A stretch of 64,000 nucleotides of DNA from Phocaeicola oris (GTDB lineage: Bacteria > Bacteroidota > Bacteroidia > Bacteroidales > Bacteroidaceae). Position numbers and translations under genes: made by a program. Location: the NCBI RefSeq assembly GCF_021295095.1, contig NZ_JAJLQX010000005.1, positions 62,001 to 126,000 of the forward strand, in the 5' to 3' direction. Under the pieces are notes generated by a model. It ran no database searches and had not been told where the DNA came from. It saw nothing but the letters and a program-made list of their open reading frames with translations. This document shows, in pieces, positions 1 to 64,000 of the stretch. Position 1 is the first letter of the stretch, and the number at the start of each line of letters is the position of its first letter.

Positions 1-97
1 GCTGGGGAGCCTTGACCACTAACTGATGTATGACCAGCTGTTCTTTGGCTGCTGATGCCCTATTCGTCTTTTCAGCTTTTCTTCTCTTGTTCGCCAT
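1..97 (-). CDS. 5' fragment of a phage gene, possibly portal
   Basis: An ATG at 97 reading leftward opens a frame that runs off the window edge (32 residues seen, a lysine/arginine-rich start MANKRRKAEK). It is 9 bases downstream of the DUF1320 gene in the same leftward operon. In Mu-like phages the portal (gp29, DUF935) follows the large terminase, so a portal is the likeliest identity. That is inference from position; the visible residues do not decide it. Confidence 0.4.
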   Translation of the reverse strand, partial: MANKRRKAEKTNRASAAKEQLVIHQLVVKAPQ

Positions 98-106
98 AGT
101 TATGTA

Positions 107-532
107 TTAAAAATGTTGACTGCGTTTGGGATTGCTCCCATATATATATTCACTTGCGGTATCGGGTTTCCCGTCACCATCCTCGTCTATAACGGGCAGA
201 TCCGGTTTAATGTCTGATTTTTGCACCTGCCTGAGCCATGCCACCGCACGTTCGTAGCGATCCTGCCGGAGTTGCAGGTCGGTACCCGCGTTGCAGAGGT
301 TTACAAAATGCCACACGGCGATGTCCTTAATAAAAATGAGGAGCAGGGCGTTTCTTTGGTCTCCCGTGGCCTCGAAAATCTTTTTGCGGTCATAGGCGCC
401 GAGATAGCCGTATGCTTCCTGCGTGGCAGCGTCAATGGCTGCCGTGAGGATTGTTTCATCCTCTCTGCTGATAACCTCTATGTTTTCTTTGTAGAGGTGC
501 GTTTCCAATTCTTTGGGTGTGATAAATGCCAT
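107..532 (-). CDS. Mu gp36-like (DUF1320) head/neck protein
   Basis: A 141-residue protein resembling the DUF1320 family, whose Mu member is gp36, encoded in the head region and thought to act in head completion or head-tail joining. The pattern is a short acidic helical protein opening with FITPKELETHLY and an aspartate-rich stretch DEDGDGKPD near residues 117-125. It is the third gene of a leftward operon after the two terminase genes, starting 2 bases after the large terminase stop. Length agrees with the family. The family call rests on pattern and context, so it is moderate. Confidence 0.65.
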   Translation of the reverse strand: MAFITPKELETHLYKENIEVISREDETILTAAIDAATQEAYGYLGAYDRKKIFEATGDQRNALLLIFIKDIAVWHFVNLCNAGTDLQLRQDRYERAVAWLRQVQKSDIKPDLPVIDEDGDGKPDTASEYIYGSNPKRSQHF

Positions 533-534
533 GG

Positions 535-2055
535 TTAAAATCTTTTTTTATTGATTACACGTGTGCCCACGGTGTAGGATCCGACCGAGAGCGTGCTTAT
601 TTTCTCGTTGATAATCCATACGCCGCCTTCGACGCAGTCCACGCCGTCAGCGGGTGATTTCATCGCCCTGTTGATGAGCAGGAACTGCTCTTCCAGCCTT
701 TTCATGTGCGGATTATCCTTTTCGTCTATGTTAAGAATGAGTTTGCCCTGCCGGTTCAGCGGCTCAAGGTTTCCCTCGATGCGATCGAACTTTTCCGGTT
801 TCCTTCTGGTGTCCGGTATAATACCAATAAATCCGAGCTGTTTTCCTTTTTCGTTAAACAGGGGAATGAATACCTGTTCGTAGAAAGGATCCTGCAGCTT
901 GTTATTTTCGATGTAATTATACACTTGCGTTTTTTGTCCCACGTAATCCCGGAGATAATAATACCAATTCACGTACTCCTCGTTGACCACGTGATCCAGA
1001 TATCCGGTGTAAACATAGAACTTGCCGTCGTAATATCCGATAAGGAAGCAGGCTTTGAACGAGGTGGCTTTGTTTTTCGAGTTGGACGGAGCCGGATCCC
1101 CGTAAGCCACCGCGAACTGCAGTTTCGACAACGGCGGGCATTTGCCCCATGTCATTTCCTTGAACGTGTCCCCCTCGGATAGCGGGTTGTTCATGTATTC
1201 CTGCTGGAATGCCTTGGTGCTTATTTTATTCTGAATACGATTGATGTGCTTTTCCGTGTTCTTCTCCGGCCAGCTGGATTTGCCTTCCATGTCTCGAATG
1301 TTTATGATGTCCCAATGGTCGGCTTTTTCGCCTGCCCGTTTCACGCAGCAGTCAAGGGCAATCAGATTACCGCAGAACACCACCAATAAATCCTCGCTGA
1401 TGGATCGGGTCGGGAACAGTGCCGCTTCGAACCACTCCCATTTTTTCTTCAGGATGTCCGGATTTCGGCAGTCCGCGTCCGTGTCGAAGTCATCCACGAG
1501 GATGGTGTCCGGACGTGCCGCGTCCTTTCTGGTGCCACGGGGGGACTCCAGCGCGCCGATTGCCCGGAACGTAGCCCCGGTAGTGAGGGTGAATTCATCT
1601 TCCGTCCAGCTTCCGAATTCCCTTAAATCGCCATAATACGCCTTGAGGATGGAATTGCCCTCAAAGGCTTTTTTATAGGGGGCTAAGAGACGAACAGCGT
1701 TGTCGTGACTGTTTGATATGAGCAGCACGTTCTTTTTCTTTTGGGTCAGTACAAGATACATGGCGCACATGAATACGATGGTGGATTTAGCCAGCTCACG
1801 TGACCACGAAAGGACTTCGTACCATTCCATATTGGTGGTGATGCGTCTGATTGCCTGTTGATGGAACTTGGTAAAGGGGTACTTGGCAAACTCCGAGAAA
1901 AAGAACAATATCCATTCGATGGCGTTCGCTTCCAGCTTTTTCAGCTTCTTTTTCCGCTCTACCGGCGAGAGGTTGTCGGCTGCTTTGTCTCTTTTAAGTG
2001 AACGGTGGTATTCAGTCCACTCCTTGTATGCCTGAATGTCATCTATTTTACCCAT
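535..2055 (-). CDS. Phage terminase large subunit (Mu gp28-like)
   Basis: The 506-residue packaging motor ATPase-nuclease. A variant Walker A (SRELAKST, about residues 84-91) and a Walker B-like run (ILVDDFD, about 184-190) mark the ATPase. The downstream YGDPAP (about 319-324) fits the first acidic residue of the RNase H-like nuclease that cuts the concatemer or, in Mu-like phages, the integrated DNA. The start overlaps the end of the small terminase gene by 13 bases, which indicates translational coupling. Its minus orientation, opposite to the capsid gene, is discussed in the findings. Confidence 0.85.
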   Translation of the reverse strand: MGKIDDIQAYKEWTEYHRSLKRDKAADNLSPVERKKKLKKLEANAIEWILFFFSEFAKYPFTKFHQQAIRRITTNMEWYEVLSWSRELAKSTIVFMCAMYLVLTQKKKNVLLISNSHDNAVRLLAPYKKAFEGNSILKAYYGDLREFGSWTEDEFTLTTGATFRAIGALESPRGTRKDAARPDTILVDDFDTDADCRNPDILKKKWEWFEAALFPTRSISEDLLVVFCGNLIALDCCVKRAGEKADHWDIINIRDMEGKSSWPEKNTEKHINRIQNKISTKAFQQEYMNNPLSEGDTFKEMTWGKCPPLSKLQFAVAYGDPAPSNSKNKATSFKACFLIGYYDGKFYVYTGYLDHVVNEEYVNWYYYLRDYVGQKTQVYNYIENNKLQDPFYEQVFIPLFNEKGKQLGFIGIIPDTRRKPEKFDRIEGNLEPLNRQGKLILNIDEKDNPHMKRLEEQFLLINRAMKSPADGVDCVEGGVWIINEKISTLSVGSYTVGTRVINKKRF

Positions 2056-2495
2056 TTCATTTTCTCTTTAATATACGCGTCGAAATAATCGCTCAATTCT
2101 TTCGCTTTGCCAAGATCTTGTTGACGTAGCCAGTCAAGCAGTCCGCGGGACACATTGTAAATATCTCTGACGGACGCGTCCTGTTCCAACGCCTCCAGAT
2201 CCGCCGTCAGTTTACGCCGGATATCGGCTTCAGCCGCTGACGGGAAACGTTTACCTTCTTCTTTTTCCGCGATGGATCGGTCAAGCTCGTCCAGCTGTGC
2301 AAGTGTGGAGCTGATGCGCTCCTCCCGTGTTTGCAGGAGGTTGAGCTTTAGATCTTCCCATTCCTTGATCCATTTGTTGATCGTGATACGGGACACCCCT
2401 ATCCTGTCGGCTATTTCCTGCTGGGTGATATTCTCCTTGAGATAAATCAATTTCGCCCATTCTTTCTTTTGATTTTTTTTCAGTTCGCTTGCCAT
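2043..2495 (-). CDS. Terminase small subunit (Mu gp27/DUF1804-like)
   Basis: A 150-residue protein with an N-terminal helix-turn-helix (about residues 24-46, ITQQEIADRIGVSRITINKW) followed by a charged helical region. This is the layout of small terminases that recognise packaging sites and oligomerise. It is first in the leftward operon, immediately ahead of the large terminase. A TACCTTTG box lies 20 bases upstream on the same strand. Length fits DUF1804. The HTH alone could also suit a regulator, but position and coupling favour terminase. Confidence 0.75.
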   Translation of the reverse strand: MASELKKNQKKEWAKLIYLKENITQQEIADRIGVSRITINKWIKEWEDLKLNLLQTREERISSTLAQLDELDRSIAEKEEGKRFPSAAEADIRRKLTADLEALEQDASVRDIYNVSRGLLDWLRQQDLGKAKELSDYFDAYIKEKMKWVK

Positions 2496-2514
2496 GATTC
2501 AATCATTTTAAGTT

Positions 2515-2522
2515 CAAAGGTA
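2515..2522 (-). promoter_or_regulatory. Bacteroidetes -7 box for the terminase operon
   Basis: TACCTTTG on the minus strand matches TAnnTTTG exactly. Transcription would begin near 2508, giving a leader of roughly a dozen bases before the ATG at 2495. No clear -33 element was verified. This lies in the divergent gap (2496-2666) between the two phage structural operons. Confidence 0.5.
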
Positions 2523-2666
2523 AAGCCTTGCGATAAATGAAAATAATTTGTTTGTAGCTATCAACGTTTAATCTAAAACAACAGCAGTTAAGATTGAAAC
2601 GCTTACAGACAGATTTGTACAGCCCGTTTTTTACGCTGAATTTTGTCACAAAATCAAACGATTGAA

Positions 2667-3647
2667 ATGGGAAAATTAACATTTGTCTTACATGATGAAT
2701 CGGTGAACACTTACGGGTTCAGGATGCTCACCGGTGGAGCTAACTTGGAGGAATTTAAAAAGAATCCCGTGATGTTGCTGAATCATAATGATTATGATCT
2801 GCCGATTGGCCGGTGGGAAAATATCCGTGTCGATGGCGGTCAGATTTTAGCCGACGCTGTATTTGATGAGGGGGACGCCCGAGCCAAAGAAGTCATGCGT
2901 AAAGTAGAGAATGATTTTATTCGCATGGCATCCATTGGCGCGTGGCCTCCTGAGGAGAAAAGCGACGCGTATGATTTGATGATGCCTGGACAGACTCTTC
3001 CCACCGTTACCAAATGGGCGGTACGCGAGGCCAGTATCGTCACCATCGGAGCCAACCACAACGCATTGGTATTTTATGACAGAGATAGCAAACAGATTAT
3101 CGACTTGAATGACAGAAACAATCTTATTCGGTTGATAGATAGTAATAACCCTAAAAAACGAATTAAAATGAGTGTACTTACAGACGTATTAAAGTTGAAA
3201 GACGCTGCTTCCGAGGTTGAAATCGTAACAGCCGTTCAGGGCATCATCGCCAATGCGGACCGCTTGGAAAAAGAGAAAAAAACACTGGCGGCTGCCATTG
3301 ATGAGATGAACAAGTCCAAAAAGGAAGCCCAAAAGCAGGAGGCAATAGTCCTGACGGACGCGGCCATTAGAGACGGACGTTATGACGCGAAGGGTCGTGA
3401 GAACCTGCTGAATCTTTTTGATAAGGATTTCGAGGGAACAAAGGCCATGCTGGCCGCCATTCCACGTCGCGCCAACGTGGTTGATCAGATGGGGACTAAA
3501 GGTTCCGGCGTGACTCTTGGTGATTGGAAAGACAAATCTTGGGACGAGCTGGATAAGGCCGGTAAACTCATGGAATTGAAAGATATTTTGCCGGAATTGT
3601 ATAAATCCAAGTTTAAAGAGCGTTTCGGCATCGAACCGAAGATGTAA
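2667..3647 (+). CDS. Prohead protease fused to scaffold-like region
   Basis: The N-terminal part resembles the caudovirus prohead protease: LLNHNDYDLPIGRW (His candidate in NHND) and MASIGAWP (Ser candidate), about residues 35-100. The C-terminal half (about 165-230) is a charged coiled coil followed by a region with AAIRDGRYDAKGRENLL, similar in layout to the scaffold tails of Mu gpI-type proteases. It would process the prohead and shape capsid assembly. A TTG at 2643 extends the frame by 8 residues. ATG at 2667 is preferred because TTG starts are rare and MGKLTF begins the conserved part. The capsid gene follows 25 bases later. Confidence 0.75.
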   Translation: MGKLTFVLHDESVNTYGFRMLTGGANLEEFKKNPVMLLNHNDYDLPIGRWENIRVDGGQILADAVFDEGDARAKEVMRKVENDFIRMASIGAWPPEEKSDAYDLMMPGQTLPTVTKWAVREASIVTIGANHNALVFYDRDSKQIIDLNDRNNLIRLIDSNNPKKRIKMSVLTDVLKLKDAASEVEIVTAVQGIIANADRLEKEKKTLAAAIDEMNKSKKEAQKQEAIVLTDAAIRDGRYDAKGRENLLNLFDKDFEGTKAMLAAIPRRANVVDQMGTKGSGVTLGDWKDKSWDELDKAGKLMELKDILPELYKSKFKERFGIEPKM

Positions 3648-3672
3648 TTATTAACCATAAAACAATATAGCA

Positions 3673-4578
3673 ATGGCAATTCAGAAAGAAATATGGATGG
3701 CAGCTATCGTGGAGGGTTTGTTTGCCTCCAATAGCTTTTTAAGTAAAGCGTTTAACGCAGACGAATACGTGAACAATGGCAAGATTGTTCATATACCGAA
3801 TGCCGGCACAGCGTCCGGGACCAAGAAGAACCGGACAGAGCTACCCGCTAAGGTAACTAAACGAGCGGATATCGACGTGACATTTCCTTTGGATGAATAC
3901 ACCACAGATCCTGTGCTTATCCCTCAAGCTGATACCGTGGAACTCAGTTATGACAAACGGGAATCCGTCCTTCGTCAGAACAAGCTCAAGTTGCAGGATG
4001 ATGTGGCTCTTGATTTTGTCTATAATTGGAGCCCCGCGAAAGACCAGTGTATTGAAACCACCGGCGCGGCTATCGAAGCATATACAGACAGTGCCACCGG
4101 CAAACGAAAAAGTATACGCAAAGATGATGTTTTGGCTTTGATGACACGATTCAATAACGACGACATCCCTCAGGAGGGACGTTATCTGTTGCTGGATGCT
4201 CAGATGTATTCCCAGCTTTTGAATTCCCTGACAGAGAATGAGAATACAGCGTTTCTCGCGTCCGCTGACGCACGGAACGGTATCCTTGGTAAATTGTTCA
4301 GCTTTAATGTCATGATGCGTAGCAAGGTTGCCCTTTACACAGGAAACAAAGCTCCCAAGGCGTGGAGTACTGCCGGTGCCACCACCGATCTTGCCGCCGG
4401 GCTTGCCTGGCATGAACAGAGTGTCTGCCGTGCGCTGGGCGAGGTGAAAGCATTTGAAAGCGTGGACGACGCGACGTATTATGGCGATATTTATTCGTTC
4501 CTTGTACGTGCCGGTGGGCGTATTATGCGCAATGACAAAAAGGGTGTAATCGCTTTAGTTCAAGGCACCGCTGAGTGA
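3673..4578 (+). CDS. Major capsid protein
   Basis: A 301-residue protein directly after the protease/scaffold gene, the standard place of the major capsid gene. It opens with an IWMAAIVEGLFASNSFL helix and has a long hydrophilic loop with KKNRTELPAKVTKRAD, then alternating sheet/helix segments ending with IYSFLVRAGGRIMRND, typical of HK97-fold shell proteins. Its stop overlaps the amidase ATG (TGATG). Function is inferred from position, length and general pattern; no catalytic signature exists for this class. Confidence 0.75.
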   Translation: MAIQKEIWMAAIVEGLFASNSFLSKAFNADEYVNNGKIVHIPNAGTASGTKKNRTELPAKVTKRADIDVTFPLDEYTTDPVLIPQADTVELSYDKRESVLRQNKLKLQDDVALDFVYNWSPAKDQCIETTGAAIEAYTDSATGKRKSIRKDDVLALMTRFNNDDIPQEGRYLLLDAQMYSQLLNSLTENENTAFLASADARNGILGKLFSFNVMMRSKVALYTGNKAPKAWSTAGATTDLAAGLAWHEQSVCRALGEVKAFESVDDATYYGDIYSFLVRAGGRIMRNDKKGVIALVQGTAE

Positions 4579-5042
4579 TGGCAGATTTGAAATATTTGGT
4601 AATCCATTGCACCGCCACGCCTCAAGGCCGTGAAGTAACGAGTGGCGATATCAGGGCATGGCACACGAATCCGGTAAGTAAGGGCGGGCGGGGCTGGAAG
4701 CAAGTAGGATATACCGATATGTTTCATTTGGACGGGTCGATAGAACGATTGATCAGGAACAACGAAGACGCACGGGTGGATCCTTGGGAGGTTACCAATG
4801 GAGCAAAAGGGTACAATACCATTTCCCGGCACATTGTGTATGTTGGCGGCGTGTCCGCCAACGGCAAAATCCCCGAAGACACCCGTACCCCCGACCAACT
4901 GATAGCAATGGAAAATTACGTGAAAGATTTCCACCATCGTTTCCCGCGGGTAAGAATCATCGGTCATAATGAAATTGCGCCCAAAGCATGTCCGTCATTT
5001 GATGTGCAGGCATGGCTCCGAGGCATAGGCATTAATCAATAA
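4578..5042 (+). CDS. N-acetylmuramoyl-L-alanine amidase (endolysin)
   Basis: A 154-residue Amidase_2/PGRP-type endolysin that cleaves the lactoyl-alanine amide bond of peptidoglycan. Zinc ligands are visible in order: His in YLVIHCTAT near residue 10, His in IIGHNEI near residue 136, and Cys in KACPSFD near 144, a known alternative layout (H-H-C) of this fold. There is no signal peptide, so release needs a holin or similar. ATG at 4578 overlaps the capsid stop; a GTG at 4575 is possible but unneeded. The lysis genes sit inside the structural block, between capsid and tail tube. Confidence 0.9.
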   Translation: MADLKYLVIHCTATPQGREVTSGDIRAWHTNPVSKGGRGWKQVGYTDMFHLDGSIERLIRNNEDARVDPWEVTNGAKGYNTISRHIVYVGGVSANGKIPEDTRTPDQLIAMENYVKDFHHRFPRVRIIGHNEIAPKACPSFDVQAWLRGIGINQ

Positions 5043-5054
5043 CAAAGCAAAGAA

Positions 5055-5630
5055 ATGGACGGTCTGATAGACTTTTTAATGTTCGCCCTGCCGGGTGGTT
5101 TTATCGGAAGCTTCTTTACCTGGCTTGTAGGGCGGAGAAAGCAGGACAATGACATGTTGTCCCAACTGCAGGCCTCCATTAATATGCTCAGTAGTGAGAA
5201 CCGGAAGATACTGGAAGAGAACATCCAGCTGCGCCGGGAAAATGTCGATCTGAAAGCAAATCAGGAAGAGATGATTCAAAAACTCTCCCGCCTGACCAAA
5301 GAAGTGGAGCGATTAAGAAAAGTAATCAGTAAACAAACAGGAAATGAGGAAAAAACTAATCAGAGGGGGAACCCTCGTGCTAATGATCGTTATAGTCGTC
5401 TTAAGCCTAATGGGGTGTACCACGGCGACAATAACCAAGACTCGTCAGTCGCGCATACTGACGGATCAGACGAAAAACAGCATCACCACCGAAGCAAACG
5501 GGGTACAGTCGGAAGTGAAGACGCAAAGGACGGAGGAGCTATTGCGGAATCAGAAGACCACCTCCTTGATACGGGAAGTGATTCCGGAGTCGAAAACGAA
5601 AGTGGAGGTGCCGCTGCGGAACCTCCTTAA
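5055..5630 (+). CDS. Membrane-anchored coiled-coil lysis protein
   Basis: The N-terminus carries one membrane segment (about residues 7-26), followed by basic residues (GRRKQ) and a long coiled coil (about 35-95). That topology is shared by holin-like and inner-membrane spanin proteins. The last 95 codons overlap the lipoprotein gene in another frame, and their translation is low-complexity and polar (HHHRSKR, GGAAAEPP). That tail is therefore probably shaped by the other frame. It lies 12 bases after the amidase gene. Either holin or i-spanin would fit; no sequence feature decides between them. Confidence 0.6.
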   Translation: MDGLIDFLMFALPGGFIGSFFTWLVGRRKQDNDMLSQLQASINMLSSENRKILEENIQLRRENVDLKANQEEMIQKLSRLTKEVERLRKVISKQTGNEEKTNQRGNPRANDRYSRLKPNGVYHGDNNQDSSVAHTDGSDEKQHHHRSKRGTVGSEDAKDGGAIAESEDHLLDTGSDSGVENESGGAAAEPP

Positions 5631-6000
5631 TCTGCCGGATGGCGCGGGATACGCCAATAAAGAGGGTCAGGCATCGGTCAGCGTGCAAAGACATGGCGAT
5701 GACATTATGGTAATCAGCCGATGCGATTCTATTGCCAGGCAATGCCTTTTCTACGAACAGGCGGTATTTCGACAACGCAGTGAGATAGATAGTCTGGAGC
5801 AGGCTATATCCCGGATGGAGCAGATGAGGATGCTGAATAATGAGACCTACAAGGCTGAAAGCGACGCGTCTCAAAGTATGACGAAAAAGTCTCCTGCTAC
5901 TAAATATCGATGGCTGTTGGCAGGTTTCCTGTTCGGACTGCTGCTGAAAGTCACTCCACTAAAGAAATTGAAAAACAGAATATTAACTTTTTTAAAATAG
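5344..6000 (+). CDS. Spanin-like lipoprotein with C-terminal membrane segment
   Basis: A 218-residue protein with a lipoprotein signal (basic start, hydrophobic core, lipobox LMGC with Cys25), a middle region containing helical segments, and a C-terminal hydrophobic segment (about residues 188-205) followed by a basic tail. An outer-membrane lipid anchor plus an inner-membrane C-terminal segment is the architecture of unimolecular spanins such as phage T1 gp11, which fuse the two membranes at lysis. The first 287 bases overlap the preceding gene in a different frame, as Rz/Rz1 pairs do. Confidence 0.65.
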   Translation: MRKKLIRGGTLVLMIVIVVLSLMGCTTATITKTRQSRILTDQTKNSITTEANGVQSEVKTQRTEELLRNQKTTSLIREVIPESKTKVEVPLRNLLNLPDGAGYANKEGQASVSVQRHGDDIMVISRCDSIARQCLFYEQAVFRQRSEIDSLEQAISRMEQMRMLNNETYKAESDASQSMTKKSPATKYRWLLAGFLFGLLLKVTPLKKLKNRILTFLK

Positions 6001-6006
6001 AGAACT

Positions 6007-6744
6007 ATGTCAAAAGTATATGTGAATGACGGATACATGATGCTCCTTGATAGCATTTATTTTAATGGCAAAGAGATTGGAAAGATTTCGGATACCGGCA
6101 TCGATTGGGGCGGTGATGCCGCAGAATATATCAAGCTGTTTGCCGCGCAAGTGCGAAATGCTCCGGTAAAGAAGATCAAGAAAAAGGATGCCACTAACCT
6201 ACTAAAATTCACCCTTATTGAGTTGGTGCCTGAAAACTGTAAGGCTGTGATGGGTGGTACGGTGAGCGGAACCAAATGGGAGGCTCCTTCGGAGTCCGTA
6301 TCCTTAGAGGGCGCATTGAAAATCCTTTGTGGCACCGGTCAGACCATTGAGGTGAAGCGTATGACGCTGAATGGTGTCGTGCGGGGTAAAATAGGAGGCG
6401 ATGACCCGCTGGGAATTGACTGTGAGATGGAAATGCTGAATCCGTTGGATGGCAGCTCTCCTTTTAGTTTTGATGACACGGTTCCCTTTATCTCGGTTAA
6501 ACCAACCTCTTTATCTTTTACCAAAGGCGGAGAAAGCAAAACGGTAGATATCGAGGCTTCAGGCGCGTTTTCCGTAGGAAAGGTTCCTACCGGTTTTAGT
6601 CTTGAGATTGTCAATGGGCGGGTTACCATCACCGCAAGTGCCAATACCGGAGCTCAAAGGACCGGAAACATAGAGTTCATCCTCGCGGCCGATAACTCCC
6701 AAAAGGCTGTACTTTCGGTGACTCAGGCTGCCGGTAATGTGTAA
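6007..6744 (+). CDS. Tail tube protein with C-terminal BACON domain
   Basis: The 245-residue protein has a tail-tube-like N-terminal domain (about 1-155) and a C-terminal all-beta domain (about 160-243) beginning ISVKPTSLSFTKGGESKTVD and ending AVLSVTQAAG. That is the pattern of BACON, the Bacteroidetes-associated carbohydrate-binding domain. In phages such beta-sandwich domains decorate tail tubes and may touch mucin or capsule glycans. The gene lies just upstream of the G/GT chaperone and tape measure genes, the canonical place for the tube protein. Tube identity is inferred from order; BACON is recognised from sequence. Confidence 0.7.
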   Translation: MSKVYVNDGYMMLLDSIYFNGKEIGKISDTGIDWGGDAAEYIKLFAAQVRNAPVKKIKKKDATNLLKFTLIELVPENCKAVMGGTVSGTKWEAPSESVSLEGALKILCGTGQTIEVKRMTLNGVVRGKIGGDDPLGIDCEMEMLNPLDGSSPFSFDDTVPFISVKPTSLSFTKGGESKTVDIEASGAFSVGKVPTGFSLEIVNGRVTITASANTGAQRTGNIEFILAADNSQKAVLSVTQAAGNV

Positions 6745-6747
6745 CCC

Positions 6748-7227
6748 ATGGAAAAGGTCGTGGAAATAGAGGCAGCGGAAGCTCTGCTTGACGTGGGAGT
6801 TTCGCTGCCTTTTTTACAGTTTAAGCTGCCTTTTCGCAAGAAACCGATAACCATTAGGTTGGTTATGAAACGTCCTTGTTTGGGTAGCCAGATACGGATT
6901 GCCAAATTATACCTGCAACTGGGCGTTACTTACGAGGAGATGGAGCGGTTCAACAAGCATGAGGAAATGGCGTTTCTGGCCATGCATGGTAAGCGTATAT
7001 CGAAAATGGTAGCCCTGACCATCTGCCGTGGGGAGATTTCCGGCGTATTGTTATCCGGTATTGTGGCCTGGCTGCTCAGGTGGTTTGTACCTGACAAATA
7101 CCTGCAGGGAGCCAACCAGCGTTTTATTGCCCTGCTTGGAACGAAGTCTTTTATGCGTATTATCGAATCGGTTCAGATATCCAATCCGATGAAACCGAGA
7201 ACGAGCCAAAAAAGAAAGGGGAGTTAA
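6748..7227 (+). CDS. Tail assembly chaperone G
   Basis: A 159-residue helical protein between the tail tube and tape measure genes, the position of lambda gpG. It has no recognised enzymatic motif. The 3' end carries a slippery AAAGGGG heptamer in the right phase (7215-7221) a few bases before the TAA stop, so a fraction of ribosomes would shift back one base and continue to 7454. The role, coating the tape measure protein during tail assembly, is inferred from order and from the frameshift signal. Confidence 0.65.
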   Translation: MEKVVEIEAAEALLDVGVSLPFLQFKLPFRKKPITIRLVMKRPCLGSQIRIAKLYLQLGVTYEEMERFNKHEEMAFLAMHGKRISKMVALTICRGEISGVLLSGIVAWLLRWFVPDKYLQGANQRFIALLGTKSFMRIIESVQISNPMKPRTSQKRKGS

Positions 7228-7454
7228 GATCGAGATATGTCGGTTCCCATAGCCCCTTCGGTATGGTGTGGCAGATAGCCGCAGCCACGGGCTGGAGCGT
7301 GAAATACATCCTTTGGGGTGTTAATTACCAAACGCTTCGGATGATGCTTGCCGATGCCCCCCATTACGATATGGATAAAGATAAAAAGCATCCTGCCGGT
7401 AAAAAAAGCCCTAAAAGCCTTGCAGGATTTTTTCAGTCACGATTACAAAAATAA
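6748..7454 (+). CDS. Chaperone GT fusion by -1 frameshift at 7215-7221
   Basis: In the -1 frame after the heptamer A AAG GGG, reading is open from 7218 through 7452-7454 (TAA) and gives a further roughly 78 residues that include MVWQIAAATGW and NYQTLRMML. An isolated 63-residue frame starting at ATG 7263 is part of this extension and need not be a gene of its own. The extended product corresponds to lambda gpGT, whose T part contacts the tail tube protein. The downstream tape measure ATG lies 4 bases after the GT stop. Confidence 0.7.
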
Positions 7455-7458
7455 TGTT

Positions 7459-10400
7459 ATGAAACCCGTTGAGATAGAATTTATAATGCGAGACAAACTA
7501 TCTGATGGTTTGAACAAAACCACCAAATCCACCGAATCGCTTGGCAAGAAAGCGGAACGGGTTTCTAAAAGCATTACGGAACGGATTGCCGCCCAAAAGG
7601 AGCAAATCAAGTATGTAGAATCCTGTCTGAAAGATTTAAAGAAGCAATATGATAAGCTTATGCCCGGCAAAGCTCAGATGGAAATGCGTGCGGAGATTAA
7701 TGCCTGCACAAAAGCGTTGCAGGAGGATAAGAATTTCCTTGTCAAACTGAAGGATGAACATGATAAGGCTGCCGCGTCGTCCAGACGTCTTACGATACAA
7801 CTCAGTGAGATGCAGGACGCAATGGCACGCATGCGTATGGAAGGTAAGCAAAATACCAAAGAATACCAGGATATGGCAGCAAAAGCTGCTATGTTATCCG
7901 ATACCATTGGTGACTTGCGCGCTCAAACAAAAATCCTTGCCAATGACCATGCCGGCCTGAAAGGAGTCATAAGCGGAGCCAACGGACTGTCAGGAGCTTT
8001 TACAATGGCTACCGGTCTGATGAGCATATTTGCGTCTGAAAGTGAGGATTTAGTCAAAATCCAAACTCGCGTGCAGAGTGTGATGGCTGTCACTATGGGC
8101 TTGCAACAAGTCATGAACACCTTGAACAAAGACTCCGCTTTCCGTCTTGTATCCGTTGTCAGAATGAAAAAGTTGCTGACTGCGGCAAATACCAAGCTGG
8201 CTGCTTCCTTGGGATTATCCAATGCCGCCGCAAGTGCGTTGATGGCTACCCTTACGTTAGGGCTATCTGCTGTTATAACAGGCCTTATTGTTGCTTGGAA
8301 TAAGTACAGCGACGCACAGACAAAAGCAATGGAGAAAGCAAAAGAACGGGTGGACATTGAGCGTGACGGACGGGCACAAATGATAAGTACCCGCTTTGAA
8401 ATAGAAAATACCACGAAAAGCCTGAGAGACTTTACCGGCAGCAAAGAGCAGGAAAAGGTCAAAGTGGAAGAACTGAACCGTAAATACGGTGAGAGTTTCG
8501 GATATTACCATACCGTTGCCGAATGGTACGATGTGCTGACCCAAAAGGGTGATGCCTATATCCGAATGCTTTTTTTACAGGCAAAAGCCCAAAGTCTTGT
8601 GACTAAGGCCGTGGAAGCAGACGCGAAAGTAAATGAAGTAAAAGCCCTTAATCCTGAGGACGTGGAGGGGGCTATGGGGTGGTTTACAAAAATGGGACTT
8701 TATATAGCATCGGCTAAATCTTACGGGAAAACAGACGCTCAGGCAGAGATTGAAAAATATAATAAAACAGCCAAAGAAAAAGCGGTTAAAGCGGCAGAGG
8801 AGCAACGGGACGCCTATTTGAAGGAAGCCGAGCAACTGCGGGAAGCATCCGCCAAACTTGCAAAAGATGCCGGTATAGGCAATCATGAGGATCCGGTAGG
8901 AAATAAGTACATGGAACAACGGGCAGAGGCAATCCACAACCTTGCCAATCTGGAACTGAAAGCCCGCCAAAAAATAGAGGATCAGCGTGTCACCCTGACA
9001 AAAGAGGAATATGAGAGAGAGCGTGCGGCTGCAGCCCTAAATTTCGAGCGAGAGAAAGATCGTATCACCGCTGAAGAACAGCAGCGTATCGAGCTGTATA
9101 AGAAACTGAAAGCCGCGGGGGAAAAGGTTACTCCCGAGCAGCTTGCCAATATATCCGCTCAGGCGGCTACACAGCGCATACAGGCAGCACAGATTTATGA
9201 TGTCACTGTTGCGGAAATTGACGACAAGGAAAGAAAGGATAACGAGGAGAAAAGGAAGCAGCAGCAGGCAACCCTGCAGGAACTGCTGATAAAATACCGT
9301 GACTATGAGGCACAGCGTGTGGCCATTAAGAAACAAGGTGATGATGCTATCGCCCAACTCACGGATCAGCGGACCGAGGAGAATGCGGAGGAGATTGACC
9401 GGGCGATAGCCGTAGCAAGAGAAAAGGTGAGAGAAGGCATCCAATCCATTAACGATGCCGAAGCTGAGGAAGCAAGCAAAGACAACGATTTCTTTAAAAA
9501 ACTCTTCGGGGATTATTCCGCCATGTCTTTCGATTCCTTACAAAAACTTATCTCACAGGCCAAACAATTGCGGGCATATTTATCCGGTACCGGTGATATG
9601 AAAGAAATTACATTCATATCGCCTGAACAGCTAAAGAGTATAGAAAAAAGCCCGGAAAAACTTGAAAAATTAAAGACGGCCCTTGATAAACTGCTCGATT
9701 CGGCTGAAGGATCCGGAAACAAGTGGGAAAAAATCTTTAAGACATTTGAAAAAGGTTTGGCCGAACTTAAGGGAGCGAAAGGAGCCAAAGAGGTGGCCGG
9801 AGCAATCGGTACGATCAGCGGGGCGGCATCCGAGGCAGCCGGTGAGCTTGCCAACATGTTTGATCAAATGGGCAACACGGAGGTGGCTGACGCTCTGAAC
9901 GAAATGCGTCAGATAATGGGTGCTATATCCAATATTGGACAAGGGTTCGCTAAGGGAGGTATCATCGGTGGCATTGGCGCGGCTGTCGGGGAGGCGACCC
10001 ATTTTATCACTTCGGCTTTTACAGCGGAAGCCCGGCACAGGGAGACTCTGAAGGAGATTGAAAAGGCGAAGCTTGATTTCCAGCGGCAATACAACCTTTT
10101 ACTGCTGGAGCAAAACCTTTTGCTTGAAAAGGCAGAAAACATATTTGGAGAGCGTCAGGTCACCAAGGCGGTCAATGCGATAGAAGTCTATCGGGATGCC
10201 CTGTTTAAATTGAAGAAAGAGTTATCCGGTGATGTTCCGACCATGACCTGGCTGGAGCGCATGACAGGCGATCTTGCCGGTACCTTCCGCAGGCGGCAGG
10301 AGATCTATCGTAAAGGTTTTGGCGAACTGAATAACGCGCAGATCGTGACGGGACATAAAAAAACGGGATTGTTCGGTTGGGGTAAAGGCAAGGACATTTA

Positions 10401-11190
10401 TAGCGGAATACTTAATGTGTATCCGGAATTAATCAAGGCCAACGGAGATTTGGATGTGAAGATGCTCCAAGTGATCCTCGATACCCGCAAGATGAGCGAT
10501 GAAACCCGGAACTACCTTGAGAACCTGATCCGTCTGAAAGACGCAATGGAAAAGGCGGAGCAGGCTTTGGAGGATTATTTAAAGGATACATTCGGGCACC
10601 TCGGTCAGGGAATGCTCGATTCCATTACCTCCGCTATTAAGGGGAGCGGCACGGCATTGGAGAATTTCGCGGAGCAGGCTGCCTCCGTGCTGGAGAATCT
10701 CGGAGAGCAGATCGCGTATTCCCTTTTCTTTGCTGACAAGTTCGATGATCTGCAAAAAAAGTTGAAATCGGTATATGGTAGCGGTAAGAGCGAGGAACAA
10801 ATCGCAGGCGACGCTATGAACCTGATTGATAACTTTTATGACAATATCGGCAATAATGTTGATGCCGCCCAATCGTGGATGAAAGCGTGGAAAGCCAAGG
10901 CTGCGGCCATGGGGTATGCTCTTTGGACTAACGAGGAAAAAGCTATCGCCCAAAGCGGTCGCCCAGGCGCATTGCAAACTCTCACCTATGAGCAGGGTAC
11001 AAAGTTGGAAGGATTGATGACCTCCCTGCAGATGCACGATGCGTCTATTGATGAGCATGTGGAAAACATATCCGAAGGACTTGGCGGGGCTTTGGAAGTC
11101 ATCGATAAGATAAAGACGAATACCGATGCCCTGCCAAAGATATACGATGAGCTAAGAGATATCAAACAAAATGGTTTAAAAATGAAATGA
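7459..11190 (+). CDS. Tail tape measure protein
   Basis: A protein of 1,243 residues from the ATG at 7459 (MKPVEIEFIMRDKL). A longer frame reaches back to 7348 but overlaps the chaperone extension, so the shorter start is preferred. It has long coiled-coil stretches (about 30-150 and 510-700), hydrophobic segments near 240-300 (including ATLTLGLSAVITGLIVAW) and glycine/alanine-rich parts near 820-860. This is the usual tape measure composition: it sets tail length and helps DNA enter through the inner membrane. It is the longest gene after the chaperones, as expected. Confidence 0.85.
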   Translation: MKPVEIEFIMRDKLSDGLNKTTKSTESLGKKAERVSKSITERIAAQKEQIKYVESCLKDLKKQYDKLMPGKAQMEMRAEINACTKALQEDKNFLVKLKDEHDKAAASSRRLTIQLSEMQDAMARMRMEGKQNTKEYQDMAAKAAMLSDTIGDLRAQTKILANDHAGLKGVISGANGLSGAFTMATGLMSIFASESEDLVKIQTRVQSVMAVTMGLQQVMNTLNKDSAFRLVSVVRMKKLLTAANTKLAASLGLSNAAASALMATLTLGLSAVITGLIVAWNKYSDAQTKAMEKAKERVDIERDGRAQMISTRFEIENTTKSLRDFTGSKEQEKVKVEELNRKYGESFGYYHTVAEWYDVLTQKGDAYIRMLFLQAKAQSLVTKAVEADAKVNEVKALNPEDVEGAMGWFTKMGLYIASAKSYGKTDAQAEIEKYNKTAKEKAVKAAEEQRDAYLKEAEQLREASAKLAKDAGIGNHEDPVGNKYMEQRAEAIHNLANLELKARQKIEDQRVTLTKEEYERERAAAALNFEREKDRITAEEQQRIELYKKLKAAGEKVTPEQLANISAQAATQRIQAAQIYDVTVAEIDDKERKDNEEKRKQQQATLQELLIKYRDYEAQRVAIKKQGDDAIAQLTDQRTEENAEEIDRAIAVAREKVREGIQSINDAEAEEASKDNDFFKKLFGDYSAMSFDSLQKLISQAKQLRAYLSGTGDMKEITFISPEQLKSIEKSPEKLEKLKTALDKLLDSAEGSGNKWEKIFKTFEKGLAELKGAKGAKEVAGAIGTISGAASEAAGELANMFDQMGNTEVADALNEMRQIMGAISNIGQGFAKGGIIGGIGAAVGEATHFITSAFTAEARHRETLKEIEKAKLDFQRQYNLLLLEQNLLLEKAENIFGERQVTKAVNAIEVYRDALFKLKKELSGDVPTMTWLERMTGDLAGTFRRRQEIYRKGFGELNNAQIVTGHKKTGLFGWGKGKDIYSGILNVYPELIKANGDLDVKMLQVILDTRKMSDETRNYLENLIRLKDAMEKAEQALEDYLKDTFGHLGQGMLDSITSAIKGSGTALENFAEQAASVLENLGEQIAYSLFFADKFDDLQKKLKSVYGSGKSEEQIAGDAMNLIDNFYDNIGNNVDAAQSWMKAWKAKAAAMGYALWTNEEKAIAQSGRPGALQTLTYEQGTKLEGLMTSLQMHDASIDEHVENISEGLGGALEVIDKIKTNTDALPKIYDELRDIKQNGLKMK

Positions 11191-11191
11191 C

Positions 11192-11647
11192 ATGGATATT
11201 TTAAAAGGACTGTTACTGATAAATGAGGTGGATGTTTTTGTAGACTTCGGGGCATTTCTTGCGGAAGAGAAAGAAGGCGATAATAAAAATTACTCCGCGC
11301 TGTTGAAAGGTTCCGCGACTAAGTCACATACGGCAGTATCTTTTCGGGAAAAAGACGGGGAAAAACTGCCATCCAAGCTTGTACCGGCTTTGGAGGCTCG
11401 TGACGTCACCCTGCATTTCGCGATTATGGCGGCAGACCGAACGCAATTCCTTTCTCGTTATGCATCTTTCCTGCGCTTTCTCAAAGCGGGGGATAAAGGA
11501 TGGCTGACTATCCATCTGTCGGAACTTGGCCGTACTTTTCGGATGTATTACAAGGATTGTACGGATTACAGTCAGCTGACAGATTTTAAAGGGGAGGTTA
11601 TTGCTAAATTCAGTGTGAAATTCAGAGAGCCGGTTCCTTCTTTATAA
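11192..11647 (+). CDS. Distal-tail-like protein, unrecognised family
   Basis: A 151-residue protein starting one base after the tape measure stop and lying ahead of the tail tip gene, where distal tail adaptor proteins are found. It has a mixed alpha/beta pattern with no motif I recognise. A central segment (about residues 60-110) contains AALEARDVTLHF-like strands and an aromatic-rich end (YYKDCTDYSQL). A role joining the tube to the tip protein is inference from gene order only. Confidence 0.55.
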   Translation: MDILKGLLLINEVDVFVDFGAFLAEEKEGDNKNYSALLKGSATKSHTAVSFREKDGEKLPSKLVPALEARDVTLHFAIMAADRTQFLSRYASFLRFLKAGDKGWLTIHLSELGRTFRMYYKDCTDYSQLTDFKGEVIAKFSVKFREPVPSL

Positions 11648-11676
11648 TATTCAAACATCATTCAACCAACATTCAA

Positions 11677-14600
11677 ATGGAACTTAAAATATATAACCGG
11701 CAAGGAAAATTCAAGACTTCGGTATCACCGTCAGATTCCGATCGTCATGTAAAGGAAATAATGAATGACAACATCCTGAATTTGTCATTCACCCTTTATG
11801 AGTATGTGGAGTTGAGCGCGAATGATTATGTGGATTTTGAGGGAGAACGCTTTACTTTATTGGAGGATTACAAACCGGAGCAGAAATCCACCGTTGAATA
11901 TGTTTATAATTGTAAGTTTTATGGCATCGAAAGTGAGCTTAAAAAGGCCAAAGTCCTTAAGATGGTGGATGGTGACAACGAACTTACCTTTTCCTATGAT
12001 GCCACGGCGGCCGAACATCTGCAGTTGGTGTGCGACAATATCAACCGTATTAAAGGTTCGAAAAATTGGGTTATCGGTGAAGTGGTATCCTCGGCCAATA
12101 TAAACATAGAGTACGATAATATTTTTTGTTTCGATGCCCTGTCTGAAATAGCGAAAAACTTTAATACCGAATGGTGGATAGAAGGAACCACCATCAACCT
12201 GAGCCGTTGCGAGCATGGCACTCCTGTTACCTTGGGATATGAAATGGGATTGTTAAAATTATCCCGTGTAACCAATGAGACGGTACCTTACTTTACCCGA
12301 TTATATCCTATCGGAAGCACTCGCAATATTGTAGCCTCGGATTATGGACATCGCCGTCTGCAGTTACCCTGTGGCGTACGTTATATAGAACGAAATATAC
12401 ACCTTGGGGTGGTGGAACAGGCGGAAAAAGCTGCTTTCGCGCATATCTACCCTAAGCGTATAGGTACTGTTTCGTCCGTAAAATCAGAGGAAGTTACCGG
12501 CGAGGACCAAAAATCGTTTACCATATATTATTTTAAGGATGACAAATTGAATTTTGATCCCAATGCTTACGAGATAGGGGGACTGACCAAACAGGTGTCT
12601 TTCCAGAGCGGTGAATTGAACGGTCGTGATTTCGAAGTGAATTTCAATTCCAAGACAAAAGAATTTGAGATTATCACGCAATTCCCCTATGAAAACCAAC
12701 AACTGCCGGGCGACCTTTTAATACCGAAACAGGGTGATAAGTATGTCCTTTGGAACATACGAATGCCAAAAGAATATTATCCGTTGGCAGAAAAGGAGTT
12801 TGAGAACGCTTGTCATGAATATCTCAAAAAAATAAGTATCGACACGTCCATTTATAAGGCTCCCACAGATTATATTTATTTGGATGAGAACCATATAAAA
12901 TTGACATTAGGCCGTCGTGTCCTTTTGAAAAATGATGTTTATTTCCCTTCCGGTCAGCACGAGAGCCGTGTGACCAAGATATCTCGCAGGGTGATAAGAC
13001 CCACTGATATGGATATTGAATGTTCGTATGCCGTTGATTTTGGGCGTATGAATCACATTGAAAGTAGCATCGTGGATATGCAGGCAGCTTATAAAGAACA
13101 GTTGAATAAGGATATGCTGACCGTATTAAAAAGCTGGGATAGTATTGATCCGTCGGAATATAACGTGTTGTCCTCTGTTCGTACAATACGTACTATTACG
13201 AATCAATTAAGCAAGCTTGCAAAAGAGATTGAAAAAAAATACTTACATAAAGATATACCGGATACAGCCAAGTACCTAATAACCTTTTTAAGAGGCATCA
13301 ATGTGAAAGAAACTGCCGACATCATGCAGCAAATTATCCGTAAGTATATCTCATCGGATAAATTTGTGTCGGGCTTTTTAGGCGAGGGATTTAGGATTTG
13401 GCAAAACGCTCAAAATGAATGGTGTGGTGAACTGGACCGCCTGACCGTTCGCAAGACTTTTTATGTCTTTGAGCTGATTGTTCAACGCATATTGCATCAA
13501 GGCGGCATGGTCATACGCTCAGCTGCCGGTGGCAAGCTCACCAAGGTAACCGATAAAGGGTCATACTGGCGTTGCGAGCACGACAGCACCGATGATTTTG
13601 ACACTAATGATCAGGTGATATGCCAGACGTTTACAGGAGTGTCCTTAAAGCGGTACTGGCGACTGGTGACATCGGCAGGTCAGGGATATTTTAACCTGTC
13701 GAAAGCGGACTGCGAAAACGGCAGCGACGCACCGGCTGTGGGTGACGAAGTAGCCGTGTTAGGCAACCGTACCAATCCCGCGCGACAGAAAGCGCAGATA
13801 GACTGCGCGGTCGGTTTGGACGCGCCTTACCGTGATGACTACGCCGGTATCAATTCTTATTCACTGACCGGAAAGCTGGTCACCAGAACCGGCAACCTTA
13901 CAGGTATTACAGACCCTGATTTCGGCGTGTTATCCGGTAATGGCTTATACTCTCAAAATGCTTACCTGAAAGGTACATTATGTCTAAAGAATGGCAAGAC
14001 CGTGGAGACAGCCATACAAGACGGTGTAGAATCCATCGTGGTAGGCGGAAGAAACCTATTAAGCAAATCAAAGCCTACCTCCCCCATCAGTAACTCTAAC
14101 TACCTGATAGCCCGCTTTTATTTGGCTTCTATCCCCGTGGAGGGTCAGGAGTACACCATCTCGATTAAGGGGCAATTAGAAGCTAATAGGACACACTTTG
14201 GCATCTTTAACACGGGCGGTATGATTACGCTGACAACGATAAAAGCCAACTCTTACGCCAATGGTATCTACAGCAGAACGTTCAAGTGGAAAAACAGCGG
14301 CAATAACACCACCGTTGAGCCGAAATACATTAATATCTATCAATATCCTAATGGTGGCACGTCCAAGTCCACCATCGAGTGGATAAAGTTGGAAGCGGGA
14401 AATAAGGCGACAGATTGGACACCGGCACCGGAAGACGCGGACACCCGCATGACGGAAATTGAAACCAATTTCGAGATACGTGAAGGACAAATCAGCTCAA
14501 AAGTGGCACAAGCTGAAACTTATGCTGCCAGGGCTGACAATAGTGCCGCGCAAGCGGCCGGCAGTGCCAATCAAGCGGCCGCAAAGTTAGTTACCATTAC

Positions 14601-17115
14601 TCAGAAAGAAACCGGTATCACCCAGACAGCGGAACAGATTAACCAGAAAGCGTCGCAAACAGAAACGTGTGCAGCTCAAGCTGCGGCAAAATTGGCAGCC
14701 ATAACGCAGAAAGAAACCAACATTAATCAGACGGCATCGCAAATAAATCTGACAGCCTCACAAGTCACCACCAAGGCAAACGAAGCGAGTAAAGCGGCCA
14801 CCCTTGCCATGGCCATGAGTAAAGGAAAGATGCTGTATCGAGACCCAACCTTTGCCAAAGGGGTAAATAATATTATATTGTACACGTCTGGAATGCAGGG
14901 CATATCCAATATTACTCGCCAGACCAATATTGTTGATAACCCTAACGGCAGTTCGGCTTATTGCCTAAAGTTAGAATACAACGCCTCGGATACCTTTAAT
15001 AAAGGTGGTTTTACGTTTAAAACTGCCTCACGTGCTAATGCCGTATTTGTCGTTCGTTTTGTAGGCTTATTCCCCAATCACGTCACGTTAAAGTTTACCT
15101 CCAACGCTTACGGAACAGGCGCCACGAGTTATTGGCTGACGGATAACAAAGGCACGGGAAAGTACGAGGAATACGCTTACATCATTCGCTGTGGGTCAGA
15201 TGGAACATTCTCCACAACCGCTTTTGTTTATGCGCAATCGAAAAACAAATCGGCATTTTGGGCGAGAATATGTTACGCTACCGTCTTTGATATGACGGAT
15301 GTTGACGACATCCCAACTCGAGAGGAGATGTCATCGGAACTTAAAGTATTGTCCGATCAAATCTCATCCAAAGTCTCCTCAGTTACGTTTAATGCCTTAA
15401 CCGGCCGTGTCGGTAAAGCAGAGACGAATATCGTGCAGATGTCCAATGAGATATCGCAAAAAGCGAGCGCGACCGAAGTAAACGGCATCAACACACGGCT
15501 GAAAACGGCAGAGCAGAAAATCACTCCGGATTCGATTAAGATGACTGTCAAAGAGCAAACAAATCAGATTGTAGATGCATCTATCTCGGATATCAACGGG
15601 GTCAATTTATTGCAAAATACAGCTTTAGTGATTAATACAGATGGGTGGTCGGTCGGCTTTAACGGTCTGAAAAATGTGCAGCGAGACCCTGACATGACCT
15701 ACGAGGGACGTTGTTCGTTATATATGAGTATTTATGGACAGGACAAACCCGGCTTTGCTTCTGTACAACATAGTAACGATTATACGACTGCCAAGCCGGG
15801 GGATATGTTTACAGCCTCGGTTTATGTGCGTAAAAGCGCAACTGATAGCATTGATAAAGGCTTATACTTACGCATCATGTTCTATAAAGCAGATGGCAGC
15901 TATTCAAAGTTTTTCACCCAAACCATCACCCCGTCCAAGAACGATACCTGGGAGCGTTTTACCCTAACAGCTACAGCTCCGGCTGAGACCGTTAAGGCGG
16001 CATACAGATTAACAATTGTGCAAAATGGCGGATTTTGGGCTAATGGCATGATGCTGGTTCGCGGATCAAAGTCAATAGGTTGGTCGCAATCCCCTATGGA
16101 TTGCCCGACTACGGATCAAGTGAAATCGGAATTTATCCTCGACGGTAATGGCATCTCTCTGTTTGGCAAGAAACTGTCGCTGAACGGGGTTGTAACCTTT
16201 AGTTCACTCGCTGCCGACGCGCAAGGGAAGATCAATGCCGCTCAAAGTACCGCGTCATCGGCACAGACAAAGGCCGATAACGCTCAAGCGGCTGCCAATA
16301 CTGCCCAGACAGCGGCAAATTCCGCTAAAGCAGCGGCTAATACCGCGCAGCAAACGGCAAACACAGCCATGACGCAGAAAATCGGCTTGGCTCGATTGGA
16401 TAAGACAATCATTGACGGCGGCTACATTAAGACCACTTTAATACACGCTGACGAATTAGTTGTTTCGCATTTGTCGGGCGCGGACGGCACGTTCCGAAAA
16501 CTTAACTGTATCGACCAACAAGGTAACACGGTAGCGTCATTGGCTTTTAACGCATATGGTACAGGTTGCATAGCAGTTGAAAATGGAGATCTGTTCATGC
16601 AAGGGACAAAGGATAATCGCTCGCTGCGTTTTTATTCCTCAGATTTGTGGTGCAGAGGTTTATTTGGGAGCCGAAGTCGAACACTCGTTGAAGTAAACGG
16701 AACAACCGCTTATTATTACTCCAAAGGATTGTCCGGAGCCAAAGTGTCTCTTTCGTTGCCCCCAAAGATATACAATGGCGAAACGTATTATCTTATCCCT
16801 TGTTTTGGTTCATCGGATCTTAACCTTGGAGACGCCAACGGTATGCCTGTTGATACCATCGTATTTACTTCAAAAACAAGCGCAAATTATAAGTATGATG
16901 TAAATCTGCATCAAACGCAACGAGTTTTGTTATTCAATGCCAACGATAATTACAGTAATATCGAAATCTACACGAACGGGAATAAGAAGACGTTATCGGG
17001 TGGTGAAGCCGTATTCGCTCAAAACTTGCGGCAATTCTTGTATCCTTCCCCCAACGTCAATCAGCCGGGAGCAGGTATCGTTTTCTGTTCATCTTACGAC
17101 AATGATTATAAATAG
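11677..17115 (+). CDS. Giant tail tip / receptor-binding protein
   Basis: 1,812 residues. The N-terminal third (about 1-450) resembles tail-associated baseplate hub proteins. It is followed by several beta-sandwich modules with lectin-like patterns: about 789-921 (NLLSKSKP to NKATDWTPAPED), 1051-1218 and 1308-1478 (NLLQNTALVI to IGWSQSP). Between them are alanine/glutamine-rich coiled coils: about 926-1048, containing two copies of an AAKL.xITQKET unit, and about 1514-1571 (repeated AANTAQ). Modules bounded by trimeric coiled coils are typical of receptor-binding fibres recognising surface glycans. No variable C-lectin target of a retroelement and no reverse transcriptase is seen. Confidence 0.75.
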   Translation: MELKIYNRQGKFKTSVSPSDSDRHVKEIMNDNILNLSFTLYEYVELSANDYVDFEGERFTLLEDYKPEQKSTVEYVYNCKFYGIESELKKAKVLKMVDGDNELTFSYDATAAEHLQLVCDNINRIKGSKNWVIGEVVSSANINIEYDNIFCFDALSEIAKNFNTEWWIEGTTINLSRCEHGTPVTLGYEMGLLKLSRVTNETVPYFTRLYPIGSTRNIVASDYGHRRLQLPCGVRYIERNIHLGVVEQAEKAAFAHIYPKRIGTVSSVKSEEVTGEDQKSFTIYYFKDDKLNFDPNAYEIGGLTKQVSFQSGELNGRDFEVNFNSKTKEFEIITQFPYENQQLPGDLLIPKQGDKYVLWNIRMPKEYYPLAEKEFENACHEYLKKISIDTSIYKAPTDYIYLDENHIKLTLGRRVLLKNDVYFPSGQHESRVTKISRRVIRPTDMDIECSYAVDFGRMNHIESSIVDMQAAYKEQLNKDMLTVLKSWDSIDPSEYNVLSSVRTIRTITNQLSKLAKEIEKKYLHKDIPDTAKYLITFLRGINVKETADIMQQIIRKYISSDKFVSGFLGEGFRIWQNAQNEWCGELDRLTVRKTFYVFELIVQRILHQGGMVIRSAAGGKLTKVTDKGSYWRCEHDSTDDFDTNDQVICQTFTGVSLKRYWRLVTSAGQGYFNLSKADCENGSDAPAVGDEVAVLGNRTNPARQKAQIDCAVGLDAPYRDDYAGINSYSLTGKLVTRTGNLTGITDPDFGVLSGNGLYSQNAYLKGTLCLKNGKTVETAIQDGVESIVVGGRNLLSKSKPTSPISNSNYLIARFYLASIPVEGQEYTISIKGQLEANRTHFGIFNTGGMITLTTIKANSYANGIYSRTFKWKNSGNNTTVEPKYINIYQYPNGGTSKSTIEWIKLEAGNKATDWTPAPEDADTRMTEIETNFEIREGQISSKVAQAETYAARADNSAAQAAGSANQAAAKLVTITQKETGITQTAEQINQKASQTETCAAQAAAKLAAITQKETNINQTASQINLTASQVTTKANEASKAATLAMAMSKGKMLYRDPTFAKGVNNIILYTSGMQGISNITRQTNIVDNPNGSSAYCLKLEYNASDTFNKGGFTFKTASRANAVFVVRFVGLFPNHVTLKFTSNAYGTGATSYWLTDNKGTGKYEEYAYIIRCGSDGTFSTTAFVYAQSKNKSAFWARICYATVFDMTDVDDIPTREEMSSELKVLSDQISSKVSSVTFNALTGRVGKAETNIVQMSNEISQKASATEVNGINTRLKTAEQKITPDSIKMTVKEQTNQIVDASISDINGVNLLQNTALVINTDGWSVGFNGLKNVQRDPDMTYEGRCSLYMSIYGQDKPGFASVQHSNDYTTAKPGDMFTASVYVRKSATDSIDKGLYLRIMFYKADGSYSKFFTQTITPSKNDTWERFTLTATAPAETVKAAYRLTIVQNGGFWANGMMLVRGSKSIGWSQSPMDCPTTDQVKSEFILDGNGISLFGKKLSLNGVVTFSSLAADAQGKINAAQSTASSAQTKADNAQAAANTAQTAANSAKAAANTAQQTANTAMTQKIGLARLDKTIIDGGYIKTTLIHADELVVSHLSGADGTFRKLNCIDQQGNTVASLAFNAYGTGCIAVENGDLFMQGTKDNRSLRFYSSDLWCRGLFGSRSRTLVEVNGTTAYYYSKGLSGAKVSLSLPPKIYNGETYYLIPCFGSSDLNLGDANGMPVDTIVFTSKTSANYKYDVNLHQTQRVLLFNANDNYSNIEIYTNGNKKTLSGGEAVFAQNLRQFLYPSPNVNQPGAGIVFCSSYDNDYK

Positions 17116-17139
17116 TATAAACCCTAAAAAATAAAAGAT

Positions 17140-17427
17140 ATGGAACTGACTAAAAAACAAACGTTACAAAAAACATGCTACTCGTATGAAGCGGCAGGTT
17201 TTAATTATGACATCACGTCGGAGTGCGAGTTTACGGATGAAGCGTCTGCTTCCATTCCGACAGATATCGCGATCACGGTCAAAAAAGACAGCGCGCAAAT
17301 AGGCTCGGCCAACTACACCGGCGGCTATAAGATGATTAATGTTGATTCTTCTCTTTCTGACGAAGAATGCAAACAAGTAAACAATACAATATTTGACATC
17401 TTTTCTTTCTTACTAACTAAAGAGTAA
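17140..17427 (+). CDS. Small phage protein, unknown
   Basis: A 95-residue acidic protein 24 bases after the tail tip gene, on the same strand and apparently co-transcribed. It has three cysteines (CYSYEA, SECEF, EECKQ) and alternating polar/strand segments. I do not recognise a family. Its place directly after a receptor-binding gene would suit a fibre chaperone or a small virion decoration protein, but that is speculation. Confidence 0.55.
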   Translation: MELTKKQTLQKTCYSYEAAGFNYDITSECEFTDEASASIPTDIAITVKKDSAQIGSANYTGGYKMINVDSSLSDEECKQVNNTIFDIFSFLLTKE

Positions 17428-17429
17428 AT

Positions 17430-17741
17430 ATGATGAAATTAACCATTAAAGACCGATTAATCCTATTGCAGATACTTCCCCAACAGGCATCCTTAAAGAA
17501 GATGGGAAGTATTATTGAATGCTTCAATTTACTTTCGTTATCCGATGAAGAGAAAGCAGCCTGCGACTATAAGGAAGAGGGCGGAAAGATAAAGTGGAAC
17601 GCTTCGTCTGATAGCGACAAAGACATACCGTTAAAACACGATCACATAAGTGTCTTAAAGGAATCTATCGAGCTGCTCGATTCGGAGCAGAAAGTTACCA
17701 TTGAGCAATATGCTACATTTATAAAAATAGCGGAATTGTAA
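17430..17741 (+). CDS. Small phage protein, unknown
   Basis: A 103-residue, mainly helical protein, starting 2 bases after the preceding gene (ATGATG; the second ATG at 17433 is equally possible). The C-terminal half is charged and contains a short DSDKDIPLKHDHI loop. No family recognised. It closes the late operon: a hairpin and a long inverted repeat follow within 25 bases. Confidence 0.55.
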   Translation: MMKLTIKDRLILLQILPQQASLKKMGSIIECFNLLSLSDEEKAACDYKEEGGKIKWNASSDSDKDIPLKHDHISVLKESIELLDSEQKVTIEQYATFIKIAEL

Positions 17742-17762
17742 AGTTGTAAATCAAAAACCTAT

Positions 17763-17900
17763 CGGGGGCAGGAATATAAAAAAGCCCCCGGCCTGTTAAT
17801 AGTCATCTCACCTACATATTAACGCAATACGAAGTACCGCACGACCGGGGACCATATACCCTCGTTGCGGTACTTCGTATTTGCATTATGTAAGTGAGAC
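17763..17900 (+). ncRNA. Structured inverted-repeat region, possible RNA element
   Basis: Two structures are visible. First, a 7-bp GC hairpin (cgggggc 17763-17769 with gcccccg 17784-17790). Second, a perfect 16-bp inverted repeat (17826-17841 with 17866-17881) around a 24-base loop, extended imperfectly outward to about 17803 and 17900. The loop carries ccgggg, which is complementary to the ccccgg at 17786-17791 used by the first hairpin, so the two pairings are mutually exclusive. It fits a strong terminator/attenuator or a structured phage RNA at the end of the late operon. The RNA class is not recognised. Confidence 0.5.
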
Positions 17901-17928
17901 ACTACAAAAGTATAAAAAATAATCAATA

Positions 17929-18171
17929 ATGACACTGTTTGAAATACTTTACTTTAACAGGGAGCTGATAAAAAGACTTCAAAGCGTGGGTTTTAAGCCT
18001 AATGACTGTCGTTATATTGATCTTTATAACGACTATGTCCGTATGTACAACCAAGGGGATAAAGTTACTTATATCGTTTCCTCGCTGTCCGAAAAATACA
18101 AAGTGAGCGAGCGCAAAATCTACAGTATCATCAAACGCTTCGGAACGAACTGCATGAAAGGTGCAGTATGA
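17929..18171 (+). CDS. Mor-like transcription activator
   Basis: An 80-residue protein whose C-terminal half (about 42-72, YIVSSLSEKYKVSERKIYSI) forms a helix-turn-helix like that of the Mor/C activators of Mu. In Mu, Mor turns on middle transcription. Here the gene is far to the right, after the tail genes and ahead of the modification genes, so it may control those or another promoter. It is preceded by the structured inverted repeat and followed by the methylase after 66 bases. Assignment rests on the HTH pattern and on phage type. Confidence 0.6.
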   Translation: MTLFEILYFNRELIKRLQSVGFKPNDCRYIDLYNDYVRMYNQGDKVTYIVSSLSEKYKVSERKIYSIIKRFGTNCMKGAV

Positions 18172-18237
18172 TTTGCCGCAAAAATCTTTGGGCTTGTCGG
18201 ATTTGGCGAACTTTGCAATAACCAAATCAATGAGGCA

Positions 18238-19068
18238 ATGAGAAAGCAATATCTATCGGCACCGCTTCCATTTCAGGGGCAGAAGCGAATGTTCGCAAAG
18301 GAGTACATCAAGGTGCTTCAACAGTTCCCTGACGGTACGACATTCGTGGACTTGTTTGGTGGCAGCGGTCTGCTGTCCCACATAACAAAGTGCCATAAAC
18401 CCAATTCTGTAGTCGTGTATAATGATTTTGACGGCTACCGACAACGCTTGGAAGCGTTGCCCGTTACCAACGTCTTACTGGCAGAGTTGAGGGAAATCGT
18501 CGATGTTCCAAGACGCAAGGCTATCTTGGGACAATCAAAGGAACGTGTACTGTCCTGCATTAGAAAATATGAAAGGAAGTATGACTACATTGACTATATT
18601 ACACTGTCATCGTCAGTTCTTTTCTCCATGAAGTATGCGACCAAGTTCTCTGATTTAGAAAAAGAAACCTTATACAACAACATCAAGACCTCGGATTACC
18701 CACCCTGCCCGGACTATCTTGCAGGTTTGACCATAACCACCTGCGACTACAAGACCCTTTTTGAAAAATACAAGGACGTCCCGAACGTCGTGTTCATCGT
18801 TGACCCGCCGTATCTAAGTACAGATACCAAAACCTATAAAATGTATTGGAAGCTGTCTGATTACCTTGATGTCCTGACCATACTCGCCGGACATCGTTTT
18901 ATCTATTTCACGTCGAACAAATCCTCTATTGTAGAGTTGTGCGAATGGATAGGAAAACATAAACTGATTGGCAACCCGTTTGAGAACTGCCACCGCAAGA
19001 AGTTTAATGCCCACATGAATTATAGTTCTTCCTATACGGACATCATGCTTTATACAGACGTCGCTTGA
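18238..19068 (+). CDS. Dam-type N6-adenine DNA methyltransferase
   Basis: A 276-residue D12-class (alpha group) adenine methyltransferase. Motif X is APLPFQGQKRMFAKEYI near residues 8-24, motif I (SAM binding) is FVDLFGGSGLL near 36-46, and the catalytic motif IV is DPPYL near 185-189. No restriction endonuclease lies beside it, so it is an orphan enzyme, probably protecting phage DNA or marking it for regulation, as Dam does for Mu mom. Its site specificity cannot be read from sequence. It is followed 22 bases later by the thymidylate-synthase-like gene. Confidence 0.9.
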   Translation: MRKQYLSAPLPFQGQKRMFAKEYIKVLQQFPDGTTFVDLFGGSGLLSHITKCHKPNSVVVYNDFDGYRQRLEALPVTNVLLAELREIVDVPRRKAILGQSKERVLSCIRKYERKYDYIDYITLSSSVLFSMKYATKFSDLEKETLYNNIKTSDYPPCPDYLAGLTITTCDYKTLFEKYKDVPNVVFIVDPPYLSTDTKTYKMYWKLSDYLDVLTILAGHRFIYFTSNKSSIVELCEWIGKHKLIGNPFENCHRKKFNAHMNYSSSYTDIMLYTDVA

Positions 19069-19090
19069 ACAACATTCAAATACCATTGGA

Positions 19091-19732
19091 ATGATGAATA
19101 AATACTATCAGATACTCGGCAATGTGCTCGACAAAGGAAAGAAGCAGCACAACAAGAAAGGCGATATACGCTACCTGCTGAACGAACGGTTGTCCTTAAC
19201 ACCGGCCGACCTCCTCGACATCTTCGAGAGCCACGGAATCGCACGCAAGAAATTGAGAAATGAACTGGAGCTGTTTATGCAAGGTGAGCGAAATATAGAG
19301 CGATACAGGGAAGTGGGCATAAATTGGTGGGACTATTGCGGCAGCGTATTGGTAAATAGTTATCCGACATACTTTGAGAAACTACCTCCGCTCATTGAGA
19401 AGATAAACAGGGAAAAGCGCAACAGCAAGAATTACGTACTGTTTTTGGGAGAGACTGGCGCGGAAAGCAATCAGGCACCGTGTTTGAGCCTTGTTCAATT
19501 TCAGATAGATGACGGGGAACTGGTACTGTCAGCATATCAAAGAAGCAGTGATGCCAACTTGGGACTGCCTGCGGACATATACCACTTATACTTGATGACA
19601 CGACAGATTGACCTACCCTTGAAGTCCATCACTTTAAACCTTGGGAACGTGCATATCTACGAAAACAATGTGGAGCGCACCAAGCAACTGCTTGCCGGTG
19701 ATGAAAGCGTGAAGTTTGAACTTAATGTGTAG
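19091..19732 (+). CDS. Divergent thymidylate-synthase-family protein
   Basis: 213 residues that align along most of ThyA: KYYQILGNVLDKGK at the start, ELFMQGERNIERY, WWDYC (W80 in both numberings), catalytic APC with Cys131, the dUMP-binding YQRSSDANLGLP (Arg151, Asp154) and HIY near 188-190. Differences matter. The Asn that selects uracil (E. coli N177) is Asp162, the replacement found in dCMP hydroxymethylases. The double-Arg phosphate site (R126/R127) reads K-N, the segment with Tyr94 is replaced, His147 is Leu, and the C-terminal closing segment is absent. Prediction: a dCMP/cytosine-directed (hydroxy)methylase or a repurposed fold, not an ordinary ThyA. Start ATG 19091 or 19094. Confidence 0.75.
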   Translation: MMNKYYQILGNVLDKGKKQHNKKGDIRYLLNERLSLTPADLLDIFESHGIARKKLRNELELFMQGERNIERYREVGINWWDYCGSVLVNSYPTYFEKLPPLIEKINREKRNSKNYVLFLGETGAESNQAPCLSLVQFQIDDGELVLSAYQRSSDANLGLPADIYHLYLMTRQIDLPLKSITLNLGNVHIYENNVERTKQLLAGDESVKFELNV

Positions 19733-19765
19733 GACATTGACACAACTAATGATTTATAATAGATA

Positions 19766-19808
19766 GAAAGAAACGTTCCAAAATATAATGTTTTTGGGAC
19801 GTTTCTTT
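19766..19808 (+). terminator. Hairpin after the prophage modification genes
   Basis: Arms agaaacgttccaaaa and tttttgggacgtttct pair with a single G-T wobble around a short AT-rich loop and end in a partly T-rich stretch. It lies about 35 bases after the last phage gene and can end that transcript. Each arm also contains the acgtttc core of the neighbouring repeats, in opposite orientations, so it may double as a pair of transposase sites. Confidence 0.55.
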
Positions 19809-19831
19809 GTGTGTGAAGGGAACTCCAAAAA

Positions 19832-19890
19832 GAACGTTTCGTTTTACTAATTGTAACGCTTCGTTCTAAATGGCACGAACATTTCGTTTT
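19832..19890 (+). repeat. Three direct repeats, likely transposase-binding right end
   Basis: gaacgtttcgtttt (19832), taacgcttcgttct (19854) and gaacatttcgtttt (19877) are copies of one 14-base motif spaced 22 and 23 bases apart, two helical turns. Mu has MuA-binding sites of about 22 bp at its right end with CGTTTC/CGAAA cores, so this looks like R-site architecture. The location, between the last phage gene and the secDF terminator, supports this. Confidence 0.6.
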
Positions 19891-19944
19891 GCGGATTATA
19901 TGTATCTTTTTTACAAAACGATTAGATTATTTTTGGCATATAAC

Positions 19945-19977
19945 AAAGAAGCCCTTCCGATGTGGAAGAGCTTCTTT
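19945..19977 (-). terminator. secDF terminator
   Basis: Arms aaagaagc and gcttcttt enclose a second short stem (cttcc/ggaag), 23 bases after the secDF stop when read on the minus strand. It is host-like and lies outside the phage repeats, which brackets the prophage end to 19891-19944. Confidence 0.65.
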
Positions 19978-19999
19978 AAATATTGTTACGAAATAAAGT

Positions 20000-22900
20000 T
20001 TACGCCTTTGCCGAGGCAGTTTTATCTTCTTTAGTTTTCGTTTCCTTTGGTCTACGCTTGCCCATTACCAAGAATGCTGTTGGAGCAGCGATGAACAAAG
20101 AAGAACATGTACCGATTATAACACCGAGAATCATTGCAAATGAGAAGCTTCGGATGCTTTCACCACCAAGGATAAAGATACATAACAATACAATTAATGT
20201 ACTAATTGATGTATTGATAGTACGAGCTAACGTTTGGTTCAAAGAATCATTAAACAACGTGAAGTGATCGCGTTTCGGGTATAAGTGGAAGTTTTCACGG
20301 ATACGGTCAAATACAACCACCTTATCATTGATAGAGTAACCGATAGCAGTCAGGATAGCACCAATAAATGTCTGGTCAATTTCCAAAGAGAATGGAGCCC
20401 ATCCGTAACATAATGAGTATGCGCCTATAATTAATAAGGTATCAACACACAATGCAATGGTCGCGCCAATACTGAAAGAGATATCACGGAATCGGATGAG
20501 GATGTACAAGCCAATGGCAATCAAGGCTAATACAACCGACCAGATAGCAGAAGTCTTAATATCTTCAGCAATACTTGGGCCAACCTTCTGGGAACTGATA
20601 ATAGAACCACCTTCACGGTTATCACGGTCGATGAACTTTTCATAAGAAGTATTCTGGTCAAGTAAGTTTCCTGATGCAAGTGCGTTATATAAGAAATGCT
20701 CGATTTCAGAATCAATAGTAGGAGAATCCTCGTTGATTCGATAGTTAGTAGAAATACGAATCGTCTTATGATCGGTTCCTAATGCAATAGCCTGAACATT
20801 AGATCCCGTTGCTTGAATAGAGTCGTTTTGTGATAATAAACCACGAACAGTTTCCGGCTCAACTTGTTTTTCGAATTGAACGACAAAGTTACGACCTCCG
20901 GTGAAGTCGATACTCTGTGATAAACCACGCACAAAGAATGAGACAACGCTGATAAGAATCAGTACTCCGAAGAAAGAATAAGTACGTTTCCAGATGGCCA
21001 TAAACTTATAATGCGTATTCTGCATTAAGTTCCTTGAGACATTGGTTGTGAATGTCAGGTTAATCCACTTATCTTTATTTAAGAAGTGTTCGTAAACAAT
21101 GCGTGTTACGAATACAGCAGTAAAGAAAGAGCAAAGGATACCGATAATTAACGTAGTCGCAAATCCTCGAATAGGACCGGTACCGAAATTAAACAAGATT
21201 ATACCGGTAATGATAGAAGTGAAGTTAGAGTCGAAGATAGCGGAGAAAGCATTAGAGTAACCAGCAGCTAATGCCGCCTTAACGCCTTTTCCGGCTTTCA
21301 TCTCTTCTTTGGTACGCTCATAGATCAACACATTGGCATCGACCGCCATTCCTAACGATAAGACCATACCGGCAATACCGGACATAGTTAATGCTGCTTG
21401 GAAGGAAGTTAAAATACCTAAAGTGAAGAAGAAATTGAGAATCAAAGCTCCGTTGGCAACCATTCCCGGAATAAGACCATACATGCTGCACATGTAAATC
21501 ATCAACAGAATCAATGCAACGATGAATGAAACAATACCTTGATTAATAGATTCTTGACCTAATGACGGACCAACGATATCTTCTTGAACAATACGTGCAG
21601 GTGCCGGCATCTTACCAGACTTCAAAACGTTAGCTAAGTCTTTTGTTGTTTCAATGGTGAAGTTACCGGTAATTTCAGAGCTACCGCCATTGATTTCATT
21701 CATAACATTAGGAGCACTATATACATAACCATCCAAAACGATAGCGATAGAACGGTTGATATTGTTTTTAGTCAGCTGAGCCCATCGACGAGCACCATCG
21801 TTGTTCATAGTCATACTGACTGATGGGCGACTGTGTTGATCGTATGCGTCGTGAGCATCGGTGATTACGTCACCTTCCAGAGGGGCACGACCATTGCGCT
21901 CTGTAACTTTAATACCGTAAAGTTCGAATATACGTTCCGACTTATCCCAATCAGCTGCGCTAACTCCCCATTTCAGTTTCAAATCTTTTGGAAGGATAGC
22001 TTGTGCTTCTTTAGAGTTTAAGTATTGATTGATAACTGTTGTATCTCTATAGTCGGCATAACCGGCAATAGCGCCACCCTGCTGATTGTTTAACTGCAAA
22101 ATAGCAGTTAACGGATGTTCTTTCTTCATCTGTTCCAGAGCTGCTTTATCTTGAGCAGATTCTGCGGTCTTGCCTTTCAATACATTTGCAAGGCTGTCGG
22201 TGGAAGTGGTGACAGTGCTTTCTGCAGCTTTAGTCGCGTCCGCAATTGCGGCAGAATCTTTTGCCGCGATAGCTGTTGTGTCAACGGCGTTACCATTTGC
22301 GAGAGCATCATGTAAACGTGAATCGAGAGCTGTTAAGTATGGATACACCTCGCTTGGATAATAAGTCTCCCAGAACTCTAAGTTCGCGGACCCTTGTAAT
22401 AGTTTTCTTACACGTTCCGGCTCTTTGATACCAGGCAATTCAACCATGATACGCCCCATACTGCCTTCCAAGTTTTGAATGTTAGGCTGTACGACACCAA
22501 AGCGGTCGATACGGGTACGCAATACGTTGAAAGAGTTGTCGACAGCAGACTTAACTTCCTCGCGTAGTACTTTTTCTACTTCAGCATCAGTACTACGTGT
22601 GTTGACTTTATCTTTCAATTGTTGAGTAGCAAAGAGTTCTGCTAATTTTGCATTGGGAGCTAAACGCTTATATTCACGTACGAATAGGGTGATAAAGTCA
22701 TCTTGACTAGCTACCGATTGCTTAGAAGCATTTGCTACCGCCTGATTGAAAATAGGGTCAGCTTTATGGTCAGCCAAAGCTTTAACAACATCTGGCACAG
22801 AAACTTCGAGGATGACGTTCATACCACCTTTCAAGTCCAAGCCCAGACCAATTTCCATCTCACGACATTTTTTTAACGTATAGCCCAGAACCGGATATAC

Positions 22901-23059
22901 TTTCTTGTTCTGCATCGAGTCCAAGTAGTGTTGTTCTCCCTGTGGGTCTTGTTTTGCCTTGTTCATCTGATAACGAGTCACGAACGAGAAGGACAGGTAG
23001 AACAAACAAACCAAGGTCAAAGCTATAGCCAAAAACTTAACAAGTCCTTTGTTTTGCAT
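20000..23059 (-). CDS. secDF: SecD-SecF fused protein translocase subunit
   Basis: A 1,019-residue single-chain SecDF, the fused form found in Bacteroidetes. It uses the proton gradient to help pull exported proteins through SecYEG. The SecD signature LGLDLKGGMNVILEV is near residues 53-67 and the SecF signature DFTGGRNF near 709-716. There is an N-terminal membrane helix, two sets of C-terminal membrane helices, and a large periplasmic domain with a low-complexity Ala/Thr/Ser insert at about 240-300. The start follows a TATATTTG box. The gene stands alone; the prophage inserted just beyond its terminator, leaving it intact. Confidence 0.95.
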   Translation of the reverse strand: MQNKGLVKFLAIALTLVCLFYLSFSFVTRYQMNKAKQDPQGEQHYLDSMQNKKVYPVLGYTLKKCREMEIGLGLDLKGGMNVILEVSVPDVVKALADHKADPIFNQAVANASKQSVASQDDFITLFVREYKRLAPNAKLAELFATQQLKDKVNTRSTDAEVEKVLREEVKSAVDNSFNVLRTRIDRFGVVQPNIQNLEGSMGRIMVELPGIKEPERVRKLLQGSANLEFWETYYPSEVYPYLTALDSRLHDALANGNAVDTTAIAAKDSAAIADATKAAESTVTTSTDSLANVLKGKTAESAQDKAALEQMKKEHPLTAILQLNNQQGGAIAGYADYRDTTVINQYLNSKEAQAILPKDLKLKWGVSAADWDKSERIFELYGIKVTERNGRAPLEGDVITDAHDAYDQHSRPSVSMTMNNDGARRWAQLTKNNINRSIAIVLDGYVYSAPNVMNEINGGSSEITGNFTIETTKDLANVLKSGKMPAPARIVQEDIVGPSLGQESINQGIVSFIVALILLMIYMCSMYGLIPGMVANGALILNFFFTLGILTSFQAALTMSGIAGMVLSLGMAVDANVLIYERTKEEMKAGKGVKAALAAGYSNAFSAIFDSNFTSIITGIILFNFGTGPIRGFATTLIIGILCSFFTAVFVTRIVYEHFLNKDKWINLTFTTNVSRNLMQNTHYKFMAIWKRTYSFFGVLILISVVSFFVRGLSQSIDFTGGRNFVVQFEKQVEPETVRGLLSQNDSIQATGSNVQAIALGTDHKTIRISTNYRINEDSPTIDSEIEHFLYNALASGNLLDQNTSYEKFIDRDNREGGSIISSQKVGPSIAEDIKTSAIWSVVLALIAIGLYILIRFRDISFSIGATIALCVDTLLIIGAYSLCYGWAPFSLEIDQTFIGAILTAIGYSINDKVVVFDRIRENFHLYPKRDHFTLFNDSLNQTLARTINTSISTLIVLLCIFILGGESIRSFSFAMILGVIIGTCSSLFIAAPTAFLVMGKRRPKETKTKEDKTASAKA

Positions 23060-23114
23060 GTTACTTTGAAATTTATTATTTTACTTTTTTGATTTATTCT
23101 TTTAATCAAGGTTG

Positions 23115-23122
23115 CAAATATA
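23115..23122 (-). promoter_or_regulatory. secDF -7 box
   Basis: TATATTTG on the minus strand fits TAnnTTTG exactly and leaves a leader of about 50 bases before the ATG at 23059. Confidence 0.55.
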
Positions 23123-23394
23123 TGTTTTTTTTCACATTCAAAAGGTATAAATCTCAAATATTTAAGGTTGATATAACAAAAAAGGTTGAAAACATTCTAT
23201 TTCTTCATTTATATATCATGAAAAAGATTTTTTATTCCGGTTCCGAATAGGATAACTTAAAATATGTATATCATTATTTCCTTTTAAATGGATACGCGGC
23301 TTTTAGGAAAGCCAACAGCATGCATTCGTTAAGCTGTGCATGGGAATAAGAAGAGAAATACGTATAAGCTTTTGTATTCATCAGAAGAATTTTT

Positions 23395-23476
23395 CGTTTC
23401 ACTTATGTGAAACAAGTGAATCACATCAGTGAAACAAGTGAATCACTTATGTGAAACAATTAAATCATACGCATCA
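23395..23476. repeat. Palindromic tandem repeat array
   Basis: Units such as gtttcacttatgtgaaac (itself an inverted repeat) and aagtgaatcac recur three times in about 80 bases, ending with catacgcatcac. The rest of the 615-base gap between secDF and the EEP gene (23060-23674) shows only the secDF promoter and AT-rich sequence. The terminal motif recurs inverted in the array at 39884-40012. Confidence 0.6.
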
Positions 23477-23674
23477 CTTTTCCAAGTCTCTTGATGATAA
23501 TATTAATTAATCTAACAAAAAAAAGAAAAACATCGTTTGGATATGCTATAAGAGCATTTTTAGCTTTTCTTTTGGTTCCGCGGAATTTTTCTTTTGATAG
23601 TGTAAAAATGCATTTGAATAAACTATAATTATATATAGCATAAGGTGAAAAATGAACTAATCGTCCAATTGATC

Positions 23675-24769
23675 TCAATCCGAGGCATTTTTCTTCTTGA
23701 TATAACACCATACAGGATAATGATCGGAACATTTAGCCGATCGGTCGACGGTGCATTGATAAGTTTTAAATCCTTTACTAACGAGGATATGATCAATGCG
23801 GACATACATTCCACTTTTGTTGTAGCTTACTCCAATTCCATTTCCGGAGTTGACGAAGGCATCAATAAGCCCTTTTCCCACTATGCGACGATGTACATAG
23901 GATAAGGGCGAATCGTTAAAATCACCACAAACAATTTTATTTTTAATTTTTGATTCGGTAATGAATTTAGCTACGGAGTCTGCTTGTAAAGCACGGAGCG
24001 CAGAGGCTTTGGCCAATTTATTGATAAGTAGTTTAGCCCCTGACTCCACGGTCTTTGACTTAGGATTAAGAACCATATCCTTATAAACCTGTTTGTCTTT
24101 TGAAGAGAGTTTGTTTGATTCGAAGTGGTTGTTAATTAATAAAATAGTATCGCCCTTTATATCCAATGTGTAGGCAATAGAACAGTTGTTTGCACTTTTA
24201 TAGTGAACTGGCTCAATACTGAGTATCTTGAATCTGGAGAAGATACCAAGTCCATTGTGTGCTCCGAAATCGTAGTAAGCCCTATATTTATACTTCTTCA
24301 TTGCTTTCTCAACCACATCTTTAGTCAGCTTCCCTTGAAAGATACATTCTTGCAGACAGATGATATCCGCGTCACTTTCCTGCAAATAAACAAGAACTTC
24401 ATTCGGATCTCCATTTTTTTTATATTGATAATTGTTGAATCCTTCTGTGTTGAATGTCAGGAATTTAATACTTCCTACCGGAGCTTTCGGATTGGATAGG
24501 TGAAAGGGAATATAGGTATAAATTGGATTGGCACAAAGAACTATTGCAAGTAAAGAAATGATGAAAAATTTCCTTATAACGAATAGCCAAAAAACGAGAA
24601 ACGCAACTGTTCCTAATAATAGGAAAGGGAAGAATAAATGAGAAATCGACCAAACGGAATGAAGTGAAGGGTTGATGCGCGAACTGTATCCACTGATTAT
24701 TAATCCACAACAAATCAATATGTTGAGAATTAATAGTATAAGTCGGAGGAGTTTTCCTATAATGCGCAT
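23675..24769 (-). CDS. Membrane-anchored EEP-family phosphodiesterase/nuclease
   Basis: About 364 residues. Three N-terminal membrane helices (roughly residues 5-105) lead into an endonuclease/exonuclease/phosphatase domain. The motif order is FLTFNTEG (metal Asn), LQEC (metal Glu), NNHFES, CGDFND and CSDHYPVW (catalytic Asp-His). Substrate could be nucleic acid or a phospholipid; the membrane anchor leaves both open. ATG 24769, one base after the upstream rhomboid stop, is chosen over 24787, which would overlap it. It is last in a three-gene operon with two rhomboid proteases. Confidence 0.8.
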   Translation of the reverse strand: MRIIGKLLRLILLILNILICCGLIISGYSSRINPSLHSVWSISHLFFPFLLLGTVAFLVFWLFVIRKFFIISLLAIVLCANPIYTYIPFHLSNPKAPVGSIKFLTFNTEGFNNYQYKKNGDPNEVLVYLQESDADIICLQECIFQGKLTKDVVEKAMKKYKYRAYYDFGAHNGLGIFSRFKILSIEPVHYKSANNCSIAYTLDIKGDTILLINNHFESNKLSSKDKQVYKDMVLNPKSKTVESGAKLLINKLAKASALRALQADSVAKFITESKIKNKIVCGDFNDSPLSYVHRRIVGKGLIDAFVNSGNGIGVSYNKSGMYVRIDHILVSKGFKTYQCTVDRSAKCSDHYPVWCYIKKKNASD

Positions 24770-24770
24770 G

Positions 24771-25664
24771 CTACTTCTTTCCCGCATTGAACAAATGCTT
24801 CTTCTCTTCGTCTGTCAGACTTTCATATCCCGATTGCTTTAGCTTATCTAAAATACGGTCAGTCTCATCATTTTGTTGTTTTTTCTTCGTATTATGATGA
24901 GAGTTTTGCCGATGCTTTCCATAATGCACCTTCATTTTTGGCTTCCTGTTAGCACGAAGTGATGTCCAATTGCCTGTGCAAATATCGACGCATTTATTTA
25001 TCCAAGCTGTAATATCACGTCCTTTTTGAAGTTGAGAGGTAAAAAGCCATCCGCCCAAAGCGCCACCTAAATGTGAGATATGACCGCCTGCATTGCCTGA
25101 GGTAATCATCATTAAATCGGTAACAACCAGTATAAGTGCGATATATTTAAGTCGGACTGTTCCGATAAACATAAAGTTCACTTTATATTCAGGCGACTTT
25201 ACGGCAACAGCAATAGAGACTGCCAAAACAGAGGCTGAAGCACCTAATAAATAGGAATAATCTATCGAATCTTTGAAATAAGGGAAAATGTTATAGGCAA
25301 GAATGTAAAAAAGTCCGCCAACTATTCCTCCGAAGAAATATAATCCGCGTAAATGTCGGGCTGAGAAAAATAAGAGGAATAGTCGTCCAAAGCAATATAG
25401 CCAAAGTATATTGAATAGCAGATGCATCAGGTTTGCGTGCATGAACATGTATGTTATCAGTGTCCAAGGTTGATAGCAGAGCCAGATTATTGAAGCAGGC
25501 AACTCCAACCACCGAAAGATGCCTGCGCCGTTTAAATTGAACAAGGCAAGTGCTATGCTAACGAGTGCGGTAACCAAGAAGACGCCTACATTTATAAAAA
25601 TAAATCGCAAGCTTGTATCGCCTTGACGGTATCGATTTTGTATTTCAGAAATTATATTGCCCAA
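24771..25664 (-). CDS. Rhomboid intramembrane serine protease with tail domain
   Basis: 297 residues. Six-helix rhomboid core with the catalytic GASA motif (Ser143) and HLGG (His198), plus HANLMH in the L1-TM2 region. A basic, hydrophilic cytoplasmic tail (about 215-297) ends in ETDRILDKLKQSG and LTDEEKKHLF, a conserved C-terminal module seen on Bacteroidetes rhomboids. The only plausible start is TTG at 25664, overlapping the upstream rhomboid gene by 20 bases. No in-frame ATG exists before the first membrane helix. Substrates are unknown. Confidence 0.8.
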   Translation of the reverse strand: MGNIISEIQNRYRQGDTSLRFIFINVGVFLVTALVSIALALFNLNGAGIFRWLELPASIIWLCYQPWTLITYMFMHANLMHLLFNILWLYCFGRLFLLFFSARHLRGLYFFGGIVGGLFYILAYNIFPYFKDSIDYSYLLGASASVLAVSIAVAVKSPEYKVNFMFIGTVRLKYIALILVVTDLMMITSGNAGGHISHLGGALGGWLFTSQLQKGRDITAWINKCVDICTGNWTSLRANRKPKMKVHYGKHRQNSHHNTKKKQQNDETDRILDKLKQSGYESLTDEEKKHLFNAGKK

Positions 25665-26322
25665 TTTGACCTTTATTTTTCCAATACTTTATTAATATGA
25701 AACCAACCAACATTCCTCCAAGGTGCGCGAAATGAGCCACACCGTCGGATGAAGTGAAGATTCCGAGGAATAATTCCAAAACAACGTATCCAACAACGAA
25801 ATATTTCGCTTTAACAGGGAAAGGAATTGGAATGATAAACATTTCTGCATTTGGGAACAACATCCCAAATCCGATTAATATTCCGTATATTGCTCCGGAT
25901 GCGCCAACGGTAGTCATCATGTTTAAATATTCACTCATTGGAATTGTTGATGATCCTAATGCAATAGCTTGATAATTTGATAAGACTGCTTCATATTGGA
26001 CAAACTGCACTATCTCTTGAATCACTCCTGCGCCGATACCACAGAGTAAGTAGTAAATCAAATATCTTTTTGACCCCCAGACAGATTCTAATGTACGTCC
26101 AAACATCCAAAGAGCGAACATATTAAAGAAGATATGTTCAAAGTTAGCGTGCATGAACATGTAAGTAATTATCTGTATGGGATTAAATTGTGAAGCCAAG
26201 AAGAAATGCAGACCTAAAAACTCAGTTAAGTCTATTCCATATTTTTGAGCAGCAAACATTCCGAGGAAGCATAGCGCATTAATAATCAAAAGATTTTTAG
26301 TAATAGGTGGTAAGTTGTTCAT
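25645..26322 (-). CDS. Rhomboid intramembrane serine protease
   Basis: 225 residues from ATG 26322 (MNNLPPITKN). The catalytic dyad is visible: GASGAIYG with Ser142, and HFAHLGG with His200. Six membrane helices and the HANFEH motif of TM2 complete the core; there is no tail domain. A TTG at 26349 would lengthen the N-terminus, but a -7 box at 26360-26367 places the transcript start only a few bases before it, so the ATG is preferred. First gene of the rhomboid-rhomboid-EEP operon. Confidence 0.85.
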   Translation of the reverse strand: MNNLPPITKNLLIINALCFLGMFAAQKYGIDLTEFLGLHFFLASQFNPIQIITYMFMHANFEHIFFNMFALWMFGRTLESVWGSKRYLIYYLLCGIGAGVIQEIVQFVQYEAVLSNYQAIALGSSTIPMSEYLNMMTTVGASGAIYGILIGFGMLFPNAEMFIIPIPFPVKAKYFVVGYVVLELFLGIFTSSDGVAHFAHLGGMLVGFILIKYWKNKGQIGQYNF

Positions 26323-26359
26323 AACAAATTTATTATCTTTGTTTATCAATTGATGCCGG

Positions 26360-26367
26360 CAAATTTA
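26360..26367 (-). promoter_or_regulatory. Rhomboid operon -7 box
   Basis: TAAATTTG on the minus strand matches TAnnTTTG and implies a transcript start near 26353, about 30 bases before the chosen ATG. Confidence 0.5.
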
Positions 26368-26448
26368 CAATTTTATTCTGTTAAAAAGCAGAAAAACGTT
26401 GTTATATTACTTTTTTTATGCCTTTATCTTACTTTTTTGTCTTAAGAA

Positions 26449-26479
26449 TTTGTTTTGTGAAATTGAAAGTTTATATTTG
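26449..26479 (+). promoter_or_regulatory. HU promoter, full -33/-7 match
   Basis: TTTG at 26449-26452, 19 bases of spacer, then TATATTTG at 26472-26479. Both elements and the spacing match the Bacteroidetes primary sigma consensus. The leader to the HU ATG is about 48 bases. Confidence 0.65.
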
Positions 26480-26533
26480 TCAGTGAATTACTAAATTAAA
26501 TTTTCAGAATATTAATTATTAATCGTTTTCACT

Positions 26534-26806
26534 ATGAACAAAGCAGAACTTATCAGTGCTATTGCAGCTGAGGCTGGTTTAACAAAAGCCGACGCAAAAA
26601 AATCAGTTGACGCTATCGTCAAGGTTGTTACTAAAGCACTTAAAGATGGTGATAAAGTAACTTTGGTAGGTTTTGGAACATTCTCTGTTAATAAGAGAGC
26701 ATCTAGAACAGGTATCAATCCTTCTACAAAGAAGCCTATCAAGATTGCTGCTAAGAACGTTGCTAAGTTTAAAGCTGGTGCTGAATTGGCAAAGGCTGTT
26801 AAATAA
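26534..26806 (+). CDS. hup: HU-family DNA-binding protein
   Basis: 90 residues, full family length. MNKAELISAIAAEAGLTKAD, GFGTFSV and the arm with RTGINPSTKKPIKIAAKN are the hallmarks of HU/IHF dimers that bend and compact DNA. The protein is very lysine-rich. It is a single-gene unit between a strong promoter and a strong terminator. Confidence 0.95.
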   Translation: MNKAELISAIAAEAGLTKADAKKSVDAIVKVVTKALKDGDKVTLVGFGTFSVNKRASRTGINPSTKKPIKIAAKNVAKFKAGAELAKAVK

Positions 26807-26825
26807 GCAAAATTTAAGACTTATA

Positions 26826-30104
<3,279 letters not shown>

Positions 30105-30156
30105 TTCGAGAAAATTTATCATTGCTGTCCGGTAAACCTTTTCACAAATAAAATTT

Positions 30157-30192
30157 AGGGCTGACATTTCTCACGAGATATCAGCCCTTTTG
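30157..30192 (+). terminator. lacZ terminator
   Basis: agggctga pairs with tcagccct and is followed by a T-run, 50 bases after the beta-galactosidase stop. Confidence 0.7.
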
Positions 30193-30218
30193 ATTATCTT
30201 TGTTTTTAGCACAAAACA

Positions 30219-30258
30219 AAAGCCTGCCATTGATGCTTGATATCACTGGCAGGCTTTT
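30219..30258 (+). terminator. Second hairpin terminator
   Basis: A stem of about 11 bp (aaagcctgcca with tggcaggcttt) followed by T residues, 27 bases after the first terminator. It may be a back-up terminator or end an unseen short transcript. Confidence 0.6.
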
Positions 30259-30259
30259 T

Positions 30260-30638
30260 AAGATTTAACATTCCAGGAAACGAAAGACCTATAAGCGTTT
30301 CAGCCTTTTTAGGAAAAATATTTAGAAAAAGAAGAAAAATTAATAGGAATATTAAAATAATTAATATATATTTGTCTCAACATTAAATCAAGCACACAGA
30401 TACTATGTAAAATTGTCAATAGTGTTTTCATTTTATTTGTTTGGATTTGATTCATGTTCTTGTTGTCGAATTATTTTGACGATGAGTTTAATCTATATTA
30501 CATCTATAGTTATAGTTACTACAAGAGTAACAAAGAGTGAAAAGTGATTTTAGTTGTTTTTATGTGGTGTTTTATTGCAAGAGCGCTGTGAAGCGTTAAT
30601 AATGAACAGTATATTAATTGCAATAATGTTTTAATTAA
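30260..30638. other. AT-rich gap without a recognised gene
   Basis: No open frame of gene-like quality. A TATATTTG sequence occurs near 30367-30374 (plus strand), and the gap ends in the dprA terminator hairpin, so a small RNA is conceivable but unsupported by any conserved structure I can see. Confidence 0.3.
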
Positions 30639-30670
30639 AAGGTCGTTCTTAAAGCGTTAAGAACGACCTT
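30639..30670 (-). terminator. dprA operon terminator
   Basis: A perfect 12-bp stem (aaggtcgttctt with aagaacgacctt) and 8-base loop. Read on the minus strand it is followed by TTTTAATT, so it suits the leftward dprA transcript, which ends 78 bases upstream. Confidence 0.65.
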
Positions 30671-30747
30671 CTTCAATTAGATTCGTTTGGTTACAGCGGT
30701 TTCCCCGAATGGATGAAAAGGTGGGTACGATTTTCTTTCAAGAGAAT

Positions 30748-31857
30748 TTATACCAGTTGATAAACACCTCCCGCTAAGGTGCGAATTACACCTTTCATTT
30801 CCAGTTCGAAGAGGTGTACGCTTATCTGATTAACCGGTATATTTGTTTCAATTACCAAGGTATTGATCTGCATTCCTTCAGGAGTGTTTTGCAATTTCTC
30901 AACAATGTGTTGTTCTTGCTCACTTAAGTCGGGAAACAATTGACGTTGAATGATTGGCGGTTTCTTTTCATGCTCATCCCATCCCATTGCTTTTATAAAA
31001 TCCTTAGCGGAAGTAATTAAGGCGGCTTTGTTTTCTCGAATCAAATGATTGCATCCGGTAGAGAACTCATCGAATATTTTACCCGGAAAAGCAAATACAT
31101 CCCTGTGATAGCTTTCTGCTATATCGGCAGTAATTAATGCTCCTCCTTTAAAAGCCGATTCGACGACAATAGTAGCGTCACTGATACCGGCAACAATGCG
31201 ATTCCTTTTCACGAAATGTTGTTTATCCGGAATGCTTTTAGTCATATATTCGGTTAATAATCCGCCTTGGCTAATCATTTTGGCAGCCGTTGCTCGGTGT
31301 ACATTCGGATAGATCATGTCCAAGCCGTGGGCTAATACGCAAACTGTATTATATCCGTTATCTAAAGCAGCACGATGTGAAAAAACATCTATGCCATAAG
31401 CTAATCCGCTAACAATTAATACATTTTGAATTTGTTCGGATAATTCTTTAATGAACCTGTCGCATATATCATGTCCGTATTGAGTAGCTCGACGGGTACC
31501 TACCATTGCTATAACTTTTAATGTATTTAAATCGGCGTTACCCCGATAGAATAATACAAAGGGAGCGTCGTCACATTCTCTTAATCTGGCAGGATAGCCT
31601 TCATCCTTCATGGTTAAACATTGAATCTGATGTTTTTCATTAAATATTATTTCTTTTTCTGCTCGTTGGAATGCTTCAGGGCAGTCAAGCATATCTATTA
31701 TATTTCTGTTCTTTGGTAAGATTTTGTCGCGCAGTTCTTCTTTTTTTTCAAAAACAGCTTGAGCGCTCCCCATCGCTTTTATCAGATGACGTGCAGTTAT
31801 CTCGCCTAATCCGGGGATGCAACTCAGAACTATACTATAAAATTGTTCGTCCATCAT
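30748..31857 (-). CDS. dprA: DNA-processing protein DprA
   Basis: 369 residues. An N-terminal helix-hairpin-helix-like domain (SCIPGLGEITARHL), the Rossmann-like core with MVGTRRATQYG and VSGLAYGIDVFSHRAAL, the GGLLTEY motif, and a C-terminal winged helix (about 310-369). DprA loads RecA on incoming single-stranded DNA during transformation. ATG 31857 overlaps the thioesterase stop, so it is translationally coupled and third in a leftward operon. Confidence 0.95.
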   Translation of the reverse strand: MMDEQFYSIVLSCIPGLGEITARHLIKAMGSAQAVFEKKEELRDKILPKNRNIIDMLDCPEAFQRAEKEIIFNEKHQIQCLTMKDEGYPARLRECDDAPFVLFYRGNADLNTLKVIAMVGTRRATQYGHDICDRFIKELSEQIQNVLIVSGLAYGIDVFSHRAALDNGYNTVCVLAHGLDMIYPNVHRATAAKMISQGGLLTEYMTKSIPDKQHFVKRNRIVAGISDATIVVESAFKGGALITADIAESYHRDVFAFPGKIFDEFSTGCNHLIRENKAALITSAKDFIKAMGWDEHEKKPPIIQRQLFPDLSEQEQHIVEKLQNTPEGMQINTLVIETNIPVNQISVHLFELEMKGVIRTLAGGVYQLV

Positions 31858-32261
31858 GATTTAAAATAAGGCGCAAAAGTTTTATCGAAAAGTTCACTGG
31901 TACTTAGTTTCCCATTGATGATACATACACATTCGACCGTTGATTTAATAACTATTTTCATGTCCGGTATCCGATAGATATCCTGATAGAAGACATATTT
32001 TATTCCTTCCTTTTGAATGTTTAATTTAGAAATGAATTCTTCACCACTGTGGAGAGGTGTTTTGAAGGACATCGTGAGTCTTGCTACTACCGGATCAATT
32101 TTTTCTTCATGCAGTTTGGCAAAACTCAGTCCCACAGATGTAAGAAACTCATGTCTTGTATGCTCGATGTAATGTTGATAGTTGGCATTATTAACTATGC
32201 CTTGAAGATCGCATTCATAATCGCGCACTTTCATTTTTAGTTCATAAATATAATCTTTCAT
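31854..32261 (-). CDS. YbgC-like acyl-CoA thioesterase
   Basis: A 135-residue hot-dog (4HBT) protein. The N-terminal RDYECDLQGIVNNANYQHY matches the catalytic loop of YbgC/FadM-type thioesterases, with Asp in DLQG as general acid-base and the following helix HTRHEFL. It hydrolyses short-chain or aromatic acyl-CoA. The gene is between a DUF2851 gene (10-base gap) and dprA (overlap). The operon partners give no clue to the substrate. Confidence 0.8.
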   Translation of the reverse strand: MKDYIYELKMKVRDYECDLQGIVNNANYQHYIEHTRHEFLTSVGLSFAKLHEEKIDPVVARLTMSFKTPLHSGEEFISKLNIQKEGIKYVFYQDIYRIPDMKIVIKSTVECVCIINGKLSTSELFDKTFAPYFKS

Positions 32262-32271
32262 ATTGATAGTA

Positions 32272-33561
32272 TTAATCTTTTTTATTGTTAGATTGGTAAT
32301 TACGTTTTAAAAATTCATATCCGAAGCGACAGAATAAACATTTTTTCTTATCACAATATTCTTTTTTCAGTTGAATCAATGCTTGTGAATCACCTGCGTG
32401 TTCTGCAGGTAAACCGCAAGTATTCCACATTCTTATTATATAATTATTTTCGGGTTTCAGCTCCTCTAAGAATTGTTGTGCTTTACGGTAATATTTATCT
32501 TCTCCTTTATACCGACCATACGCATATAGAAATGTGATGATGGTATTGATGATTATCAGATTTAAAGAGTTATCGCTTAGTGTCTTAGGCCTACATGTTG
32601 AGTTTCCTCCGAAAGTATAATGTGTCAACCAGTATTCCGAAGTTCCGCCTCTAAACAAATCTCGAAGTTGTTTCAATGATTCTGCTTCAAGAACTTGGGC
32701 AAGTAATCCGTAGGAACGATGGTATAAACATGCTAATTGGGCAATTCGTACATGTGGAAAGTTTGATGGTCGGAGTCGAAGAAATTTCCAAAATGTTCCA
32801 TCCATTGGGGTAAGTTGGAATTTGTAAGCCAAGTATTCATACTCTTTTTTCAGTTGCATATAATATTCATCCCCCTCATAGTCTTCAAGAATGCCGGCCT
32901 GACCAAAGAACATGGCTTCTATTTGGAATAAATTATCGTGGTGCTTGTTCAATATATTTAATGGTAATTTGCTTGCCCAAATTTCAAAAGCATCGCCATT
33001 TAGTCCAAATCCAAAGCTACGAGCTAATGTAATAAAGAAGGCTTCTTCCCAATCGTAGTTGAATCGCACGAGTCGTTCTTTTACCAAAGCGGTTTTTTGT
33101 TCAAAACGTTCAAATTGAAGAGTTGTCAACCAGGAATGGATAAATAGCTTGGATAGCGAAGGAATTATGCGATAGCATGGAGGAAATGCATCCGTCTTTT
33201 TTAATTCTTCATAATTCCTTTGAATAGATTCTGGGCAGTCCAGCTGCATCTGAGGAATCAGTTCTCCATTACTCCGTTTTATTTCTGCGTCCAATATCTT
33301 CACAACATGTAGAATAACAGAATCGTATGATAAATCCTTATTATGTCCATGTAAGAACCAGTCGGAGGCATGGTCATGTATTTCTACATTTCCTATCCAC
33401 AGCACATTATTAATTTTTATTTTGGCATTAAAAAAATCAGGTCCGGCATTTATATTTTGTAAACCGGGATCAATTATTTCAACAGGCTGTCCGTTAGTCG
33501 TCCTCATTTTCTGAAGAGGGAAAATCTTATGTTTCCAGCAGTAGTGTAGTAGTCTTTCCAT
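32272..33561 (-). CDS. DUF2851 family protein
   Basis: About 429 residues from ATG 33561 (MERLLHYCWKHKIFPL). A longer frame to 33711 runs through the dapB promoter and is rejected. Recognised features of DUF2851 are an N-terminal beta region with NAGPDFFNAKIKI and GNVEIHDHASDW, and a helical C-terminus ending with a Cys cluster (CDKKKCLFCRFG). The N-terminal motif recalls nuclease-like folds, but no activity is established. It is first in the operon with the thioesterase and dprA. Confidence 0.75.
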   Translation of the reverse strand: MERLLHYCWKHKIFPLQKMRTTNGQPVEIIDPGLQNINAGPDFFNAKIKINNVLWIGNVEIHDHASDWFLHGHNKDLSYDSVILHVVKILDAEIKRSNGELIPQMQLDCPESIQRNYEELKKTDAFPPCYRIIPSLSKLFIHSWLTTLQFERFEQKTALVKERLVRFNYDWEEAFFITLARSFGFGLNGDAFEIWASKLPLNILNKHHDNLFQIEAMFFGQAGILEDYEGDEYYMQLKKEYEYLAYKFQLTPMDGTFWKFLRLRPSNFPHVRIAQLACLYHRSYGLLAQVLEAESLKQLRDLFRGGTSEYWLTHYTFGGNSTCRPKTLSDNSLNLIIINTIITFLYAYGRYKGEDKYYRKAQQFLEELKPENNYIIRMWNTCGLPAEHAGDSQALIQLKKEYCDKKKCLFCRFGYEFLKRNYQSNNKKD

Positions 33562-33585
33562 TGTTAATGAGTTGTTAATAAAGAA

Positions 33586-33593
33586 CAAATTTA
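33586..33593 (-). promoter_or_regulatory. DUF2851-operon -7 box
   Basis: TAAATTTG on the minus strand, about 25 bases before ATG 33561; it supports the short start of that gene. Confidence 0.5.
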
Positions 33594-33614
33594 ATATTTT
33601 CAAATGGAAATCAC

Positions 33615-33622
33615 TAACTTTG
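33615..33622 (+). promoter_or_regulatory. dapB -7 box
   Basis: TAACTTTG on the plus strand, 30 bases before ATG 33653. It lies 21 bases from the opposing -7 box, so the two promoters overlap back to back and may interfere with one another. Confidence 0.55.
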
Positions 33623-33652
33623 CAAGTAGTATTTAAGAAAAATAGAAGGAAT

Positions 33653-34408
33653 ATGAAAATTGCCTTAATTGGATACGGAAAGATGGGACATGAGATTGAA
33701 AAAATTGCCATATCTCGAGGCCATCAAGTAGTTTGTGCAATAGATAAGGATAATCATCATGATTTTGATTCAGAAGGATTTAAGAGTGCAGATGTGGTGA
33801 TTGAATTTACTTCTCCAACTACTGCTTATGACAATGTAATAAATGCTTTTGAAAGAGGAAAAAAAGTAGTTTGTGGTAGTACGGGGTGGATGGTCACTCA
33901 TGCTGATGAGATGAAAAAGCTTTGCAAGGAAGAACATAAAACTTTGTTTTGGTCGTCCAATTTTAGTTTAGGTGTTTATATCTTCTCTGCGGTTAATAAA
34001 TATTTGGCTCGTATTATGAATAACTTTTCCGCTTATGATGTGTCGATGACAGAGACTCATCATGTTCATAAATTAGATGCCCCAAGTGGGACAGCTATTA
34101 CTTTAGCTGAGGCTATTATAAAAGAGCTTGCCCGCAAGGACAAATGGGTTAAAGGGACCTTGCAGTCTGCTGACGGATCAATTTCCGGTTCCGCGCAATG
34201 TGCGATAAACGAATTTCCGATTAATTCTATACGAAAGGGAGAAGTTCCCGGAATTCATTCTATTCGCTATGATTCTGAAGCTGACAGTATTACTATTACT
34301 CATGATGCTAAGAATAGAAAAGGATTTGCTATGGGCGCAGTTCTTGCGGCTGAGTTTACAGTTAGTCATGATGGATTTATTGGGATGGATGATTTATTTC
34401 AATTTTAA
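33653..34408 (+). CDS. dapB: 4-hydroxy-tetrahydrodipicolinate reductase
   Basis: 251 residues from ATG 33653; the frame continues upstream to 33572, but that stretch contains the promoter. MKIALIGYGKMGHEIE is the NAD(P)-binding start, CGSTGWM follows, and HHVHKLDAPSGTA carries the catalytic His/Lys. It makes tetrahydrodipicolinate for lysine and meso-diaminopimelate, a peptidoglycan building block. First of a four-gene operon with two signal-peptidase genes and a WbqC-like gene. Confidence 0.95.
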   Translation: MKIALIGYGKMGHEIEKIAISRGHQVVCAIDKDNHHDFDSEGFKSADVVIEFTSPTTAYDNVINAFERGKKVVCGSTGWMVTHADEMKKLCKEEHKTLFWSSNFSLGVYIFSAVNKYLARIMNNFSAYDVSMTETHHVHKLDAPSGTAITLAEAIIKELARKDKWVKGTLQSADGSISGSAQCAINEFPINSIRKGEVPGIHSIRYDSEADSITITHDAKNRKGFAMGAVLAAEFTVSHDGFIGMDDLFQF

Positions 34409-34419
34409 ATTACTTATAT

Positions 34420-35847
34420 ATGGTTAAGCCTACAAAACGACAAATCATAAAATGTTGCATAGCTTTAGCTATCTGGCTTGTATTTATTCTTTGGATTCAC
34501 AGCTTGTTGGGTCTCATTGCCGTTCCATTTATTATTGATGCTTATATTACTAAGTTTATTCCGTGGTCGTGGTGGCGGAAATCGAAAAATAAGCATATTG
34601 TATCTATTATGAGTTGGGTAGATGCTATTATTTTTGCTTTGGTGGCAGTCTATTTTGTTAACTTATATTTTTTCCAGAATTATGTTATCCCAACTTCTTC
34701 TTTGGAGAAATCTTTGCTTGTCGGAGATTATTTGTTTGTTAGTAAGATGAGCTATGGACCAAGGACTCCGCAGACACCGCTCCACATGCCTTTAACTTCG
34801 CATACCATTCCGGTTCTAAATTGTAAGTCGTTTATAGAACATCCGCAATGGGGATATAAGCGTTCTGCCGGTTTCGGTAATGTAAAGCTGAATGACATTG
34901 TGGTTTTTAATTTCCCTGTTGGAGATTCATTAGCTACCAAAGTTCCTGCAGAAGGTTTATATTTGATGGCTTACCCTATAGGAAAAGAGATTTCTCAGCC
35001 GGTAGATATGACAAATATGACTGCGGAGCAGAAGCGTACTGTTTATAATTTCTATTATGAATTCGGGAAAAAATATATTGAAGATAATTCGACAATGTAT
35101 GGAGAGATTATTTCCAGGCCGGTGGATATGCGGGAGAATTATGTAAAGCGTTGTGTCGGGCTTCCTGGTCAGACATTACAGATAAAGAACCGAATAATTT
35201 ATTTGAATGGAAAGGAAAACAAAGAACCGGATAATGTTCAGTATGAATATCTTGTACATGTAAAGGCTCCAATACCTAATGAATTGGCTCAGGAATTGGG
35301 TATTTCGCGGGAGGACTTATCATATTTCTATTCGAAAGAGTCTGTTTATGATATGCCACTGACAAAGAAAGCAAAAGCCGGTTTGCTGGCAAGAAAGGAT
35401 ATAGTTGTCAGTATTGACGATCCGGTGGAGACAACAAATTCCGATTGGCTCTATCCGTTAAATAAGGAAACAGGTTGGACAAGAGATAATTATGGTCCAA
35501 TCTGGATTCCAAAGAAAGGTGCAACTGTTGATCTGTCTTTGGAGAACTTGCCCTATTACGAGCGTCCTATTCAGATTTATGAAGGTAATACGTTGAGTGT
35601 GAAAGAGGGTAAGATTTATATCAACGGAAAAGAAACGTCCAGCTATACGTTTAAGATGGATTATTATTGGATGATGGGCGATAATCGTCATAACTCTCAA
35701 GATTCCCGTTATTGGGGATTTGTTCCGGAAGATCATATCATAGGGAAACCTATATTTATTTGGTTATCATTGGATAAGGATCGCGGATGGTTTAGTGGAA
35801 AACTTCGTTTTAAACGCATGTTTACGTTAGTTGATAACATAAAATGA
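34420..35847 (+). CDS. lepB: Signal peptidase I
   Basis: 475 residues, long for the family because of an N-terminal three-helix membrane region (about 10-85) and an inserted region between boxes. Catalytic Ser94 is in PTSSLEKSL and Lys243 in YVKRCVGLPG. GDNRHNSQDSRYWGFVP is the box E motif. It cleaves signal peptides of the many exported proteins encoded around here. It starts 11 bases after dapB. Confidence 0.9.
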   Translation: MVKPTKRQIIKCCIALAIWLVFILWIHSLLGLIAVPFIIDAYITKFIPWSWWRKSKNKHIVSIMSWVDAIIFALVAVYFVNLYFFQNYVIPTSSLEKSLLVGDYLFVSKMSYGPRTPQTPLHMPLTSHTIPVLNCKSFIEHPQWGYKRSAGFGNVKLNDIVVFNFPVGDSLATKVPAEGLYLMAYPIGKEISQPVDMTNMTAEQKRTVYNFYYEFGKKYIEDNSTMYGEIISRPVDMRENYVKRCVGLPGQTLQIKNRIIYLNGKENKEPDNVQYEYLVHVKAPIPNELAQELGISREDLSYFYSKESVYDMPLTKKAKAGLLARKDIVVSIDDPVETTNSDWLYPLNKETGWTRDNYGPIWIPKKGATVDLSLENLPYYERPIQIYEGNTLSVKEGKIYINGKETSSYTFKMDYYWMMGDNRHNSQDSRYWGFVPEDHIIGKPIFIWLSLDKDRGWFSGKLRFKRMFTLVDNIK

Positions 35848-35848
35848 G

Positions 35849-36748
35849 GTGAAACGGCATCCTGTAGTCATAGTGCTTCGAACTTTTGTGTTAGTAGTAT
35901 TTGTCGTACTGCTTTGCAAGACTTTTGTTGTTACATCTTGTACCATCCCTTCTACAGGTATGGAAAATGGTTTGTATAAGGGAGAGCGGGTACTCGTCAA
36001 CAAATGGAGTTACGGTTTGCGTTTGCCTTTTTCGACAAAACGTTGGTGTGCAAGAGAAGCAAAGAGTGGGGATGTAATAGTATTTAATAATCCTAATCCG
36101 CGTGATAATACAATAAGCATATATAATAGGGATGTATTTGTTAGTCGTTGTAAAGGTGCTCCGGGAGATACATTGATGCTGAACGATGGGTTGACGATTA
36201 CAAATGATGAAGTGTTCAGCCCGGATATAAAGTCTTTTTATCTTTATCCGTTAGAAGAGGAAAAAGAACTGCTTCCTGTGTTGAACAAATTAGGAATAAA
36301 TGAGCAGACTTTGGTTGGTTATCAAGATGGGAATTACATTCGGAACTTAAGCCATTATGAGTGCTACCTTATCCGGCAGGAACTGAAAGGGAAGATTAAT
36401 TTGACTCCTTTATATAAGGAAGATACGTTAGAAAGTCATCCTTTTGTTATTCCAAAGAAGGGATTCACGGTGAAGGTGTATCCGTGGAATGTGAAATTAC
36501 TTTGTAATACGATTTCTCGGCACGAGGGTAAGAGAGCTTCTGTTAGGAATGATATGCTGTATGTTGATGGATATCCTATTTCTTTTTATACGTTTACAAA
36601 AGATTATTATTGGATGACATCCGATAACCCTGTCAATATATCTGATTCTCGTTTATTTGGTTTAGTTCCTGATACTCATTTAATAGGGAAAGTGGGAAGA
36701 GTTTGGTTTTCTACTCGTGGCGGAAGATTGTTTAAGTCAGTTAGATGA
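35849..36748 (+). CDS. Signal peptidase I-like pseudoenzyme
   Basis: 299 residues, GTG start one base after the lepB stop. One N-terminal membrane helix, then the S26 fold: IPSTGMENGLYKGERVLVNK, DVFVSRCKGAPGD and YYWMTSDNPVNISDSRLFG. Both catalytic residues are replaced. The Ser of the PSxSM motif is Gly37, and the Lys aligned to Lys243 of the neighbour is Ser99. It is probably not a peptidase but may assist or regulate the active paralogue. It could be a duplicated gene in decay, although the frame is intact and the other boxes are kept. Confidence 0.75.
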   Translation: MKRHPVVIVLRTFVLVVFVVLLCKTFVVTSCTIPSTGMENGLYKGERVLVNKWSYGLRLPFSTKRWCAREAKSGDVIVFNNPNPRDNTISIYNRDVFVSRCKGAPGDTLMLNDGLTITNDEVFSPDIKSFYLYPLEEEKELLPVLNKLGINEQTLVGYQDGNYIRNLSHYECYLIRQELKGKINLTPLYKEDTLESHPFVIPKKGFTVKVYPWNVKLLCNTISRHEGKRASVRNDMLYVDGYPISFYTFTKDYYWMTSDNPVNISDSRLFGLVPDTHLIGKVGRVWFSTRGGRLFKSVR

Positions 36749-37383
36749 TGAAGACTGTTTATTTAAGTTCAGCTTATCTGGCTCCGGTAGAATACTATAC
36801 TAAGCTTTATTATGCAGATAAAGTGTATGTTGAGCGGTTTGACCATTATATGAAACAAACTTATCGTAATCGTTGTATCATTGCTTCACCCGAAGGACCG
36901 CTTTCTTTAAGCATTCCGACAGAGAAGAGTACACAGACGAAGATATTGATGAAGGAGGTGCGAGTTTCCGATCATGGAAATTGGCGTCATCTACACTGGA
37001 ATGCGCTGGAAACAGCTTACGGAAACAGTCCGTTTTTTGAATATTATGCTGATGACTTCCGCCCTTTTTACGAGAAGAAGCATAAGTATCTTTACGATTA
37101 TAATAAAGCACTTTGTGAGCTGATATGTCGCTTGATTGATATAGATCCGGAAATAGAAGAAACAGACGAATATAAGATGAATTTTGCTGATGACGAAGAA
37201 GATTATCGAAGTATTATTCATCCGAAAGTAAATTATGAAAAAATGGACAAATCCTTTCATCCACTTCCTTTTTATCAAGTATTTAAAGAAAAGTTCGGCT
37301 TCCTTCCTAATTTAAGTATTGTCGATTTGTTGTTCAATATGGGGCCTGAGAGCCTGCTCGTCCTTCGCGGTTCGTACAAATAA
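36745..37383 (+). CDS. WbqC-like family protein
   Basis: 212 residues; VYLSSAYLAPVEYYTKLYYAD and YRNRCIIASPEGPLSLSIP followed by GNWRHLHWNALETAYGNSPFF are the hallmarks of the WbqC family, some members of which lie in O-antigen or surface polysaccharide clusters. The biochemical role is not established. The ATG overlaps the stop of the signal-peptidase paralogue. The 3' end overlaps the convergent GH95 gene by 72 bases. Confidence 0.75.
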   Translation: MMKTVYLSSAYLAPVEYYTKLYYADKVYVERFDHYMKQTYRNRCIIASPEGPLSLSIPTEKSTQTKILMKEVRVSDHGNWRHLHWNALETAYGNSPFFEYYADDFRPFYEKKHKYLYDYNKALCELICRLIDIDPEIEETDEYKMNFADDEEDYRSIIHPKVNYEKMDKSFHPLPFYQVFKEKFGFLPNLSIVDLLFNMGPESLLVLRGSYK

Positions 37384-39813
37384 CTGTTTGCAGACTAATT
37401 TCCCACTTTCTTCTGTAATGATATAGCGTTGACCTTTCTTGGTTTTGAAGTTCAACGTTTCATTTTTATATCTGATAGAGCATGGCATACCCGATTTGGA
37501 TAGTATAACAGCCTTTTGGAGTTGACAGTTTTTCCAGTCTATTGCAATTTCAAAGTTGCCTCTTGCGCAAAGTCCTTTAACAGAACCGTCAGCCCATGCA
37601 TCAGGTAATGCAGGGAGCAAATGGATAAATCCTATATGACTTTGTAATAACATCTCGGTGATACCTGCTGTTCCACCAAAGTTACCATCTATTTGAAATG
37701 GCGGATGAATATCCCATAGATTATTTGTCGTTCCATTCTTAAGCAGATTCTTATATAATATATATGAATGGTTTCCGTCTAATAACCGTGCCCATTGATT
37801 CAATTTCCAACCCATGCTCCATCCGGTCGCTCCATCTCCACGGTGAACGAGCACCACTTTAGCTGCTTCGGCTAACTCCGGAGTTGTGATAGGAGAAAGT
37901 GTGTGCCCCGGATGTAATCCATACAGATGGTTCACATGACGGTGTTCATCTTTCGGGTCATCTATATCTCTCGACCATTCCATCAACTGACCGTATCTGC
38001 CTATCTGATAAGGGACGATATGATTGAGAACTTCCTGCCATTGCTTTTGTTCTTTCTTGTCCACACTCAAAATTCTTGCAGCTTCTATTGCGTCTGTCAG
38101 AATCTCTTTAGCTACGGCATGAACAAAAGTGGCACCCATATCAACACCACCGTGTTCAGGCGATGTTGATGGAGCTGCCGTATAACTACCGTCAGGACGA
38201 TGCCAAAGGAAATCGACAGTAAAGTTTGCCGCGCCCTTTAGTATCTCATAACCGGTATTCTTCAGGAATGATTTATCGCGTGTGTAATCGTAATAATCCC
38301 AAATGTGAGTTGCCAGCCACGGACCGGCCATTGGACAAAGATTCCATTGCATATCCTTACTTGTGACGGGTGACGCGAAACCATATATGTTCGACGAGAT
38401 GGAAGTTGTCCAACCGCGAGCATTCCAATAAGATTGAGCAACCTTTTCTCCGGGTTTAATTTGTGATTTGATAAATTCTACCAATGGCGGAAAACATTCG
38501 TTTAAGTTGGTTGATGAAGCCGGCCAATAGTTCATTTGAATATTAATATTATTATGGTAATCCATGTGCCACGGACCATCTACGCCATTCGACCATATAC
38601 CTTGCAGGTTTGCCGGCATGGTACCTTCGCGCGAGCTGGCAATCAACAAATAACGACCAAACTGATAATATAATTCTTCCAGATAGAAGTCTGACCGGTC
38701 ATTCGTTTTGAGATTCAGTAACCGCCGGTAGGTCGGAATATCTGTCCTTGCGACTTGCGGATTCAAATGTAATTCAACTCTATTGAAAAGATTCTGATAA
38801 TCTGCTATATGTCTCTTCCATAGCTCGTCTGTACTTTTATTTAATACGTTTCGCATCATAGCAGCCGTACTGTTTATCGGGTTTACTCCGACATAGGTTG
38901 TGGGATTAGAGAAATCGGGGTTGTAATTAACTTGGTAATCCGTATCGGCTGTTAGGAAAAAGTAAACGTCATTTGCGTTCTTAATGATAATCTTCCCTTC
39001 TTTTAATTGCGTCTCTCCACCATTTATTACAGGTGAAACTCGGAGCGCAAACGCTTCGTTATTATTTTTTAAATGGCCTTTGTAGAGCATCTGATTATTC
39101 TCCATTTCTGAAGTGGCTTCCATATAGGGAGTTGATTGCCAAGAAAATGTCAGGTTTTGCATTCCGGGTTTGTCGGCTATATAGTGAATTACCATGACAC
39201 TGTCCGGATACGACATGTAATATTTTCGAGTGAAACGGACACCGTTCTTTTGGTATGATACCGTTACTAATGCAGAATCTAAAGACAACACTCGTTTATA
39301 ATCGCTCAGTCTCACTTCATTGTGACCGGTTTCTATGTAAGCTTCGCCTAAGGAAGTATAGGTTCCAAATCTGAAAGGGTCTTCATCCCCCGTCTCATAA
39401 GGAACCAGACCGTTAAAATGGTCTGCTGTAATTTTTCCGGCCTTTTCAAAATCTCCTTCTTCAAAAGCTTTTCTTATTTCAGGAAGAAACTTAGCCGATT
39501 CTTTATTTACATTCCAATAGTCAGAAGGATTCTTTACGGAGTTCGGACCGCCAGTCCAGAGACTTTTCTCGTTTAGTGTAAGTCGCTCGGCTGAAATAGA
39601 TCCAAGAATATTTGCCCCAAAACTTCCATTGCCTATCATTAATGAGTTCGCTTCCCAATTCTTATCAGTTGTCAGGTTATACCACGATTGCATACCTGTT
39701 AATTCGGTAGGCTTATCGAACCAAATGTTTAAACCTTTTTTCCCGTCAATGTCTTGTGCGCGTAAAGAAAAGGCATGAATGAAAACGAAGATTAAAAGAA
39801 GGGATTTCTTCAT
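37312..39813 (-). CDS. GH95 alpha-L-fucosidase/galactosidase
   Basis: 833 residues with a signal peptide (about 1-19). An N-terminal beta-supersandwich (WYNLTTDKNWEANSLMIGNG) is followed by an (alpha/alpha)6 barrel and a C-terminal beta domain. The GH95 catalytic asparagines fit MDYHNNINIQMNYWPA (about 418-431). The general acid region is SPEHGG, and IDGNFGGTAGITEM supplies the conserved Asp. The likely substrate is terminal alpha-1,2-fucose of host glycans, or alpha-L-galactose of plant glycans. Single gene with its own -7 box, not in a SusCD locus. Confidence 0.85.
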   Translation of the reverse strand: MKKSLLLIFVFIHAFSLRAQDIDGKKGLNIWFDKPTELTGMQSWYNLTTDKNWEANSLMIGNGSFGANILGSISAERLTLNEKSLWTGGPNSVKNPSDYWNVNKESAKFLPEIRKAFEEGDFEKAGKITADHFNGLVPYETGDEDPFRFGTYTSLGEAYIETGHNEVRLSDYKRVLSLDSALVTVSYQKNGVRFTRKYYMSYPDSVMVIHYIADKPGMQNLTFSWQSTPYMEATSEMENNQMLYKGHLKNNNEAFALRVSPVINGGETQLKEGKIIIKNANDVYFFLTADTDYQVNYNPDFSNPTTYVGVNPINSTAAMMRNVLNKSTDELWKRHIADYQNLFNRVELHLNPQVARTDIPTYRRLLNLKTNDRSDFYLEELYYQFGRYLLIASSREGTMPANLQGIWSNGVDGPWHMDYHNNINIQMNYWPASSTNLNECFPPLVEFIKSQIKPGEKVAQSYWNARGWTTSISSNIYGFASPVTSKDMQWNLCPMAGPWLATHIWDYYDYTRDKSFLKNTGYEILKGAANFTVDFLWHRPDGSYTAAPSTSPEHGGVDMGATFVHAVAKEILTDAIEAARILSVDKKEQKQWQEVLNHIVPYQIGRYGQLMEWSRDIDDPKDEHRHVNHLYGLHPGHTLSPITTPELAEAAKVVLVHRGDGATGWSMGWKLNQWARLLDGNHSYILYKNLLKNGTTNNLWDIHPPFQIDGNFGGTAGITEMLLQSHIGFIHLLPALPDAWADGSVKGLCARGNFEIAIDWKNCQLQKAVILSKSGMPCSIRYKNETLNFKTKKGQRYIITEESGKLVCKQLFVRTAKDEQALRPHIEQQIDNT

Positions 39814-39838
39814 ATTTTTATATGATTTATGTTTTTTA

Positions 39839-39846
39839 CAAAGGTA
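39839..39846 (-). promoter_or_regulatory. GH95 gene -7 box
   Basis: TACCTTTG on the minus strand, 26 bases before the ATG. Confidence 0.5.
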
Positions 39847-39883
39847 ATCTTTTTTGCACTAACAGGTTAATTTGTAGATGGAT

Positions 39884-40012
39884 ATTTTGATACGTATGAG
39901 TGCGTAAAGTGATGCGTATGAACAAGTGAAATGATACGCATGAGTTGAACGACTCATACGGATGAGTTGATCGATTCATGCGGATGAGTTTGTCTTTTTA
40001 TACGTATGAAAT
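39884..40012. repeat. Tandem tacg(t/c)atga-type repeat array
   Basis: At least six related units (gatacgtatgag, gatgcgtatgaac, gatacgcatgagtt, catacggatgagtt, catgcggatgagtt, tatacgtatgaa) occur about every 20 bases. The remaining gap to murB (to 40352) is AT-rich without a gene. The unit gtgatgcgtatga is the reverse complement of the end of the array near 23465. Confidence 0.6.
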
Positions 40013-40352
40013 AGGCGCTTGATACATATTGACTTAGAAATTTATCAAATTGACTTTGAAATTCTCTTTTATGAGTTTAAGAATGGACTATTTCTTTGTT
40101 TTGATTTTGATTATTACTTGAACGTAATACGCCCAACTGTAATTTTATATATCTATTTGCAATCATTATCAGAATAGAAGGAAGTTCTTTACAGCAAAGA
40201 ATGTAGCCATGAATGATAAGGCTCTTTCTACTATTCATGGATAAAAGCTCATCTTTTGGGAAAATAAATCCCCAATTTTAAAAATTTTCTTTGTACGGCA
40301 GGATAAGCAAAAAAAATCTGTAATTTAGCAAACATGATATTAATTTTGTCAA

Positions 40353-41366
40353 ATGGCAATAAATGTTCAACATAATTACTCTCTTTTGGGGCATAATACC
40401 TTTGGGATGGATGTGAGAGCAGACGAATTTATCAGCTATGATTCGGAAGATGAGTTGAAAGAGGTACTGAAGTCACATCCGAAAGAGAGACCGGTTTTTC
40501 ATATCGGACAAGGTAGTAATCTTCTTTTTACAAAAGATTATAAAGGTACCATTTTGCATTCGAATATTCGTTTTATTGAACTGAAATCTATCGATGAAAA
40601 GGGCGTTTTTTGTCGAGTAGGCAGTGGATTTGTATGGGATGACTTCTGCGATGATATGGCGAAAAAGAAATTCTATGGAGTAGAAAATCTTTCGTACATT
40701 CCGGGAGAGGTGGGTGCTGCCGCTATTCAGAATATTGGCGCGTATGGCGCAGAGGTTTGCAATGTTATCAGTCAGGTTGAAGCTGTAGAAATCTCTACCG
40801 GAAAGAAAAGAATTTTTACTAATAAAGAGTGTTGCTATGGATATCGCGACAGTATTTTCAAGAATGAGTTGTGGCGACAATATATTGTGACAGCAGTATT
40901 GTTTCATCTTTCGGTTAAACCGGAAGTGAAGTTGGATTATGGGCAGTTGAAAGATTTGAAGGCGATGAATTCGGTTCCTTCAGCTGAAGAGATAAGGGAA
41001 GCGGTTATTGCGATCCGAAAGAATAAATTGCCTGACCCTTCGGTTTTAGGAAGTGCCGGTAGTTTTTTTAAGAATCCGGTTGTGTCAGTCGTAAAATATG
41101 AAGAGTTAAAGAAGAAGTACGAAGATATTCCTCATTATATTATTGATTCTGAACATATTAAAATTCCGGCAGCTTGGATGATTGAACAATGCGGCTGGAA
41201 AGGAAGGTCGATGGGAGGAGCGGCAATATACGAAAAACAGTCGTTGATTATTGTTAATCAAAACCATGCAAAGCCTGAGGATGTGATTCTTTTGGCCGAA
41301 GCTGTTCAGAAATCAGTTTATGCGAGGTTTGGAATTGAAATTTATCCGGAAGTTAATTATGTCTAA
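40353..41366 (+). CDS. murB: UDP-N-acetylenolpyruvoylglucosamine reductase
   Basis: 337 residues, a type I MurB. NTFGMDVRA opens the FAD domain, followed by GQGSNLLFT, GYGAEV-like NIGAYGAEV, YGYRDSIFK (catalytic Arg), SAGSFFKNPV (catalytic Ser) and EIYPEVNYV (catalytic Glu). It makes UDP-N-acetylmuramic acid by NADPH reduction of the MurA product. The next gene, 12 bases on, is murA, so two consecutive steps are co-expressed. Confidence 0.95.
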   Translation: MAINVQHNYSLLGHNTFGMDVRADEFISYDSEDELKEVLKSHPKERPVFHIGQGSNLLFTKDYKGTILHSNIRFIELKSIDEKGVFCRVGSGFVWDDFCDDMAKKKFYGVENLSYIPGEVGAAAIQNIGAYGAEVCNVISQVEAVEISTGKKRIFTNKECCYGYRDSIFKNELWRQYIVTAVLFHLSVKPEVKLDYGQLKDLKAMNSVPSAEEIREAVIAIRKNKLPDPSVLGSAGSFFKNPVVSVVKYEELKKKYEDIPHYIIDSEHIKIPAAWMIEQCGWKGRSMGGAAIYEKQSLIIVNQNHAKPEDVILLAEAVQKSVYARFGIEIYPEVNYV

Positions 41367-41378
41367 TAAAAAAAGCCT

Positions 41379-42689
41379 ATGTCATCGTTTATTGTAGAAG
41401 GGAATCATCCATTGATTGGGGAGATAGAGCCTCAAGGGGCTAAAAATGAAGCGCTTGAAGTTTTATGTGGAGTACTGTTGACAACAGATGAGGTCATTAT
41501 AGATAATGTACCGGATATTCTTGATGTAAATAATCTGATTCAACTGTTTTGCGATATGGGCGTGACGGTACGACGGATGGGGAAGAACATATATAGCTTT
41601 AAGGCTGAGTATATTGACATGGAATTCATAGAAGGAGGTACATTCTTGGATAAGTGTGCCAAGTTGCGTGGGTCGGTGATGATGATCGGTCCGTTGCTTA
41701 GTCGATTAGGTAAGGTTTACTATGCTAATGCAGGAGGAGATAAGATAGGTCGGCGACGTTTAGATACCCATTTTAAGGGAATCTGTGATTTGGGAGCCGA
41801 GTTCTCGTATGATGAGGAAAAGCAGGCATACTGTTTTGAAGTGAAGAAACTATTGAGAGGGACATATATGTTGCTCGACGAGGCATCAGTAACCGGAACA
41901 GCAAATATTATTATGGCTGCCGTGATGGCTCAAGGTACAACTACCATATATAACGCTGCATGTGAGCCATATATTCAGCAACTTTGCAAGATGCTGAATA
42001 AAATGGGAGCAAAAATCTCAGGAATTGCATCGAATCTTCTGACAATTGAGGGTGTTTCATCGTTATGTGGTACATCGCATACTATACTTCCGGATATGAT
42101 TGAAGTAGGAAGTTTCATTGGAATGGCTGCTATGACGTACAGCGAATTGACGATTAAAAATGTGTCATGGGATAACTTGGGTATTATTCCGGATAGCTTC
42201 CGTCGCCTTGGCTTGCAGTTAGAGAGACGCGGAGATGATTTATATATACCTCGTCATGATCATTACGAGATAGAGTGCTTTCTCGATGGTTCTATTTTGA
42301 CATTGTCCGATGCTATCTGGCCGGGGTTGACACCAGACTTGCTCAGTGTGCTTTTGGTCGTCGCTACTCAGGCAAAGGGCAGTGTACTTATTCATCAGAA
42401 AATGTTCGAAAGTCGTTTGTTCTTCGTTGATAAACTGATAGATATGGGCGCACAAATTATTTTGTGCGATCCGCATCGGGCAGTAGTCATCGGACATGAT
42501 CACCGCATTCGGTTGAAAGCAAACCACATGGTATCACCGGATATTCGTGCTGGTGTAGCCATGTTGATTGCAGCGATGAGTGCCGACGGAGTAAGTAGGA
42601 TTGACCATATAGAACAAATTGACCGTGGATATACTCGTATAGAGGAGCGTTTAAATGCTATTGGGGCACATATTACCCGTATTGATTAA
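41379..42689 (+). CDS. murA: UDP-GlcNAc 1-carboxyvinyltransferase, Asp variant
   Basis: 436 residues, full MurA/EPSP-synthase fold. GAKNEAL (Lys22), GPLLSRLG, TPDLL (catalytic Asp) and IDRGYTRIEERL are conserved. The active-site loop that usually reads GGCAIG reads GGDKIG here, placing Asp at residue 121 where fosfomycin would alkylate Cys115. Such Cys-to-Asp enzymes in other bacteria remain active and are fosfomycin insensitive, so this host is predicted to resist the drug at target level. Confidence 0.9.
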   Translation: MSSFIVEGNHPLIGEIEPQGAKNEALEVLCGVLLTTDEVIIDNVPDILDVNNLIQLFCDMGVTVRRMGKNIYSFKAEYIDMEFIEGGTFLDKCAKLRGSVMMIGPLLSRLGKVYYANAGGDKIGRRRLDTHFKGICDLGAEFSYDEEKQAYCFEVKKLLRGTYMLLDEASVTGTANIIMAAVMAQGTTTIYNAACEPYIQQLCKMLNKMGAKISGIASNLLTIEGVSSLCGTSHTILPDMIEVGSFIGMAAMTYSELTIKNVSWDNLGIIPDSFRRLGLQLERRGDDLYIPRHDHYEIECFLDGSILTLSDAIWPGLTPDLLSVLLVVATQAKGSVLIHQKMFESRLFFVDKLIDMGAQIILCDPHRAVVIGHDHRIRLKANHMVSPDIRAGVAMLIAAMSADGVSRIDHIEQIDRGYTRIEERLNAIGAHITRID

Positions 42690-43020
42690 GTTAATTATTA
42701 TAAGATATTTGCCTAAATAAGCATTAGCATGTCTATTATATAAATAGGAGTTACTCCCTTTTTCTATTCAGAATCAAGAAATGATGCTATTGTAGAATGA
42801 ATATATGGAGAAGCGTGAATTGCTGGTAGAAGATGTATATATTGATTTTTTATTTAGATGGAAGCAAAGTAATTGGTAATTATATTGGTTTTTCTTATTC
42901 ATATAACGGGAATATTTATTAGAGTTCATGATTATAAATAGATAAAATAAATAAGTTTTAAGAAAAGGACTACATTTTTTTTCATTTTTCTTTATAATAA
43001 CAATAAAATTTGTATATTTG
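42690..43020. other. AT-rich gap ending in a promoter
   Basis: No open frame of note. The only clear signal is TATATTTG at 43013-43020 (plus strand), a -7 box about 84 bases before the oxidoreductase ATG, giving a leader of about 75 bases. Confidence 0.5.
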
Positions 43021-43103
43021 AATGCTGAAAATGTTTCATATCAAAAAAGGAGATAATATTTTTAGTTAAATCAATCTCATAATAAATTAAAAAATAATCA
43101 ATT

Positions 43104-44573
43104 ATGTCTGTATCAAGAAGAACTTTTTTAAAGACAGGGGCAGCTGCAGTCGCAGGACTTACTATTGCTCCGAGCAGTATCTTGGGTAAGAGTTTCGGTC
43201 ATGTATCCCCAAGTGATAAGCTGAACATCATGGCTGTTGGTATTGGCGGTATGGGTGCTACTGATATTGGTAAAATGGACAGTCAGAATCTGATTGCTCT
43301 TGCAGATGTTGACTGGAGCTACGCAAAACCGATTTTCGATAAGTATCCAAATGCAAAGCGTTACAAAGATTATCGTAAGATGTATGAAGAGATGGGTAAA
43401 TCAGCTGATGCTGTTGTTGTTGCTACAGCCGATCATACTCACGCTATTATTGCTGCTGATGCTATTACGTTAGGAAAGAACGTATACGTAGAGAAACCTT
43501 TGACACACTCTATTTATGAGGCTCGTTTGTTGAAGAACTTGGCAAAGAAGTATGGTGTAGTTACTCAGATGGGTAACTGGGGTTCATCAGGCGAAGGAAC
43601 TCGTAAGGTTATTCAATGGGTACAAAGAGGTGAGATTGGAGAGGTTCGTAAGGTAGAAGCATTTACTGATCGTCCTATTTGGCCACAAGGTTTGCAACGT
43701 CCTGAAAAAGTTGATAAAGTTCCTAAGACTTTGGATTGGGATTTGTTTATCGGTCCGGCTAAGTTCCGCCCATACAACTCTATTTATCATCCTTGGAACT
43801 GGCGCGGATGGTGGGACTTCGGCACAGGCGCATTAGGTGATATGGCATGTCATATTCTGCATGCTGCATTTGTTGCTTTGAAGTTAGGTTATCCTTCTAA
43901 GTTGCAAGGTAGTTCTACTTCTTTGCTTACCGATTGTGCTCCAAGTGCTCAGTCTATTAAGTATACATTCCCTACTCGTGAAAACTTGCCTAAGCTTGCT
44001 CTTCCTGAGTGTGAAGTTTATTGGTACGATGGTGGTATTAAGCCGGAGCGTCCATTGAACTTGCCTAATGGTAAAGAGTTGAATGTTGATGGCGGTGGAG
44101 TAATCATGTATGGTACAAAGGATACGTTGGTTTATGGTTGCTATGGACACAGCCCATATCTATTGTCTGGTAGAGAGCCTGAGTATGTTCCTGGAAATCA
44201 TGAAATCAAGGATTCTGAGCATCAGATGGACTTCGTTCGCGCTTGTAAGGAATCTCCGGAGAATCGTGTACCGACTTATTCTGATTTCTCAGAAGCATGC
44301 GATTTGACTGAGATGGTTGATATAGGTGTATTAGCTATTCGTTTGCAGTCATTGAATAAGGTTCTTGAATGGGATGGACAGAACATGAAGTTCTTGAATA
44401 TCTCTCCAAGTGAAACAATGAGAATTATGAAGGTTGATGGCTTCTCCGTACATAATGGTCACCCAACATTCAATAAGACATTTACAGAGCCTTTCAATGC
44501 ACTTGAGTTTGCGAATGAATTGGTTAAGCACAACTACCGTGAAGGTTGGAAGTTGCCTGAAATGCCGAGATAA
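43104..44573 (+). CDS. Exported Gfo/Idh/MocA family oxidoreductase
   Basis: 489 residues. A twin-arginine signal (SRRTFLKTGAAAVAGL) indicates folded, cofactor-loaded export. The Rossmann start is VGIGGMGATDIG, the catalytic-site motif VEKPLTHS contains the conserved Lys, and WNWRGWWDFGTGALGDMACH is the substrate-domain signature with its metal/substrate His. Such enzymes oxidise sugars or sugar rings, often at C3, with NAD held tightly. It is co-transcribed with the TIM-barrel lipoprotein that follows. Confidence 0.85.
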   Translation: MSVSRRTFLKTGAAAVAGLTIAPSSILGKSFGHVSPSDKLNIMAVGIGGMGATDIGKMDSQNLIALADVDWSYAKPIFDKYPNAKRYKDYRKMYEEMGKSADAVVVATADHTHAIIAADAITLGKNVYVEKPLTHSIYEARLLKNLAKKYGVVTQMGNWGSSGEGTRKVIQWVQRGEIGEVRKVEAFTDRPIWPQGLQRPEKVDKVPKTLDWDLFIGPAKFRPYNSIYHPWNWRGWWDFGTGALGDMACHILHAAFVALKLGYPSKLQGSSTSLLTDCAPSAQSIKYTFPTRENLPKLALPECEVYWYDGGIKPERPLNLPNGKELNVDGGGVIMYGTKDTLVYGCYGHSPYLLSGREPEYVPGNHEIKDSEHQMDFVRACKESPENRVPTYSDFSEACDLTEMVDIGVLAIRLQSLNKVLEWDGQNMKFLNISPSETMRIMKVDGFSVHNGHPTFNKTFTEPFNALEFANELVKHNYREGWKLPEMPR

Positions 44574-44598
44574 TAACTTTTGTATAATGGATTTCAAT

Positions 44599-45450
44599 AT
44601 GAAGAAGCTACTATCATTATTAATACTTTGCCTTTCGTGTTTCATGCTGAACAGTTGCAATAGCAATGAAACAAAGGCAGAGAAGCAAGGATGGAAATTG
44701 GCTATCCAGTCGTATACTTTCCATAAGTTTTCGTTTATCGAGGCTCTTGATAAGACCAAGGAATTAGGAATCAAGTATATTGAAGCTTATCCTGGTCATA
44801 AATTAGGAGGGAGATACGGAGACCAAGTGTTTGGTATGGATATGGATGATCAGTCTCGGAAAGAGATTATGGATAGTGCTGCTGTCCGTGGTATCAAGAT
44901 TGTTGGAACAGGTGTCTTCACTACCGAGAACTCCGAAGATTGGGAAAAAGAATTCAAATTCGCCAAAGACATGGGGATGGAATACATTACTTGTGAACCG
45001 GAGTTGCGTGATTGGGAGATGATTGACAAGCTTTCTAAAAAATATGATATCAAGATCTCTGTTCATAACCATCCGAAACCTTCACCATATTGGGATCCTA
45101 AAAATCTTTTATTTGCTATTTCTAAGTTGAATAAGAATATCGGTTCATGTGCTGATGTTGGTCATTGGAAACGTTGTGATTTGGATCAGAAAGAATGTCT
45201 TGAACAGTTGAAAGGCCGAATTATCAGCCTTCACTTTAAAGATATTGCTGAACCGAAAGCCGATGGTACAATGGTTGATTGTATTTGGGGAACAGGCATT
45301 CTTGATGTGAAGGATATGTTGCGTATACTCAAGGATGAGAAGTTTAAAGGTTATTTTGCTATCGAATACGAAAATAATTGGAATAATTCTGTTCCCGATA
45401 TAAAGCAATGCGTCGATTACTTCATTAAGTGTTGTGACGAGATTCTGTAA
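44599..45450 (+). CDS. Sugar isomerase/epimerase-like TIM-barrel lipoprotein
   Basis: 283 residues from ATG 44599; an ATG 12 bases earlier is equally in frame and longer upstream frames overlap the oxidoreductase gene. Lipobox LNSC gives Cys20. The xylose-isomerase-like TIM barrel shows candidate metal ligands in CEPEL, SVHNHPKP, CADVGHW, SLHFKD and FAIEYE. With the exported oxidoreductase this fits a two-step attack on glycosides: C3 oxidation, then elimination or isomerisation. The exact substrate is unknown. Confidence 0.8.
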   Translation: MKKLLSLLILCLSCFMLNSCNSNETKAEKQGWKLAIQSYTFHKFSFIEALDKTKELGIKYIEAYPGHKLGGRYGDQVFGMDMDDQSRKEIMDSAAVRGIKIVGTGVFTTENSEDWEKEFKFAKDMGMEYITCEPELRDWEMIDKLSKKYDIKISVHNHPKPSPYWDPKNLLFAISKLNKNIGSCADVGHWKRCDLDQKECLEQLKGRIISLHFKDIAEPKADGTMVDCIWGTGILDVKDMLRILKDEKFKGYFAIEYENNWNNSVPDIKQCVDYFIKCCDEIL

Positions 45451-45468
45451 TTCGGTTTAGAGTTTAAT

Positions 45469-45504
45469 ATTTAGGGTTTAGAGTGTCAGCTCTAAACCCT
45501 AAAT
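45469..45504. terminator. Perfect 15-bp hairpin
   Basis: atttagggtttagag and its exact complement flank a 6-base loop, 18 bases after the TIM-barrel gene stop. The T-run after it is interrupted (tatttta). It suits a terminator for the rightward operon and possibly for the leftward locus ending at 45628. Confidence 0.65.
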
Positions 45505-45627
45505 TATTTTATGGAGGATAAAGTGTGTGGTATAAACTATTCCGCAAAGTCTTTGCGGTATTTTTCCGTATAAAGTTCCGTTCTTTCGAATTGTATTGAT
45601 AGGATCGATGGATAAATGGATAACAAG

Positions 45628-46311
45628 TTATTTCTTTTTCGCTTCAAATAATACATTCGGTTTATGGAAATCGGCTTCCTTATCATCAGTCTTTTGGGCA
45701 GAATACCAGTGGACTTGTTCTCGACCGTAATAGTCGGCGCGGAATACGCCCATATAAAAAGCATTTAAATTGACTCCCAGTTTCTCTAACTCTTTTATCT
45801 CAATCCGGCCAATTAAAACGTAAGCATCCGCATCTTTCTGAGTCTTTAAGTCGAGTGTATTGAAATTCCAATCGTAATTGAACTTGCGATAATAATTACA
45901 TGAATAATCCAACGTGTTTCCATTCGGATCCATCTCTGCTCCATAATATGTCTGCGTCATATTCTTATCTGGAGAGAAGAAGATTTCTACTCGGTCTTCG
46001 TTGCTTACATTTAATTCGTTTCTATAGTCACTACAAAGCGTTGGAGTATCATCTTTCACCTCAAATCGGAAATAGAAATAATCGGAAGAAAAGAAGCATT
46101 TGAATGTCGAGTTATCGCTTAATCCGTCCCAAGGAGCATATAGTTTTCTAATACTATTGGCACTCATCCATTTATTGACATCAAACATCTCGCTCAACGC
46201 TGTATTATCGCTTAAAGTAGGTATTTCAAATGGTTGTTTAAACCTATCCTTTGTACAACCGGTGAGCAGAAATGTAGATAGAAAAACGGTTAGTATTTTA
46301 TTTTTTCTCAT
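45628..46311 (-). CDS. CBM9-like carbohydrate-binding lipoprotein
   Basis: 227 residues; lipobox LLTGC gives Cys19. The body is an all-beta domain of the type annotated carbohydrate-binding family 9-like, with WDGLSDNSTFKCFFSSDYFYF, EDRVEIFFSP and an aromatic-rich end. It probably binds sugar at the cell surface. It lies 143 bases downstream of the TPR protein gene on the same strand and probably belongs to the same locus, though a separate promoter is possible. Confidence 0.7.
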   Translation of the reverse strand: MRKNKILTVFLSTFLLTGCTKDRFKQPFEIPTLSDNTALSEMFDVNKWMSANSIRKLYAPWDGLSDNSTFKCFFSSDYFYFRFEVKDDTPTLCSDYRNELNVSNEDRVEIFFSPDKNMTQTYYGAEMDPNGNTLDYSCNYYRKFNYDWNFNTLDLKTQKDADAYVLIGRIEIKELEKLGVNLNAFYMGVFRADYYGREQVHWYSAQKTDDKEADFHKPNVLFEAKKK

Positions 46312-46454
46312 AAAATCTATTTTTTCATTGGCACAAATTCACAGTTTTCTTTTGATTTTCCGGTTCGGTATCCGGAATTTCCGGAAAGAAGTAATGACTT
46401 TGGGCATAAATAAAAACATTTACTGCTGTCCGATAAATCTATTTTTTTATCCTA

Positions 46455-49400
46455 TTACTTCAAGAATAAAGACTGAATAAGTTCAAAGTCATTATCCGGA
46501 CGAGAAGACTGCCATACAGGAACTTCTTTTGGATTTTTATACTTGCTCACCAAACTCTTAGCCTTTTCTGTATCTCCTTTATAGATAGCTTCACAACACT
46601 GAGCAACAACATCGTTAGAATACTTCATTACCCAACCGTTAACCATCTCTTCGGCGGCGGCAGCATTTCCCTGAGCCTTCAATGCTAAAGCATCCAACAA
46701 ATTAGCCGATTTGAAATAAGAAGCATTCACCCCATTATTCGGCACTTCCTTATAAAGTGCCTGAGCTTTCTCCTTATTGCCCATCTTAACCTGAGCTTCG
46801 GCAGCAAGGAAAGTCTCCAAACGAGTATCATTGAACTTATCGTATGGCTTTCCGACACCTAAATTTTCCGGCCAAACACCGGCAGCGTCCACTTCTTTAA
46901 GAGCTTTAGCAGCATTTCCCGTATTCATGTAATGGACGGCCTTGTTCAAATGAGCAGTACGATATACGACACGACCTTCCGAAGCGCCCTCGTTAGGCAA
47001 AACAGTCAGGTTGTTCAACAAAGAAAGACACTTATCGTTTTGCCCTTCATTACACAAAACCTTAGCATACTTCAAGCCAAGGATGTAATTATCCGGATAA
47101 AGTTTCATATACTTCTTCCCAACAATATCAGCGTTCTTCCAATCTTTAACGTCGGAATAGTAATTAACCAAAGCTAATCCTGTACGCCAAGATTTCTGCA
47201 TTTGCTCTGCTCGTTTCAAATCAGCCAATTTAGCATCACCCTCTTCTAAGGAAGCACGAGTCAAATAGAATGAAGCATCATCGGCATTATTAATTCCACT
47301 GAAGATTTTCCGAGCAATTTCTTTCTGCTGCTTACCCCAATAAATCAGCGCACAATAATAGTCAATCTTCCAATTGCTCTTCTTTTCCTTAGCCCATTCC
47401 AACGCTTTTAATGTAGAAGCACGGTGCGGGAACACCATATCAGGAGATTCATTATTAGCTTTCTCTACCAAAGCCAAAGCATCAGACGCCTTTCCTGTCC
47501 GATCTAACAGATAAGCACGTTTATAATTTGCAATAGGATAAGAATCTATCATACCAAGCAACTCGATAGCATCTTCATAATCCTTAATACTTTCATATTG
47601 GTTGGCTATCTCTACATAAACTTCATTATTCAACTCATTGCGAATAGCAGAAGTAAAATCAGACTTATTAATTATTCCGGCTTTATAAGCCTCGAAACGA
47701 ACCGGATGATACAGCGGATCATCCTCTAACACTTTATTAATAAGCTCTTTTGCCTTATCAGATGCATTCGTTTTCCTATAAATTGTCATCAACAAACGCA
47801 AAGAACTAAGGTTATGAGTATTAAAATCTAAAGATCGTTCTGCAAAATGCCGAGCTTTTAAATAATCAGCTTCAGCATAAAACATTTCGGCCAGCTTCTC
47901 ATAAGCAGCACTACAAACTTCCGCAGAACGGGATGCGATAGAGAAACCATCCTTTGCATCAACGATATTGCCTAATATTTGATTATTAAGTCCATACAAA
48001 TAGTTTACTTTACCATCGTAGGTATTGATTGCCAGCGCCCTCTTACAAAGTTCGAGAGACTCGTTATATCTTCCCTCGTGATAATAAACAGTTGCCAAGC
48101 TATAAAGAGCCGGCATAAAGTTAGCGTCCTTTTCCAAACATTTCTTCAGATGGCTTTCGGCTGCATTATAATACTTCTGGTTCAACTCCTGATCACCTTG
48201 AGTATAAAACCCGTAAACAGAATTCCAATCAAAATCCTTCGGAGTAACTTTTGGCCGATTAGTAATATTATCACTCATCACTTCAGAATATTCCAACAAA
48301 TGATTACCAATCTTAATCTTTAATGTCCCTTCATTCTGTAAAGAGCCGGTTAAAGGTAACATCTCTTCCCAAACTTTCAAGACTTCTGTTTGCAAAGGAA
48401 AAGTCTTAACCAACTTATCACCATCATAAACATATAATTCCGTATTCAACTTTTGTAATGGAGAGAATCTTATTATCAACTGCCCGTTCTCACGAGTTAC
48501 ATTTAGCGCGCCATAGTTATTGGCTTTCAAAACATTTCCAATTTTCTCAACCGGAAACCAATATTCTGTCCACCGATCTGTTCCCTGTGGAACAAAGTAA
48601 GTATGTTTATATGGAGTATAAGCACTATTAGCGGCAGGCTGATTAAACATTCTTCCTGCTTGAAGTTCAATATATTGTCCGTGTCCATCCGTTAGCAAAT
48701 CCTCCCAAATAGCACCCGAACGAGCTGTACCCCATAAAAATATTTTCATTCCCAATTTATCGGCATAATCAGCATAATGTATCGATCCATAGTCTTTATC
48801 ATGATAATAAACACCATAGAAATCATTATACTTTCCTAAGACATGATAAGAAACCGAAGGACCCTGATTATTTCCCTCGTAAGTACCAATATTATGACCG
48901 TCCTCGTCATAAGGATATGAATGAAGTTCTCCGCCGTGGCCAATATAATGGGTACCCGGATAAGTAAATTCAGCCTTCCCCTGAGAAGGATAACCAGCAT
49001 TCATCCACTGATAATATGGTTCATCCATATCTGAGCTATTATGCCAAACCACATTGGTTGTGAAAAAAGCCTTATCAGCCGGAACATTCACCTCCACTGT
49101 CCACCATGTATGTGTCACCCACTCATACGAAGATACATAACAGCTGGCACTGCCATCCGATTTTTGTTTCGTAACGTAATCAACCGGCGTAGCTGTAGAA
49201 GGCACGTGTCCGATAACACCGAAATTAAACTCGATGCCACCCGAAGTCCAAGGCCCGCGCATCGCGATATTACGGAACTTCATGACATTATTTTTATAAA
49301 CAAACTCTTTTCCCGTTGTCTTATCAATGGCCCCCCAAATCTTACCCCCCACTTGAGGGAACACAGAAACCTTAATATAAGGATTCTCCAATTCAACCAC

Positions 49401-49601
49401 TTTCCAATTTTGTTCTACTCCCTTAACGGCATACCCGTCATAACGGAAATAAGGATAAATAAAATTTGAAGGTTCTGGTACAGGATTCGGATCAGAGAAA
49501 GGGTAAGTCTTAATAGACTCATTTACCTCTCTTACTGTCGCTTGTGAAAATCCTTGCATAGCAACTAAGACCAGACATAAAGTTAAAAAAATGCGTTTCA
49601 T
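46455..49601 (-). CDS. DUF5107 domain protein with TPR repeats
   Basis: 1,048 residues with a signal peptide (about 1-20). The N-terminal half is a galactose-mutarotase-like beta sandwich of DUF5107 type (VFPQVGGKIWGAIDKTTG, GGIEFNFGVIGH, HELQAGRMF-like IELQAGRMFNQ). The C-terminal half (about 480-1000) is tetratricopeptide-like helices (ALYSLATVYYHEGRYNESL). Proteins of this build accompany glycan-degradation loci, and some related domains are glycosidases. An enzymatic role cannot be shown here. It starts 12 bases after the upstream DUF6067-like gene. Confidence 0.75.
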   Translation of the reverse strand: MKRIFLTLCLVLVAMQGFSQATVREVNESIKTYPFSDPNPVPEPSNFIYPYFRYDGYAVKGVEQNWKVVELENPYIKVSVFPQVGGKIWGAIDKTTGKEFVYKNNVMKFRNIAMRGPWTSGGIEFNFGVIGHVPSTATPVDYVTKQKSDGSASCYVSSYEWVTHTWWTVEVNVPADKAFFTTNVVWHNSSDMDEPYYQWMNAGYPSQGKAEFTYPGTHYIGHGGELHSYPYDEDGHNIGTYEGNNQGPSVSYHVLGKYNDFYGVYYHDKDYGSIHYADYADKLGMKIFLWGTARSGAIWEDLLTDGHGQYIELQAGRMFNQPAANSAYTPYKHTYFVPQGTDRWTEYWFPVEKIGNVLKANNYGALNVTRENGQLIIRFSPLQKLNTELYVYDGDKLVKTFPLQTEVLKVWEEMLPLTGSLQNEGTLKIKIGNHLLEYSEVMSDNITNRPKVTPKDFDWNSVYGFYTQGDQELNQKYYNAAESHLKKCLEKDANFMPALYSLATVYYHEGRYNESLELCKRALAINTYDGKVNYLYGLNNQILGNIVDAKDGFSIASRSAEVCSAAYEKLAEMFYAEADYLKARHFAERSLDFNTHNLSSLRLLMTIYRKTNASDKAKELINKVLEDDPLYHPVRFEAYKAGIINKSDFTSAIRNELNNEVYVEIANQYESIKDYEDAIELLGMIDSYPIANYKRAYLLDRTGKASDALALVEKANNESPDMVFPHRASTLKALEWAKEKKSNWKIDYYCALIYWGKQQKEIARKIFSGINNADDASFYLTRASLEEGDAKLADLKRAEQMQKSWRTGLALVNYYSDVKDWKNADIVGKKYMKLYPDNYILGLKYAKVLCNEGQNDKCLSLLNNLTVLPNEGASEGRVVYRTAHLNKAVHYMNTGNAAKALKEVDAAGVWPENLGVGKPYDKFNDTRLETFLAAEAQVKMGNKEKAQALYKEVPNNGVNASYFKSANLLDALALKAQGNAAAAEEMVNGWVMKYSNDVVAQCCEAIYKGDTEKAKSLVSKYKNPKEVPVWQSSRPDNDFELIQSLFLK

Positions 49602-49613
49602 GATATATTAAAT

Positions 49614-52595
49614 TTATTCAATTATAATCAGATACCCTTTACCTTTCGGAACATTAATAGAATCACCAACATTCCAAGTTGCCTCATTCTGAAACAAATC
49701 AACTTTTGGAGCATGCAACTTTACCTTTAGCGGATCAAGTCCTAATGCCTTCCAATCAATATCCAAGGTAATAGTTTCCCCTTCCTCTGCCCAAGTAGCA
49801 ATAGAAACTAATGTTTTTTTACCTTTCTGACGATAAATAGTAGCTAAAGTCTTATTACTATTAGTTTTCACCGGATTATCTTTTACCCAATAACCAATCA
49901 TTTCACTATGTTCTATTTCAAATTCATCCCAAATTTTCCAGATTGGACGATTATCCACACCTTCAGTCCACGGCATACGGGCAGTCATGCCATAGAGCAT
50001 ACCTCTCCATTTGTTTCCGCCATCCTGAAGCATTTCTCCCATTGTTCCCCAAGGAATACCTGAAACTTCAATAAGATAAAACTCAGGATTGAAATTATAA
50101 TCGAAGTATTCTCCAAACCAAATACGATCTAAATATGGCATGTGCTCCAAATAAAGATTTGCGCTGTTGGCAAATCCGTCCGATTTATTATATTGATTCG
50201 CAGAGTGCAAGTCGATCATTGCACTCGGATTTGTTCTATTCAGTATTTTACGAACACGCTTCATTGACATACGATCGAAAGCTAAATCATCAATATATAA
50301 ACCATCTATACCCACATTCTTAACTAACCAGTCGAGTCCTTCCATATAGTAATTATGCCAACGAGAAACACCTGTTGTTACGATAGCAGCATCTTTTAAC
50401 TCAGGAACAAACCAAGCTCCAATATAGTCCTGATCATAATGTTCCTGTAACCATGAAAAACCTCCACCTTTTCCTTTAGAGAAAATCTCATCTCCCAAGC
50501 TGCGGAGAACAAATATTTCTGCACAGCTATTAGACAATTCACGGACTGTATTATAAATTTTCACCTTTATATTGCGTGCGTGTGCTCCATCAATGTATGC
50601 CTTCATCTCCTTCGCACGGAGGAACGGATAATTAATAAACGGATTAATAGGTGTTGCGTGATGGACATTTATAACATTAGCGCCAAACTCCTCAACTTTA
50701 TCAATAAATTCATACTTATGATAGAAACGGTCTTTAAAATGCTTAGCTGTATCAATCGTACGAAAAGGAGTCACTAAGATATTAAAATAGTAATAAAGAC
50801 GGTCGCCCTTCTTAACCTCACGTGTTCCGGAATAAGCTGTAATCACACCCTTATTCAAATTAATGCCACCTTTTCCATTGTTATACCATGAAACGGGCAT
50901 AACCAATGGCTGCTGGTGATAAAAATTCGTATTCAATGGACGACGGTAATTATTATCATAGAAACGAAGCTGCAATCCGGCATTCACAGAACCCGCCCAA
51001 ATTGCATCCTGATTTTTCTCAATATCCCATTTCCATTTTAAATCATTTGGACAATAACCACCTTTCTCTCCTAAGCCCATCATATATTCTGCAAGTCCGG
51101 GAGTTAAAGATGCCTTTAAAAGAATATCATTAACCTTACCATCTTTACGTGCAACCAAAGTAATTTTATAAGTTATATTACCATCCGATTCCAATTCCCC
51201 ATCTAACTGCATCAAAAACTGGTCATTCTGATTGAGTGCAGTCCATTCTATGGCAGCCGGCTTATGCTTTACTATTTCGAAATCCAAGTTTTCCCAATTT
51301 CCTCCATCTGCCTGTAAATCCATAGGAGAAGCTAAAATAGGTTTACCTTCCTGCCCAATCTCTGTCATTGTTTCTTTAAAATAGCTCGTTATAGAAGCAG
51401 GCAATCCATTGTCAGATAATTGAATGTCTCGGCCAAGAATAGAAAATTTCTTTCCTTTAAAAGAAATGGGAGTATAAGGAGCAATCACTTCATTATCAAA
51501 CCCAATAGAAGAGTTCAACCAACGAAGGCGAGTCATTCGCTCCGGTTCATTGTCTCCGTGATTAGCAATAACATTATTCGAAACATTTATTTTCACTTTG
51601 ACCGTCTTAACCTCCGCATTAGCAGAAGAAACCGTAACAGTTCCCTCATAAGTTCCTGTTGATATCTGTTCTGGTATCATGGTACCCATCCATAAAGCCT
51701 GAACTTTTCCTTTCTCAACGGAACAATTCTTTTCAAAAACTGTTCCTGTCACATCTATGCCTCCGGTATTAAAACAAATAAAAGAAGAAGCTGGCAATTG
51801 TTCTCCTGTTTTTGAATTAACAAAAGAAGAAAAATCCACTTTCAACTTATTTACTGCATCTCGAACAGCCCAAACACCAAATTGGAAAGTATAGTATTCT
51901 CCCTTATCAGCTTTACCTTCAAAAGAATCGTGATGGTTGTCCTTAATCCATTTATAAGGGATATCCATAGTCATACGAATCGGATTCATACGATCTTCTG
52001 TAAACAGAATATATTTACCTTTTGGTTGTGAAGCCAATAATTTCTTTTTCTCAGCCGCTGTAGCAATAATTTCCATTGGATAAAAACTATTGAACTTATT
52101 AATAGCTTGGTACTGCACGAGACGAGCTACAGGTAATTTGGGAGCATTCTTACCGGTTAAATAATTTTTTTTCAACCATGAAACATCAGCAGTATCCTCA
52201 AACGGGGGATATTTAACTGTCGGATAATATTTACTTCCGCTCGTTACATTCTTTAAATAGTAAATATAATATTCTCCTGGAACAGTCTGTGGCTGGAAAG
52301 CTATTTCTCCTTTCTCCTGATTAACAGTAAAACGGGCTACATTGGTAATACGTTTTCCCGTTGTTGCATCAACAACAATAATATTCTTCTGATCGGGATT
52401 AGCATCACGGCGACGCCATTCCAAATTTGCCAAAACGACATCTAAAGACTTATCAACTGCAACTACTACTCTATGGTTTCCTAAAGAATCAGCATTCCAA
52501 GTTCCTGTCCCATACAAATCTTCAGTCGGAACAGTCTGAGCCGACACGATAGTTAATGGAAATAGAATAAAGAATGCAATAACGTACTTTTTCAT
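49614..52595 (-). CDS. Secreted putative glycoside hydrolase (DUF6067-like)
   Basis: 993 residues with a signal peptide (about 1-19). Beta-rich N-terminal half with RMTRLRWLNSSIGFDNEVIA, then a TIM-barrel part with VINVHHATPINPF, GIDGLYIDDLAFDRMSM (acidic pair near the end of a strand, possible catalytic site) and a C-terminal beta domain. The arrangement matches the DUF6067/glycoside-hydrolase-domain family of Bacteroidetes, whose substrates are undefined. It is flanked by a sulfotransferase gene and the TPR gene, with gaps of 15 and 12 bases. Confidence 0.7.
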   Translation of the reverse strand: MKKYVIAFFILFPLTIVSAQTVPTEDLYGTGTWNADSLGNHRVVVAVDKSLDVVLANLEWRRRDANPDQKNIIVVDATTGKRITNVARFTVNQEKGEIAFQPQTVPGEYYIYYLKNVTSGSKYYPTVKYPPFEDTADVSWLKKNYLTGKNAPKLPVARLVQYQAINKFNSFYPMEIIATAAEKKKLLASQPKGKYILFTEDRMNPIRMTMDIPYKWIKDNHHDSFEGKADKGEYYTFQFGVWAVRDAVNKLKVDFSSFVNSKTGEQLPASSFICFNTGGIDVTGTVFEKNCSVEKGKVQALWMGTMIPEQISTGTYEGTVTVSSANAEVKTVKVKINVSNNVIANHGDNEPERMTRLRWLNSSIGFDNEVIAPYTPISFKGKKFSILGRDIQLSDNGLPASITSYFKETMTEIGQEGKPILASPMDLQADGGNWENLDFEIVKHKPAAIEWTALNQNDQFLMQLDGELESDGNITYKITLVARKDGKVNDILLKASLTPGLAEYMMGLGEKGGYCPNDLKWKWDIEKNQDAIWAGSVNAGLQLRFYDNNYRRPLNTNFYHQQPLVMPVSWYNNGKGGINLNKGVITAYSGTREVKKGDRLYYYFNILVTPFRTIDTAKHFKDRFYHKYEFIDKVEEFGANVINVHHATPINPFINYPFLRAKEMKAYIDGAHARNIKVKIYNTVRELSNSCAEIFVLRSLGDEIFSKGKGGGFSWLQEHYDQDYIGAWFVPELKDAAIVTTGVSRWHNYYMEGLDWLVKNVGIDGLYIDDLAFDRMSMKRVRKILNRTNPSAMIDLHSANQYNKSDGFANSANLYLEHMPYLDRIWFGEYFDYNFNPEFYLIEVSGIPWGTMGEMLQDGGNKWRGMLYGMTARMPWTEGVDNRPIWKIWDEFEIEHSEMIGYWVKDNPVKTNSNKTLATIYRQKGKKTLVSIATWAEEGETITLDIDWKALGLDPLKVKLHAPKVDLFQNEATWNVGDSINVPKGKGYLIIIE

Positions 52596-52610
52596 ATCAT
52601 TTATATATTA

Positions 52611-53627
52611 TTACTTATCATTATAATTACGTATTCTTTCCAACAGTTCCATCTGAGGACGTCGCTTTTCAATATCTCCCGGATCAACTTTTTCCATTTT
52701 AAACTTTCTCTTCAACCTATCATTCTCCTCCATAAACAACGTAATTTCATCCTCTGAAAAAGAACAAAGTTTATCAGAATCAGTATAAAGCTCATACCCA
52801 AGTTCTTTCAATACATTACCTGCTACAGATTCAAAAATACAAATATCATTAGGAGACATCTCTTTCAAAAACTTCTTACTATTATTCTTCAAAACAGGTT
52901 TGATGACATTCTGCCACATTTTACCAGCTATAGCCGTATGCTTCGACTCTGATGATTTATAGTAGTCCATGACTTTATTAGTATACAAAACACCTAACTT
53001 TTGGCATAAACTTCTCACAGTTCCTTCCGGATCAACTATTAATTCTTCATAACTTAAACTTATAAATCGCTTCGCTGGAACAATAGAACGCACAGCCAAA
53101 GCCGCTTCCTGATCTTTTTTCCAAACATTAGCCAAAGCATAGATATGTTTTTCCCCCACAATTGCTTTTTGGAAAGAAAGAGCTACATCTCGCCCATCAC
53201 GATACAAATATAAATAAAAAGGATGAATTCCTGCATCTTCCATGGCCTTTGCATAATAAGAATTTTTCATACTCTTACATAACCAATGTGTTGCATGAGT
53301 TTGAATAGCTGCTGTTTTGTAAATAATATGAAAGACATCGAACAAAGTAGGATGTTCACATTCTTTCAATACATTTTCCGTATTTAAAATAACCCCTTCC
53401 CATGGAACAGGATTAATACACACTAATTCACATACATCTTCAACTAAATTATGAAAATTATTTTTATCTGATAAATCGCCATACTTAGGAAGTAAAGGTA
53501 AAAAACGTTGAAGTATATGTGGTGGATGCGGAGCAACTATTTCATCAATAGCGTCAAGCATCACCCTTAATAAATTAGAACCCGACCGTTGGGTTCCAAT
53601 CATTTGTATTCCAATAATATCATCCAT
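52611..53627 (-). CDS. PAPS-dependent sulfotransferase family protein
   Basis: About 338 residues from ATG 53627, 2 bases after the chrA stop. The cofactor motifs are GTQRSGSNLL (5'-phosphosulfate loop, about 11-20) and YRDGRDVALSF (3'-phosphate site, about 142-152). No signal peptide, so it acts in the cytoplasm on an unknown acceptor such as a sugar, lipid or phenol. A charged C-terminal coil follows the domain. No PAPS synthesis genes are visible nearby. Its place in a SusCD-led operon is unusual. Confidence 0.85.
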   Translation of the reverse strand: MDDIIGIQMIGTQRSGSNLLRVMLDAIDEIVAPHPPHILQRFLPLLPKYGDLSDKNNFHNLVEDVCELVCINPVPWEGVILNTENVLKECEHPTLFDVFHIIYKTAAIQTHATHWLCKSMKNSYYAKAMEDAGIHPFYLYLYRDGRDVALSFQKAIVGEKHIYALANVWKKDQEAALAVRSIVPAKRFISLSYEELIVDPEGTVRSLCQKLGVLYTNKVMDYYKSSESKHTAIAGKMWQNVIKPVLKNNSKKFLKEMSPNDICIFESVAGNVLKELGYELYTDSDKLCSFSEDEITLFMEENDRLKRKFKMEKVDPGDIEKRRPQMELLERIRNYNDK

Positions 53628-53629
53628 AA

Positions 53630-54802
53630 TCAAAATAATAATAAACCTGCAATACCTGATCCGAGAATCAAATAAACAGGACTCATCTTGAACTTATATG
53701 TAACTATCAGATAAATAGCAAGTAATGCAAAGGTTGGAATAGAAAAGTCCATTGTTTTACCTATAGTAAAAGTAGAAGCAAAAATCATTCCAATGACGGA
53801 TGCACGCACTCCTTTCATTATTGCCTTTACTGCAGATAACTTAGTTAAAGGCATAAAGAAACGGGCACAAATAACCGTTAAGACTGCCGGAGGAGTAAAC
53901 ATTGCAATCGTTGCCATTAATGCTCCTAAAAATCCTGCCACCTTATAACCAATAAAAGCAGAAGTAATAAAGATTGGTCCAGGTGTAACTTGTCCTATGG
54001 CTATTCCATCAGCAAACTGACTATCTGTTAACCAACCAAGATTCCCAACAAATAATTCTCTTAATGTAGGAATAACAACATAACCACCACCAAAAAGAGT
54101 TAGGCTGGACCCACCAAAAATAGAAACTATCTTTATCAGATTGGGACTACTATTCATGGCCCCACCTACAAAAACTAAAGAGAGAAAGGAAACAATGATC
54201 GAAAAAAAAGCAAAAATGGGATTTTTGCTTATATGAAAATCAATATCAGAATTTAATATAGGCTTATTTTCCCTGAATAAGAAATAGCCTATTAAACCAC
54301 TTAAAACTATTATAGCAAATGTGAGCCAAAAGCCTCCAACTAACACCAATAACAATGCAGATATTATCCCTATTACCCACTGCGAAGAAACTTTTAACTG
54401 CTTTTTAGCCATATTAAGAGCCACAGTAAAGATTAATGCAACTATCATAGGTAAAAAACCTTGAAAAATACTTTTTACTTGTGGAACATTACCATAATTA
54501 AAATAAAACCAGGATAAAAAGAGAACTAAGAAAAAGGATGGTATGATTATAGCAATGAAAGCTGCAAATGCTCCACTAAGTCCTTTTAAGCGATAACCAA
54601 CATAGGCAATAAGATTGACAGCCATAGGACCAGGAAGAACAGATACTAAGGAAATACCATCTAACAAATCCTCTTCTTTCATCTTCTTATCAATTTCCAC
54701 TATCTGCCTTTGAACTATAGCGATTAATGACATATAGCCACCAAAAGCTGTAGACCCCAATTTCAAGAAAGTCAGAAATATGTATAAGATGCCATTCTTC
54801 AT
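53630..54802 (-). CDS. chrA: ChrA-family anion (chromate/sulfate-type) transporter
   Basis: 390 residues with two homologous halves, each a CHR domain with a conserved FGGG(Y/M) and PGP motif: FGGYMSLIA with VLPGPMAVNLIAYVGY, and FGGGYVVIPTL with VTPGPIFITSAFIGYK. This is a bidomain ChrA of 10-12 membrane helices. Family members export chromate or take up related oxyanions. Between two sulfotransferase genes, sulfate or sulfonate movement is a reasonable alternative to chromate resistance. It starts 8 bases after the upstream gene. Confidence 0.85.
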   Translation of the reverse strand: MKNGILYIFLTFLKLGSTAFGGYMSLIAIVQRQIVEIDKKMKEEDLLDGISLVSVLPGPMAVNLIAYVGYRLKGLSGAFAAFIAIIIPSFFLVLFLSWFYFNYGNVPQVKSIFQGFLPMIVALIFTVALNMAKKQLKVSSQWVIGIISALLLVLVGGFWLTFAIIVLSGLIGYFLFRENKPILNSDIDFHISKNPIFAFFSIIVSFLSLVFVGGAMNSSPNLIKIVSIFGGSSLTLFGGGYVVIPTLRELFVGNLGWLTDSQFADGIAIGQVTPGPIFITSAFIGYKVAGFLGALMATIAMFTPPAVLTVICARFFMPLTKLSAVKAIMKGVRASVIGMIFASTFTIGKTMDFSIPTFALLAIYLIVTYKFKMSPVYLILGSGIAGLLLF

Positions 54803-54810
54803 CCGCTCTG

Positions 54811-56298
54811 TTATTTTATCTCAGTAAAATATCTGTTAAACAAATCTTGTGGGACATAAACAGCTCTATATGGGGCATAATACATTAAACTTTCCCATAA
54901 AATTTTTCCCGTACGGTCTGTAACCATTATAGAACCAGTCTTAGAGCTACACTGCAAAATATTTCCGTTAGGTAGCATGAATGCATTTCCCATTCTAGAA
55001 GTATATTTATCTTTCGAAAGCATTGCACTAAGAACTAGCTTCGCTGTTTTATTCTGTTCATCAATATGAAAGGACTTTGCCCCAGAACGTTCATCATATA
55101 ATCCGTTGTCAAAAAGCATTAAATCACCATTATTCATAATATATGGGCTATGCTGAAAAGAAAAATATGCAATACTATCCATCTTAAAATCTCCATTTCT
55201 TCCTAAACGCCATAATATCTTACCGCTGTTAGCATCTAATTTCCATATTTGGTCCTCTATAGGAGCAGAAATTAAATAGTTACCATCGCTATCAAAACAC
55301 AATCCATTTGCATGAAAACGATCATAACGATATTCTGCTATATATGGATCCTTGTCAATATCCCACACATCCCACAAAGACAATGTTTTTAAAACATTAC
55401 CTAAAGTATCTATAACCATTATACCATCTCCACCCAAGGTATCTGTTTCCAAGCAACCATTCACTTTAATAGAAGCTACTTTCTTTGGCCGATAAAGCGT
55501 ATGTATATGATTTTCTTTATCCATAAGAATATCATGATGAATAACTAGATAATCTTTTTCTTTTTCTACCGAATCTAAATTAAGCCTCCACATCAAATCA
55601 CCGGTAAGAGAAACTTCTGCCAAGCCAGTACCTCCGGCAAAGCCGATAGATCCTCTACGCATAGGTTTCTTATGCTCTTCTTTTCTAACTTCTTCCGGAG
55701 TCATTGGTTTGTCATCGATAACATCTCGTAAAGCCGGACGTAGCATGGCTAAAAAAGTTCCTCGTGGAGTAATAGATGCTGCTCTTACTCCTATATCTGC
55801 AATTTGCCAATACCAGCGGACTTCACCTTCTCCATCAATTAAGGCCATATAACCAGGCAAGCGTCCAAAACAAACTAATATATAACCATTTCCTAAAGCA
55901 GAACCATCGTGTGGTTTTTCCTTACTGAGCCAACGATTTATTAACCATGGAGATTGTTCTCTTGTTTTAAACGACAATTCTTTTGATTCTTCTTTAAACA
56001 AGCCATCTATAACAACCCTATATGTATATTCTGTATTAGCCTTTAATAATAATAAATCTAATTGCACCAATGTATCCGCAGGTGCAGTACGGGTCTTATA
56101 TGTTTTTCCTGTAGATTTCTCTTTATAAATAATGTAAACCGGTGCCGGTTTAGCCAATACGACTTCCACTTTATTATACATAGCTGTATTATGAGGTGAA
56201 GTAAGCGTAATTCGTTTAATAGTATTTCGGTTCAGATAATAATATCCAAATACTAAAGCAATAACTAATAATGATATAAGAACTATTGTTTTCTTCAT
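54811..56298 (-). CDS. Arylsulfate sulfotransferase (ASST) family
   Basis: 495 residues. N-terminal membrane anchor or uncleaved signal (about 3-21), a short beta domain with an EYTYRVVIDG strand (about 30-115), then a six-bladed-propeller-like region. Candidate catalytic histidines are in VIHHDILMD (254/255), RFHANGL (329) and FQHSPYI (383), the last followed by LMLFDNG as in ASST. ASST moves sulfate from one phenol to another in the periplasm without PAPS. It could instead act on sulfated sugars. It follows susD after a hairpin. Confidence 0.8.
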   Translation of the reverse strand: MKKTIVLISLLVIALVFGYYYLNRNTIKRITLTSPHNTAMYNKVEVVLAKPAPVYIIYKEKSTGKTYKTRTAPADTLVQLDLLLLKANTEYTYRVVIDGLFKEESKELSFKTREQSPWLINRWLSKEKPHDGSALGNGYILVCFGRLPGYMALIDGEGEVRWYWQIADIGVRAASITPRGTFLAMLRPALRDVIDDKPMTPEEVRKEEHKKPMRRGSIGFAGGTGLAEVSLTGDLMWRLNLDSVEKEKDYLVIHHDILMDKENHIHTLYRPKKVASIKVNGCLETDTLGGDGIMVIDTLGNVLKTLSLWDVWDIDKDPYIAEYRYDRFHANGLCFDSDGNYLISAPIEDQIWKLDANSGKILWRLGRNGDFKMDSIAYFSFQHSPYIMNNGDLMLFDNGLYDERSGAKSFHIDEQNKTAKLVLSAMLSKDKYTSRMGNAFMLPNGNILQCSSKTGSIMVTDRTGKILWESLMYYAPYRAVYVPQDLFNRYFTEIK

Positions 56299-56314
56299 CT
56301 GATTTTATAACAAT

Positions 56315-56347
56315 AAAGGGATACCTGTCAGTACAGGCATCCCTTTT
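56315..56347 (-). terminator. Intercistronic hairpin after susD
   Basis: Arms aaagggatacctgt and acaggcatccctttt around a 4-base loop, just past the susD stop. The T-run on the minus strand is short, so it may attenuate expression of the downstream sulfotransferase genes or protect the susCD message, not stop transcription completely. Confidence 0.5.
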
Positions 56348-56360
56348 TCATATTCAAAAA

Positions 56361-57905
56361 TTAATGTGACAAACGATTTTGATTAGCCTCATTCATATAA
56401 GTATTCTGCTGAGCGTCATATAAAGGATAAGGGAAATAACGCAAATTTGCTGTAACAGTAGTAGGCTTTGCAAGACCTAACTTCTGAAGATAATTATTTA
56501 CGGTTATTTCATATTTACCAAAGCGTATCAAGTCGGCACGACGTTGGAATTCAAAAACAAGTTCCCAGCCACGTTCATTCAAAATGGCTTGATCCATTTC
56601 TTCTACACTGGCTGGAATCTGAAACTCGTTACTACTTCCGTAAAGAGGTGCACCTGCACGTTCTCTAATCTGATTCAAATAAGGTAAAGCAGCGGCTACG
56701 CCATTTAAATTATTTTCAACTTCAGCCTTCATAAGAATAACATCTGACAAACGGAAAATACTAATTGTACGTCCATCATAATATGAAGATGAAACCATTT
56801 TATATGAATACTTCATAGTAGCCACATTCTGCATAAACTTAGTAGTATCATTAGGAACAACTGTTACACCTTCATCCGGAACCATATAATGAAAACCATT
56901 TTCTGTAGTATCATCACGTTTTGAAGCACCGGTATAGTCATAATAGAAAAATTCTCGACGCGGGTCTTGCTTTGAGTAACTTCTCCAGAAAGGAAGAGAT
57001 ACTCCATAATATTGCCAACGTCCAGGAACATCTGGATGATCAGAAGGACCAAAGTGGTTAGTTATCTCACCACCATTCGTTGTTGCCTCATGTAAAATAC
57101 AAAAGATGAACTCTTTATTAAATTTATTGCTTTCAGACCATACGTTTTTAAAGTCTTTCTCTAAAGCATAAACGCCTTTATCGCGTAAAGACAAAACCAT
57201 ATCTATATATGTTTTTGCATTTGCATAATCATGATTGCGCAAATAAATCTTAGCAAGCAATGTTTCTGCGGCACCTTTAGTAGCACGAGCTAACTCCTCA
57301 CTACCCCAAGTCTCAGGCAATATTGCAATACATTCCTTTAAATCAGATATTAAAGTTTCCTCAATAGTAGCTACCGGAGTCAACTCCATATTTTTAATAT
57401 CATTTGGATTTTGTAAAGTTGTCAAAAAAGGAACAGCCCCCCATGCGTCTGTTAAATCACGATAAGCAAGGGCACGGCAGAACTTAGCCTGAGCTTTGAT
57501 CAAAGCTTTACTCTCATCTGTCATGCCACTCACTTTATCAACATTTGCAATAACCACATTTGCATTAGAAATAACCTGATAAGCGCACTGCCAATTATAG
57601 CGGAAGTAACGATTATTAGCATCATAAGTCATCTGACTTAATTTAGTAGGATCACCGGCAGCAGTTGAATAACCCATATCTGTTGCATAATCTGAAATCA
57701 TTACAAAATAACCTGCATAATACATCCATCCATCACCAGGATAAGGAGCAAGATCTGCATAAACACCAACCAATGCGGCATTAATATCAGATTCGGTAGT
57801 ATAGGCATTCGTTGTCGTCAAATTACTATACAAAGTTGGTTCCAGGTCTGTACAAGCAACCAACCCTATTGCAGCTAAACCTATTAAATATTTATTTATT
57901 TTCAT
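56361..57905 (-). CDS. susD: SusD-like glycan-binding lipoprotein
   Basis: 514 residues; lipobox VAC gives Cys19. NAALVGVYADL, ALAYRDLTDAWGAVPF, AKIYLRNHDY and the C-terminal LNERGWELVFEFQRRADLIRFGK are the signature segments of the SusD/RagB fold with its TPR helices. It sits on the cell surface as the lid of the SusC channel. It starts 21 bases after susC. Specificity cannot be read from sequence. Confidence 0.9.
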   Translation of the reverse strand: MKINKYLIGLAAIGLVACTDLEPTLYSNLTTTNAYTTESDINAALVGVYADLAPYPGDGWMYYAGYFVMISDYATDMGYSTAAGDPTKLSQMTYDANNRYFRYNWQCAYQVISNANVVIANVDKVSGMTDESKALIKAQAKFCRALAYRDLTDAWGAVPFLTTLQNPNDIKNMELTPVATIEETLISDLKECIAILPETWGSEELARATKGAAETLLAKIYLRNHDYANAKTYIDMVLSLRDKGVYALEKDFKNVWSESNKFNKEFIFCILHEATTNGGEITNHFGPSDHPDVPGRWQYYGVSLPFWRSYSKQDPRREFFYYDYTGASKRDDTTENGFHYMVPDEGVTVVPNDTTKFMQNVATMKYSYKMVSSSYYDGRTISIFRLSDVILMKAEVENNLNGVAAALPYLNQIRERAGAPLYGSSNEFQIPASVEEMDQAILNERGWELVFEFQRRADLIRFGKYEITVNNYLQKLGLAKPTTVTANLRYFPYPLYDAQQNTYMNEANQNRLSH

Positions 57906-57926
57906 ATAGTTATAATTTCTTAAATG

Positions 57927-60900
57927 TTAGAATGTGATATTCATACCAACAGTGTAGGTACGCATTGCCGGATAAGAGTTAAAATCCAAACCTGCACCTG
58001 CATTGGCTGTCTGTTTAGAATTAGACCCAGAATACTCATATGCCTTAGTATCAACTTCCGGATCCCAACCTGAATAACCAGTAAGAGTTAACAGATTCTC
58101 AGCGGCTATATATACGCGACATGAAGAAATGACCTTCTTAAACGGAATAGTATAGCCTAAAGTAATATTTTTCAAACGAACGAAAGAAGCATCCTCTATG
58201 AAGTGATCATTGATATAACCACCATACTTCGAATAATAAAATCCATTACGTGGGATATCAGTATTCATATTTGAAGATGTCCAACGCTTTAATGCATCCG
58301 TAGTTCTATCCCATTCCAGATTCATCCGAGTCATATTCAACAAGTCGTTTCCTACAGAACCCTGAAAGAAGATATTCAAGTCAAAGTTCTTATAACTGAA
58401 TGTATTTGTCAAACCAAAAATAAAATCAGGACTTGCATGGCCGATAATTGTACGATCGGCTGAAGTAATCTGACCATCACCATTAACATCAGCAAACTTA
58501 GGATCACCCTGTTTTGCGTTTGGTTGCGGGGCATAAGTCTCACCTTGTTGGAGAACACCAAGATACTTATATCCAAACAATGATCCCAAAGCCTCCCCTT
58601 CACGAACGACGGCATAATGTTCTTCTGAAACGGTACCCATCGGCTTAGACGATGTGATATAAATATCCCCCTGAGAACCTAAATTCAATACTTCATTCTT
58701 ATTAAATCCAATATTAAATTTTGTATCCCATACCAATGGACCTGTCAGGTTATGAGAAGTAATATCCAATTCAATACCTTTATTAGAAATAGAACCTACA
58801 TTCTGCTGTCCGGAAATATATCCACTATAAAGAGGTAATGAAACGTTCAGCAATAAATCATTAGTCTTCTTGTAATATGCATCAATTGTGACAGCCAACC
58901 GATCATTAAAGAAGCCCATATCTAAACCAACATTATACTGTGTTGTTGTCTCCCATTTCAAATCTGGGTTCTCGGCACTGCTTTGACGCAAATGAGTTCC
59001 AGTAACATTTGAACTACCATCAAACGTTAAATGAGTAGTTGACATCAATGCATATGACGCATAATCACCAATGCGCTCGTTACCTGTTACACCGAATCCT
59101 GCACGAACTTTCAAGTTACTAAATATTCCCAAGTTCTTAATGAAATTTTCTTCACCAGCACGCCATGCCAAAGAACCAGAAGGGAATGTTCCCCAATGCT
59201 CATTCTTACCAAAACGCGAAGAACCATCACGACGAATGGTGAATGTAGCCAAATACTTACCATTATAAGAATAATTTAGACGGCCTAAGAAAGAAATCAA
59301 GATATTCTCTGTCTTGTTTGAACCAATTGACGTTTTTTCCGAAGCTGCACCAATATTATTCCAGGTAAACACGTCAGTTGAGAAATTTTTCGCAGTCATT
59401 GAGCGATATTCTGAAGTATACTTTTCATAAGTATAACCTAACATAGCATTAAAGTCGTGTACCTTATTAAAAGTATGCATGTAGTTTGCTATTCCTTCAA
59501 ACAACAAATTCGTTGAAGAATAGTCGTATGTAGTTGCTATACCATTATCAATACTTCCCTGATAAGTCGTAGAAGAAGGAAGATAAGTTCCTTGGAAATT
59601 ATGTAATATTTCAGCACCACCTGTTGCTTTCAAGGTCAAATCCTGGAAAGGATGAATCTCAAGAAAAGCAGTTCCGTTAAACTTATCACTTTGTGATTTA
59701 TTATTACGCTCCAACAAATTGGCCAATGGGTTATCACCACGACCTCCGGGAACACGTCCATAAGAGCCATCTTCATTATAAGGTTTAACTGTCGGATCAT
59801 ACTGAAGAACACTTAACAACACGTTTGAATTCACAATGTTACCGCTATATTGCTGATATTTTGAATCTTCACGATGCGCATAAACTGTTGCACCTGCTTT
59901 AATGTAATCATTAATAGTCTGATCAACATTCACACGACCGGAGTAACGTTTGAAGTCTGTATTCTTCAAGACACCTTGTTGACCATAATAACCTAAACTA
60001 GTCATGACTTTTGTCTTATCCGAACCACCGACAAACTGAACATTATCATCCTGAACGATACCTAAGCGAGTACAAACATCCAACCAATCTGTATCTACAT
60101 TCGACTGCAACTGTGATGGAGTATATACTCCGTTTGGGTTCCCCTCCTGACCATCTATTTCTTGATATAAAGCATTTTTTAGATTCATATATTCCTTTGC
60201 TGAAATAAAATCGAAAGGATTTTGGATCTTTTGAACACCCAGATATCCGTTATAAGAAATTCTATTCTCCCCAGCTTTACCACGCTTTGTAGTAATAAGA
60301 ACAACACCATTGGCACCACGAGCACCATAGATAGCTGTCGCTGAAGCATCTTTCAAAATTTCCATTGATTCAATATCATTAGGGTTGATATTTAATCCTT
60401 GTGTTGTAGGAAATCCATCAACAACATACAACGGTTCATTTGAAGAACTAATTGAATTACTTCCACGGACACGTACCGAAATAGTTCCTCCCGGAGCTTT
60501 TGAACTTTGTGATACTTGGACTCCAGCGGATTTACCTTGCAATGCCAAAGCTGCATTGCTAACCGTACCACCAAGTGTCATATCCTTAGCAGAAACAGTT
60601 GACACAGCACCTGTCAAATCTTTCTTTTTGACGTAACCATATCCGATGGCAACAATTTCTTCCAAACCAATAGCATCTTCTTCTAGCACAACGTCGATTG
60701 TAGAAGAAGAAACTTGCACCTCTTTAGTCTTCATTCCAATAAAAGAATAAGACAAAATCTGTCCATCGCGAACGCCTGACAATGTATAATTACCATCCAA
60801 ATCGGTGGTAGTTCCATTTGTCGTTCCTTTCACAAGAACAGTAGCTCCCATTACAGGCTCACCTGTCTTATCCTTAACAGTACCTTTTACCGTTCTAGTC

Positions 60901-61010
60901 TGTTGGTCGACTACCGGACTTGGGACTGCTGCAAAAACAGAGATCTGTGTTGTACCCATTGCTAAAAATAAAGCAATAAAGGATACCATAAGTGTTCTTT
61001 TACAGCTCAT
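57927..61010 (-). CDS. susC: SusC/RagA-type TonB-dependent outer-membrane transporter
   Basis: 1,027 residues. Signal peptide (about 1-28), CarboxypepD-like domain (GTVKDKTGEPVMGATVLVKG), plug domain with YVVDGFPTTQGLNINPNDIE and KDASATAIYGARGANGVVLI, then a 22-strand beta barrel ending in an aromatic-terminated strand (TVGMNITF). It imports large ligands with SusD as lid. First gene of a leftward operon that includes two sulfotransferase-type enzymes. No sigma/anti-sigma or hybrid two-component regulator is adjacent within the window. Confidence 0.95.
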   Translation of the reverse strand: MSCKRTLMVSFIALFLAMGTTQISVFAAVPSPVVDQQTRTVKGTVKDKTGEPVMGATVLVKGTTNGTTTDLDGNYTLSGVRDGQILSYSFIGMKTKEVQVSSSTIDVVLEEDAIGLEEIVAIGYGYVKKKDLTGAVSTVSAKDMTLGGTVSNAALALQGKSAGVQVSQSSKAPGGTISVRVRGSNSISSSNEPLYVVDGFPTTQGLNINPNDIESMEILKDASATAIYGARGANGVVLITTKRGKAGENRISYNGYLGVQKIQNPFDFISAKEYMNLKNALYQEIDGQEGNPNGVYTPSQLQSNVDTDWLDVCTRLGIVQDDNVQFVGGSDKTKVMTSLGYYGQQGVLKNTDFKRYSGRVNVDQTINDYIKAGATVYAHREDSKYQQYSGNIVNSNVLLSVLQYDPTVKPYNEDGSYGRVPGGRGDNPLANLLERNNKSQSDKFNGTAFLEIHPFQDLTLKATGGAEILHNFQGTYLPSSTTYQGSIDNGIATTYDYSSTNLLFEGIANYMHTFNKVHDFNAMLGYTYEKYTSEYRSMTAKNFSTDVFTWNNIGAASEKTSIGSNKTENILISFLGRLNYSYNGKYLATFTIRRDGSSRFGKNEHWGTFPSGSLAWRAGEENFIKNLGIFSNLKVRAGFGVTGNERIGDYASYALMSTTHLTFDGSSNVTGTHLRQSSAENPDLKWETTTQYNVGLDMGFFNDRLAVTIDAYYKKTNDLLLNVSLPLYSGYISGQQNVGSISNKGIELDITSHNLTGPLVWDTKFNIGFNKNEVLNLGSQGDIYITSSKPMGTVSEEHYAVVREGEALGSLFGYKYLGVLQQGETYAPQPNAKQGDPKFADVNGDGQITSADRTIIGHASPDFIFGLTNTFSYKNFDLNIFFQGSVGNDLLNMTRMNLEWDRTTDALKRWTSSNMNTDIPRNGFYYSKYGGYINDHFIEDASFVRLKNITLGYTIPFKKVISSCRVYIAAENLLTLTGYSGWDPEVDTKAYEYSGSNSKQTANAGAGLDFNSYPAMRTYTVGMNITF

Positions 61011-61076
61011 TTTGAGTGAATTAGTGAATTAAGTTAATTTTACGTTTTACTTGCTTATATTAGTTATAAGAATGGA

Positions 61077-61084
61077 CAAAGGTA
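61077..61084 (-). promoter_or_regulatory. susC -7 box
   Basis: TACCTTTG on the minus strand matches TAnnTTTG; the leader to the susC ATG is about 60 bases. Confidence 0.55.
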
Positions 61085-61250
61085 TTGAAAAAATCTATTT
61101 TTTCTAAAGAAAATCAAAAATTTTATGATTATTTCGTTCGTTTCAAATCATAGTTTTATGCATATAATAAGGATAAAATTTAAAAAAGAACTTAATGCTT
61201 TTTTTACTTTTTATTACATCAAGCAGAAATCTTTTCAAATATAAAAGCAT

Positions 61251-61258
61251 TATCTTTG
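61251..61258 (+). promoter_or_regulatory. MATE gene -7 box
   Basis: TATCTTTG on the plus strand predicts transcription starting near 61263-61265. This argues against translation from the GTG at 61263 and for the ATG at 61317. Confidence 0.55.
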
Positions 61259-61316
61259 CAACGTGTTTAAAGAAAATAAAGACAGTTTGCTATCTCTCAT
61301 CCGATTAGGGAAACCT

Positions 61317-62687
61317 ATGACGTTGAAACAACAGTTGCATCTGACGATTCAACTGAGTACTCCTGCAATCTTAGCTCAACTTTCCGCTACCATCATGCAG
61401 TATATTGACGCTTCCATGGTGGGTAGCTTAGGGGCTAATCAATCTGCTTCCATCGGAATTGTAGAGACCACCATCTGGCTCTTAGGCGGTGTGTGTTCGG
61501 CAGCTATGACCGGTTTCTATGTACAAGTTGCCCATCTCATCGGAGGCGATCGGAAAGAAGAGGCTAAGAATGTTCTGCGACAAGGACTTATATCCGCTTT
61601 GGTATTCGGTTTGTGCATCTCTTTAATTGGAGTTTCTATCAGTCCTTTCCTTCCGGGCTGGCTCGGAGCCAATGAAGAAATAGCCGCAGACGCGTCAAGC
61701 TATTTCAGAATCTTCACGCTTTGTATCCCTTTTCTTATATTTGAAATCTTAGGTGCCGGAATGCTCCGCTCAAGTGGTAATATTTTAGTTCCGAGTCTGT
61801 TGAATGTCCTTATGTGTACCTTGGATGTCATATTCAATTTTTTCCTGATATTCCCATCTCAAACTGTAAATATTCTCAACCTAAATGTTTTTATGCCGGG
61901 TGCCGGATTGTCTGTAACAGGAGCTGCCTTAGGTACAGCCTTAGCAGAGATAGTCACGGCTGTACTGATGCTTTATTTCCTTTGCTTCCGCTCAAAAGAT
62001 TTGAAAATCGTACACGAAAAAGGGCACTTCTTACCTACAGCCGATACCTTAAAAAAAGCTATTCGAATTAGTATCCCGATGGGCATTCAGCACATTGTGA
62101 TGTGTACTGCCTATATTACCACCACTATTATTGTCGCTCCATTGGGTGCTGTTGCTATCGCGGCAAACTCTTTCGGAATAGTTGTGGAGAGCCTTTGTTA
62201 TATGCCGGGGTATGGTATAGCCGATGCCGCTACCACCTTAGTCGGGCAAAGCGCCGGTGCAGGAAGAAAAGATTTGATGAAACGGTTTGCGGGCATCAGC
62301 ATTATAATGGGTATGGTTGTCATGACATTCATGGGATTTATCATGTATATGAGTGCTCCTCTTATGATGAGCATCATGACTCCTGTTCAAGAAATCAGAG
62401 ATTTAGGCGTTATGGCTTTGCGAATTGAAGCGTTTGCCGAACCGATGTTCGCAGCTGCTATTGTAAGTTATGGTGTATGTGTAGGAGCCGGCGATACACT
62501 TATTCCCAGTGGAATGAACTTCTTCAGTATGTGGGCAGTACGAATCACCTTAGCTGCCACGCTTGCCCCCTCGTTAGGTTTAAAAGGTGTTTGGATTGCC
62601 ATGTGCACTGAACTTTGTTTCAGAGGAGCCATTTTCCTAATAAGAATGAAAACCGGAAAATGGATGAACAAGGTTGGAAAGCTATAA
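61317..62687 (+). CDS. MATE family multidrug exporter
   Basis: 456 residues from ATG 61317. Twelve membrane helices in two bundles with typical MATE loops: LSTPAILAQLSATIMQYIDASMVGSLGA near the start, FGLCISLIGV, GAALGTALAEI, and AVAIAANSFGIVVESLCYMPGYGIADAATTLVGQSAGA opening the second half. It exports cationic drugs or metabolites using Na+ or H+. The GTG at 61263 would add 18 residues but coincides with the predicted transcript start. Convergent with the S41 protease gene. Confidence 0.9.
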   Translation: MTLKQQLHLTIQLSTPAILAQLSATIMQYIDASMVGSLGANQSASIGIVETTIWLLGGVCSAAMTGFYVQVAHLIGGDRKEEAKNVLRQGLISALVFGLCISLIGVSISPFLPGWLGANEEIAADASSYFRIFTLCIPFLIFEILGAGMLRSSGNILVPSLLNVLMCTLDVIFNFFLIFPSQTVNILNLNVFMPGAGLSVTGAALGTALAEIVTAVLMLYFLCFRSKDLKIVHEKGHFLPTADTLKKAIRISIPMGIQHIVMCTAYITTTIIVAPLGAVAIAANSFGIVVESLCYMPGYGIADAATTLVGQSAGAGRKDLMKRFAGISIIMGMVVMTFMGFIMYMSAPLMMSIMTPVQEIRDLGVMALRIEAFAEPMFAAAIVSYGVCVGAGDTLIPSGMNFFSMWAVRITLAATLAPSLGLKGVWIAMCTELCFRGAIFLIRMKTGKWMNKVGKL

Positions 62688-62732
62688 GCTAATCTGAATG
62701 AGTCATCAAGATGTTTCTCCAACTCATAAAGA

Positions 62733-62768
62733 AATCGGCTCGTTTGATTCTGAACAAACGAGCCGATT
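62733..62768. terminator. Bidirectional terminator
   Basis: A perfect 13-bp stem (aatcggctcgttt with its complement) around a 10-base loop, between the ends of two convergent genes, suiting both. Confidence 0.75.
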
Positions 62769-62828
62769 ATACGTGTCCCTTTCAAATAACTCTTGAACGT
62801 CTTTCGTTCACAAACCGGTTAATTGGTA

Positions 62829-64000
62829 TTACAATCCTAAATCTTTATATGTTCTCGGAGCAGGAACCTTTGGCAAAGGAACGCGAGTTTTCAACTCTTC
62901 CAATGCCACCTCAATAGCCTTTTCCAATTGCTGGTCTATGCCGGCAGCTTCCTTTATCGGATCATTATCTATCAAGATATCAGGATCTACTCCATGATTC
63001 TCCACAATCCACTTACCTGTCTTCGCGTCATAATTTGTGAAAAAAGGAACGCGGACATCTGTACCATCCATAAAAGGAAGTGAACCACTAATTCCAATAA
63101 TACCTCCCCAAGTACGGGTTCCTATAACATGACCTATCCCATTCGCCTGAAAACTCCAAGGGAATAAATCACCATCCGAAGCAGAATATTTATTAATTAG
63201 CAATACTTTAGGGCCATACTGCGTAGCATCCGGAATAGTTCCTGTCTTTGTCGAACCACGACGCATAGTCATACGGTACGGCTTACGAAGCAAACGCTCA
63301 ATAATCATAGGAGATACATTACCACCACCATTAGCACGGTCGTCTATAATCAAAGCCTCCTTATCCAATTGCGGATAAAAATAGCGGGCAAACTCATTCA
63401 AGCCTTCAGGTCCCATATCCGGAATATAGATATAGCCAACCTTTCCATTCGTTGCTTTCTCCACAGTCTGAATATTCTTTTGCACCCAATTATAATGATA
63501 TAACGGATATTCATTCTCTATAGGAGTAACCACCACTTTTCGTGCCCCTTTATCCGAAGCTGAACTATTAACAAGCAATTCGGTCATTACTTCTGCCTTA
63601 CCTATTAACAACTGATAAATATTATCTACCGTCTTGGTGGAAATTCCATCAATTGCCGTGATATAATCGCCTTCCTTAATATTAAGCCCCGGCTCTGTCA
63701 GTGGCGAACGAAGAGTCTTACTATAAACAGCTCCCGGCAAAATCTTATTTATCCGATAATAGCCACTCTTATCCCGACTGATTTCCGCTCCAAGCAGACC
63801 CATCTTAATCCTTTCGGGACTTGCCGTTTCACCCGGATTAATGTAGGCATGTCCACAAGCCAGTTCAGAAATCATTCCGGCAATCACATAATTCAAATCA
63901 ATCCGTGTTTTGACATACGGAACCAAAGATCCATACTTTTCTTTCAATGCTTTCCAATCGGCACCATGCATATTTTCCAAATAGAACCCATCGCGGAACG
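62829..64000 (-). CDS. S41 (Tricorn-type) protease, 3' part
   Basis: The frame remains open to the window edge (about 390 residues seen, N-terminus missing). The visible part starts at a Tricorn-like MHGADW linker, then a PDZ domain (about GLLGAEISRDKSGYYRINKI to VDNIYQL) and the S41 catalytic domain with RANGGGN and NKYSASDGDLFPW, where the Ser of SASDGD is the nucleophile. The missing N-terminus probably contains beta-propeller domains and a signal. It would process peptides in the periplasm. Confidence 0.85.
   Translation of the reverse strand, partial: FRDGFYLENMHGADWKALKEKYGSLVPYVKTRIDLNYVIAGMISELACGHAYINPGETASPERIKMGLLGAEISRDKSGYYRINKILPGAVYSKTLRSPLTEPGLNIKEGDYITAIDGISTKTVDNIYQLLIGKAEVMTELLVNSSASDKGARKVVVTPIENEYPLYHYNWVQKNIQTVEKATNGKVGYIYIPDMGPEGLNEFARYFYPQLDKEALIIDDRANGGGNVSPMIIERLLRKPYRMTMRRGSTKTGTIPDATQYGPKVLLINKYSASDGDLFPWSFQANGIGHVIGTRTWGGIIGISGSLPFMDGTDVRVPFFTNYDAKTGKWIVENHGVDPDILIDNDPIKEAAGIDQQLEKAIEVALEELKTRVPLPKVPAPRTYKDLGL

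Follow-up and report, generated by a model that had tools for sequence, protein, structure and literature searches.

In thymidylate synthase (ThyA), the catalytic cysteine attacks C6 and the one-carbon unit is reduced to methyl. In the transposable phage Mu, com-mom is a right-end module, and the right-end region is late. In the chemistry of the thymidylate synthase superfamily, folate supplies a one-carbon unit to C5, and in T4 gp42 attack by water gives the hydroxymethyl product (PMC8670742). Two positions, 177 and 147 (numbered as in Escherichia coli ThyA), are the top two in separating contigs with modified DNA from contigs with unmodified DNA, residue 177 being mostly Asp in the former, and an Asn-to-Asp change at 177 shifts the preference of ThyA to dCMP (PMC8670742). 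Furthermore, His207 and Tyr209 bind the 3'-OH, and Ser, rather than Ala, at position 167 fits deoxyribose (PMC5175136). Hankyphage is called globally ubiquitous in the title of one report (PMC6199706), and its particles are made by a laboratory strain (PMC12135933). The present analysis is focused on a thymidylate synthase-like (TS-like) protein of a hankyphage-like prophage, which may put a mark on phage DNA.

The window, i.e., the whole stretch of 64,000 nucleotides of Phocaeicola oris DNA that was analysed, holds the right part of a hankyphage-like, Mu-type transposable prophage, in which the TS-like gene is the last gene (Table 1). The Mu-type assignment of the original prediction is borne out upstream by genes for a transposase (phrog_310) and for a DNA transposition protein (phrog_296), and the adjoining gene is indeed an adenine methylase of the D12 class. 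The open reading frame of the TS-like gene (19091-19732, +) spans 213 residues, and its best supported start is 19094 (Met2), giving 212 residues; among 71 distinct sequences, Met stands at position 2 in 67 and at position 1 in 9. In a profile search against ThyA, as had been proposed, the protein matches PF00303 (E 7.2e-20; 71.7 bits against a Pfam cut-off of 24.3) and solved thymidylate synthases (best E 3.5e-14) far above chance, and it also matches phrog_160 (E 1.4e-29); hhalign aligns it with the ThyA alignment over 202 columns (E 8.3e-18). With a PF00303 score over the curated cut-off and the catalytic Cys in 255/255 loci, the protein is, by sequence, a member of the thymidylate synthase superfamily, and the corresponding fold is predicted from the same sequence. 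The gene is found at 82-84% identity in 21 phage records, including hankyphages p00 and jmh43, where public records label it thymidylate synthase; beyond these 21 records, the next relatives among the matches listed are about 29% identical.

TABLE 1. Features around the prophage right end (positions in the window).
Feature	Position	Strand	Evidence
Mor-like small regulator, 80 aa, upstream of the slot	17929..18171	+	PF08765 E 1.4e-4, 22.3 bits (Pfam cut-off 24.9)
D12-class adenine DNA methyltransferase	18238..19068	+	PF02086 E 9.7e-7; phrog_56 3.7e-30; 61% identity to that of jmh43
TS-superfamily protein, Asp162 at the ThyA Asn177 position	19094..19732	+	212 aa from the conserved Met
Terminator-like hairpin GAAACGTTCC...GGGACGTTTC, then a T-rich stretch, just 3' of the TS-like gene	19770..19806	+	By eye
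Prophage right end, three AACNYTTCGTT repeats (from 19833, 19855 and 19878)	19833..19900	+	End at about 19900
1019-aa ORF beyond the prophage end	20000..23059	-	ORF list

The sequence GCGGATTATA closes the post-gene sequence in 11 of the 13 relatives compared, with different DNA beyond it in most, and is missing in relatives L006 and L104. The long reverse-strand ORF beyond the prophage end is presumably SecD/SecF-like, as judged by eye. Many viral contigs stop at, or a few bases from, the stop codon of the TS-like gene; provirus-calling tools habitually trim ends, and because the real end lies about 168 bases further here, these contig ends are attributed to such trimming. The reverse transcriptase and Avd of jmh43 gave no tblastn match (E<=1e-3) in positions 1-21000 of the window or in L437 and L438, so that the diversity-generating retroelement of jmh43 seems absent from the prophage stretch searched.

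Residue comparisons are based on 36 MAFFT realignments and on a subfamily set of 255 loci from viral contigs and genomes, which represent 215 distinct proteins and are partly non-independent; the window is counted once (L087), and L206 is left out, its contig being cut. The original prediction had singled out an Asp in place of the base-reading Asn of ThyA, and inspection of the residues aligned to E. coli N177, R126/R127 and C146 returned Asp, a vanished pair and Cys, respectively. Briefly, Asn177 corresponds to Asp162 in 36/36 realignments, and Asp occupies this position in 255/255 subfamily loci among the matches listed. Cys146, His147, Arg166, Ser167, Asp169 (a folate contact in ThyA), His207 and Tyr209 correspond to Cys131, Leu132, Arg151, Ser152, Asp154, His188 and Tyr190, each in 36/36 realignments, and Glu58 and Trp80 are numbered alike in both proteins, again in 36/36. 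Among the matches listed, the Cys146, Glu58, Trp80, Arg166, Ser167, Asp169, His207 and Tyr209 equivalents are invariant in 255/255 loci, which upholds the predicted retention of the catalytic Cys, and position 147 is Leu in 254/255. All 98 canonical proteins carry Asn at 177 and His at 147; among 82 gp42-type proteins, 177 is Asp in 82 and 147 is Thr in 81.

The loss of the double-Arg phosphate site was likewise correctly foreseen: the Arg126/127 pair is replaced by Ser112-Lys113 in 35/36 MAFFT realignments and by Lys113-Asn114 in 1/36, the latter being the register of phmmer and hhalign, and at most one basic residue remains whichever register is used. Two further positions vary with the alignment, as the Tyr94 equivalent is Leu87 in 21/36 realignments and by hhalign and Tyr94 in 15/36, and the Trp83 equivalent is Cys in 15/36. 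The C-terminal closing segment, described as lost in the original prediction, is a mixed case. Most of the C-terminus is gone, since hhalign stops at residue 224 of a 264-residue ThyA and at residue 205 of 212 in the TS-like protein, but a conserved end is still there, reading KFELNV or KFDLNV in 98/215 distinct proteins with near variants in most others; conservation of this KFxLNV-type end suggests that a short closing tail may remain.

The way in which the loci were collected bears on the Asp count. Conserved-peptide patterns served to find the relatives, and of 233, 238, 214 and 128 confirmed relatives the best 80 were taken each time; because one of the six patterns in the searches yielding 233, 214 and 128 relatives contains Asp162, those locus sets lean towards Asp162. 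The two-pattern search (best 80 of 238) is free of Asp162, one of its patterns containing Trp80, and gave Asp in 80/80 loci. One pattern used for the gp42 set likewise contains the Asp of gp42. The 241-locus alignment contains the window gene twice, as L082 and L087, and an internal stop was found in 1 of the first 80 loci (L050).

Comparison with hankyphage jmh43 indicates how strongly the protein is held. The TS-like protein is 83% identical in amino acids (dN 0.124; pS 0.857, synonymous sites being saturated) and is the best conserved of the six proteins compared, the others being the methylase (61%), regulator (59%), terminase (51%), endolysin (74%) and a tail protein (48%). Recent transfer, considered as an explanation of the 83% identity, is ruled out by the saturated synonymous sites. 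A related terminase is present in 48/50 viral records with a TS-like gene, at 23-60% identity to that of the window, in contrast to the 241 aligned loci, whose identity to the window TS-like protein is at least about 66%. Judged by these sequences, the gene is under strong purifying selection and is not decaying. The main alternative of the original prediction, loss of activity, therefore becomes unlikely, given the invariant active site together with strong purifying selection. In the form in which it would still apply, a catalytically dead protein would be retained for a structural or regulatory role or for RNA binding; the missing His147 and Arg pair, the loss of most C-terminal residues and the uncertain Tyr94 speak for this account, but Cys131, Glu58, Asp154, Asp162, His188 and Tyr190 are constant in the 255 loci among the matches listed, and we consider it improbable. 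An ordinary thymidylate synthase topping up dTMP, the function implied by the name in public records, is far less credible still. Its base-reading Asn177 is Asp in 255/255 loci among the matches listed and the Arg126/Arg127 pair is absent, the ThyA equivalog model of NCBIfam gives 59.7 bits against a cut-off of 327, and the host genome itself encodes a full-length ThyA. TIGR03284 gives 57.4 bits against 108.35; eight NCBIfam models for thymidylate synthase match the protein, all with scores under their own cut-off.

In a quick, unrooted tree of 72 rows, one branch sets off the subfamily (SH-aLRT 99), another the gp42 types (99) and a third the canonical proteins (94); the stems of the subfamily and of gp42 are very long, which makes the deeper joins unsafe. 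On this sequence-based tree, the TS-like subfamily is a clade of its own, apart from ThyA and from T4 gp42, with which it does not group. The two may be sisters, as the branch parting both from ThyA has an SH-aLRT of 94.

Genomic place provides the strongest new evidence. Among 45 phage records related by terminase, right ends were examined in seven. Hankyphages p00 and jmh43 carry the TS-like gene and a methylase there, whereas the corresponding place is taken by Mom (PF25680, 1.1e-62) in the Elizabethkingia phage, by a D12 methylase in Winogradskyella phage Peternella_1, by a gene annotated as a putative DNA methyltransferase in Flavobacterium phage fF4, and by an ABC-GNAT protein with a formyltransferase in Porphyromonas phage phage007a; no slot gene was found at the right end of Bacteroides phage BKO1-TP4. 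A tblastn search (E<=1) for the TS-like gene gave no match either in phage007a, whose record was searched in full, or in the Elizabethkingia, Peternella_1, fF4 and BKO1-TP4 phages, of which the right-end pieces were searched. Modification of a DNA base has been predicted for a GNAT protein coupled to an ABC ATPase (PMC7824862), and the ABC-GNAT assignment here is made from weak Pfam matches (ABC 25.0 bits, cut-off 25; GNAT 23.2 bits, cut-off 20.7). From its occupants in these relatives, the right-end slot is regarded as a DNA-modification slot like Mu com-mom, and occupancy of this slot supports a DNA-modifying role of the TS-like protein.

Within 2.5 kb of the TS-like gene, a D12 methylase like that of the window occurs in 180 of the 255 loci, another D12 methylase in 7, and ABC-GNAT in 2 (L021 and L130, probably the same phage, with a formyltransferase too in L130). 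No modification gene was recognised beside the TS-like gene in 26/255 loci with both flanks of at least 1.2 kb, nor in 40/255 further loci, where flanks are cut. The Mor-like regulator was recognised in 145/255 loci, and 16/29 members of its family match Mor at E<=0.01. The regulator alignment was also searched in viral contigs as an anchor (best 80 of 143 loci), a check biased towards the TS-like gene because the alignment came from gene-bearing loci and several of the contigs were already among those retrieved earlier. The TS-like gene lies downstream of the regulator in 55 of these loci (52 with the methylase, 1 with ABC-GNAT and 2 alone); the other 25 hold a D12 methylase (14), ABC-GNAT and/or formyltransferase (6), Mom (1) or nothing recognised (4, in one of which the contig stops 59 bases on). 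Apart from these four loci and BKO1-TP4, the place matches that of Mom and DNA methylases in related phages. Among Bacteroidota transposable phages, the TS-like gene is the one seen most often in this right-end slot, and we regard it as their counterpart of Mu com-mom.

Several other arrangements were seen in this region. The order of the two genes varies, the methylase being first in 28 of 80 loci and the TS-like gene first in 40, with no such methylase in 12. In L477, L478 and L489, the regulator is followed by a protein of 153-161 residues, HU-like by eye, with no recognised modification gene. ABC-GNAT with, directly after it, a short protein that has a formyltransferase domain (PF00551) occupies the slot in L130 (6926-8032 and 8007-8495) and L440 (33280-34883), and likewise in L449, L451, L480 and L481; the two matches lie close together in Pseudomonas phage PQ287647, and a formyltransferase is found in 5/10 Porphyromonas records. 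A folate-dependent formylation step in DNA modification is possible for this pair.

Asp162 makes cytosine the most likely base, a prediction well supported by residues and place rather than by chemistry, the support from the neighbourhood being guilt by association. The reading that we favour, at about even confidence, is that the TS-like protein is an active folate-dependent cytosine modifier of phage DNA that forms a phage subfamily of its own. Cys131 would attack C6 of the cytosine read by Asp162, methylene-tetrahydrofolate would hand a one-carbon unit to cytosine C5, and the resulting base (5-hydroxymethylcytosine, 5-methylcytosine or a derivative) would end in phage DNA and shield it from host restriction; such a modification would probably serve anti-restriction. 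The missing long C-terminus suggests, as a guess, an open site and a hydroxymethyl product, and removal of the C5 proton is left without explanation because the Tyr94 equivalent is uncertain and His147 is Leu. The Cys at the Trp83 position in 15/36 realignments and the absence of the phosphate Arg pair count against this reading, as do the 26 loci with long flanks and 40 with cut flanks in which no modification gene was recognised, the BKO1-TP4 right end, and the recognition of the anchoring regulator in only 145/255 loci. The cytosine-modifying role of the original prediction is accordingly supported in part, by the Asp at all loci listed and by the slot.

Cytosine could be modified at the dCMP or the DNA level, and the two are weighted about evenly because host kinases could serve. 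At the nucleotide level, as in T4, the protein would be a dCMP hydroxymethylase or methylase, host kinases would convert the product to the triphosphate, and incorporation at replication would give partial substitution. The residues holding a mononucleotide (Arg166, Ser167, His207 and Tyr209 equivalents, for the 5' phosphate and 3'-OH) are invariant, which suits this route. To our knowledge, no TS relative acts on DNA, and DNA-level action would be the first. Cytidylate kinase was found in 0/51 phage records with a TS-like gene, some of which are possibly fragments; the annotation of jmh43, in which many genes are listed as hypothetical, names no kinase, dCTPase or polymerase, and none was matched among the 10 early ORFs scanned in the prophage. 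Together with a slot that houses DNA modifiers and the loss of the R126/R127 pair, these results weigh against the nucleotide route, which, taken singly, we regard as possible but rather doubtful, and the Ser at 167, suited to deoxyribose (PMC5175136), weighs for it.

At the DNA level, cytosine in phage DNA would be modified directly after replication, as by Mom or a methyltransferase. The slot common to Mom, D12 methylases and ABC-GNAT, the lost Arg pair and the absence of nucleotide pathway genes from those searches point this way, as does the position of the gene, which corresponds to the late region of Mu; the mean net charge of the subfamily is +2.0, against -3.5 in the ThyA set and -4.4 in the gp42 set, with -1 for the window protein itself. 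Apart from the want of any known precedent, the protein bears no recognisable DNA-binding addition and is shorter than ThyA, and the 3'-OH-binding residues equivalent to His207 and Tyr209 are retained (PMC5175136); on its own, this route is unlikely.

A counter-defence function would leave the DNA unmodified, the protein acting on or binding a cytosine nucleotide signal or pool of host defence. The gene shares its slot with likely counter-restriction genes and retains the mononucleotide pocket residues, but the other recognised occupants modify DNA, by demonstration or by prediction, or accompany a gene that does (formyltransferase), and the signal is hypothetical; this account is at least as improbable as a dead enzyme. 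Separately, a dedicated DUF4406 partner, nucleoside-deoxyribosyltransferase-like as in the MilA/MilB pair, was considered and rejected: it is found in just 18/50 TS-bearing viral records and 0/4 named phage records, and is therefore not obligate. MilB belongs to the nucleoside-deoxyribosyltransferase-like family. A DUF4406, nucleoside 2-deoxyribosyltransferase-like protein lies in the prophage early region (L437:15625-15939; G000:C46:55624-55938).

Literature searches turned up no described function for the TS-like subfamily in the text available, and the word thymidylate is not in the main text, as available, of four papers on hankyphage and its kin (PMC12135933, PMC6199706, PMC10367356, PMC12629997). 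If the cytosine-modifier reading is true, hankyphages bear a cytosine modification absent from the literature search results, and its maker is a subfamily labelled thymidylate synthase in public records; should the enzyme act on DNA, one more protein family would join the known nucleic-acid base modifiers. The novelty claimed in the original prediction holds for action on DNA, as the enzyme would be new in kind solely in that case, but not for cytosine modification by Asp-bearing members, which is known from T4 gp42 and MilA. The boldest version, to which we give little credence, is that this would be the first TS-type enzyme to act on cytosine inside DNA, after replication and with a folate donor, replacing Mom in common gut phages, and that at least one member, L130 (Bacteroides clarus), with ABC-GNAT and formyltransferase, would hold a two-reagent folate-based hypermodification set.

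Compared with known systems, the TS-like protein shares with ThyA (PF00303) the catalytic Cys, Glu58, Arg166, Ser167, Asp169, His207 and Tyr209, and differs in having Asp for Asn177, Leu for His147 and no Arg126/127 pair, and in being about 50 residues shorter. T4 gp42, which has a role in phage DNA modification according to its record note, is alike in its Asp at 177, its non-His residue at 147 and the common catalytic core. By contrast, gp42 lies on a long branch, aligns with the TS-like subfamily over only 74 columns (E 2.2e-6) and retains the phosphate-position Arg (Arg123, invariant in 19 rows), whereas the TS-like gene has lost the pair and is accompanied by no detected cytidylate kinase and, in jmh43, by no annotated dCTPase or glucosyltransferase. 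The CMP hydroxymethylases MilA and BcmA also have Asp at the base-reading position and, if the phmmer/hhalign register is true, are alike in a Lys at the Arg126 place, but they carry the Ala at 167 that goes with ribose acceptance, where the TS-like subfamily has Ser152 in 255/255 loci among the matches listed (PMC5175136). Mu com-mom differs in that the TS-like protein belongs to another protein family and would, by its Asp, target cytosine rather than adenine; the two are alike in the last right-end slot and the small Mor-like regulator upstream, and Mom itself occupies this slot in relatives.
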